A stretch of 40,046 nucleotides of DNA, taken from positions 1 through 40,046 of the forward strand of contig JAAYTA010000014.1 in the NCBI GenBank assembly GCA_012518185.1, given 5' to 3'. The notes beneath the pieces were generated by a model, which was given only the letters and a program-made list of their open reading frames with translations, was not told the origin of the DNA and made no database searches. Origin of the DNA: Methanobacteriota archaeon (lineage in GTDB: Archaea; Thermoplasmatota; Thermoplasmata; Methanomassiliicoccales; Methanomassiliicoccaceae). Of this stretch, positions 1-40,046 are shown piece after piece. The position numbers and the translations under genes are program-made. The number at the start of each line of letters is the position of its first letter. The first letter of the stretch is position 1.

Positions 1-49
1 ACGTAGAACCAAATAATGCTCTTAACATGTGCGTAATAGGAGTCTAATC

Positions 50-1831
50 ATGACCGTACCCCAATGGAACTTATCAGAGCTAGTGGAGTCGACTGAACCA
101 CAATATCTGAAGACAGAGCTCAAAAACATGGTAGATAGTTATCAAAAGTTCGCTGATAACTATCGAGGTAGAATCTCTGAATTTGATGCTGGTGAGCTCA
201 GAGATATGTTAGAGGGGAGAGATGAGTTAGCACTCCATTATGAGGGCATTAGGGAATATTGTTCCTTAATATTTTCAGCTGATATGATTGATCCGACATC
301 TAATGAACTAAATAATGCACACATTAGAGCTAGTACTGAAGTCGGAAAAGCCATGGCTGCCTTAGGAATTGAATTAGCACAATTCTTAATGAAATCTCCT
401 GAGATTATAGATGATCCTGAATTAGCAGATTATCGTCATTATTTAGAAAAGCAGGCCCGTGCCGCATCTCATTTACTCTCGGAAGATGAGGAAAAAATAA
501 TAATGACTAAGGATCAGAATGGCATCCATGTACTATCTAGATTGCAGAGTAAATGGCTCAGTACACGCTCATTTGAAGTAGAGATTGACGGCCAGACCAG
601 ATCGTTAAGCATTGGAGAGATCTATGCATATATGCACGATCCTGAAAGAATGACCAGGCGAGCCGTATATGAGTCCATCGGACATACACTAAAGCAAGAT
701 GAAATCTTGTGGTCCGATATCTTGCGCACTATCGTAGCAGATCATGCCGCAATGTGCGAACTTCGCGATTACTCATCACCACTAGAGCCGACCTTACTTG
801 CAAACGACGTAAGCATTGAAGCATTAGATTCTTTAATGAAAGTAGTTCAAGACAATGTAGAATTGTGTCAAAAATTCTTCCGTGTAAGAGCACAGTTATT
901 AGGACTTAATCGTCTTGGAAATTGGGATCTAAGGGCTCCTTTACCCAATGCTCCTGACAATCGCTATACGTGGCAAGAGGCCAAGGAACTCGTATTTTCG
1001 ACGTACCATGACTTTGATCATGAGCTTGGCAAGTGGGCTAATGATGTGTTTGAGCGCGATCGTATAGATGCTCAAATACGAAGAGGTAAGAGGACAGGAG
1101 CCTTCTGCTCCACATGGGTAGCTGGACGCTCAGCTTTCATACTACAATCCTATAATGGACGTCTTAATGATGTGAATACTTTGGCTCATGAGATGGGTCA
1201 TGCCGTGCATGCATACATGTATACTAGGGAGCAAAACTACAGCAATTGTCGCGTTTCATTATGTATAGCAGAATGCGGTAGCCTTATGGGAGAGTTATTA
1301 TTAGCTGATCGCCTCATGCAACAAGCCACATCTAATGAAGAGCGGAAGAGTATTTTGGTGAAAATATTGGATGGTTTCACTCTAGCCGTATTTCAAGAAG
1401 GTTTCCGATTTATTTTCGAATCTAGCTTATATAATACATTAGAGATGGGGGAAGAATTAGATGGAGCGAAAATCTCAGAATTATGGAGATTAGCTCAGGA
1501 TAGAGTATATGGCGATGCAGTGGACTGGTTAGATAATTCTGAGTGGGATTGGGCCAGATTTCCTCATCATTATTTTGCTGGAACTAGATTCTATAACTAT
1601 CCATATACCTTTGCTCAGTTATTCGTATTTTCTCTATATCATATGTATAAGGAGCAAGGAGCCAAATTTGTGCCAGCATTCAAGAAATTATTATCGGCAG
1701 GTTCCAGCCGTTCAACCGCTGAACTAGCTAATGAGCTAGGGATGGACATTGAAAGTCCAGATTTCTGGCAGAAAGGGATGGAGCAGGCTAAAAAATTCCT
1801 GGTAGAGTTGGAGTCCATTATGAATCAGTGA
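50..1831 (+). CDS. pepF: M3-family oligoendopeptidase F
   Basis: Cytoplasmic zinc metallopeptidase expected to cleave short peptides, probably downstream of the proteasome. The zinc motif HEMGHAVHAY (HExxH) lies near residue 380 and a downstream acidic segment (IAECGSLMGELL) supplies the third ligand, as in the M3/PepF family. Length (593 aa) is normal for PepF. A GTG at 29 would add seven residues, but ATG at 50 is preferred because AGGAG sits at 38-42 with good spacing. No signal peptide is seen. It stands alone on the plus strand and converges on the DUF1294 gene. Family assignment is firm; the physiological substrate is inferred. Confidence 0.93.
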   Translation: MTVPQWNLSELVESTEPQYLKTELKNMVDSYQKFADNYRGRISEFDAGELRDMLEGRDELALHYEGIREYCSLIFSADMIDPTSNELNNAHIRASTEVGKAMAALGIELAQFLMKSPEIIDDPELADYRHYLEKQARAASHLLSEDEEKIIMTKDQNGIHVLSRLQSKWLSTRSFEVEIDGQTRSLSIGEIYAYMHDPERMTRRAVYESIGHTLKQDEILWSDILRTIVADHAAMCELRDYSSPLEPTLLANDVSIEALDSLMKVVQDNVELCQKFFRVRAQLLGLNRLGNWDLRAPLPNAPDNRYTWQEAKELVFSTYHDFDHELGKWANDVFERDRIDAQIRRGKRTGAFCSTWVAGRSAFILQSYNGRLNDVNTLAHEMGHAVHAYMYTREQNYSNCRVSLCIAECGSLMGELLLADRLMQQATSNEERKSILVKILDGFTLAVFQEGFRFIFESSLYNTLEMGEELDGAKISELWRLAQDRVYGDAVDWLDNSEWDWARFPHHYFAGTRFYNYPYTFAQLFVFSLYHMYKEQGAKFVPAFKKLLSAGSSRSTAELANELGMDIESPDFWQKGMEQAKKFLVELESIMNQ

Positions 1832-1926
1832 TAAATTATTGTACGCTGGCCTACTCTATTATGCGTGATAATATTGTGACAACAATGAAGCGATTCAGAT
1901 GCCTAAAGCTCTTACATACTAACATG

Positions 1927-2196
1927 TCATGTTATTATATTCTTAATTAATAATAATGCAACTGCGATGTGCAATATAGTAAATATGGGAACCATAATAA
2001 ATTTGGCTCTCTTAGTTTTATGATGGAATAGGCGCATCGCAGCCACCGCACCAAAAGGGCCTAATATGGCACTTATAAGCAGCACCCTATCTTTTATACG
2101 CCTCCTTGTTAATCTGGATCGGTATTTATCAATGCCATACAGGATAAACACTATTGTATTTATTAGAGCATAGGCTATTAAAATATAGAATATCAT
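1927..2196 (-). CDS. DUF1294 small membrane protein
   Basis: An 89-residue protein with an N-terminal hydrophobic helix, a basic loop (DKYRSRLTRRRIKDR), a second hydrophobic segment with the LGPFGAVAAMRLFHHKTKR pattern typical of DUF1294, and a C-terminal transmembrane helix. Its function is unknown; in bacteria the domain is sometimes fused to a cold-shock domain. The ATG begins one base after the stop of the upstream nuclease-helicase, so the two are almost certainly co-transcribed. No independent promoter is visible. Family recognition is good; any functional link to the helicase is only suggested by the spacing. Confidence 0.85.
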   Translation of the reverse strand: MIFYILIAYALINTIVFILYGIDKYRSRLTRRRIKDRVLLISAILGPFGAVAAMRLFHHKTKRAKFIMVPIFTILHIAVALLLIKNIIT

Positions 2197-2197
2197 C

Positions 2198-5100
2198 TTA
2201 ACTTCTCATCCAGTACTCGCTAGGTACTCGCACCTCTACTCCATGCTCGTATTTATCTAATCTTAACATAATACGATCACAAGTAGAGCGAAGTTTCTTC
2301 CATAATATAGATGAAGAATAATGTTCAAAATCAGCAGGCATACTATTTAGGAGATTTCTAGAACAAACTACTATGAGACGCTCTTGAGCTCTTGAGAATA
2401 TGACATTAGTACGATTGAGATCTAGTATAAATTCAGCATTGTTGCCTATAGTCGATATATCACTTTGTGTTCCCGAGACTATTATATTCTCACATTCTCC
2501 GCCCTGAATGCGCTCTACAGTATCTATCATCCGTATATTTGCTTCAATGGCACCCAATTCCTCCTTTAAAAGGCCCCTTTGGGCTCGATGAGGAGTAATA
2601 ATCGATATATGCTCAGGATCAACGCTGTCTTCACTCACCTCTCTCGACATTATTATGTCTTTTATGAGCTGTACTTCAAATGAGTTACTTTTACGGGAGA
2701 GCGATTCGTCATGAATAACCAGATACACTCCAGGCAATTTCCACAAATCACTAAATGATCTTATCATTCCATCTTTTTGCACAGATTCTTTATTGGATGT
2801 CAGTATTATTCCTTCTTTATTATATACAGGAGATATTAGATTGGTTAACTCTGGAGTCAGGCGATAAGTTATTGATAATGCCGATTGCCTGATAGCTCCT
2901 TCTGGAGATAGCTCAATCAACCTCCTCATCGCTTCATAAGCTGAATTGTGAGGGCACATCCTGACGATCTGCTCTCTTGTTTCCTTATCCCAATTATGAG
3001 AAGTTATAGGAGATAATTGCATATGATCTCCAGCCAATAAAATTTCCCCATCTTCAGCAATTAATGTAGATAATGCTAGAAACTCAGGAAATATCATCAT
3101 CGATGCCTCATCAATCACTAAACCATCAGCACGTGAAGTGCCCCGTGGCCATCCATATCGTTCAAATATATCTCCCAATCTTAGGAGATCATTCACGGTT
3201 CCACATACAATTACGTTGCCGTCCATCAATTTATCATTGATAATTGAGATATCGTCAGAAGATATTTCATATGGTTTCAATGGCTCTCTTTTTATTCTTA
3301 ATACTGACGCTGAGGCAACATCGACGCCTGCTTCCTTAGCTGCCATGTTGAATTCGGGGATAATTTGACGAATCCGTCCGCATAATTCATCTACTGCTGT
3401 ATGTGTAGTAGCTGATAATAGGAATAATTTATGACCTGGCCGTGCTATTAGCCGGAGCAATATCGCCGCTGAGGCAGTATTAGTCTTACCGGTCCCAGGA
3501 GGTCCCAGTATCAGTTGAATTGTTGATTCCAAACCTTCAAGACATGCTTCTATCTGAACGTCATCTAGAGAAGACTGCCTCAATCGCACGTTTTTCAATA
3601 ATTGTCTATACTCATCTTTACGCTTTGCTGAAGAAGGTTCCCAAATAGGAATAGAGGGAGACTCTGTGTCGAACCAGGCGATCAAAGGAGCATTCCTATT
3701 CGCATCTAGCCAGCGATCTACTCTATCACGCACATATGCTGATTTTGACTCTCCAGCCAATGCGAATGGTATAGATTTACTTTCAGGAGGTAAAGATCTC
3801 AGTATGTAACCTGATCCAGAGCTCCTATTGCTATATGGTATGACTTCTCCCTTGAATATATTTTTGTAAGCATCAAACTCTGTCACTGTAACTGTGATAC
3901 CTTCCTGTAGAGTCTGATATGCAGTAGGTCCGTACTCTATATCTCCTCCATATGGGGAAATACGCATCATCCCCAGATCTAGTCCGCACATTGATAAGAA
4001 TGATTTACTCTCTATCCCAAATCGATCAAGGTCAATATCTGCACTGAATAGAGTCCTTCTTCCTTCTATTCTGAAACGGACGTTTCGAAGAGGTATGCAG
4101 ACTCCATCAGCAACTCTTGCTGCGGGAGATCTTGATAGATCAGTTAACCACTCTCTCTTACTATAGTGATGATCTAAACGCATAAAGTCCTGACATGCCG
4201 TCACTAGATCATAGCGGTTGTTGAAGTGTGATTCTATGTTCTTTAGATCATATATTGGAACTATGGGCTTCTCTAAACCCTGATTTTTGACATTAAATTT
4301 CTCCTCTAACCATCGGAGTGCCTCACACTTGGCCATGAGAAATGTCTTGATAAGGCTTGGAGTTCCGCCCCGTCTATAATCGACTAGAGCTCTTCGAAGT
4401 ACATTATCTTCCCACTCACCTTTATCGGGAAGGACTCCCCACATCGCATACCAATATGGCATAGGTATACCAGAGCGGAATCTAGCGCGTACTTCCATAT
4501 AACGACGTTGAGTATCCAGAGAATGTTTTCTCCTAGGCACCCATTTCCCATTCTCATCGATATATAGATACGATCGGTTGTCGAATAAATCACGCTTGAA
4601 TGCGTAAGTTAAGTCGACAGAATTTTCCTCGACAACTCGATGCCAATGAAACTTTTTTCCATACCATCGCACACTTGCTGCTAATGGTAAGCTGAATGAA
4701 GTGAACCCTAAGGCCTTGCTCTTGGAGATTTCATCACTAATGGATGTGTATATTAATTGCTCGAGGTCTCCTTGACATTTTTCTCGACATCCTAGTAGTT
4801 CGGTCAAACTACGTAAAGAGGATCTACCTATGCGTGAACAGGACTCAACAAGGAGGGTTATTTCTCTAGGTGACCATACATAGAAATGGACTGGTCTAAA
4901 ATCATCTCCGTTAGCGATAGCCATCATCGCTTTGCTAAGGCCGGTGATAAATGATTGGATCATCTCTCCTTCTAGCTCATCATCCTTATCGATGTCACCG
5001 CTCCATTTATTCTCTATAATCCTTATGATATATTTACAATTCACTAGTTTTTCAGCCCCTTCCGCTCCTTCCACAGGTGCCGGAAAGGGGACGCCGTCCT

Positions 5101-6307
5101 CTTTGATTGTAGAAATATTTTGATCACTATCTGTTAAGTGAGCAGACAGGCCAATTAGGCGATCTTCAATATGATCATATTCTACAGATAAGTAGATCCT
5201 TATTGTGCGAAGACCTTCTCTATTCTGATGGGCAGGCAGAGTGCTAACGCCGTGACGCCGTAAATCTATAACTTCATAATCACTATCACGCTTATAGGGC
5301 ATGGTGGAACGTCTGGCCTTGGCTCGCTTCACCAGATCATTTAGGTCAATATTGAAAGTAGGGGAATTTCGCATCGACGAAGCTTTCGAAGATGATGGAT
5401 CAAGTTCTGACAGTGCTAATATGTCCTCCACACCTTCTTTCTGAATAGCCTGTGTCGTAACAGGATCAAGGCCTAGTAATTCTAAACGTGCAGCCTTCTC
5501 ACTCTCGGGCATGCATATTGTGTCGTATGCGCAACTGTCACATTTCTCATCTAAACAGTAGCTCAAATCATCAAGAGGAGTAGCATCAATAATTTCGACT
5601 GGACCATTAGGTGCGAGTAGATGAATCACATCATCTATCTCTTCACAAAGATCTAATGGCGGTATATCTAAAGGATCCTGAATACAACAATTATCTCCAT
5701 CTATTCGTACTACAGCTGCCTCTAATATAATATTCTCATAGATTTTATTTGATATTACTAGAGGGGACTTTTGAAGCTGCTCATCTACTATCAATTTATA
5801 GGCAGCTAACTGGATGCGATGGTATGTTTTATCCTTTCTACTAGCTTTACATTCCACGATCCTCAATATTGGGAGATCATCATTCCATGTTAGTATTAAA
5901 AAATCCATCTTACTAGTTACATAGAAATTTCCTATTTGTAGGCTGATTTTGACCTCTCTAGCAAAACACTCCTCTCCCTCACTTAGTGTTTGAAAAGCAG
6001 ATAATGCCTCTGTCCAGTTTATCTCATCTTTATTATCATTATTAACTTCCTTAGATGGATTGATACACTGCATCCGACGTGAGAGTAATTCCTCGACTTC
6101 ATTCTCCCTTAGCTCACCTGACATTATGAGAACTGGATCTAACGTTCCACCTATAGTTTGCCGATATGGAAACATTTGATCTAGTGCTTTGGAATCTTTC
6201 CTTAAGATCAATCTAAGTTTCATGTTGCGATCGCAACAATTTTTATCAACATAATCTCCTAGGTCAGTGACATTAATAACTAATGCTCTCTCATTTCGAT
6301 CAATCAT
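2198..6307 (-). CDS. RecB-like nuclease fused to UPF1/DNA2-type SF1 helicase
   Basis: Very large protein (1369 aa from ATG 6307, 1377 aa from an upstream TTG at 6331). The N-terminal part carries a PD-(D/E)XK nuclease core: an Asp in KMDFLIL, then VECKA, then QLAAYKL (the QxxxY motif of RecB/Cas4-type nucleases). It is followed by a Cys cluster (CLDEKCDSC then CMPE within 18 residues) that may bind Fe-S, and by a helix-hairpin-like segment (LGLDPVTTQ). The middle region (IYLSVEYDHIEDRLIG) resembles the RNase-H-like module of TM0106-type nucleases. The C-terminus is an SF1 helicase: Walker A GPPGTGKT, Walker B DEASM, GDHMQLSPI, ERIQGGECE and NVIFSRAQERL. A role in DNA end processing or repair, or defence against foreign DNA, is inferred. 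It heads a two-gene unit with DUF1294. Confidence 0.85.
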   Translation of the reverse strand: MIDRNERALVINVTDLGDYVDKNCCDRNMKLRLILRKDSKALDQMFPYRQTIGGTLDPVLIMSGELRENEVEELLSRRMQCINPSKEVNNDNKDEINWTEALSAFQTLSEGEECFAREVKISLQIGNFYVTSKMDFLILTWNDDLPILRIVECKASRKDKTYHRIQLAAYKLIVDEQLQKSPLVISNKIYENIILEAAVVRIDGDNCCIQDPLDIPPLDLCEEIDDVIHLLAPNGPVEIIDATPLDDLSYCLDEKCDSCAYDTICMPESEKAARLELLGLDPVTTQAIQKEGVEDILALSELDPSSSKASSMRNSPTFNIDLNDLVKRAKARRSTMPYKRDSDYEVIDLRRHGVSTLPAHQNREGLRTIRIYLSVEYDHIEDRLIGLSAHLTDSDQNISTIKEDGVPFPAPVEGAEGAEKLVNCKYIIRIIENKWSGDIDKDDELEGEMIQSFITGLSKAMMAIANGDDFRPVHFYVWSPREITLLVESCSRIGRSSLRSLTELLGCREKCQGDLEQLIYTSISDEISKSKALGFTSFSLPLAASVRWYGKKFHWHRVVEENSVDLTYAFKRDLFDNRSYLYIDENGKWVPRRKHSLDTQRRYMEVRARFRSGIPMPYWYAMWGVLPDKGEWEDNVLRRALVDYRRGGTPSLIKTFLMAKCEALRWLEEKFNVKNQGLEKPIVPIYDLKNIESHFNNRYDLVTACQDFMRLDHHYSKREWLTDLSRSPAARVADGVCIPLRNVRFRIEGRRTLFSADIDLDRFGIESKSFLSMCGLDLGMMRISPYGGDIEYGPTAYQTLQEGITVTVTEFDAYKNIFKGEVIPYSNRSSGSGYILRSLPPESKSIPFALAGESKSAYVRDRVDRWLDANRNAPLIAWFDTESPSIPIWEPSSAKRKDEYRQLLKNVRLRQSSLDDVQIEACLEGLESTIQLILGPPGTGKTNTASAAILLRLIARPGHKLFLLSATTHTAVDELCGRIRQIIPEFNMAAKEAGVDVASASVLRIKREPLKPYEISSDDISIINDKLMDGNVIVCGTVNDLLRLGDIFERYGWPRGTSRADGLVIDEASMMIFPEFLALSTLIAEDGEILLAGDHMQLSPITSHNWDKETREQIVRMCPHNSAYEAMRRLIELSPEGAIRQSALSITYRLTPELTNLISPVYNKEGIILTSNKESVQKDGMIRSFSDLWKLPGVYLVIHDESLSRKSNSFEVQLIKDIIMSREVSEDSVDPEHISIITPHRAQRGLLKEELGAIEANIRMIDTVERIQGGECENIIVSGTQSDISTIGNNAEFILDLNRTNVIFSRAQERLIVVCSRNLLNSMPADFEHYSSSILWKKLRSTCDRIMLRLDKYEHGVEVRVPSEYWMRS

Positions 6308-6361
6308 ATCTTCAGCCCGTACATGTACCAATCTCTATCTTGGCGATGATCAGACGGGTTG

Positions 6362-6374
6362 ATATTTAATATAA
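6362..6374 (-). promoter_or_regulatory. Putative TATA promoter of the nuclease-helicase gene
   Basis: Read on the minus strand this is an AT-rich stretch, TTATATTAAATATC-like, placed about 30 to 60 nt before the candidate TTG and ATG starts. It would give a transcript starting near 6340 with a short leader. The placement is inferred by eye and no transcript data exist. Confidence 0.45.
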
Positions 6375-6386
6375 ATTATGTTAGTT

Positions 6387-6408
6387 CATATTATGTGAAT
6401 ATAATATG
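6387..6408. repeat. Perfect inverted repeat upstream of the helicase promoter
   Basis: Arms CATATTAT (6387-6394) and ATAATATG (6401-6408) are exact reverse complements around a 6-nt spacer. The element lies just upstream of the helicase TATA box, as expected for a dimeric regulator site. AT-richness raises the chance of coincidence, so the operator role is only a hypothesis. Confidence 0.45.
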
Positions 6409-6489
6409 CTCTAGTCGCATCACATACGGTACATTCATGATATTTGTGTGTTTTCTAATGAGCCATTAGTGTTACATTGATCTAATGTG

Positions 6490-6528
6490 TAATGTTTCAA
6501 CTATCTTCAATCAATATAGTTTACATTA
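6490..6528. repeat. Interrupted inverted repeat / hairpin
   Basis: TAATGT (6490-6495) and AACTAT (6499-6504) pair with ATAGTT (6516-6521) and ACATTA (6523-6528), twelve pairs with a small asymmetric bulge and an 11-nt loop. Shorter inverted repeats lie just before it (CTAATG-AGC-CATTAG at 6455-6469). It sits in the 0.8 kb gap, just upstream of a TATA-like stretch at 6539-6547. The function is unknown. Confidence 0.4.
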
Positions 6529-7092
6529 TTTAATAGTAAATTTATATGCAACAATCGGAGCTAATAGAGCGTAGGCGTCCTTAATACTGACAGAACTCTA
6601 AGAACATCTTACTTTCATCTAAAAGAGTCCTAGAATTGTATTGGCCATATTCTCCAGAATACTCTCGATATGCTGAATACTATTGTAATATTCTGATTAG
6701 CTTAGAAAACGACAGCAGTATTAGATTTAGTGTGCTTATCTGATAAATTTGTTCATGATAGTAGGGATAGGATTTATTGCAGCGGCGAGAATATATGATT
6801 TAACATTCAAATAAGAAGAACATCACATTTCGATACTAGTAAATTAACTGTCTGAGAGTAATGCTTGCCGAATGAGATACTTATCTTCTGGAAAATTGAT
6901 TAAGCGATGCAAAATTCATTAATGAAAACATCACTAACGAGTCACTTGAAATATTAGAGGCTGGGTAATGATTTCTCTAGTAAATGAGAGCCTATATAGA
7001 ACTTATAATCATACTATTATTTATCTTAGCTAGGAGTTGAAACATTAAGTATGCCGACCCAATATCGGTTGGACTACGCTAGCGAACAATAG

Positions 7093-7103
7093 TTATTTAT
7101 TTA
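7093..7103 (+). promoter_or_regulatory. Putative TATA box of the S6e operon
   Basis: TTATTTATTTA lies about 40-49 nt before the S6e ATG. It would start transcription near 7126 and leave a short leader that contains the Shine-Dalgarno AGGTGA at 7132-7137. It is the last AT-rich box before the operon. Confidence 0.45.
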
Positions 7104-7141
7104 AGACTACCTTAAGGCGATTATCCACAGCAGGTGAAACA

Positions 7142-7537
7142 ATGGTTGAGTTCAAAGCAGTTATCAATGATGTGAAGTCTGGCAAGTCTTATCAGGTGCC
7201 GGTTTCAGGACACCATGCCAACTCTCTGATAGGGAAGAAGATAGGAGATGACGTAGACGGAGTATTTGTAGGTCTTCCAAGTTATAAGCTCACTATACGA
7301 GGCGGAAGCGATAAGGGTGGAGTTCCTATGCGGAGCGATCTGCCAGGCTCCAGGCGTAAGAGAATCCTACTTACTGGAGGCGTTGGTTACAATGCTCCTG
7401 AGCAGGGCATGAGGCGCCGTAAGAGTATACGCGGCAACGCTATAGGGCCTGATACAGTACAGATTAACATGGTCATCTCTCAAGAAGGTTCTAAGTCTGT
7501 AGAGGAGCTACTTGCTTCTGAAGAGGAGAGTAAGTAA
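7142..7537 (+). CDS. rps6e: 30S ribosomal protein S6e
   Basis: Short archaeal form of eS6 (131 aa), lacking the long basic C-terminal helix of eukaryotes. The family signature is seen in [36 protein letters not shown] and the basic [10 protein letters not shown] segment. ATG 7142 has AGGTGA four bases upstream. The stop codon overlaps the start of aIF2-gamma (TAATG), so the two are translationally linked. S6e followed by aIF2-gamma is a widely conserved archaeal pair, which supports the call. Confidence 0.97.
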
Positions 7538-8760
7538 TGAAGATCAGCCAGCAGCCTGAAATCAATATAGGCATGATCGGTCATGTCGACCATGGTAAAA
7601 CTACGCTCACCAAGGCATTAAGTGGAGAGTGGACAGATCGTCATTCCGAGGAGATCAAGAGAGGTATCTCCATCAGGCTGGGCTATGCTGATGCTGCATT
7701 CTACAAGTGTAACGATTGTGACAAATACACTAACTCACCCGCCTGCCCTGATTGTGGGGGAGATGCAAAATTTATTAGGGCTATATCTTTGGTCGATGCT
7801 CCAGGACACGAAACTCTGATGGCTACTATGTTATCGGGGGCAGCTATGATGCAAGGAGCACTGCTTCTAATCGCAGCCAACGAACCCTGTCCTCAGCCAC
7901 AGACAGAAGAACACCTAATGGCGTTATCCATAATAGGTGTGGACAAGATCATAATAGTACAGAATAAGGTTGATATCGTCACTAAAGAAGAGGCCATGGA
8001 AAACTATCAGGATATCAAGAAATTTGTAAAGGGAACTATAGCAGAAGATGCTCCCATAATTCCTGTATCAGCACACCATGACGTTAACATAGACAAACTC
8101 ATTGAGACGATAGAGACTCATATACCAACTAATAGATCCGCTGCTAAGAAGGATCCACGAATGTTCGTTGCACGCTCATTTGATATCAACACCCCCGGCT
8201 CGGGCCCAACTTCCTTAAAAGGAGGCGTACTAGGCGGATCTCTTACTCAAGGTACTCTAGAGGTAGGTGATGAGATAGAGATACTACCTGGGCGAAGAAC
8301 CGAAGTAGGAGGTAAAGTGAGTTATGAACGCATAACGACTACCATTTCATCACTGCATAGTGGAAATATACCTCTAGATAAGGCTCTCCCCGGAGGCCTC
8401 ATGGCGATAGGAACTAAACTAGATCCTTCGCTAACTAAGTCTGATGGCGTAACTGGACGTGTAATTGGTAAGCCAGGTACTTTACCTCCAGTATTGCATA
8501 AATTTATCATGACCACTCACCTGTTGGATAGAGTAGTTGGGACTACAGAGGACTTAATCGTAGAAAACATCAAAACTAATGAACCATTGATGCTCAGCAT
8601 TGGTACTGCTACCACGGTAGGCATAGTCACTTCAGCTCGGGGTGATGAATCAGAGGTAGCGTTAAAGATCCCAGTCTGCGCCGACATTGGACAAAGAGTT
8701 GCTATATCTAGGCGCATATCTGGTAAATGGCGCCTGATCGGATACGGTATCATTGAGTAG
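7537..8760 (+). CDS. eif2g: Translation initiation factor aIF2 subunit gamma
   Basis: GTPase subunit of aIF2, which delivers initiator Met-tRNA to the small ribosomal subunit. The G1 motif [10 protein letters not shown] is near residue 15. An inserted zinc ribbon (CNDCDKY then CPDCGG) near residues 60-77 is typical of the gamma subunit. DAPGHE (G3), QNKVD (G4) and the beta-barrel domains II-III follow; the length of 407 aa is normal. The gene starts within the S6e stop (TAATG), with GAGGAGAG just upstream as SD. It ends TAG six bases before the PIN gene. Alpha and beta subunits are not in the window. Confidence 0.97.
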
Positions 8761-8766
8761 ATACTC

Positions 8767-9120
8767 ATGTCGGTTGTCGTTCTCGACACCAACGCACTCC
8801 TCTTACCCTTTGAGCGATCAATTAATCTAGATTCTCAATTACAATCCCTACTAGGGAATTGTGAAATTTTGATCCCAGGGCCCCTAATTGGGGAGCTAAA
8901 GCGCTCATCGAGCAAATATGCTCGTGCTGCCATAGAACTTGCCTTTCGATATACTGTAGTTGATACAGAGGCGACTGGCGACCAATCAGTCATTGAACTA
9001 GCTGAAAAGCATAATGCCTATGTAGTCACTAATGATCGCGCACTCATTTCTCGTCTAAGGAAGAGGAGAATTAGAGTTATACTATTGCGCGGTAGAAGTC
9101 ATCTTGATTTTGACTTCTAG
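8767..9120 (+). CDS. PIN-domain protein (archaeal Fcf1/VapC9-like)
   Basis: A 117-residue single PIN domain. VVLDTNALL carries the first metal-binding Asp (D7), GELKRS gives the conserved Glu, and VVTNDRALISRLRKR gives the C-terminal acidic residues. A PIN protein directly after S6e and aIF2-gamma is a recurrent archaeal arrangement and points to a housekeeping RNase, perhaps in rRNA processing, rather than a toxin; no antitoxin gene is adjacent. It ends in a CTAG that also contains the stop of the convergent DUF2099 gene. The RNA target is unknown. Confidence 0.9.
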   Translation: MSVVVLDTNALLLPFERSINLDSQLQSLLGNCEILIPGPLIGELKRSSSKYARAAIELAFRYTVVDTEATGDQSVIELAEKHNAYVVTNDRALISRLRKRRIRVILLRGRSHLDFDF

Positions 9121-9935
9121 AATAATGGACGAGGAGGATCATCAGGCGAAGTAATATTAGGTCTGCCTAGTAACTTAACTCTTGACTTTAGAAGCATTTC
9201 TCCCCAAAGCGAAGCAGCGTAAACAGGTACTTTATTTCCCACTTGATATAGCGCTCTATCTCTGGCAACCGCTCTCACATGCATAGATGCACAAGCAGTG
9301 ATAATATCACAGACATCAAATAATGCATTAGCATCTTCTGCCGACATCCCACTAGTATGCACTGCAAAGATAGCTACTCTCTGTCCGAATTGACGGCGTA
9401 ATTCGATAGCATCCTCAGCCTTCGCAATGGTTACTGCTATGCGTCTGTAACCTAATGTAAAAGCAAGCTCAGCTCCTCTTACTTGATCTATATCTGCTGT
9501 GGTAGGATCAAACACATGATCTTTACCTACTGTTTCAATGATCTCTTCAATTGGTGATGTTTCTACTATTCCAGAGACACGTCCCCCAATTCCCTGCGCT
9601 AGTTCAGGGTCTGATACTACGACAGTCCCAGTACCTTCACATACCATGACAGCGGCGTCAACCATTTTCTCAGCAATTGCCATTCCGATGAGTTCGGAGA
9701 TACCATATGAAAGGAAGTCTCTCATACGCATCTGCCGATCGGGAGTACACATACCAAAGTCTTGGATGCGGAATTCTATATTCTTTCGAATTATTTCTTG
9801 ATTTATTTCGGTTATGCCTCTAACTTTCAAAAATAACGGACAAACTCTAATCCGAGGCTCTCCAACTTCCACTACCTTTCCATTCTCAACGACAATTCTT
9901 GCACATCCAAGTGCTTCGATCACGTGCCTGCTCAT
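9117..9935 (-). CDS. Methanogenesis marker protein 8 (DUF2099)
   Basis: A 272-residue protein matching the DUF2099 family over its length, with the recognisable segments RVCPLFLK, DFGMCTPDRQMR, VCEGTGTVV and CASMHVRAVARDRA. The family was described as restricted to methanogens, and its biochemical role is not known. The gene is monocistronic as far as I can see, with a minus-strand AT-rich promoter region just beyond 9935, and converges with the PIN gene through a shared CTAG. It is the only marker in this window pointing to methanogenesis, so lineage inference from it should be modest. Confidence 0.85.
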   Translation of the reverse strand: MSRHVIEALGCARIVVENGKVVEVGEPRIRVCPLFLKVRGITEINQEIIRKNIEFRIQDFGMCTPDRQMRMRDFLSYGISELIGMAIAEKMVDAAVMVCEGTGTVVVSDPELAQGIGGRVSGIVETSPIEEIIETVGKDHVFDPTTADIDQVRGAELAFTLGYRRIAVTIAKAEDAIELRRQFGQRVAIFAVHTSGMSAEDANALFDVCDIITACASMHVRAVARDRALYQVGNKVPVYAASLWGEMLLKSRVKLLGRPNITSPDDPPRPLF

Positions 9936-9974
9936 GATGCTCTACTAGACATATCATTCTTATAAATCAATTCT

Positions 9975-10005
9975 TTCTCAAATTGTCGAAGTGTAGAATT
10001 GAGAA
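9975..10005. repeat. Inverted repeat upstream of riboflavin kinase (candidate operator)
   Basis: TTCTCA (9975-9980) pairs with TGAGAA (10000-10005) and inner ATT pairs with AAT, with one unpaired A and a 12-nt spacer. A related half-site, GAGAATTGA, recurs at about 10041-10049. The element lies 50-80 nt upstream of the probable riboflavin kinase TATA box. Because that kinase carries its own DNA-binding domain, autoregulation is plausible, but I cannot match the site to a known motif. Confidence 0.4.
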
Positions 10006-10053
10006 ATGCAACATTCTCATGAAAAGATTAAATAGCGTGTCGAGAATTGAAGC

Positions 10054-10063
10054 ATAATAAAAT
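10054..10063 (+). promoter_or_regulatory. Putative TATA box of riboflavin kinase gene
   Basis: ATAATAAAAT lies about 30 nt before ATG 10091, the distance expected for a leaderless or near-leaderless transcript. The GGAGG next to the ATG is too close to act as a normal Shine-Dalgarno site, which fits leaderless initiation. Confidence 0.45.
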
Positions 10064-10090
10064 TAGTAGCTACAAGAAAATCATGGAGGG

Positions 10091-10762
10091 ATGGATATTA
10101 ACGAAAAGTTCTCAACTGCCCTAAAGCAAATTGCCCTGTTGGGAGGTATAAATGATTACATAGCCATCTCCTCTCGGGAATTGGGAGAGAAGCTCAGCTT
10201 AAGCCAGCAATCCGCATCAAAAAGGATATTAGAGTTATTAGAAGAAGGCTATATTTTAAGAGACCTAGGGGCTAGGAAGCAACGCATCAAGATTACTAAG
10301 AAGGGTCTAGATGCACTCCGCGCCGAATATTATGAATATCAAAGAATATTTGAAATGAAAGATCACCTTACAATAAAAGGAATAGTATCGGCAGGAATGG
10401 GAGAAGGACAATATTACGTTAACCAACCTGAATATCAGGAACAATTTAAGGAAAAACTAGGCTTCGCTCCTTTTGAGGGAACGCTCAATTTGAAAATAGT
10501 ATCATCCGATTTACCCAAGATGGAGATGTTGCGCAGAATTGATGGAATAGCTATAGATGGATTCCATCGCAATGGCCGTACTTTTGGAGAGGTAAGGGCA
10601 TATCCTGCATCTATGCATAATATAGATTGTGCGGTCATCCTACCTTCTCGATCCCATTACTCTGAAGTTATGGAGATTTTATGTAAATATAGTCTCCGAA
10701 GGACTCTTGGATTAAATGATGGCGATATGGTAGAGGTCCGCATTGACACTGAAGAGGATTAG
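10091..10762 (+). CDS. ribK: CTP-dependent riboflavin kinase with N-terminal HTH (RbkR type)
   Basis: Makes FMN from riboflavin using CTP, the archaeal route. Residues 1-90 form a winged helix (ELGEKLSLSQQSASKRILEL), and residues 95-223 the kinase domain, with GIVSAGMGEGQYY, GFAPFEGTLNL, IDGFHRNGRTFGEV and the C-terminal LGLNDGDMVEV. Proteins with this fusion (RbkR) are known to act both as kinase and as regulator of riboflavin genes, so self-control through the inverted repeat at 9975-10005 is a reasonable inference. No other riboflavin gene is in the window. It shares a TTAG overlap with the convergent purQ. Confidence 0.93.
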   Translation: MDINEKFSTALKQIALLGGINDYIAISSRELGEKLSLSQQSASKRILELLEEGYILRDLGARKQRIKITKKGLDALRAEYYEYQRIFEMKDHLTIKGIVSAGMGEGQYYVNQPEYQEQFKEKLGFAPFEGTLNLKIVSSDLPKMEMLRRIDGIAIDGFHRNGRTFGEVRAYPASMHNIDCAVILPSRSHYSEVMEILCKYSLRRTLGLNDGDMVEVRIDTEED

Positions 10763-11592
10763 TAATGCTTAACTATGTGTTCTAGGGCCGAAGTGAAAAT
10801 CACTCGCCCATCTCCAGGAGCATTAAAGTCCTGATCTCTTGTCCAGTCAGGATGCTGGTATCTAAAAATCACTCTCTCAGGATGAGGCATAAGGCCCAAT
10901 ACATTACCTTCTGAATTACATATGCCCGCGATATTATCAATAGAGCCATTAGGGTTCCAGGGATAGCCAGCATAGTTTCCATCAGGATCTACATATCGAA
11001 ATACGATTTGATCATTTTCCTCCAGCAGCCTTAACATCTCTTCCTCCTCCTCAATGTGAAATTTCAAATTTCCTTCCGCATGTGCGCATGGAAATAATAC
11101 CATTTCTCCTCTTGGCAATTGAGATGTAAACAAACATTTGCCGTGATTTTCATGTTTCAGATATGTAGGGCGACATTCAAATCGAGCTGACTCATTAGTA
11201 TGTAATGCTGCCTGAGGCTTATCGATCATAGCATCATCAGGTGAGGGGAGGACTCCAAGTTCCAGTAATACTTGGAATCCATTACCTATACCCAATACAG
11301 GCTTTCCGGATGCTATGAAATTTTGGATTTCGGGGCCCAGCTTATTCCTTATACGGGCAGCAAATATGGCTCCTGCTCTAACGTAGTCTCCAGCAGAAGA
11401 TCCTCCAGGAAATACAATCATATGATAATCATCGAGATCTCTGCCCATAGAGGGGGAACAATTACCGATGAGCTGTTTCAAATGTACCATTTCTGGATTG
11501 GTATCTAATGCTCTGAATGTATCGAAGATTTCCTGCTCACAATTAGTGCCTTCGATACGTATTATGCCTATTCTGACATCAGTGGAGTTCAT
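10759..11592 (-). CDS. purQ: PurQ: glutaminase subunit of FGAM synthase, catalytic Cys replaced by Gly
   Basis: Class I glutamine amidotransferase subunit that normally feeds ammonia to PurL in step 4 of purine synthesis. Recognisable are IRIEGTNCEQE, FPGGSSAGDYVRAGAI, CAHAEGN and the His/Glu of MPHPERV. The nucleophile elbow, normally G(V/I)CNGFQ, reads GIGNGFQ: residue 103 is Gly, encoded GGT at 11286-11284 where TGT would be expected. The glutaminase should therefore be inactive unless the base is an error. ATG 11592 is chosen: it overlaps the purL stop as ATGA and has GGAGGT seven bases upstream. An upstream ATG at 11607 is less likely. Length is 277 aa, longer than bacterial PurQ. Confidence 0.92.
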   Translation of the reverse strand: MNSTDVRIGIIRIEGTNCEQEIFDTFRALDTNPEMVHLKQLIGNCSPSMGRDLDDYHMIVFPGGSSAGDYVRAGAIFAARIRNKLGPEIQNFIASGKPVLGIGNGFQVLLELGVLPSPDDAMIDKPQAALHTNESARFECRPTYLKHENHGKCLFTSQLPRGEMVLFPCAHAEGNLKFHIEEEEEMLRLLEENDQIVFRYVDPDGNYAGYPWNPNGSIDNIAGICNSEGNVLGLMPHPERVIFRYQHPDWTRDQDFNAPGDGRVIFTSALEHIVKHY

Positions 11593-13916
11593 TTCATCAA
11601 CCTCCACATCGTGTCATTCCATGCTCGTCGCATGGCTGGAACTTTAACGCTAATCTTCTCCGTCCCATCATGAATCACCATACGCTTATCTTGATCTACC
11701 ATTCCCAAATATATGGCATCTGGGGCGAGGTTTTCGAACTCTGAACGTCGGGCAGCATCCACCTCGACTACAAAGCGTGAATTAGATTCAGAAAATAATT
11801 TAGTTTTAAAATTGAATTCTCCCATATCTGAGAGGTCAAGCCTTAATCCAAGATCGCCTCCCAGGCACATCTCTGCCAGAGTTATTGCTAAGCCTCCATC
11901 AGAGCAGTCATGGCAACTTTTTAGCAAGTCTGCCTGTCCAGCCTTTAACACAACATCAACGTTCTGCGATAGAGCGACTGGATCAACCTCGGGCACTCTC
12001 CCACCCTTACCTCCATAGCGCCTATAAAGTAGAGATGCTCCCATCTCCTCTTTGGTTTCTCCTATTATGTAGATAGGATTCTGAGCGCGCTTTAGATCAG
12101 TAGTCACACATTTTCTGACATCTTCTACTATACCTACGCCTAAGCAGGTAGGAGTGGGAAGTATGGCTCCCTGAGCAGTTTCATTATAGAATGATACGTT
12201 GCCAGATGGAACTGCAAGATTCATTGCCCTAGCCATCTCACCAATGCCCCTTACAGCCTCACTAAATTCATACAATCTCTCAGGTTTCTCAGGGTTTCCA
12301 AAGTTCATACAATCTGTAAGTGCATGAGCTCTACCGCCAACAGAAGCTATATTTCGACATACTTCATCAACAGCGCTCCGGCCACCATTGTAGGGATCCA
12401 ATGAAGTGAACCAGGGATTCACGCCAACGGCGATCGCTAATCCTCGATTGGAGTCTGTAAGCGGCTTTATAACCACTCCATCTCCTGGACCATGCAGTCC
12501 TACCCTACCTTGTCGGGGACCTACTATAGTAGACGCACGAACTTCACGATCATATTGAAGCATCACCCAATCTTTTGATGCAATATTGGGATCAGCTAAT
12601 GTGGATAATATAACTGCATTAAGATCATCAGGCAGTGTAGGAGAGATAAACTTCTCCATCGCTGAAGGAGATGGAGGCGCACACGGTCGGCAATATTCTG
12701 GACCTGTAGTCAAAAAGTCGAGATCCAATTCATATATGATCTCTTCCTGATAGGTGATATACACTTTCTGCTCCTTAATCACTCTACCAATAACGGTAGC
12801 GGGGATATCCCAGAGGTCAAAGATCTCCATGACTTCATCTATATTTTCCTCAGGAGTAGCGAGCATCATTCGCTCTTGGGATTCAGATACCCATATCTCC
12901 CAAGGAGCAAGTCCCTTTTCTTTTAGAAGCACATGATCGAGCTCTACCTCTGCCCCACATCCTCCTGCTAGTGATATTTCTCCAACCACGCAAGAAAGGC
13001 CTCCGCCGCCCAAATCCTTAATTCCTGACACTAGTCCCCTTTCATTAATCTCAAGACAAGCATGGATGAGTGGTTCCTTCATAATCGGATTTCCAAGCTG
13101 CACTGATCCATGGGAATCCTCTTCTGGTGATCCATCTAGCTCTGCAGATGCTAATGTAACTCCATGTATGCCATCCCTGCCAGTGTATCCTCCTGCAAGA
13201 ATCAATACATCTCCGACTCCTCTGACGGCATTTTTCAGTAGTTTATCGCGGCGCAAAAATCCTATGCATCCAACGTTAACAAGGCAATTAGAAGTATACG
13301 ATGGATCAAAGAATACACCACCTGCAACTGTAGGTACTCCTATTCGATTTCCATAATCACGAATGCCTGATACGACTCCCTGGATGAGATATTTAGGGGA
13401 TTTTGTACCAGGGGGAATTTCTTTGGTACTCGGAGGGCCGAAAAATAATGGATCTACCAATGCTATGGGCTGTGCTCCCATAGCTAATACGTCGCGGATA
13501 ATCCCACCGATGCCCGTGGCAGCGCCTCCATATGGCTCAATGGATGAGGGATGATTATGACTCTCTAAACGTAATGCATACGCATACTCTTCATCAAAAA
13601 TCATCACTCCCGCATCTCCCTTGGCTAATACATCAGGATGTTGGATAGAAAATATGTGTTCTCGTAAGAATACTTTAGATGATTTGTAACAACAATGTTC
13701 AGACCATGCTTGGGCGATAGACTGCAGCTCTATATCGGTTGGCAATCTATCCCTTGCTTTGAAATAATCCCTTACTTCATATAATTCGTTAAGGCTAAGA
13801 TTCAGGCCCATAGATGCTGAGATATTCAAGAGGTCGTGATCCGAAGCAGAAAAGATATCTACTTCACACAATGGATATGGTACTCCTCTCTTCTTGATAA
13901 GGTCATTCATGTCCAT
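11589..13916 (-). CDS. purL: FGAM synthase large subunit PurL
   Basis: ATP-dependent synthetase subunit that converts FGAR to FGAM. The N-terminus contains QAWSEHCCYKSSK, the ATP/substrate region ESHNHPSSIEPYGGAATGIGG and KDLGGGGLSCVVGE; the second half repeats the AIR-synthase fold (GVNPWFTSLDPYNGG, DCMNFGNPEKPE, SCHDCSDGGLAI). About 775 aa, slightly longer than small bacterial PurL and far from the large fused type, in line with separate PurS and PurQ. The start is within the purS stop (TGATG, ATG 13916); a GTG at 13919 and an ATG at 13910 are alternatives. The complex partner PurQ follows directly. Confidence 0.96.
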   Translation of the reverse strand: MDMNDLIKKRGVPYPLCEVDIFSASDHDLLNISASMGLNLSLNELYEVRDYFKARDRLPTDIELQSIAQAWSEHCCYKSSKVFLREHIFSIQHPDVLAKGDAGVMIFDEEYAYALRLESHNHPSSIEPYGGAATGIGGIIRDVLAMGAQPIALVDPLFFGPPSTKEIPPGTKSPKYLIQGVVSGIRDYGNRIGVPTVAGGVFFDPSYTSNCLVNVGCIGFLRRDKLLKNAVRGVGDVLILAGGYTGRDGIHGVTLASAELDGSPEEDSHGSVQLGNPIMKEPLIHACLEINERGLVSGIKDLGGGGLSCVVGEISLAGGCGAEVELDHVLLKEKGLAPWEIWVSESQERMMLATPEENIDEVMEIFDLWDIPATVIGRVIKEQKVYITYQEEIIYELDLDFLTTGPEYCRPCAPPSPSAMEKFISPTLPDDLNAVILSTLADPNIASKDWVMLQYDREVRASTIVGPRQGRVGLHGPGDGVVIKPLTDSNRGLAIAVGVNPWFTSLDPYNGGRSAVDEVCRNIASVGGRAHALTDCMNFGNPEKPERLYEFSEAVRGIGEMARAMNLAVPSGNVSFYNETAQGAILPTPTCLGVGIVEDVRKCVTTDLKRAQNPIYIIGETKEEMGASLLYRRYGGKGGRVPEVDPVALSQNVDVVLKAGQADLLKSCHDCSDGGLAITLAEMCLGGDLGLRLDLSDMGEFNFKTKLFSESNSRFVVEVDAARRSEFENLAPDAIYLGMVDQDKRMVIHDGTEKISVKVPAMRRAWNDTMWRLMK

Positions 13917-14155
13917 CACTTCAGATCGATTCGGAAGGTTTGGATAACTGGATTAGCTAATAGTCGACGGCACATCTCTTCGGCAGCCTCTTTGGCCTGC
14001 TCAGGCTCCGCATCTATCTCTATTTCGAACAGCTTGACTGTCTTAACACTCTTAATTCCTTCAAATCCCAACAGATCTAATGTCTTGTGAGTATTCTCTC
14101 CCTCGGGATCAGCCACACCGTGCTTGAGTTTGATACGGATATCTACCTTGACCAT
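13916..14155 (-). CDS. purS: PurS subunit of FGAM synthase
   Basis: Small (79 aa) dimeric subunit that links PurL and PurQ. The sequence begins VKVDIRIKLKHGVADPEG and contains LGFEGIKSVKTVKLFEIE and EMCRRLLANPVI, a typical PurS pattern. ATG 14155 is chosen over a GTG at 14164 because the sequence AGTGGTCATC just before it can serve as SD and the protein start then matches the family. It is first in the purSLQ operon. A TATA-like TTAATATTTA on the minus strand near 14222 is the probable promoter. Confidence 0.93.
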   Translation of the reverse strand: MVKVDIRIKLKHGVADPEGENTHKTLDLLGFEGIKSVKTVKLFEIEIDAEPEQAKEAAEEMCRRLLANPVIQTFRIDLK

Positions 14156-14311
14156 GATGACCACTTCTGAATTGAGCTCGATTACTTAATTGTTTATCCA
14201 GGAGACGAATATCTTAGTAAATATTAACTTCTAATCTTCAACTCGTCCCTAACTCTTAAGGAAGTATAGCAATTAACGATGTAGATTATATGCATAGTTC
14301 AACCTGTCTCA

Positions 14312-15082
14312 TCATTTAGTACTTCGCCTACCAAATACTAAATATCCAGTATGGCCAAGAGTATCATAGGATGGCCTCACTCCTCCTGGATGCACTTCAA
14401 TAAATCGCTGAATATTCTCTAATGCCCTAGTTTCTTTGTATCCCCGCTCGCGAAGCCCCTTCATTAGATCGATGACTTGATTAGCATTTGGAACGTATCC
14501 AGCGAAACGGCCTCCAGGACGTAAGAATCTAGTTACATTGTCGAGTGCATTCCATGGATCAGGCATATCTAACGCTACAGCATCTACCATTTCATCCAAA
14601 TCATAATCCTTGATATCTCCAAATTGTAGCTCCCACATAGCTTCCAATCCTGACCGCTCGACATTCCTACGAGCTTTTTTAGCAAATTCCTCTCTAAGTT
14701 CAATAGTGAAAACCTTCCCTGAGGGAGCAATGGAGTGTAGGAGAGCAATTGTCAAGGCTCCAGATCCTACTCCAGCTTCTAGAACCCTGTCACCAGCTTT
14801 AAGATCCAAGTGGAGTAGAATGGTGGCAGCGTCTTTAGCAGTGATTATCTGGGGACCTCGTTCTACTGAATCTATTTGCTCTATAAGGCCCCCCCTGAAT
14901 ATAAAAAATTCACGTCCTGCTATATCAAGGGAAGAACCATCTTCTTGTCCGATTAGCCGAGCACCATCTATAATCCCGAGCCCTTTCACCCTTATCATGT
15001 CGTTTTGGATATTGAACCAATATCGCCTTCCTCGGTCGTCCAATATGTAAACAGAATCTCCAACGCCAAGCATGATGCTCAT
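14312..15082 (-). CDS. trmI: tRNA (adenine-N1)-methyltransferase TrmI
   Basis: SAM-dependent enzyme making m1A in the T-loop of tRNA (positions 57/58 in archaea). A small N-terminal beta domain (LGVGDSVYILDDRGRRYWF) precedes the Rossmann domain with SAM motif LEAGVGSGALT, then ALDMPDPW and a GYVPNANQV strand; RGPQIITAKDAA is also typical. The frame is open to a TTG at 15142 and an ATG at 15136, but alignment with archaeal TrmI, which begins with the GDxV...DxRG strand, favours ATG 15082 or 15073, and the TATA box near 15150 is too close for the upstream starts. The start is therefore uncertain. Confidence 0.9.
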   Translation of the reverse strand: MSIMLGVGDSVYILDDRGRRYWFNIQNDMIRVKGLGIIDGARLIGQEDGSSLDIAGREFFIFRGGLIEQIDSVERGPQIITAKDAATILLHLDLKAGDRVLEAGVGSGALTIALLHSIAPSGKVFTIELREEFAKKARRNVERSGLEAMWELQFGDIKDYDLDEMVDAVALDMPDPWNALDNVTRFLRPGGRFAGYVPNANQVIDLMKGLRERGYKETRALENIQRFIEVHPGGVRPSYDTLGHTGYLVFGRRSTK

Positions 15083-15146
15083 ATGCTTAAAATCGTTGAA
15101 AAGGGTTTGTCTTGCTAGAGTCTGATAATTTATCATGAGCAAAAAG

Positions 15147-15156
15147 AATTTAATAT
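15147..15156. promoter_or_regulatory. Shared AT-rich TATA region between trmI and the small membrane gene
   Basis: ATTTAATATG lies about 28 nt before ATG 15180, fitting a leaderless plus-strand transcript. Read on the other strand it can serve trmI. A GGGCGCCC palindrome at 15169-15176 sits between this box and the ATG. The assignment is by eye. Confidence 0.4.
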
Positions 15157-15179
15157 GAACATGTCATTGGGCGCCCTTA

Positions 15180-15383
15180 ATGGCAGACAAACCTGTCAAT
15201 CTACCCATTAAGATATTGTCCATTCTATTAATCATAGGAGGTATCCTATTATACATCGGCTGGGGCGCCTATTACAATAGCTGGAACATGTTCGCTCCTG
15301 AATACATACCCATCTATGGATTAACAGTCATAATGATCCTTTTTGGCGTCTTAGGATTGGCACTTACTCGCCTTAAGGACTAA
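15180..15383 (+). CDS. Small two-TM membrane protein, unknown function
   Basis: A 67-residue protein with two hydrophobic helices (ILSILLIIGGILLYIGW and the IPIYGLTVIMILFGVLGLAL region) joined by a short aromatic-rich loop, and a short charged tail (TRLKD). I do not recognise a family. The TATA-like box 28 nt before its ATG and coding-like composition support it as real. The stop at 15381-15383 is followed 38 nt later by the RNase III-like gene; co-transcription is possible, but the latter has its own AT-rich box. Confidence 0.65.
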   Translation: MADKPVNLPIKILSILLIIGGILLYIGWGAYYNSWNMFAPEYIPIYGLTVIMILFGVLGLALTRLKD

Positions 15384-15421
15384 GACAAACCATTTATTTC
15401 CTAATTATATCATTATCTTGA

Positions 15422-15916
15422 ATGGTCGATTCTGCAATACTAACTAAAGCTAGTAGGCTGGAGGCTCGTATAAGCTACCGCTTCAATGATATACGACTCT
15501 TGAGAGATGCAATAGTTCTAAAGGGCTTTGAGAATGAGGTTGATAATGCATTTCGAAAAGGGATCCGGAAGTATGATATCAGCATCTTAGCAAATCTGGG
15601 AGATACAGTTATCGATCTTCTGGCCACTGAATACCTGATACTTAAACATGATATTGAGAATACGGGAGAGGTAACTGAAAGGCGGCAGCGCATGGTATGT
15701 CGTAATCGTCTAACACGTCTCGGACACAATTTCCAACTCGATAAATATCTGACTATGAGTGATGGAGAGCGTAGAGATATCTACAGGAGTGCTATGCTAG
15801 GAGAGGCTGTAGAGTCTCTAATTGGTGCTGTATATCTAGACGTCGCTGATAATGACTCAGGTCTGGATGATGCACGTAATGTACTAACTCAAATGGACTT
15901 CTTCTCAGAGGATTGA
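15422..15916 (+). CDS. RNase III-domain protein with altered active site
   Basis: A 164-residue single RNase III domain without a dsRNA-binding domain. SYRFNDIRLLRDAI, LANLGDTVIDLLATEYLI, RNRLTRLGHNFQLDKYL and GEAVESLIGAVYLD align along the whole family core. Of the E. coli metal-site residues, D45 and E117 correspond to D61 and E131, and D114 to E128, but E38 and E41 correspond to Ser and Ala. A LA-xLGD signature instead of ExLExLGD is also seen in bacterial Mini-III, so the enzyme may still be active on structured RNA. RNase III domains are uncommon in archaea. The gene ends five bases from convergent proS. Substrate unknown. Confidence 0.82.
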   Translation: MVDSAILTKASRLEARISYRFNDIRLLRDAIVLKGFENEVDNAFRKGIRKYDISILANLGDTVIDLLATEYLILKHDIENTGEVTERRQRMVCRNRLTRLGHNFQLDKYLTMSDGERRDIYRSAMLGEAVESLIGAVYLDVADNDSGLDDARNVLTQMDFFSED

Positions 15917-15921
15917 TGAAT

Positions 15922-17319
15922 CTACATCGCTCGAGCAGCATAAACTACTATATTCGTATCTTTACCACAAGCAAGGCACTTTCCGTCAAACTCTTCCTTA
16001 TCATAAGGCGAACCAAGGATCTTGATGTCGGCGGCTTCCTCTATCTCCTTCCCACACTCCTCCGTCCCACACCACCCAAATCTTAACCATTTTTCTGGTA
16101 TGTTATCTAGTGAATCGATAGTAGTTATCGATGAATCCATGCGCTCCCTAGCTTTATCTCGCATATCATCAGAGATTACAGCAAGTAATGTACTCACAGA
16201 CTCAGCCACATTCTTCCGGGAGAACGTTCCCTTCTCACTAATATCTCGACGAGCATACGATACTACTTCATTGGCGATATCTCTACCTCCCAATTCCAAT
16301 CGTAGTGGCACTCCTTTCAGCTCCCATTTATAGAATTTAGCGCCTGGGCGCTCATCGCTATCATCTACTTGTACTCGTATACCGGCGGCCTTCAGATCAT
16401 CGGCAAGGTGGCGAGCGCTCTCCAATATCTCCTCCAGATTGCCCTTTGCAATTATAGGAACAATAATCGCCTGGATTGGTGCAATATCTGGTGGAAGAAC
16501 TAATCCCTTATCGTCTCCATGCACTCCTACAACCGCTCCAATTAATCTTTCACTCATTCCAAAGGTTGTTTGATGAACATATTTCTGATTGCCTTCGACA
16601 TCCTCATACTTGATATCAAACGGTCTCGAAAAATTCTCCCTATAATGATGAATAGACCCTAATTGGAGGCTACGGCCTGATGGCATATATGTGTCAATTC
16701 CTACCGTATAATATGCTCCAGGGAACTTGTCCCATTCAGTACGACATAATAATAAGTAAGGTAAGGCCAAGCGCTTCATAATATTCTCTAGAATCACAAA
16801 ATCTTCTTCGATTTGTCCCTGCGCGTCGGATTCACTCTCATGGCAGGTATGAGATTCGAAGAAATGGATTTCCCTTACTCTTATGAATGACCTAGTCTGC
16901 TTAGTCTCATACCGGAAAGTATTGACCAACTGATATACTTTTAATGGAAGATCTCCGTGAGAGCGTATCCACAATGAAAACATGGGATACATAGCGGTCT
17001 CAGATGTAGGTCGCAGCAACAGGCGAATATCTAACTCATTCAATCCGGCGTGGGTAACCCAGTATACCTCAGCATCAAATCCCTTAATATGATCCTTTTC
17101 CTTCTTGAACTCGGTCTCTGGGATAAGGAGAGGAAAACACACTTCATCATGGCCAGTAGCGTCCAATTCTTCTCGTATAAATGTGTCAATATGGCGCATC
17201 ACTTTCCAGCCATATGCTGGCCAAACATTCATCCCTTTGACGGGATATCGTTTATCAGTAAGGCCCGCCTGCTCAACTATTTCATTATACCATTCGCTGA
17301 AATTCTCTTCCTTCTTCAT
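15922..17319 (-). CDS. proS: Prolyl-tRNA synthetase (archaeal/eukaryotic type)
   Basis: Class II synthetase charging tRNA-Pro. Visible are motif 1 (MRHIDTFIREEL), LLRPTSETAMYPMF, motif 2 (NTFRYETKQTRSFIRVREIHFFE), the HQTTFGMSERLIGAVVGVHGDDKGL motif 3 region in pieces, the anticodon-binding domain (VDDSDERPGAKFYKWELKGVP) and the C-terminal zinc-type domain (CGTEECGKEIEE and CLACGK). It lacks the bacterial editing insertion. Length is about 466 aa. GTG 17328, ATG 17325 and ATG 17319 are all in frame; 17319 is chosen because AGTGATG lies just before it. The C-terminus ends TAG, convergent with the RNase III-like gene. Confidence 0.96.
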   Translation of the reverse strand: MKKEENFSEWYNEIVEQAGLTDKRYPVKGMNVWPAYGWKVMRHIDTFIREELDATGHDEVCFPLLIPETEFKKEKDHIKGFDAEVYWVTHAGLNELDIRLLLRPTSETAMYPMFSLWIRSHGDLPLKVYQLVNTFRYETKQTRSFIRVREIHFFESHTCHESESDAQGQIEEDFVILENIMKRLALPYLLLCRTEWDKFPGAYYTVGIDTYMPSGRSLQLGSIHHYRENFSRPFDIKYEDVEGNQKYVHQTTFGMSERLIGAVVGVHGDDKGLVLPPDIAPIQAIIVPIIAKGNLEEILESARHLADDLKAAGIRVQVDDSDERPGAKFYKWELKGVPLRLELGGRDIANEVVSYARRDISEKGTFSRKNVAESVSTLLAVISDDMRDKARERMDSSITTIDSLDNIPEKWLRFGWCGTEECGKEIEEAADIKILGSPYDKEEFDGKCLACGKDTNIVVYAARAM

Positions 17320-17362
17320 ATGCATCACTAATAAGAATGAGCAGTCATAACTCCCTAACTAT

Positions 17363-18220
17363 TCATATCTGATTATGTAGAACCTTTGCAATCTGAGGAG
17401 CTACTGATATCACCGATACTTCATTTTCTATAGTGTTAGTAGAATAGACGGCATTGCAACATTTTCTCAACCGCTCAAGAGCATTTCTAGTAAATAATCC
17501 ATGTGTACACACTGCGGTTACGCTTCTGGCTTCAAGTATCTTGAGCTGATTTGCCGCTGCTTCGATTGTGCCTCCTGTTGATATGATATCATCTACAATT
17601 AGAGCATTCTTGTCTTTAGCATCGACGTTTTTTGGAGCCATTCTTACAACCTCGCCAGACAATCGTGTCTTCTCCAAATGGTCTACGTCAGCACCTATGA
17701 CTTTTGCTACTTCACTGGCACGTTGCATAGCTCCTTCATCTGGCGCAAGGACTAAATCTATACCATGCCCGTCGAAGAACTTCCCTATGCAGGGCGCGGC
17801 ATGCACGTCATTGGTCTCACCCCTGAACCAATCGAGGATTATAGGTTTATGAACATCGATAGTCACTAGATGTTTAGAACAGATCTCTAGTGCTCTTATC
17901 ATAACTTTAGCACTAAGGGCCTCTCCCTTCTCGAAACGATCATCCTGTCTAGCGTAGCCAAAATATGGTACGATCGTGGTAATTTTTCTTGCACCCAGGC
18001 CTGCAGCAGCATCCTGTAGAAGCAGTGTTTCTACTAAATTATTATCCGGATGAGTATTTTGAACTATAATGACCTCATCATCAAGATCCTCTTCTTCTAT
18101 ACGTACATAACATTCTTCATCAGGGAATCGGACCACTCTAGCTTGTATGAACTTCGTTCCTAGTTCTTGAGCCAGGTCTTTCGCTAAGCTTTTAGAAGAG
18201 GTTCCGCCAATGACTATCAT
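17363..18220 (-). CDS. prs: Ribose-phosphate pyrophosphokinase (PRPP synthetase)
   Basis: Makes PRPP from ribose 5-phosphate and ATP for purine, pyrimidine and histidine synthesis. The 285-residue length is typical of archaeal Prs. Motifs: FPDEECYVRI, VPYFGYARQDDRF (ATP loop), TIDVHKP, LAPDEGA and the PRPP-binding VDDIISTGGTI. The stop lies 43 nt from proS, so the two could form one transcript. A TATA-like box on the minus strand near 18280-18288 would give a leader of about 40 nt. It shares a divergent region with herA. Confidence 0.96.
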   Translation of the reverse strand: MIVIGGTSSKSLAKDLAQELGTKFIQARVVRFPDEECYVRIEEEDLDDEVIIVQNTHPDNNLVETLLLQDAAAGLGARKITTIVPYFGYARQDDRFEKGEALSAKVMIRALEICSKHLVTIDVHKPIILDWFRGETNDVHAAPCIGKFFDGHGIDLVLAPDEGAMQRASEVAKVIGADVDHLEKTRLSGEVVRMAPKNVDAKDKNALIVDDIISTGGTIEAAANQLKILEARSVTAVCTHGLFTRNALERLRKCCNAVYSTNTIENEVSVISVAPQIAKVLHNQI

Positions 18221-18315
18221 GTCATGGGCATTGATGAAGCGTTTTTTAAGGCTATCTAGTGATATCAGGCAAATGCAGCCATATAATCATATTTCCAATT
18301 GATGAGAAGTTGAAA

Positions 18316-18328
18316 GTTATATACATAT
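18316..18328 (+). promoter_or_regulatory. TATA box of herA, probable leaderless start
   Basis: GTTATATACATAT is centred about 27 nt before ATG 18348, exactly where a TATA box would lie if transcription began at the start codon. No SD sequence precedes that ATG, which supports leaderless initiation. Confidence 0.5.
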
Positions 18329-18347
18329 TTCCTAATATCTGTATGGG

Positions 18348-19928
18348 ATGCATAATATGGATTTAGAGGTAGGACTCTCTGACGTAGATGGAGTTCCTGG
18401 ATTAAGAGCCGAGGTTCTTGAAAATAAAGAACCTAAGCAGGCGATTAATAGATCGCCATCAACTTCTGATAACACACCTATGGGCATAATTTATGGTAAC
18501 GTTGGAACTACTTCTTTCAACGTATGGGTCACCGGATCTCTTGAGAAGATGGATTATATCCAGATGGAGCACGATAGTTCCAGATGGGTTCTAGGGCAAG
18601 TGATAGATATTGAACGCCGAACTGATCTATCTATTGAGCGAGCTAAGCGAATACTCGACGGAGAGGAACTCGACATTGAAGAGAAAGTAACAGCATCTGT
18701 AAATGTTGTAGGGTACAGGGATGATCGAGGACTATTACAATCACCTCGAACACCATTTAAGGCAGGTCAACCGGTATATAGAGCCTCTGATAGCCTGATT
18801 AAGGAAGCAATTGGATTAGAGGAACATACGACTACTGGAGCATACTTGGGATTACTGGTTGGACATGATATCAGAATAGAGATTGATATAAATTCCATGG
18901 TTCAGAAGCATGTAAGCATTCTTGCTAAGACTGGTGGTGGAAAATCCTTCATGTGTGGAGACTTACTCGAAGAGCTAATGAAACATGATGTCACTGTAAT
19001 GGTGATAGATCCCCACGGAGAATATGGATCTATGAGAGAGAAAGGGAAAGTATCTCGTGGAGGACGAGATTTCATGGTAAGGCCGCATGGATATGCGAAC
19101 AAGATAATTGAATTTGCAACTGATATTTCGGCAAATCCTTTAGCCAATCCACTTAAATTCACTTTGTCTAATCTTGAACCTCGTGATCTCCTAGCTCTGA
19201 CTGGTATCCGTAACGGAAGAACTTACCTCACTCCGCTGCGCAAGGCCATAGATATGATCAAGAATGTCAAAAGAGATTATACACTTAGAGATATTATTAG
19301 AGTTCTAGAATCTGAAGAAGAAGGTAATTATGCTACGCTTATCAGTGAACTAGAATATTTGGATGAAATTAAATTATTTGCTGAATCGGGCACTATGATG
19401 GATGAACTCATTGTGGAGGGCAAGATGAGTATAATTAATCTTAAAGGCACTCCACCAGATATAGCTGAATTAGTAGTGGATCGCATTTGTACTGCACTGT
19501 TTGAATTACGTAAACTAAATCAAATTCCTCCAATGATGCTAGTAATAGAAGAGGCACATAATTATTGTCCGCAAGTGGGCACAGCAGCCTCATCTAAGAT
19601 CCTTCATACTATAGCTGCTGAGGGCAGGAAGTTTGGACTCGGCTTAACTATAATTAGTCAGAGAGCAGCCAAAGTAGACAAGAATGTATTATCTCAGTGC
19701 AATACACAAATGATCCTTAAGGTCACAAATCCCAACGACCTTAAAGCTATCACTGCCTCGGTTGAAGGTCTGACTGCCGGAATGGCTGATGAAATCCAAC
19801 GATTGCCAGTTGGTGTTGCATTAGTAGTTGGAGGAAACATCCAGATACCATTATTCGTAGAAGTTCGTCCGAGAGAGAGCCGCCATGGAGGCGAATCAGT
19901 GCAGATAATTCCTCGCAATGATAATTAG
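18348..19928 (+). CDS. herA: HerA-family DNA translocase/helicase
   Basis: FtsK/HerA superfamily hexameric ATPase that in archaea works with NurA in resection of double-strand breaks. The N-terminal HAS-barrel-like region (IIYGNVGTTSFNVWV) precedes Walker A AKTGGGKSFMCG near residue 195, VIDPHGEYGSM, Walker B MLVIEEAHNYCP and the C-terminal arginine/sensor region GRKFGLGLTIISQRAAKVDK. Length 526 aa is normal. NurA, usually adjacent together with mre11/rad50, is not within the window. DUF357 follows 12 nt downstream, likely in the same operon. Confidence 0.9.
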   Translation: MHNMDLEVGLSDVDGVPGLRAEVLENKEPKQAINRSPSTSDNTPMGIIYGNVGTTSFNVWVTGSLEKMDYIQMEHDSSRWVLGQVIDIERRTDLSIERAKRILDGEELDIEEKVTASVNVVGYRDDRGLLQSPRTPFKAGQPVYRASDSLIKEAIGLEEHTTTGAYLGLLVGHDIRIEIDINSMVQKHVSILAKTGGGKSFMCGDLLEELMKHDVTVMVIDPHGEYGSMREKGKVSRGGRDFMVRPHGYANKIIEFATDISANPLANPLKFTLSNLEPRDLLALTGIRNGRTYLTPLRKAIDMIKNVKRDYTLRDIIRVLESEEEGNYATLISELEYLDEIKLFAESGTMMDELIVEGKMSIINLKGTPPDIAELVVDRICTALFELRKLNQIPPMMLVIEEAHNYCPQVGTAASSKILHTIAAEGRKFGLGLTIISQRAAKVDKNVLSQCNTQMILKVTNPNDLKAITASVEGLTAGMADEIQRLPVGVALVVGGNIQIPLFVEVRPRESRHGGESVQIIPRNDN

Positions 19929-19939
19929 AATGGATAAGT

Positions 19940-20251
19940 ATGCGGATGATTGAGGAATATATGAATCAGATAAGCGAAGAAAAGATACTCCAATATTTAG
20001 ATACAACACGTAGAGCACTTGATAAAATCATTATCTCTGCTCCAGAACGATCATTCAATCGAAGATTAGCTGAGGATTTTTTGAACATGGCCACCTCATA
20101 CTATGAGGACGCTACACACTTCAAGAACAAAGGAGATATAGTAAATGCGTTTGCTGCAGTAAATTATGCTCATGGCTGGCTAGATTGTGGAGCTCGGATT
20201 GGATTATTTGATGTAGGACAGGATGATATATTATTTACTCTGTATGAATAA
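19940..20251 (+). CDS. DUF357 protein
   Basis: Alpha-helical protein of 103 aa, with TTRRALDKI, AEDFLNMATSYYEDATHF and FAAVNYAHGWLDCGARIGLF, the last being the characteristic DUF357 segment. Function is unknown. An internal ATG at 19961 has TTGAGGA five to eight bases upstream and may be the true start, giving 96 aa. It overlaps the end of the convergent pantoate kinase gene by 17 bases. Its position after herA is the only functional clue. Confidence 0.88.
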   Translation: MRMIEEYMNQISEEKILQYLDTTRRALDKIIISAPERSFNRRLAEDFLNMATSYYEDATHFKNKGDIVNAFAAVNYAHGWLDCGARIGLFDVGQDDILFTLYE

Positions 20252-21089
20252 TTCGGGGACCCTCTAAGTCCAAATGTAATCTATAAGTAGATCCATATTT
20301 CCTTAATACTCGCTCCTGCTCGTCCAGATCTCCAGTAGCAAATACTGAATTACCAAGCATAGTCATAGAACAAGGTCCTAGGTTATTTAATTCATTAAGA
20401 GCCTTTCTCACCGGCGCAGTAATGATGCCACTATCTTCTGCGAATTCACGACACAACTCAAGAAACCGATCTATTGTTGGATTTTGCAACAATTTACGAT
20501 GGTATCTTTTTCCTATACGTGAAATTGCATGTCCTTCGGATTCAAGAATAGTAGAGGTAAACATGCGTGGGCCAACCACGCAAGCGACGAGATCAAGTTT
20601 ATCCGCCAGCCTAACCACTTCTCCAACAGGTGGAATGCCTTCACGCCTCCTCATTTCTACCCCTCCTGCCATCAGTCCCGCGACATCTCCCAATCCACCA
20701 TGATTGATTATCTCTGCTCGATGCGCAGCTTCGAATGCATGCTGGCGTGGAAGATTGAGCAGGTTGGATAGTGCTATTGTGGCTGAGAGTGCTCCAGCCG
20801 CACTCATCCCAAATCCGCATCCCATAGGTAATTCTAGGCTGGTATTGACATATGCTCCAATTCCTGGAGGTAACATGTCCATAATTGCGGTCTTAGTGAC
20901 ACAAGTGGATCCATTTCCATGTTTGAGAGATACACGTACCTCACCATGGTGATTTATGACAACCTCACTTTTAGCTCCCAGATTTATGCACATTCCGGCG
21001 CCTCGTGAGCCCGATGATAAAACGTCTTCATGCATACATGGATAAAATAATCCAGTTATATGTCCGGGACAGAAGCCAACAGCTCGCAT
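20235..21089 (-). CDS. Pantoate kinase
   Basis: Archaeal GHMP-family kinase (PoK) that phosphorylates pantoate in CoA synthesis, replacing the bacterial pantothenate kinase route. GFCPGHITGLFYP, the phosphate loop LPMGCGFGMSAAGALSATIAL, and GSRGAGMCINLG fit the family; 284 aa. It lies four bases downstream of coaBC, the two adjacent steps forming a CoA operon. The partner phosphopantothenate synthetase is not in the window. The C-terminus overlaps DUF357 in the opposite strand. Confidence 0.92.
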   Translation of the reverse strand: MRAVGFCPGHITGLFYPCMHEDVLSSGSRGAGMCINLGAKSEVVINHHGEVRVSLKHGNGSTCVTKTAIMDMLPPGIGAYVNTSLELPMGCGFGMSAAGALSATIALSNLLNLPRQHAFEAAHRAEIINHGGLGDVAGLMAGGVEMRRREGIPPVGEVVRLADKLDLVACVVGPRMFTSTILESEGHAISRIGKRYHRKLLQNPTIDRFLELCREFAEDSGIITAPVRKALNELNNLGPCSMTMLGNSVFATGDLDEQERVLRKYGSTYRLHLDLEGPRIIHTE

Positions 21090-21093
21090 TGAT

Positions 21094-22281
21094 TCAACTC
21101 ACCATGTCAAGTATGATATTAGCGAGCCTTTCCTTATTTCCTTCATACTTATCATACGTTCCATTTGCCCTGAGGAGGAATGCTGTGGTCCTACCAGTAG
21201 CTACGTGATTAACATCATTCGCCACCATGAGATCTAACTTATAATCCTTCATTCGCCGGCGAGCCCGATCTATCAACTCTTCCTCTGATACATTGGATTC
21301 TGCCTTGAATCCTATAAGGAATTGCGAACCACCACGTAGTTTGGGAAGCACTTTTGGAACAGTTAGTAGATCGATGCTTAAGTAATCTAAATCAGAAGAT
21401 ATCTTTCCATTAGATATTGAGGGAGCATAGTCAGATAAGGCTGCAGGAACGATTACGATATCCTCTATCATATCTCCGGACATTTTTAGCAGATCATCTA
21501 CTCGCTGGAAACTTCGACTCTTGATGAATGATGGTATTGGATATGATACTCGTCCTATCCATAGTTCTACATCAGCACCACGCAACCATGCTGCTAAGGC
21601 TAAATGGACTGCTGTCTCTCCGGTTGAACGATTGGTGATGAATCTAACGTCATCAATAGGTTCTTCGGATGCGCCACCGATCACTAGGACTCTTCTCCCA
21701 GAGAGATCCATGGGCCCCAATCGTCTAATAGTGGCTGCAACAATTTCTTCTACAGATGCTACCTTGGCCTTCTTCTCTTCCATTCTAGGGCCGATAAATT
21801 CCACTCCCATTTCTCGCAGAGACTCCATATTCTTGATCACTGCAGGGTGCTTCATCATAGAGGCGTGCATCGCTGGCGCGACTAATACTGGTATATTGCC
21901 TCCAATAGCTACAGTAGCCATAGTAGTTACTGCTGTATCATCTATGCCTAGCGCCATCTTAGAGATCGTGTTGGCAGTGCAGGGAGATATGAGAAGGAGA
22001 TCAGCATGGTCATCATAATCGCCTAGTAGGTCGATATGCTGAGTCCTGCCATCTAACTCACTAATTATTTCATTTCCAGTTGCGAAATGAATGGCATCAG
22101 GAGTTACTAGCTTAAGCGCTTCAGGAGATATTACTGCCTGTACTTCTGCACCATGTCGAATCAACTCACGAGATAGTTCAAAGCACTCTACTGCAGCTAT
22201 ACTGCCTGTAATACCTAGAACTATACGTTTTCCTTCAAGGAGCTTGCTCTTAGTGGAGCGTATGCCCTCCGAGGGATGCAT
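21094..22281 (-). CDS. coaBC: Bifunctional phosphopantothenoylcysteine synthetase/decarboxylase
   Basis: Two-domain flavoprotein of CoA synthesis. CoaC part: VLGITGSIAAVE, ATGNEI then HIDL (active-site His), SPCTANTISKMALGIDD and APAMHASMMKHPAV. CoaB part: GGASEEPIDDVRFITNRSTG, PAALSDYAPS and ANDVNHVATGRTTAF. The 395-aa length is standard. It couples CTP-dependent ligation of cysteine to phosphopantothenate and then decarboxylation. It is followed four bases later by pantoate kinase and preceded by tmk at 43 bases, in one likely minus-strand operon. Confidence 0.95.
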   Translation of the reverse strand: MHPSEGIRSTKSKLLEGKRIVLGITGSIAAVECFELSRELIRHGAEVQAVISPEALKLVTPDAIHFATGNEIISELDGRTQHIDLLGDYDDHADLLLISPCTANTISKMALGIDDTAVTTMATVAIGGNIPVLVAPAMHASMMKHPAVIKNMESLREMGVEFIGPRMEEKKAKVASVEEIVAATIRRLGPMDLSGRRVLVIGGASEEPIDDVRFITNRSTGETAVHLALAAWLRGADVELWIGRVSYPIPSFIKSRSFQRVDDLLKMSGDMIEDIVIVPAALSDYAPSISNGKISSDLDYLSIDLLTVPKVLPKLRGGSQFLIGFKAESNVSEEELIDRARRRMKDYKLDLMVANDVNHVATGRTTAFLLRANGTYDKYEGNKERLANIILDMVS

Positions 22282-22324
22282 GAGGACGCATTATCTGCAT
22301 GGTTCTTAACTTTATGCCGCAATC

Positions 22325-22978
22325 TTATATCCTAGTAATAATGCTCCATACTTCATTAGCCACTTGCTCTTTCGAAAGGGAGGCATCAATCACTACATAA
22401 TTATCAATATCAGCTAGCTTCTGATATTCCTTATCTACGCTCCGAAGGAAATCTAACTTCTCAAATTTCTCAATATCAGGGCGAGATCCTAAACGCTTCA
22501 TAGCCATCTCAGGAGGGAGTGATAATAAGAAGGTAATATTGGGTTTCAGGGCGAATGGAGCATTAACAGATCGGAGCCAATCCTGAGCAAGATCGCCCAA
22601 ATAGGGACGAAGGGTTACAGATTGATAGGCTAAAGTACTCCCCATGTATCGATCACAGATGACATATTTTCCATTATTCAGCCATCTTTCAATCTGCTCC
22701 GTGTGTTCAGAGCGATCAGCTATATAGAGCAAAGTCTCGGTGAATGGACTTATTGCTTCTCTATTGGCCCTATATATCATATCTCCAATCCAATTATCTG
22801 TTGGTTCAGCTGTCAGGATAGATGGCTTTCCACTCGCTATCATACGTTCATGTATTATCCTAGCAATAGAGCTTTTCCCTGAGCCATCAATACCCTCAAA
22901 CACTAGGAATTGACCACGAGTTGTAGCTTTTGTATCTGCGCCTGAGGTTGAAAGAGGTGTGTTAGCTGCCAAACTCAT
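22325..22978 (-). CDS. tmk: Thymidylate kinase
   Basis: Phosphorylates dTMP to dTDP. P-loop VFEGIDGSGKSS near residue 30, the DRY motif ICDRYMGSTLAYQS, and the lid-region RPDIEKFEKLDFL are clear; 217 aa. The N-terminal 25 residues (Ser/Thr-rich before the P-loop strand) are longer than usual, but ATG 22978 lies two bases after the gcvPB stop and no better start is obvious. It sits between gcvPB and coaBC in the operon. Confidence 0.94.
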   Translation of the reverse strand: MSLAANTPLSTSGADTKATTRGQFLVFEGIDGSGKSSIARIIHERMIASGKPSILTAEPTDNWIGDMIYRANREAISPFTETLLYIADRSEHTEQIERWLNNGKYVICDRYMGSTLAYQSVTLRPYLGDLAQDWLRSVNAPFALKPNITFLLSLPPEMAMKRLGSRPDIEKFEKLDFLRSVDKEYQKLADIDNYVVIDASLSKEQVANEVWSIITRI

Positions 22979-22980
22979 AG

Positions 22981-24501
22981 CTATTCCGTTCCAGTATAGT
23001 CATCGCTCATCAAATTATTTGCAACATCATGCTTCTCTTCGATTTCCTGCATATCTCCGAGATGGCGTTTTAATCGCAGATAGCTAAGTATAAGCTCTCT
23101 GGCCGCATGTACTTCATCGACTCTACGCACTGATGTATTATATGGAGAATTTTTCACTAAATCTGGATCCTCAGCCATTATACTAAGCATTATATCGGCG
23201 AATTGATCCAGAGTTTCAATACTCTCCGTTTCAGTAGGTTCGATCATGAGTGCCTCTTCTACTAGCGAGGGGAAATATACGGTGGGTGCCATCATACCAT
23301 AATCCAGGAGTCGTTTAGATATATCCATTGCTGTGATATCTCTCTCCTCTTTCAGTCGCTTGGCCGATATGACAAATTCATGCTTTCGCAACTTTTTAAA
23401 TGGCATATCATAGGATGGAACAAGCTTATTGCATAGGTAATTTGAATTAAGCACCGCCTTATCTGAGACTTTTTTGAGGCCATCCGAGCCACACTTTAGA
23501 ATGTAAGCATATGCTCGAACCAAAACTGCAAAGTTGCCATAGAATGATCTGACCTTACCAATGCTCTTTGCATCATATGTCAAGTGATAGGTACCGTTCT
23601 TCAAAGTAATACGAGGTGCTGGAAGAAATGGCTCTAAGAATGCCTTAACGCCTACAGGTCCCGCGCCTGGTCCTCCGCCACCATGAGGAGTTGCGAATGT
23701 CTTGTGAAGGTTAAAATGCATTACATCAAAGCCCATTACTCCAGGATTTGTCCTCCCCATTACTGCATTAAGATTAGCGCCGTCATAGTATAGTAACCCG
23801 CCTGCATCATGCACAATTTCTGCCATTTTAACTATGTCTTTTTCAAAGATCCCTAAGGTGTTAGGGTTTGTGAGCATTAATGCTGCAGTTCGCGGCGAGA
23901 TAGCAGCTTCCAATGCGCTAAGATCGACACGCCCATCTTCATTGGATGGAATCTCTACGACTTCGAATCCTGCCATAGCTGCTGAGGCAGGATTAGTGCC
24001 GTGTGCAGTATCAGGCACTATGACTTCTTTACGTAACTCTCCTAGGCCCTCATGATATGCCTTAATGATCAGCATCCCAGTAAATTCGCCGTGAGCTCCA
24101 GCGGCAGGCTGTAGACTTATTGCATCCATTCCAGATATTGCTGCTAATGATTTCTCTAATTCATACATTAGTTGGAGACTTCCTTGAACTCCTTCTTCAT
24201 CCTGACAAGGATGTATATCAGTTACAGTAGGGAGTGATGATAATATATCAGCGTATTTCGGGTTGTATTTCATAGTGCAGCTGCCCAATGGATAGAATCC
24301 ATTGTCAATTCCGAAATTCATCTGAGATAGGTTAGTGTAGTGCCTTACAACCTCATTTTCTCTCAGATTAGGAATATCTAAGGAAGTTCGACGCAACTCT
24401 GAAGGGATCTCGTCATCTTCCGGTAGTGGCAAGATAACATCTCCCTTATCTCCCATCTTTTGGATAAGTTCAACATCATATCTAGCCTGGCGATAACTCA
24501 T
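22981..24501 (-). CDS. gcvPB: Glycine decarboxylase (P-protein) subunit 2
   Basis: PLP-carrying subunit of the split P-protein of the glycine cleavage system. The PLP lysine is K267 in FNLHKTFATPHGGGGPG, with DTAHGTNPASAAMAGFE and SCTMKYNPKYADILSSL as further signatures; 506 aa. Its ATG overlaps the gcvPA stop by four bases (ATGA). The H-, T- and L-proteins are not in the window. It ends TAG. Confidence 0.96.
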   Translation of the reverse strand: MSYRQARYDVELIQKMGDKGDVILPLPEDDEIPSELRRTSLDIPNLRENEVVRHYTNLSQMNFGIDNGFYPLGSCTMKYNPKYADILSSLPTVTDIHPCQDEEGVQGSLQLMYELEKSLAAISGMDAISLQPAAGAHGEFTGMLIIKAYHEGLGELRKEVIVPDTAHGTNPASAAMAGFEVVEIPSNEDGRVDLSALEAAISPRTAALMLTNPNTLGIFEKDIVKMAEIVHDAGGLLYYDGANLNAVMGRTNPGVMGFDVMHFNLHKTFATPHGGGGPGAGPVGVKAFLEPFLPAPRITLKNGTYHLTYDAKSIGKVRSFYGNFAVLVRAYAYILKCGSDGLKKVSDKAVLNSNYLCNKLVPSYDMPFKKLRKHEFVISAKRLKEERDITAMDISKRLLDYGMMAPTVYFPSLVEEALMIEPTETESIETLDQFADIMLSIMAEDPDLVKNSPYNTSVRRVDEVHAARELILSYLRLKRHLGDMQEIEEKHDVANNLMSDDYTGTE

Positions 24502-25817
24502 ACTATCGCTCCCATGATATTGATGAGCTTATCTATATCTGAATCTGTTACCATCTCAGTAGCTGCGAATAACATGCAGTCTCCCATCTCGGGTACGTGC
24601 TTCGCTAATGGTACTCCCCCTATGATGCCGTTTCTAAGCAGTATTTTCGACATCTTTTCTGGCTTGATGGGGAGCCTAGCAGGAAATTCATTAAAGAAAG
24701 GAGCCTCTAATGTTGAACATTCCACTCCGTCTACAGATGAGAGTGCATCCCTTAATTTTCTGGCGATGGCCATATTACTCCTAGCTATTGTCTGTAAACC
24801 ATCTCTCCCCACAATAGCTAGATAGGCTGCAGCTGCTACTGCCATGAGTGCTTCATTAGTGCATATGTTTGAAGTAGCCCTGGATCTTCGGATGTGCTGT
24901 TCTCTTGTTTGTAGTGTCATACAAAATGCCCTATTACCTTCGGCATCTTTGGTCAGACCAATTATTCTCCCTGGCATTTTGCGTACTAACTCTTGCCTAC
25001 ATCCAAATAATCCTAACATTGGGCCACCAAAATTCATCGGCGACCCAAGTGATTGTCCCTCACCTATCACTATATCTGCACCATAGCTGCTGGGAGCCTT
25101 AAGCAGACTCAAGGAGATAGGATCTACTCCTACCACCAAGAGTGCATCACCTATGATTGATTTTATATCCACTGTTTGACGATCAATTACTCCCAGGAAA
25201 TTTGGAACCTCAATATATACGCCAGCAACATCTTCATCGAGTTTACGCATAATATCGTTAAGATCTACTTCCCCAGTATCAAAATCATATGAATATTCGA
25301 TGATATCCATATCAATTCCCTTGACATAATTGCGAAGCGTACTTCGTTTATCACAATTGATTACTTGAGGTATGAGGAATTTCTTACGTTTATTAATTCT
25401 ATAACACATAGCCGCAGCCTCTCCCAGAGCCGTAGCTGCATCATAATTTGATGAATTTACGGCTTCCATGCCTGTAAGCTCGGCAATATAGCTCTGGTAT
25501 TCGAAAAGTGCCTGCAGCATTCCCTGACTAACTTCTGCTTGATATGGAGTATAAGAAGTGACAAATTCAGATCGTGATATGATTGCTTTTACTGCTGAAG
25601 GAATAAATCGATTGTACACTCCGCCTCCCATAAAACACGGATGATCATATGCGGTGACATTAGCAGATAATATTTCGGTCACTTTACGAATGACCTCCAT
25701 CTCCGACGCCCCTGATGGTATATCTATGTCATCTATCCCGACTGAAGCAGGTATGTCCGAGAAAAGATCATCTATGCTATCAATCCCCAAACTCTTCAGC
25801 ATTCTCTCATCTGTCAT
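24498..25817 (-). CDS. gcvPA: Glycine decarboxylase (P-protein) subunit 1
   Basis: Partner of subunit 2 in the heterotetrameric P-protein; carries no PLP lysine. Signatures include the start DERMLKSLGIDSIDDLFSDIP, SYTPYQAEVSQGMLQALFEYQS and TLQTREQHIRRSRATSNICT. The frame is open to a GTG at 25880, but ATG 25817 has TCGAGGAAT directly upstream and gives the usual family N-terminus (439 aa). The downstream gene overlaps as ATGA. The P-protein also fixes CO2 in the reverse direction in some anaerobes; the direction here is unknown. Confidence 0.95.
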   Translation of the reverse strand: MTDERMLKSLGIDSIDDLFSDIPASVGIDDIDIPSGASEMEVIRKVTEILSANVTAYDHPCFMGGGVYNRFIPSAVKAIISRSEFVTSYTPYQAEVSQGMLQALFEYQSYIAELTGMEAVNSSNYDAATALGEAAAMCYRINKRKKFLIPQVINCDKRSTLRNYVKGIDMDIIEYSYDFDTGEVDLNDIMRKLDEDVAGVYIEVPNFLGVIDRQTVDIKSIIGDALLVVGVDPISLSLLKAPSSYGADIVIGEGQSLGSPMNFGGPMLGLFGCRQELVRKMPGRIIGLTKDAEGNRAFCMTLQTREQHIRRSRATSNICTNEALMAVAAAAYLAIVGRDGLQTIARSNMAIARKLRDALSSVDGVECSTLEAPFFNEFPARLPIKPEKMSKILLRNGIIGGVPLAKHVPEMGDCMLFAATEMVTDSDIDKLINIMGAIV

Positions 25818-25876
25818 ATTCCTCGACCAGTACAGTGTAATTAGGCTATTTATTCTAACGGAAGAGGAGATAGATC

Positions 25877-26266
25877 TCACAAGTTCATTCGTCGACGCTC
25901 GTTCAATAAGGAAATAAATGCCGGAATAGATTCCACATCCTTAATCTCCTTCTTACTTAACTTAGCCATTCGTAAGCGAATATTATCATCATAGGGCACA
26001 TCGCACGAACGCAATGCATTTCTCAACAATCTGGCTAACTGCCCTCCTTTACGATCCCAATCAGTTAGTATTATTGCAGTTTTTCCTAAGATGGCTAAGT
26101 TTTCAGCCACGCCAAATATTCCTCCTGCATCTTGGACCTGCACGACGTCGCCGTTTATGTTCAAAATATCGAGTGCATCCCGGTCCCTTCTACCCTCAAC
26201 TAATATCACGCTCTCTTGAGCTAGCTCCCGGAGATCGTCTAGAATGATCTCTATCTCGTCCAGCAT
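25877..26266 (-). CDS. Small Toprim-domain protein
   Basis: A stand-alone Toprim domain of about 129 aa with SVILVEGRRDRDAL (catalytic Glu) and AIILTDWDRKGGQLARLL (DxD motif), followed by a short basic C-terminus. It resembles the archaeal small Toprim proteins related to RNase M5/DnaG-type Toprims; the substrate is not known. The frame is open to a TTG at 26323 inside the upstream DUF167 gene, but ATG 26266, one base after the DUF167 stop, gives the expected helix-then-VEG start. It precedes gcvPA by 59 nt. Confidence 0.85.
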   Translation of the reverse strand: MLDEIEIILDDLRELAQESVILVEGRRDRDALDILNINGDVVQVQDAGGIFGVAENLAILGKTAIILTDWDRKGGQLARLLRNALRSCDVPYDDNIRLRMAKLSKKEIKDVESIPAFISLLNERRRMNL

Positions 26267-26267
26267 C

Positions 26268-26576
26268 TCATCGGCGCTGCGCAAGAGCTTCCTCCAATTT
26301 TTCTCTAACTTCATCTTCCTCAAGAGGAACCATGATGGTTTTATGCCGATCTAAGGCACCTCGTAAAATCTCTACTTTCTGACCAAGAATATCTTGAAGC
26401 AATTTACAAACTTCACGATTAGCTCGTCCTTCAGAAGGCACTGCTCTTACTTTTATAGCTAAACGGTGTCTCCACTCGTCAACTTCTCCGATGGAAGGCT
26501 CCTTGGCGTTGGGTGTAACCATAATGTCTATTTCTGTACCGCCTTGTACTGTCCGTAGCACCGTTGATAAGGCCAC
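26268..26576 (-). CDS. DUF167/YggU-family protein
   Basis: A 102-residue protein with the DUF167 pattern: DIMVTPNAKEPSIGEVDEWR, LAIKVRAVPSEGRANREVCKLL and KVEILRGALDRHKTI. The family is conserved in all domains without an established activity. The start is a GTG at 26576; no strong SD is visible. It appears to be the first gene of the minus-strand run toprim, gcvPA, gcvPB, tmk, coaBC, pantoate kinase, and lies back to back with the GINS gene. Confidence 0.9.
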   Translation of the reverse strand: MALSTVLRTVQGGTEIDIMVTPNAKEPSIGEVDEWRHRLAIKVRAVPSEGRANREVCKLLQDILGQKVEILRGALDRHKTIMVPLEEDEVREKLEEALAQRR

Positions 26577-26694
26577 ACTTCTTAATCTCGCCCGAAGAAT
26601 GAATACCTTACTCTAATAATTACGTGATACTCGCATGATCTAAAGGTGGTTAAATGGGATATTCTCAAATATGTAACTCTGAATTCACTCAAAC

Positions 26695-27459
26695 ATGTCC
26701 CCTCCTGTAGAGACCTTTGAATACGACGATCTTACCGAGGTCTACCGCAAGGAACAGAGGGCAAAGAATGTCACAGAGGTCCGTAAAGATCTATATGCAG
26801 CTATCAGAGAAAAGCTGACTGAACTTAGAAAAGAGACTGAGAAAGAGTTCGCATCTAATCAATTTTCTACAAAGGCGAAGCTAGCTGCTAACCAACTTAC
26901 TAAGTTCCGTGAAAAGGCAGATCAGGTATTCGAATTCCGCATGGAGAAGATCTTAGCGATGACTCTACGAGCTGCCCTAGGAAATAGAGTTGACACAGCT
27001 AGACTCACTTCTGAGGAGACAGAATTATTCACACAAGTGTCCTCACTACTCAAGGAATATCATACTACCTTGCTAGAGATTGAAGTTGGTGCAAGATCCT
27101 CTCATCTAGAATCTGCATCTGAATCTCTAGAGATTCAAGAGCCCCATCTAGAGTATTCTGAAACAGTCGATGACGCTGAAGATAACGGATACACAGATGA
27201 CGTTGAGGATAGTGCTACAACTGATGAAGATGATGACTACGCTCGGGACGACGACGTTGAGCCAATACCTTCGGATCCAGATATACACATAGATTCCGAT
27301 ATCATAATATTACGGATTACGGAGGATCTTCCTCCCTTTGCTGGCCCTGATAGAAATTACCATTTAAGAAAGGAAGATGTAGTGTGCCTTCCATCTGCTA
27401 TTGCTAAAGCCCTTATAGCTCGTAAAAAAGCAATTCCTATTAAGATCTCCAAATTCTAG
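26695..27459 (+). CDS. gins51: GINS subunit (archaeal Gins51/Gins15)
   Basis: Subunit of GINS, which joins MCM and RecJ/GAN in the archaeal replicative helicase complex. The helical A domain occupies residues 10-150, with LYAAIREKLTELRKETEKE. A highly acidic linker at about 155-195 (Asp/Glu runs) follows, and the small B domain lies at the C-terminus (ILRITEDLPPFAGPDRNYHL and LPSAIAKALIARKKA). The A-B order marks the Sld5/Psf1 (Gins51) type. The gene is preceded by AT-rich DNA and ends in the CTAG shared with the MBL gene. Confidence 0.87.
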   Translation: MSPPVETFEYDDLTEVYRKEQRAKNVTEVRKDLYAAIREKLTELRKETEKEFASNQFSTKAKLAANQLTKFREKADQVFEFRMEKILAMTLRAALGNRVDTARLTSEETELFTQVSSLLKEYHTTLLEIEVGARSSHLESASESLEIQEPHLEYSETVDDAEDNGYTDDVEDSATTDEDDDYARDDDVEPIPSDPDIHIDSDIIILRITEDLPPFAGPDRNYHLRKEDVVCLPSAIAKALIARKKAIPIKISKF

Positions 27460-28220
27460 ACAATTATGGAGCGTACGTCATCCGCTCCCATCATACATTC
27501 CAATGTGTCTTCGCAACAACATAATGTACGAGCCACAGTTCTTCTAGCGAGCTCGGGCGTATTATTGTTCTTGCTAAGATGTGCTAAAAATATCTTACGT
27601 CCTTCTCTAGCAGTGCTCCATAATGCCCTAGCACAATCTACATTGCTTAGATGTCCGCGTTCTGAACGTATTGCAGTCTTAAGCATCGGAGGGTATGGTC
27701 CCTGAATTAGCATGTTTAGATCATGATTTGACTCTATCATTGCGAGATCGACTTCTCGCAATGCTGCATATATTTCATTATTTACGACACCTAAGTCAGT
27801 AGCTAGAAGCATACTCTTAGACTCGCAGGAAATATGAAATGCATTCGGTTCTGCAGCATTATGAGATATAGGTAGTGGCCTTATTGTTAATGGGCCGATA
27901 GAGAAAGGTTGCATTGTATTGAATATTTTACTATCAGTAACACTACCTATATTGGAGCATCTCAAAGTATTCTTGTTGGCATAGATTGACAGTTTATATC
28001 TCCTGGAGAGTACTCCAGCACCTTTAACATGATCAGAGTGCTCATGTGTTAGAAGTATTCCTGAAATCTCTTCTGGCCCTATACCTACATGACTCATAAG
28101 TGTAGTGATCCGACGACCAGAAAGTCCCGCATCTAACATTATAGTAGTATCGTCGCAGCGAACGATAGCACAATTACCGTCACTGCCGCTAGCAAGTACA
28201 TGAACTTCAAACTCACTCAG
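27456..28220 (-). CDS. MBL-fold metallo-hydrolase with non-standard start or frameshift
   Basis: Metallo-beta-lactamase fold protein of the YycJ/PhnP-like type. The metal motif is THEHSDH, with further His/Asp ligands near ISHN, LLATD and RGHLSN. The first ATG in frame, 28139, falls in the middle of the fold (MLDAG), cutting off the first strands. The same frame runs upstream to about 28262 and encodes VLASGSDGNCAIVRCDDTTI, the expected beginning, without any ATG, GTG or TTG. A CTG at 28220 gives a good family-like start. Alternatively ATG 28227 in another frame, with GAGGCGGG before it, would need a one-base shift. Both options are open; 254 aa from CTG. Confidence 0.8.
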   Translation of the reverse strand: MSEFEVHVLASGSDGNCAIVRCDDTTIMLDAGLSGRRITTLMSHVGIGPEEISGILLTHEHSDHVKGAGVLSRRYKLSIYANKNTLRCSNIGSVTDSKIFNTMQPFSIGPLTIRPLPISHNAAEPNAFHISCESKSMLLATDLGVVNNEIYAALREVDLAMIESNHDLNMLIQGPYPPMLKTAIRSERGHLSNVDCARALWSTAREGRKIFLAHLSKNNNTPELARRTVARTLCCCEDTLECMMGADDVRSIIV

Positions 28221-28270
28221 ATGGCATCCCGCCTCTGTACAATCTGTTCGCGATTGAAATAACTAGCGCC

Positions 28271-28780
28271 TTACTTTGCGAGCTTAGATATTCTTTTAGG
28301 CCTTGATTGGAGGGATCGACACATGGACCACAAGACATCTTGTCTGGCCAATATACCGATAAGCCTACCTTCCTTATCAACAACTGGAAGTCGATTTACG
28401 TCAAACCTCAACATTGTAATCAGTGCATCCTCAACGTCGTCATCTCCATCAATGACAACAATTTCATCATTCATGACACTGTTAACTTTCACATCTCCCA
28501 CTTCGCTAAATTGCCGGCAGATCTCCTCATTTTTTATAAATCGTTCATACGGAAGTGGTAAAAATGAAAGCGATCGGCAAGCCATCTCATCTCCCACTCT
28601 ATTCATGGCCTCTTCTAAGATATCACTCTCTGAAAGAATCCCAGTAAGTTTACCCTCTTGGTCTACTACAGGGGAGCCTGAAACTTTCCTATGAGCCATG
28701 ATAATTGTAGCATCTCGAAGCGTCACATTTTCATCAAGAGTTATTACTGGAGCTGTCATAATATCCTTTACTAAAGCCAT
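28271..28780 (-). CDS. Two-CBS-domain protein
   Basis: A 169-residue protein made of a pair of CBS domains: VKDIMTAPVITLDENVTL with SPVVDQEGKLTGILSESDI, and VKVNSVMNDEIVVIDGDDDV with LPVVDKEGRLIGILARQDV. Such pairs bind adenine nucleotides and sense cellular energy or SAM; no catalytic domain is attached. It sits upstream of the MBL-fold gene, with the CBS stop about 45 bases before the MBL frame begins its likely coding part. A minus-strand TATA-like GATTAATAC near 28806 suggests a leaderless message. Confidence 0.92.
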   Translation of the reverse strand: MALVKDIMTAPVITLDENVTLRDATIIMAHRKVSGSPVVDQEGKLTGILSESDILEEAMNRVGDEMACRSLSFLPLPYERFIKNEEICRQFSEVGDVKVNSVMNDEIVVIDGDDDVEDALITMLRFDVNRLPVVDKEGRLIGILARQDVLWSMCRSLQSRPKRISKLAK

Positions 28781-28893
28781 ATGATCTTGTTGTAACTATC
28801 TAGTATTAATCGATCTCTTAATCCTAAGATAAAAATTAAAGATATACGGCACGAAAAACTTATGTACACCAACTAGCTTTAGCGGCCTAAAAG

Positions 28894-28967
28894 GGGCCCG
28901 TAGCTCAGCTAGGTAGAGCAATCGGCTCTTAACCGATGGGTCGAGGGTTCGAATCCCTCCGGGCCCG
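28894..28967 (+). tRNA. tRNA-Lys (anticodon CTT)
   Basis: Complete cloverleaf without an intron. Acceptor GGGCCCG (28894-28900) pairs with CGGGCCC (28960-28966); D arm 28903-28919; anticodon stem ATCGG/CCGAT around loop CTCTTAA with anticodon CTT at 28928-28930; T arm GAGGG/CCCTC around TTCGAAT. The discriminator base is G, as usual for lysine tRNA in archaea. CCA is not encoded. Confidence 0.97.
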
Positions 28968-29434
28968 CTCCTTACTTTATATATGGATATTTTATTCTAA
29001 TAATAATTTAAATCTGTAGGAATTTATACACGAGTCTCAAACTGTTAGTATGAGATCAATATGTTAGAGTCATAGTGAATTTAGACTTTTATAGCCTATA
29101 TCCGTAGCTCCTTTATGAAAACACATAACGCTTATTTTAAAAATACTCCAACCTAACTTTTTACCATGCCGTATTATAATTTTTCAGATTTCTACCCTCA
29201 GCCAATTTAATCATATTTCACTAATTTATTTAGTAGATTATTGTGTAAATGCAAAGTGGCTTCTTATGAATACATTAAGTAAGATATTAAACAGGTATTC
29301 GCCATTTTCATAATGGGAGGACTCATTATATATGCAAAATCTCCTACTTTAACCATAAATTCTACAACCTATCTCAAAAATCTATTTCTTCCGCCTCGTT
29401 CTCCAGTTATCTGACGAGCTTCGGAGGTAGAATA
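28968..29434. other. AT-rich intergenic region between tRNA-Lys and GPN GTPase
   Basis: About 465 bases without a credible gene; all frames are broken and an ORF antisense to the GPN gene start is a shadow. It contains a good TATA-like box at about 29325-29334 and the GGAGGTAG SD of the GTPase at about 29424-29431, implying a leader of about 75 nt for that gene. I see no other structure in the first 300 bases after the tRNA. Confidence 0.6.
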
Positions 29435-30202
29435 ATGAAATACATATACTTCATAGGTACGGCTGGGAGTGGAAAAAGCACCCTCGTTCAGGCATTTAAG
29501 GAGTGGCTCAACTTCCATAGCATTGACACTACAATAGTAAACCTTGATCCGGGTGCTGAATTTGTACCATATCAAGCAGATGTAGATATACGGGATTGGA
29601 TAAATATTTCCGATGTCATGAGGGATCACTCACTTGGGCCTAACGGAGCACAAGTGGTAGCTGCTGACATCATGGCACTGAATAGCCGTGAATGGGCCAG
29701 TGTAGTCAAAGAATTCCGATCAGATTATTGTCTAGTAGATACGCCAGGCCAGATGGAACTATTCACTTTTCGGCTTTCAAGTAATACAATTGTGGAAAAG
29801 TTAGGAAAGGAGGATGCGTTTATAGTGTTCCTTGCTGATCCTTCTCTAGCAAGAACGCCTAATGGATTTGTATCTGATCTTATGCTCAGCGGCATCACAC
29901 AATTCAGATTTGACATACCAATCATGAACATTATATCTAAGGCAGATATACTTTCAGAAGAGGATATAGAACAGATGAAACGATGGTCTGAAGATCCCTT
30001 TGCTCTTTATAGCTCTCTAACTGATGAACAGATAAACACTCAGACTATTATGAGTATAGAGTTATTCAAAGCAATGGAGAATGTGGGACTGTATAAAACG
30101 ATGTATCCTGTATCTTCCGAAAATGGAACGGGTCTGGAGGATATATACACCATGATCCAACTTCATTTTGAAGGCGGTGAAGATATAGGAGAAAATATTT
30201 AG
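29435..30202 (+). CDS. GPN-loop GTPase
   Basis: Archaeal homologue of eukaryotic Gpn1-3 (XAB1-like), which assist RNA polymerase assembly in eukaryotes; the archaeal role is not settled. P-loop FIGTAGSGKSTL at residues 4-15, NLDPGAEFVPYQADVDIRDWI (switch region), the GPN motif in LGPNGAQVV, G3 VDTPGQMELF, and the G4-like ISKAD; 255 aa. The start is supported by GGAGGTAG just upstream. The stop is in the TTAG shared with the convergent winged-helix gene. Confidence 0.94.
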   Translation: MKYIYFIGTAGSGKSTLVQAFKEWLNFHSIDTTIVNLDPGAEFVPYQADVDIRDWINISDVMRDHSLGPNGAQVVAADIMALNSREWASVVKEFRSDYCLVDTPGQMELFTFRLSSNTIVEKLGKEDAFIVFLADPSLARTPNGFVSDLMLSGITQFRFDIPIMNIISKADILSEEDIEQMKRWSEDPFALYSSLTDEQINTQTIMSIELFKAMENVGLYKTMYPVSSENGTGLEDIYTMIQLHFEGGEDIGENI

Positions 30203-30528
30203 ATCGACTTATCTAAGTCGTGATTATTTGAAACCTTTTCATTCAATGATAGTGTAATTCGTGAACGCTCTCGCCCAATGAATATCATGCTAGATTGAGG
30301 ATTACAAATATACAATGGCACGGCTCTTCCTTTAATGTCTATCACATTTATTTCCTCATGTATCAGTCCTATCATTCTCAGTAGCTTTATTCGACGAAAT
30401 ACAGCAGCTATAGGTATGCCCGTTTCCTCGGATATCTGAGCAGCTGATCTAGGATTTTTCAAGATGATTCGGATTATATTTATAGAATTTTCATCAATTT
30501 TAACAGGCATAGTACCCATAGGTCGCAT
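30199..30528 (-). CDS. Winged-helix transcriptional regulator (ArsR-like fold)
   Basis: A small DNA-binding protein (about 109 aa). IRIILKNPRSAAQISEETGIPIAAVFRRIKLLRMIGLIHE is a classical wHTH, given here in pieces: IILKNPRSAAQISEETG is helices 1-2 and IPIAAVFRRIKLLRMIGL the recognition helix. The wing and a beta strand (RAVPLYICNPQ) follow. The frame starts at GTG 30540, but a TATA-like run on the minus strand at 30547-30555 places the transcript start near ATG 30528 or 30519, suggesting a leaderless message. The target is unknown. Confidence 0.75.
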   Translation of the reverse strand: MRPMGTMPVKIDENSINIIRIILKNPRSAAQISEETGIPIAAVFRRIKLLRMIGLIHEEINVIDIKGRAVPLYICNPQSSMIFIGRERSRITLSLNEKVSNNHDLDKSI

Positions 30529-30635
30529 GAACCAATTCACGATGTAATTATATATAATAAATATCTGAATAAATTCAAATTTGATTACTACATTAGATAA
30601 TATATGATAAATAATTAAAGAAAAGGGGGAAGAAA

Positions 30636-31844
30636 TTAAGCAAACATCACACCACTTTCCACGATTTTATTAGCCTCGTTATCCAAGACTTTCACAACTG
30701 CTCTTTCAAAATCGAGCAGGGAGACTTTATCTCGGTTATCGCGGATAGCAAACATGCCTGCTTCAGTACAGATGGCCTTGATGTCAGCACCAGTAGCACC
30801 TTCCGCTTTCAGAGCGATATCAGAAAGAAGGATATCATCATCCATACTCATTTTACTGGTATGGATCTTAAGGATCTCTAAGCGTCCCTCATAACCAGGA
30901 ACAGGTATCTCTATGATCCTATCGAATCTTCCAGGTCGTAGAAGTGCATCATCAAGTATATCGGGCCTATTGGTGGCACCTATTATCTTTACCTCACCTA
31001 TGGGATTGAAACCATCTAGTTCAGACAGCAGCTGCATCAATGTTCTTTGGACTTCTCGATCTCCAGAAGTGGCAACCTCTAGCCTCTTTGCACCTATTGA
31101 ATCAAGCTCATCGATGAATACTATACTGGGAGCTTTTTCTTTAGCTAGTTCGAAAAGTTCACGTACAAGGCGTGCACCCTCTCCAATGTATTTTTGGACC
31201 AATTCGGAGCCGACAAATCGTATGAATGTAGCATTAGTTTGATGTGCCACAGCTTTAGCTAACAGGGTCTTACCAGTTCCGGGAGGGCCAACTAGTAAAA
31301 CTCCCTTGGGTGGTTCGATACCTACTTTCTTGTATAAGTCTGGCTTGAGCAATGGATCTTCTACAGCTTCCCTGACTTCAAGAATTTGATTTTCCAATCC
31401 ACCGATCTGATCATACGATATGGATGGTTTTTCAATAATCTCTGCTCCGACTACTATCGGATCTAGAGATGGTGGAAGTACTCCCATGACGGCTAGCGTT
31501 TGCTTGTTCAGTGCGACCCTTGAGCCGACTATGAGTTCTTCCATAGGCACATATTCAGAGGTAGATACTATGAAATCAGGTCCTGTGGATGATTTAACAA
31601 TAACTCGCCCATCGGCCAATACGTCTTTGATGGAGCCAATAATCAAGGGTGGTGATTTTAACCGCTCCATCTCGGCTCGCATACGCTTTAGCTCCTTCTG
31701 TAGGCGAAAGAGCTCGCTCTCTACATAGCGCTTCTCCCCTTCCACTCTCCTCATTTCTTCAAGGAGCTCTCCATTGCGCCTTTCTAGGACCTCGACCTTA
31801 CCCTTCATCTCGGATACGAGCTCTTCCAACTGGGGTTCTTTCAA
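30636..31844 (-). CDS. pan: Proteasome-activating nucleotidase PAN
   Basis: Hexameric AAA+ unfoldase that feeds the 20S proteasome. An N-terminal coiled coil (residues 3-65, rich in Glu, Arg, Leu) precedes an OB domain ([16 protein letters not shown]), then Walker [17 protein letters not shown], pore loop [12 protein letters not shown], Walker [14 protein letters not shown] and the C-terminal helices. Length 402 aa is normal. The start is TTG 31844, supported by GAGGTGA four to five bases upstream; the next Met is 12 residues in. The extreme C-terminus is MFA, i.e. Phe where the HbYX proteasome-docking motif has Tyr. Minus-strand TATA near 31882-31888. Confidence 0.95.
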
Positions 31845-31881
31845 TGGCTCACCTCGGCGACGATTACAATAAGGGCTGAGC

Positions 31882-31888
31882 TATATGA
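31882..31888 (-). promoter_or_regulatory. Putative TATA box of pan
   Basis: CATATAG on the minus strand lies about 40 nt before the TTG start and would start transcription near 31858, leaving a short leader with the GAGGTGA site. The rest of the region up to MBF1 holds the plus-strand box near 32070 (CTTAAATC). Confidence 0.4.
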
Positions 31889-32103
31889 CCATTTCGCAGG
31901 AATAAGCCTAGTATTTTTATCGGCCAGGCCACTTAACATTCTCCGGCGTGTGGTGCCCAACTTCCCTACGATCAATATGTAGATGATCATCAAGCATTAT
32001 TATTTCTGCCCCCTACCATTCTATAAGATGAGATGCGAAGAAGTAGCACCTACGATGTAGCAATGTTCTTAAATCATAGTACAGCTTCATAACTCGACGA
32101 GAA

Positions 32104-32610
32104 ATGATCTGTGAGATGTGTGGCAAGGAGTCCGACTTCGTTCGGACGATATATCTAGAAGGCGCCCAGCTCAAGGTATGTAGAGAATGCTCGCGCTTTG
32201 GTGAAAGTCCTGAGGGAAGAGGGAGTTCTAAGAAAGGAAAGGGAGGAACAGCTCCATCACGTGCAGTAGTTGCAGAGAGGCTACGGGCTCGCGAGAGGAG
32301 AATGCGATCTAGAGATGTCTTCCAAGAAGAAACTATTGTGGATCTAGTTCCCGATTATGATAGAGTGATAAGGGAAGCTAGAATGGAGCGCAACCTAAAG
32401 CAAGATGAACTTGCATCTAGAGTCAATGAGAAGAGTAGTGTAATTGCGCAATTAGAGAACGGATCCATGAGACCTAGCGATCAGCTAATAAAGAAGCTTG
32501 AGAGGGAGCTCAATATCAAACTTACTGATAAGATCGCGCTTGTCAAGCCCGAAGCACCTAAAGGCGGTAGGGGTGTATTGACTTTAGGAGATCTAATCAA
32601 GAAAAAATAA
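32104..32610 (+). CDS. Multiprotein-bridging factor 1 (MBF1) homologue
   Basis: Archaeal MBF1 (aMBF1), a small factor with an N-terminal zinc ribbon and C-terminal HTH. Zinc ligands ICEMCGKES and VCRECSRFG occur in residues 3-30, followed by a basic Gly/Ser/Lys linker (residues 40-75) and the cro-type HTH (REARMERNLKQDELASRVNE and SSVIAQLENGSMRPSDQL). 168 aa. Archaeal MBF1 associates with the small ribosomal subunit as well as being proposed in transcription. A CTTAAATC box near 32070 fits a short-leader or leaderless transcript. Confidence 0.93.
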   Translation: MICEMCGKESDFVRTIYLEGAQLKVCRECSRFGESPEGRGSSKKGKGGTAPSRAVVAERLRARERRMRSRDVFQEETIVDLVPDYDRVIREARMERNLKQDELASRVNEKSSVIAQLENGSMRPSDQLIKKLERELNIKLTDKIALVKPEAPKGGRGVLTLGDLIKKK

Positions 32611-33078
32611 TTACCGCGATAAGATCTCCTCTCTTACCGCTCCAATAAATTTAGATACGTCTGCTCCGAGATCGCTAGCAATTACGAGAGCAGATACCTC
32701 TACCTCAACACCCAGACGCTCTTGAACTCTATTTATGCGAGCTACAGCTTCCCGCTTCTTCAAACTCCCTTTAGATGAAATAAGAGCTACTAGTTGTGCA
32801 AACAAGCTAGGTTCTTCCTTTTCCTCGACTAGAACACTTCGACTAGGCCTGAACGAAAGAGGGGCCTCAACGTCCTTATAATCAAACGATGGACTAAGAT
32901 ACATATCGCTACGGACTAATAATCCACTTTTTAGGGCTAAGTCCATCAATGTCTGAGCCTCCTGGGGTGTAAACCATCTAAAATCTAGTGAGACTGCAAA
33001 CTGAAATTCTGCTTCTGTGAGGACATTTTTTCCTTTACGTTTGTATAATACTGCAAGACAGGTTTCTAATTCTCCCAT
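32611..33078 (-). CDS. DUF2240 archaeal protein
   Basis: A 155-residue archaeal protein of unknown function matching DUF2240: an N-terminal winged-helix-like half (FQFAVSLDFRWFTPQEAQTLMDLAL), a central strand (DVEAPLSFRPS) and a C-terminal helical half (LKKREAVARINRVQERLGV). The stop abuts that of MBF1 in the opposite strand. A minus-strand TATA-like GAAATATAG at about 33104-33112 is near 30 nt from the ATG, suggesting a leaderless message. Confidence 0.82.
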   Translation of the reverse strand: MGELETCLAVLYKRKGKNVLTEAEFQFAVSLDFRWFTPQEAQTLMDLALKSGLLVRSDMYLSPSFDYKDVEAPLSFRPSRSVLVEEKEEPSLFAQLVALISSKGSLKKREAVARINRVQERLGVEVEVSALVIASDLGADVSKFIGAVREEILSR

Positions 33079-33190
33079 GGCGTTCTTCCAAACACTCGTC
33101 TCTATATTTCAATCTCCCTTAAGATGTCCTCAATTCTCACTTGGATATGATGTACAAGCGCATAGTGTAGGCATCAACATTTTTTATTTT

Positions 33191-33215
33191 CTACTGTAGG
33201 AATTTCCGACAGTAG
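33191..33215. repeat. 25-bp near-perfect palindrome upstream of thermosome promoter
   Basis: Arms CTACTGT (33191-33197) and ACAGTAG (33209-33215) are exact inverted repeats, and inner GGAA/TTCC also pair; 11 of 12 positions are symmetrical about the central T at 33203. The element ends 16 bases before the thermosome TATA box at 33232-33239, where an activator or repressor of a chaperone gene would bind. This is the strongest operator-like signal in the window. Confidence 0.6.
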
Positions 33216-33231
33216 GTTCAAACTCACTAAA

Positions 33232-33239
33232 CTTATATA
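33232..33239 (+). promoter_or_regulatory. TATA box of the thermosome gene
   Basis: CTTATATA lies about 75-80 nt before ATG 33314. A start near 33261 would put the hairpin at 33266-33284 at the 5-prime end of the mRNA, in a leader of about 50 nt that ends with the SD GGAGGT at 33302-33307. Confidence 0.5.
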
Positions 33240-33265
33240 GAAGAACAAACATTCAACGGAAGCTT

Positions 33266-33284
33266 AGCTAGGAATAGACTAGCT
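33266..33284 (+). repeat. Hairpin in thermosome 5-prime leader
   Basis: AGCTAG (33266-33271) and CTAGCT (33279-33284) are perfect inverted repeats around a 7-nt loop. If transcription begins near 33261 this forms the first structure of the message. It does not cover the SD, so a simple SD-masking thermometer is not indicated; mRNA stability is another possibility. Confidence 0.4.
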
Positions 33285-33313
33285 GGATACGATCTGACAT
33301 TGGAGGTAAATAC

Positions 33314-34939
33314 ATGGGAATGGGAAATACACCTATACTCATCTTGAAGGAAGGTACAAAGAGAGATAAAGGCAAGGACGCGCAGTATAATAACATACAG
33401 GCTGCTAAGGCCATTGCTGATGCAGTCCGAAGCACACTTGGGCCTCGCGGTATGGATAAGATGTTAGTCGACTCTCTTGGAGATGTCGTAATTACTAACG
33501 ATGGAGCCATTATTCTGAAGGAAATTGATGTTGATCATCCCGCCGCCAAGATGCTAGTAGAAGTTGCTAAGACGCAGGATGAACAGGCTGGAGATGGAAC
33601 TACTACTGCAGTTATTTTAGCTGGAGAGTTGCTGAAGAAAGCTGTAGATCTCATTGAATCTAATATACATCCCACCATAATTGCTGGCGGCTACAGGCTT
33701 GCTGCTGCCAAGGCTCAGGAAGTCTTGGATTCAATATCTGAGCCAGTTAGCATCGACGATAAAGACACCCTTAAGCTCATTGCTAGCACATCTATGATCT
33801 CCAAATCTGTCAGTGGATCTCGTGAAGGATTATCTGACCTAACTGTGGATGCGATCACTGCTGTTGCTGAGAAGGAAGGAGATAAATGGGACGTCGACAT
33901 GGATAATATCCAGATTGTCAAAAAGACTGGCGGCTCTATGAATGATACAGAATTTATCAAAGGTATCATTATTGATAAGGAACCTGTCCATCCAGCCATG
34001 CCTAAGAAGGTGGAAGATGCTAAGATCGCACTACTTGATGCAGCTATCGAAGTTCAGAAGACTGAGATCGATGCTAAGATCGAGATCACCGACCCATCTC
34101 AGATTGCCGCTTTCCTGGCCGAGGAAGAGAACATGCTCCGCAAGATGGTCGATAGCATTAAGGCCACTGGAGCCAACGCGGTGTTCGTACAGAAGGGCAT
34201 TGATGATCTAGCACAACACTTCCTAGCAAAGGAAGGTATCTTCGCTCTCCGCCGTGTCAAAAAATCTGACATGATGAAGCTCGCAAAGGCAACTGGTGCT
34301 GTCGTAGTGACCAAGATTGAGGAGCTAACTGCTGATGAATTAGGCATTGCTAGCATGCTAGAGGTCCGCAAACTCGGAGAAGAGGAGCTTACCTTCATCA
34401 CTGGATGTCAGAATCCTAAGGCTGTTTCCCTCTTACTAAGGGGAGGAACTGAGCAAGTGATTGACGAAGTTGAGCGATCCCTAGATGATGCCATGTCTGT
34501 TGTAGCTGTCGCCATAGAAGATGGCAGGATGGCTACTGGCGGTGGATCTACTGCTTCTGAGATTGCTCTAAGGCTTCGCGAGTATGCCGCTACTGTAGGT
34601 GGTCGAGAACAGATCGCTATCGATGCCTATGCCAGCGCAATGGAAGTCATTCCAACTGCTCTTGCTGAGAATGCTGGATTAGATCCGATCGATGTTCTGA
34701 TAAATCTCAGAAAGGCGCATAAAGATGGCAAAGTCAATGCAGGGTTGAATGTTTACACAGGTAAGATTGTAGACATGAGGGCTGAAAACATCGTAGAGCC
34801 AATAAGAGTTGGCCGACAAGCTATCAACTCTTCTACTGATGCTGCAGTCATGATACTCCGTATCGATGATGTTATAGCTGCCCGCGCAGGTCCAGGCGTT
34901 GGCCCAGGCGGTGCGCCAGATATGGATCTAGACGACTGA
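33314..34939 (+). CDS. Thermosome (group II chaperonin) subunit
   Basis: ATP-dependent protein-folding chaperonin subunit (541 aa). Motifs: [56 protein letters not shown] (ATP site), [20 protein letters not shown] and a C-terminal tail ending [10 protein letters not shown]. In NDGATIL the usual Thr is Ile (residue 66, ATT). ATG 33314 follows GGAGGT with 6-base spacing. The promoter carries a 25-bp palindrome and the leader a hairpin, so dedicated regulation is likely. Downstream is the grpE-dnaK-dnaJ group. Whether other subunits exist elsewhere cannot be seen here. Confidence 0.97.
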
Positions 34940-34945
34940 ACAAAT

Positions 34946-34957
34946 GGGGCTAGCCCC
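34946..34957. repeat. GGGGCTAGCCCC palindrome between thermosome and grpE
   Basis: A perfect 12-bp palindrome six bases after the thermosome stop and 13 bases before the AT-rich grpE promoter box. The GC-rich core in AT-rich DNA makes it stand out. It may be an operator of the grpE-dnaK-dnaJ operon, or part of the thermosome terminator. Confidence 0.5.
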
Positions 34958-34966
34958 AAAACCTCT

Positions 34967-34980
34967 TATTATTTTAAATA
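34967..34980 (+). promoter_or_regulatory. Putative TATA region of grpE-dnaK-dnaJ
   Basis: An AT-rich run including ATTTTAAATA lies about 48-60 nt before ATG 35028, so a start near 35000 gives a leader with SD GAGGGTG (35016-35022). It follows the palindrome at 34946-34957. Read-through from the thermosome gene is also possible. Confidence 0.4.
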
Positions 34981-35027
34981 TGACCGATAACGGGCCAACA
35001 TGTCCCGCTATAGATGAGGGTGCCAAG

Positions 35028-35549
35028 ATGGAACAAGAAAATAAAGACCTATGTAATGAAGATGCCACCGATCCATCTGAGATCGAATTATTGAAGGCAC
35101 AACTTGAATCTATAAAAGAAGAACTTTCAAAAAAAACTGCTCTTGCGGACGACTATCTTGATACTGCTCGTCGTGTGCAGGCAGAATTTGAGAATTACAA
35201 GAAAAGGGTGGCTAAGGAGAGGGAACAGATCATTAGTTGCGCTAATGAACGACTGCTCTGCGATCTCCTAATTATTTATGACGACTTACAGCGAGCATTA
35301 GATACTAATTGCGAAACAGATGAGCTGCGAGAAGGCGTCTCTAAGATTTACACTAATTTAACTAATTTCCTAGAAGAGAACGGAGTGCGTGAAATACCTG
35401 CAGATGGTGTGTTTGATCCCTCCTGTCAAGAAGCATTAGCGACAGGAGAAGGAGAGGATGGCCGCATCTTAGAGGTATATCAGAAGGGGTATTTCCTTGG
35501 CAGTAGGGTGCTAAGGACCTCTAAAGTAAAGGTAGCAAGAAGGAAGTGA
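35028..35549 (+). CDS. grpE: GrpE nucleotide exchange factor
   Basis: Co-chaperone that releases ADP from DnaK. An N-terminal acidic coiled coil ([15 protein letters not shown]) leads to [21 protein letters not shown], and the C-terminal beta domain carries [19 protein letters not shown] and [14 protein letters not shown], all typical. The frame is open to 34944, but ATG 35028 (GAGGGTG, 5-base spacing, 173 aa) is preferred: the longer form would begin inside the promoter palindrome. The stop TGA lies within the SD of dnaK. First of the Hsp70 operon. Confidence 0.94.
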
Positions 35550-35554
35550 TCACA

Positions 35555-37420
35555 ATGGCTAAGATCATCGGAATAGACTTAGGTACAAGCAATTCTGCGG
35601 CTGCGATAATGGAGGGTGGCAGACCAACAGTAATCCCAAGCGCAGAAGGAACTAGTGTTGGTGGGAAATCATTCCCATCTTATGTGGCAATAACGGAAGA
35701 TGGAGAGTTGTTAGTGGGAGAGCCAGCAAGGCGACAGGCTGTAACTAATCCCGAAGGTACTATTGCCAAAGCTAAGCGAAAGATGGGAACCGATTATAAA
35801 TTTAAAGTCAGAGATAAAGAGTATACTCCTCAGCAAGTATCTGCCTTTATTCTTCAGAAGATCAAGAGAGATGCCGAAGCCTTCTTAGGTGAAACGATTG
35901 AGAAAGCAGTCATTACTGTCCCTGCTTATTTCAATGATAATCAGAGACAGGCTACTAAGGATGCTGGCACAATTGCCGGTTTAGAAGTGGTTAGAATAAT
36001 CAATGAGCCTACGTCTGCGGCATTAGCATATGGATTGGATAATCAGGGAAAAGATCAAAAAATCATGGTATTCGATCTTGGCGGAGGTACGCTAGACGTT
36101 ACTATCATGGATTATTCCGAAGGAGTATTTGAGGTTCTATCTACATCTGGAGATACTCAACTAGGCGGCACTGATATGGATCAGGCCCTTATTGATTATG
36201 CAGTTGAGATATTCAAGAAGGATACTGGGATTGATCTAACTACTGATAAAATGGCGATGTGGCGTGTCCAGGAAGCATGTGAGAAGGCTAAGATTGAATT
36301 ATCTTCCACTATGAATACGGAAATAAATCTCCCCTTCATAACTGCAGATCAGACTGGTCCAAAACATCTTACATTATCCATTACAAGAGCCAAATTAGAA
36401 GAATTGGTTAATCCAACGGTAGAGCGCTGTAGATCTCCGATTATGACTGCGCTGGGCGATGCTGACTTATCTCCAGGAGATGTAGACAATATCATCTTAG
36501 TAGGTGGACCAACTCGAATGCCAATAATCCAGAGATTTGTGGAAGCAGTTGTTGGCAAGAAAGTACAACGTGGCATCGATCCTATGGAATGTGTATCCAT
36601 GGGGGCTGCAATCCAAGGAGCCGTCCTGGCTGGTGAAGTCAAAGATATCCTTCTTTTGGATGTTACGCCCTTATCGTTAAGCATCGAGACACTAGGAGGA
36701 GTGGCTACTAAACTCATCGATCGAAATACTACTATTCCAACGCGCAAGAGTCAGGTATTTTCTACCGCTGCTGATAATCAGAGCAGTGTAGAAATCCACG
36801 TGCTGCAAGGAGAACGAGAAATGGCAGTTGATAATACCTCATTAGGTCGATTCCAACTGACTGGTATTCCTCCTGCTCCTAGAGGTATTCCACAGATAGA
36901 AGTTACGTTTGATATTGATGCCAACGGCATTATAAATGTCTCAGCCAAGGACTTAGGCACTGGGAAAGAAACTAAGATCACTATCAGTGCTTCTACCAAA
37001 TTATCTGAGGATGAGATTGATCAAATGATTCAGCAAGCTGAGCAGTTTGCCGAAGAGGATAAAAAGAAGCGCGAAAAAGTTGAGCTAATGAATCAGGCCG
37101 ATACCCTACTCTATACGTCTACCAAGACATTAGAAGATCTGGGAGATAAAGTGACTGCAGAAGAGAAGGAAAAGGTAGAGAAGTCTGCTAGTGATTTACG
37201 TGAAGCCATGGAGGCCGATAATATTGATACTATCAAATCCAAAGTGGATGATCTTACGAAAGAGCTAGCGGCAGTATCTACTAGGATTTATCAGGAGGCA
37301 GCGGCACAGCAACAGCCTCCTGAGGGCGGACAGTCTCCAGGAGCTGATCATACTCAATCTCAGACTGGTTCTGAAGATAAAGGCGACTACACTGATGCAG
37401 ACTATCGTATTGTAGACTGA
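35555..37420 (+). CDS. dnaK: Chaperone DnaK (Hsp70)
   Basis: Hsp70 chaperone of 621 aa. N-terminal ATPase domain: [53 protein letters not shown] and [10 protein letters not shown]. The substrate-binding domain ([19 protein letters not shown]) and a Gln/Gly-rich C-terminal tail (about residues 585-605) follow. A GTG at 35546 is also in frame, but ATG 35555 has GGAAGTGATC at 35542-35551, nine of ten matches to a consensus SD. Archaeal Hsp70 systems are thought to come from bacteria by transfer. Confidence 0.98.
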
Positions 37421-37430
37421 AGGAACGTAA

Positions 37431-38558
37431 ATGGAAAAACGCGACTATTACGACGTCCTAGGCGTACAGCGAGGCGCTACTGCTGACGAGATAAAGAAAG
37501 CTTATCGGAAACTAGCTCGACAGTATCATCCCGATGTCACCAAAGAGGAACCTAAAGTAGCAGAGGAGAAATTTAAGGAAGTCTCGGAAGCATATGAGGT
37601 ACTAGCCGATGATAAAAAACGGAGGATGTATGATCAATATGGTCATGCTGGAGTCAGCTCCCAGTTCCAGAATGGAAATTTCAACTGGAGCGACTTCTCC
37701 CACTACGGAGATATCAGAGATATTTTCGGAGATCTAGGAGGCTTTGGAAGCATATTCGATATGTTCTTTGGTGGCGGTCAACAGACTCAGCAGCGCACTG
37801 GTGGCCGCGACATGCGCATGGATGTAGAGATTACATTAGAAGAAGCATTCAATGGTCTAAAAAAGCGAATTACTGTGCCAAAATTCGAACACTGTGATGC
37901 ATGTAAGGGCACAGGGGCCAAAGATGGTAAGGTTATAACCTGCACTGAATGCGGAGGATCCGGACAAACTCGTAGGACGCAATCTAGAGGATTCGCCCAA
38001 TTCGTATCTGTTGGCCCTTGTCCTAGTTGCCATGGAGCCGGCAGAGCTCCAGGATCTTCATGCTCTGAATGCGATGGCAGAGGAGTCAATCAACACACTT
38101 CCCAGATCGATTTAGAAATACCAAGAGGAGTTGACAATGGTTCCCGACTTCGTATTTCTGGAGCTGGAGAAATAGGATCGCCCGGACACTCTCCTGGAGA
38201 TTTATATGTAGTTATACATGTTAAAAACCATCCAAAATACCATCGAGACGGTGCCGATTTGCTAATGGAAGTAGATATGAACTATCCTACAGCAGCACTA
38301 GGAGGTACAGTGGAAGTCACCTCATTAGATGGCACCGCGGAGGTAAAAGTGCCTCCTGGGACGCAACCCGATGCCGTCTTTAGACTTAAGGGCCGAGGCA
38401 TGCCAATTCGTGGCGATTTACGCGGCGATCTTTATGTGCGGATGAAATTAAAAGTACCTGACAAACTTAATAGTGAACAGAAAAATCTTCTGAAGCGACT
38501 TGCTGAAACTGAACAGCAAGGCAGTGGTACTTTTTCGAGATTGAAAAAGAGACGCTGA
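37431..38558 (+). CDS. dnaJ: Chaperone DnaJ (Hsp40)
   Basis: Type I J-protein (375 aa). J domain at residues 4-67 with the HPD motif in YHPDVT near residue 34, a Gly/Phe-rich stretch (NWSDF to [10 protein letters not shown]), four zinc motifs [24 protein letters not shown] and CSECDGRG, and a C-terminal substrate region ending FSRLKKRR. It starts eleven bases after dnaK, with AAGGAACG just before ATG, completing a grpE-dnaK-dnaJ operon. A CTCTT/AAGAG hairpin follows. Confidence 0.98.
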
Positions 38559-38561
38559 TAA

Positions 38562-38575
38562 CTCTTTTTTAAGAG
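38562..38575 (+). terminator. Short hairpin with T-run after dnaJ
   Basis: CTCTT (38562-38566) and AAGAG (38571-38575) form a small stem around TTTT, so the top strand has six T in a row. This fits archaeal T-rich termination of the Hsp70 operon, but the MFS gene begins only 26 bases later, so read-through is possible. Confidence 0.4.
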
Positions 38576-38601
38576 ACAAATCAATCGTCTGGAGTTATCC
38601 A

Positions 38602-39825
38602 GTGCACTCTTCCAAGTCATTCTTAGAGTATGATCGCCAACTATGGGTACTCTTCGCTGGTCGTGTGATTGCGGCTATCGGATTCTCCATAGTAATGCCC
38701 TTCCTATCCATCTTTCTCTACACTGAGATGGGAGTACCTATGACCGTAGTTGGTATAGTATTCCTAGGAAATGCAGTAGCTGGAGCAGTGGGACAGGTAA
38801 TTGGGGGCGAACTTGCTGATCGTCTGGGTCGCCGACCTATCATGTGCATATCCATGGTCATGCGAACTGCGGTATTTTTACTACTATCTGTCGCGATAGC
38901 TGGCATGGTTGATTTATGGATAATCGCCATACTCCTCATGGCAACCTCATTAACAGGATCTCTCTTTGAACCAGCCACTAATGCACTAGTAGCTGATTTA
39001 GTATCCCCTGGACGTCGATTAGAAGCTTACAGCATATTACGAGTAGGTCAGAACGTTGGATGGGCATTAGGTCCGCTACTAGGCGGTCTATTAGCAGTCA
39101 TATCATATGCTTCGCTCTTCTTATTTACGGCTCTTACAAGCATGATTGTAGCAATAATCACATATACTTGGATTTCTGACTCTAGTAGAGCTATTACTGA
39201 ATCAGATAAACTCGACGCTAGTGATTTGAAAAAAGTATGGAAAAATAGAATATTTATAGCAATCTGCCTAGCGACAATTCCACTGTTTATAGTACTAGGA
39301 CAGATGACGTCTACTTTAGCATTATTCTCTAAAGATATTGTGGGGATATCCGTTGCAGAAGTTGGATATCTCTATACTCTGAATGGCATAATTGTAATAT
39401 TTTTACAACTCCCCATGGCTCGCTATGTAAATAAATTCCGCATGACTCACGTCCTAGTTGTTGGTGGAATATTATACGCTATTGGATACTTTATTATTGG
39501 TTGGGCATCGAGTCTCTGGATCCTAGTAGCTTCTATGATTATAATTTCTATGGGTGAAAATATCATCTCATCTCCTAGTATTAACTTAGTAGCCAACATA
39601 AGTTCAGAGCATGATCGTGGTCGATATATGGGGGTGGCAGGCATTTTCCAGACATTTGGATGGTCAATAGGCCCCTTAGTTGGTGGCATATTGTATGATT
39701 CCCTGATTGATAAACCCGTTATATTATGGAGTTCTATAGCTACTGTTTCACTAATCAGCGTATTCGGGTTCACCTGGATAAGTAAGATAATCCCTCGAGA
39801 GATCGATGTAGTGGATGATAGCTAA
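38602..39825 (+). CDS. MFS transporter
   Basis: Major facilitator superfamily permease (407 aa) with about twelve hydrophobic helices. The motif between TM2 and TM3, GGELADRLGRRPIM, is the standard MFS motif A, and a related GRYMGVAGIFQTFGWSIGP lies in the second half. The start is GTG 38602, with GGAG at 38591-38594 about seven bases upstream; no ATG is closer. Substrate cannot be deduced; drug or small-molecule efflux is one possibility. It follows dnaJ by 43 nt. Confidence 0.9.
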   Translation: MHSSKSFLEYDRQLWVLFAGRVIAAIGFSIVMPFLSIFLYTEMGVPMTVVGIVFLGNAVAGAVGQVIGGELADRLGRRPIMCISMVMRTAVFLLLSVAIAGMVDLWIIAILLMATSLTGSLFEPATNALVADLVSPGRRLEAYSILRVGQNVGWALGPLLGGLLAVISYASLFLFTALTSMIVAIITYTWISDSSRAITESDKLDASDLKKVWKNRIFIAICLATIPLFIVLGQMTSTLALFSKDIVGISVAEVGYLYTLNGIIVIFLQLPMARYVNKFRMTHVLVVGGILYAIGYFIIGWASSLWILVASMIIISMGENIISSPSINLVANISSEHDRGRYMGVAGIFQTFGWSIGPLVGGILYDSLIDKPVILWSSIATVSLISVFGFTWISKIIPREIDVVDDS

Positions 39826-39879
39826 GTGACATTATCCAATTGATTTCACGCAATATCAACATCTTTAGCCGAACTTGAG

Positions 39880-39894
39880 TACTAATAATTAGTA
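39880..39894. repeat. 15-bp perfect palindrome upstream of terminal gene
   Basis: TACTAATAATTAGTA is symmetrical about the A at 39887. It lies immediately before a TATA-like box (AGTTAATTTA, 39895-39904). AT-richness lowers its weight, but a second palindrome follows at 39930-39946. Confidence 0.45.
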
Positions 39895-39929
39895 AGTTAA
39901 TTTAGGCAACTCATAGTGAGATTAATGGA

Positions 39930-39946
39930 AAAGTGTTAAACACTTT
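39930..39946. repeat. 17-bp perfect palindrome at the probable transcript start of the terminal gene
   Basis: AAAGTGTT (39930-39937) and AACACTTT (39939-39946) are exact inverted repeats around one A. The element lies about 25-50 nt after the TATA-like box and 19 nt before ATG 39966, so it could be an operator over the start site or a hairpin in the leader. Confidence 0.5.
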
Positions 39947-39965
39947 ACGACTCATCTATCGTCAG

Positions 39966-40046
39966 ATGAAGGTCATCGGCATCATGACCGAAAATTTCCA
40001 GTTCTTCTATAAGCTCGTTCAGATGTTAAGAGATCACAATGAGCCA
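39966..40046 (+). CDS. N-terminal fragment of an unidentified protein (runs off window)
   Basis: ATG 39966 opens a frame of 27 codons to the window end, with no stop. It begins MKVIGIMTENFQFFYKLVQM and continues with LRDHNEP, which looks like a beta strand followed by an amphipathic helix, as at the start of a Rossmann-like fold. I do not recognise the family. The promoter-like TATA box and two palindromes upstream support it as a real gene. The antisense frame here lacks a start codon. The SD is weak. Confidence 0.55.
   Translation, partial: MKVIGIMTENFQFFYKLVQMLRDHNEP

Follow-up and report, generated by a model that had tools for sequence, protein, structure and literature searches.

Ribonuclease III (RNase III) is an enzyme behind rRNA processing and RNA interference, and its textbook active site is made of four acids. 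The four acids are kept in the RNase IIIb domain of Dicer and Drosha, which is one of two domains in these large eukaryotic proteins. In the E. coli complex (PDB 7R97), MgA is held by E41 and E117 and MgB by D45 and E117, and D114 makes no direct metal contact (PMC9291653), while in the Entamoeba RNase III the equivalent of D114 does bind a metal (PMC5357909). Taken together, these contacts place D114 beside the metal of E41. The E. coli mutants E41A and D114A are described as weakly active and E117K/A/Q as inactive (PMC8708148, Table 1). Mini-III of B. subtilis (PDB 4oun, 6tnn) contains the motifs LALAYIGD and STAFEALLG, corresponding to Ala41, Asp45, Thr114 and Glu117 in E. coli numbering, and has an additional helix, alpha5b, where other RNase III proteins have the alpha5-alpha6 loop (PMC4357697).

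One review states that no RNase III has been found in archaea. Our search of the open-licence literature found no paper on archaeal RNase III or on RNase III in Methanomassiliicoccales or Methanomassiliicoccus, and for RNase III together with Thermoplasmatota it returned one CRISPR classification. Here we describe a genuine variant of RNase III from an archaeon that is conserved yet dispensable, and that probably works as an active enzyme whose metal site has been rewired.

A lone RNase III domain in Methanomassiliicoccaceae

The window, that is, the whole stretch of DNA analysed (40,046 nt, contig JAAYTA010000014.1 of assembly GCA_012518185.1), contains an intact open reading frame (ORF) for a protein of 164 residues (Table 1). 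The protein matched PF00636 with E = 3.6e-17 and 63.5 bits against a cut-off of 27, and PF14622 with 59.9 bits against a cut-off of 35, the two matches together spanning residues 26-141, whereas it missed the equivalog cut-off of TIGR02191 (76.6 versus 166.25 bits). The Pfam search gave no dsRNA-binding domain (dsrm), and the chain stops 24 residues past the PF00636 match. The AlphaFold2 model, built as a single chain with six sequences as input, had a pLDDT of 86.9 and a pTM of 0.87, and its closest structural matches were RNase III domains, among them those of human Dicer at Z 19.3, of Campylobacter at Z 18.5 and of E. coli at Z 17.9, the last with an rmsd of 2.2 for 142 residues. The profile scores and the fold thus agree with the initial annotation, which had aligned the whole domain with RNase III, left the profile search as a check and noted the lack of a dsRNA-binding domain.

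Orthologues occur in the same gene order in related genomes and are under purifying selection (dN/dS 0.13-0.31 among relatives), so the ORF is not a chance one. Its own genome, at 95.7% completeness, contains no other match to PF00636. The third-position G+C of the gene is 0.36, against 0.69-0.80 in two relatives of the same genus (G009, G011), a strong shift in base composition.

Table 1 Positions of the genes and active-site codons discussed in the text (window coordinates unless a locus is given)
Feature	Position	Strand	Basis or remark
Gene of the 164-aa RNase III-like protein (lone domain, no dsRNA-binding domain)	15422..15916	+	ORF (ATG 15422, stop 15914-15916), Pfam, fold
Ser54 codon, E. 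coli E38 position	15581..15583	+	alignment
Ala57 codon, E. coli E41 position (MgA ligand in PDB 7R97, PMC9291653)	15590..15592	+	alignment
Asp61 codon, E. coli D45 position, kept	15602..15604	+	invariant in alignment A1
Glu116 codon, E. coli E100 position, kept	15767..15769	+	invariant in alignment A1
Glu128 codon, E. coli D114 position, now Glu	15803..15805	+	invariant in alignment A1
Glu131 codon, E. coli E117 position, kept	15812..15814	+	9/10 rows of alignment A1
67-aa small hydrophobic protein, probably membrane, 38 bases upstream of RNase III gene	15180..15383	+	no Pfam match
tRNA methyltransferase, GCD14/TrmI kind, conserved neighbour	14312..15142	-	PF08704, 8.9e-32
Prolyl-tRNA synthetase (ProRS), convergent, 5 bases from RNase III gene	15922..17328	-	PF00587, PF03129, PF09180
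1377-aa protein, PD-(D/E)XK nuclease part and SF1 helicase part	2198..6331	-	
Tandem RNase III protein	L079:4826-5740	+	two RNase III domains by Pfam
Tandem RNase III protein, 319-aa frame	L080	-	two RNase III domains by Pfam

Active-site residues

In the alignment to E. coli RNase III, E38, E41, D45 and E65 correspond to S54, A57, D61 and T81 of the window protein, and E100, D114 and E117 correspond to E116, E128 and E131. The residue table of the initial annotation (E38 to Ser, E41 to Ala, D45 and E117 kept, D114 to Glu) is therefore right. The protein reads SILANLGD where the orthodox signature is ERLEFLGD, with E38 and E41, and both core acids of the superfamily, D45 and E117, are present as D61 and E131. 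Conservation was read from an alignment of ten relatives with a mean column identity of 53% (A1).

The protein resembles and departs from the described systems as follows. First, it shares with orthodox class I RNase III (E. coli Rnc, Campylobacter 3o2r) the whole nuclease domain including the N-terminal helices, the residues D45, E100 and E117, and a close fold (Z 17.9-18.5), but lacks E38, E41, E65 and the dsRNA-binding domain and has Glu for D114. Second, the RNase IIIb domains of Drosha and Dicer gave the top-scoring profile match and fold (4e-32 and Z 19.3, respectively), yet these proteins carry two domains per chain whereas the window protein has one domain in 164 residues. Third, single-domain canonical RNase III proteins of the same order (group f5) fall in the same length class with no extra domain seen, but keep ERLEFLGD and, in most cases, D114. 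At last, the Mini-III-type site proposed in the initial annotation stood only in part: the lone domain without a dsRNA-binding domain and the residues Ala41, Asp45 and Glu117 are common to both, but Mini-III has a shorter N-terminus and Thr at position 114 (4oun, 6tnn, 1u61) instead of Glu, and the family profile matched orthodox RNase III (3o2r, 2e-25) far better than Mini-III (4oun, 6e-4 over a partial stretch). On these two grounds, residue 114 and the profile, we rejected identity with Mini-III. The model contains a short helix at 114-119.

The loss of E38, E41 and E65 would also suit a catalytically inactive relative of RNase III with a role in dsRNA binding or as a structural part, like the domain of mitoribosomal mL44. 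Mitoribosomal large-subunit chains, which we take to be mL44, did match the model (Z about 15 to 16.8), but their identity to the protein is just 12-14%, and the mL44 endonuclease family PF22935 gave no match at E up to 10. Furthermore, D61, E116 and E128 are invariant and E131 nearly so in A1, which argues against a dead protein; we consider this reading unlikely. Copies that are probably dead do exist nearby, since a second RNase III-like paralogue (L062-L065), found in genus group g4 of the same family, has Glu or Gln for D45. This paralogue has a dN/dS of 0.15-0.35 and is probably catalytically inactive by its residues.

Selection and gene loss

Between intact copies, dN/dS was 0.13-0.31 where synonymous sites were unsaturated; both pairs that include the window gene were saturated. 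Nevertheless, no fewer than four close relatives (G010, G012, G018, G020) have lost the gene or retain it in truncated or decayed form. In G010, G013 and G020, the 67-aa gene and the ProRS gene lie 100-350 bases apart with no relative between them at E < 0.1, and G013 has a diverged paralogue elsewhere instead (L018). G018 retains a 23-residue scrap at the expected place and on the expected strand (E 0.043), G012 encodes only residues 121-164, and in G016 the gene is split over two frames, perhaps through a sequencing error. More than 1.5 kb separates the flanking genes of G014 and of G015, with no relative between them. From the dN/dS values and the losses within the family, the gene is selected but dispensable.

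This patchy record, with a truncated copy in G012, a split one in G016, a brief remnant in G018 and nothing that matches in G010 or G020, could also be that of a horizontally acquired RNase III decaying towards loss, and a 2015 review reports acquisition of RNase III by some mesophilic euryarchaea (PMC4571572). The dN/dS of the intact copies, the retention of the catalytic acids and a gene order kept across two genus groups speak against such a relic, and we regard it as quite improbable.

rRNA processing stems

The initial annotation had suggested that the protein might process rRNA. With search patterns written from the very sequences compared, all seven full-length loci of the family showed both arms of the 23S processing stem, and all nine family loci showed the two arms of the 16S stem, with and without the gene (present in G009, G011, G017 and G022; cut in G012; absent in G010, G014, G015 and G020). 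In G018, where the assembly splits the rRNA genes into pieces, one arm each of the 16S and 23S stems was found, and the rRNA genes of the protein's own genome were not found in its assembly. Since the stems are alike with or without the gene and relatives have lost it, a role in rRNA maturation is unsupported, and the gene is unlikely to be needed for making ribosomes. The same comparison counts against a Mini-III-like enzyme that trims 23S rRNA, a reading suggested by the lone domain and the Ala41, Asp45 and Glu117 residues; with residue 114 and the profile also against it, we hold it to be very improbable.

By eye, the 23S stem contains a loop that could represent a 3-4-3 bulge-helix-bulge if one G-A mismatch is allowed; in the 16S stem, an AAA bulge adjoins four pairs. 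The splicing endonuclease is regarded as the enzyme that cuts the rRNA stems of archaea (PMC8339473), and two papers show Thermoplasmata without such motifs (PMC7038931, PMC8339473). The 23S rRNA gene of G012 (L174) has 3310 bases against about 2920 in relatives, probably owing to an insert of ~390 bases.

Genomic neighbourhood

The order of the TrmI, 67-aa protein, RNase III and ProRS genes is kept in two genus groups of the family, and family genomes that have lost RNase III still carry the 67-aa gene at its usual site. The neighbourhoods of relatives elsewhere had no partner gene in common. The relative in G001 (L114) is adjoined by a PIN-domain nuclease and an exosome Csl4-like subunit (6205-6666, 8184-8771), and the relatives in G244 and G254 lie next to genes for NYN-domain proteins. 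The region 15340-15480 folded no better than its shuffled versions (z -0.90), giving no sign of a self-cleaved leader hairpin as in E. coli rnc.

PADLOC gave no match to a defence system for the window protein, and in a check of phage origin the best PHROG match was to a family of unknown function (4.3e-15). Elsewhere in the window, the 1377-aa protein with nuclease and helicase parts has a PADLOC match to MkoA that is restricted to part of the helicase region. A host RNase III could also serve a type II CRISPR-Cas9 system by processing tracrRNA, and Cas9 models scored over the cut-off in eight genomes out of the 147 in the order. The protein's own family, with 15 genomes, contributed none of these eight, though, and its own genome had just a 35-bit partial match; this absence refutes a Cas9 partner for that genome, short of one encoded in the 4% that the assembly lacks, and makes the reading barely credible. 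The matches to TIGR01865 over the cut-off were full length in G075, G086, G124, G112, G117 and G038 and partial in G047 and G030, and six of the eight exceeded 800 bits across the whole model.

RNase III layouts across the order

PF00636 was found in 93 of the 147 genomes of the order Methanomassiliicoccales (92 over the cut-off), in contrast to the statement of the review mentioned above, and with the window protein as the query a relative was found in 52 of the 147. Most of the 97 frames collected encode fewer than 210 residues; the statement of the initial annotation that single-domain RNase III proteins are rare in archaea thus does not hold here. By Pfam, seven of the eight long proteins of group f6 that were scanned were over the dsrm cut-off and the eighth was not, and the layout of an RNase III domain with a dsRNA-binding domain also occurs in L075. 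Two proteins (L079 and L080) carry two RNase III domains in one ORF, laid out as in Dicer or Drosha but archaeal. The first of these tandem domains has E41, D45, D114 and E117, and the second has Ala41, Asp45, Glu114 and Lys117. A scan of named genomes with the single window protein gave no match, while a profile scan gave six loci, including Methanomassiliicoccus sp. UBA386, UBA6 and UBA345. Another of the six, L087, is labelled Dehalococcoidia and encodes a protein with E41 and Ala114, not one of the swapped type.

Coupled loss of E41 and gain of Glu114

Among 97 archaeal RNase III domains, a count that includes one protein labelled bacterial (L087) and omits two with a gap at position 114 (L138, L020_8), Glu114 occurred in 0 of the 53 rows with E41 and in 27 of the 44 rows without it (Fisher p 9e-13, with related rows treated as independent). 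The E41 rows had Asp (44), Gly (6) or one each of Ala, Ser and Thr at this position; besides the 27 Glu, the E41-lost rows had Thr in seven cases and otherwise Gly, Lys, Gln, Leu, Met, Pro or Asp. Among the E41-lost rows without Glu114, two are unsound, L020_6 being a fragment and L167_21 misaligned, and the fraction becomes 27/42 when both are removed. Since 17 of the 44 E41-lost rows are without Glu114, the swap is not obligatory. The Mini-III combination of Ala41 and Thr114 accounts for seven of the 97 rows. Of 46 E41-lost rows, 42 retain the Asp of D45 and 39 retain the Glu of E117 (three of the other seven being gaps), as expected if catalysis is kept. Glu114 was likewise found in 0 of a further 28 proteins with E41 from another class of the phylum (L189-L216, group f48). 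These single-domain proteins all have Asn for D114 together with E41 (28/28).

The pair of changes probably arose more than once. AU tests rejected a single clade of all Glu114 rows (p 2e-40) and a single clade of all E41-lost rows (p 0.001), with the caveats that the groups were named after seeing a first tree, which the AU test does not allow for, and that support for deep branches is weak. The tree for these tests was built without columns 38, 41, 114 and 117, after thinning E41 rows at >55% identity and other rows at >80% identity and leaving out 12 named rows (three long-branched, two other fast-evolving, six partial, duplicate or misaligned, and Mini-III), so that 65 rows were left. Glu114 is found in the clade of the window protein, in the clade of L151, L153 and L155, in L130, and in the second domain of the tandem proteins. 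When the coupling was examined through independent pairs, one pair lay on starred branches, too few for a test.

Discussion

We lean towards the reading that the window protein is an accessory dsRNA endonuclease, a single-domain dimer without a dsRNA-binding domain in which Glu128 makes up for the lost E41. Single RNase III domains of this kind would pair as a dimer. The active site would then consist of three core carboxylates instead of four, Asp61, Glu128 and Glu131, with Glu116 (E100) nearby. Glu128, one methylene longer than the usual Asp, could reach the metal of E41 (MgA in 7R97) and so compensate for Ala57; metal binding by Glu128 and RNA cleavage are what we infer from this arrangement. 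The proposal would explain why Glu114 is absent from proteins with E41, as a Glu at this position would crowd an occupied site. By the activities of the E. coli mutants, the residues kept in the window protein are those that matter most, and the weak activity of E41A implies that the activity of the protein may be low. The loss of E65 and E38 counts against this reading, and the gene loss, truncation and decay in G010, G012, G018 and G020 also fit a protein of little use. The likely use of such an enzyme would be the processing or decay of structured or antisense RNA rather than obligate rRNA maturation.

A wider proposal, which we put forward tentatively and hold somewhat short of even, is that Ala41/Glu114 represents a second working layout of the RNase III metal site, in which the ligand has shifted from helix position 41 to 114. 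This layout would have evolved repeatedly in the phylum and, in the tandem proteins of one genus group, would be joined to a canonical domain in a prokaryotic pseudo-dimer arranged like Dicer and Drosha.

One archaeal order thus holds several RNase III layouts: with a dsRNA-binding domain, single, swapped and tandem. As the splicing endonuclease is regarded as the enzyme for the rRNA stems, these proteins raise the question of which dsRNA archaea cut. An active Ala41/Glu114 site would show that the textbook site of four acids is open to rewiring, and the abundance of natural variants would supply a set on which to examine the role of each acid.
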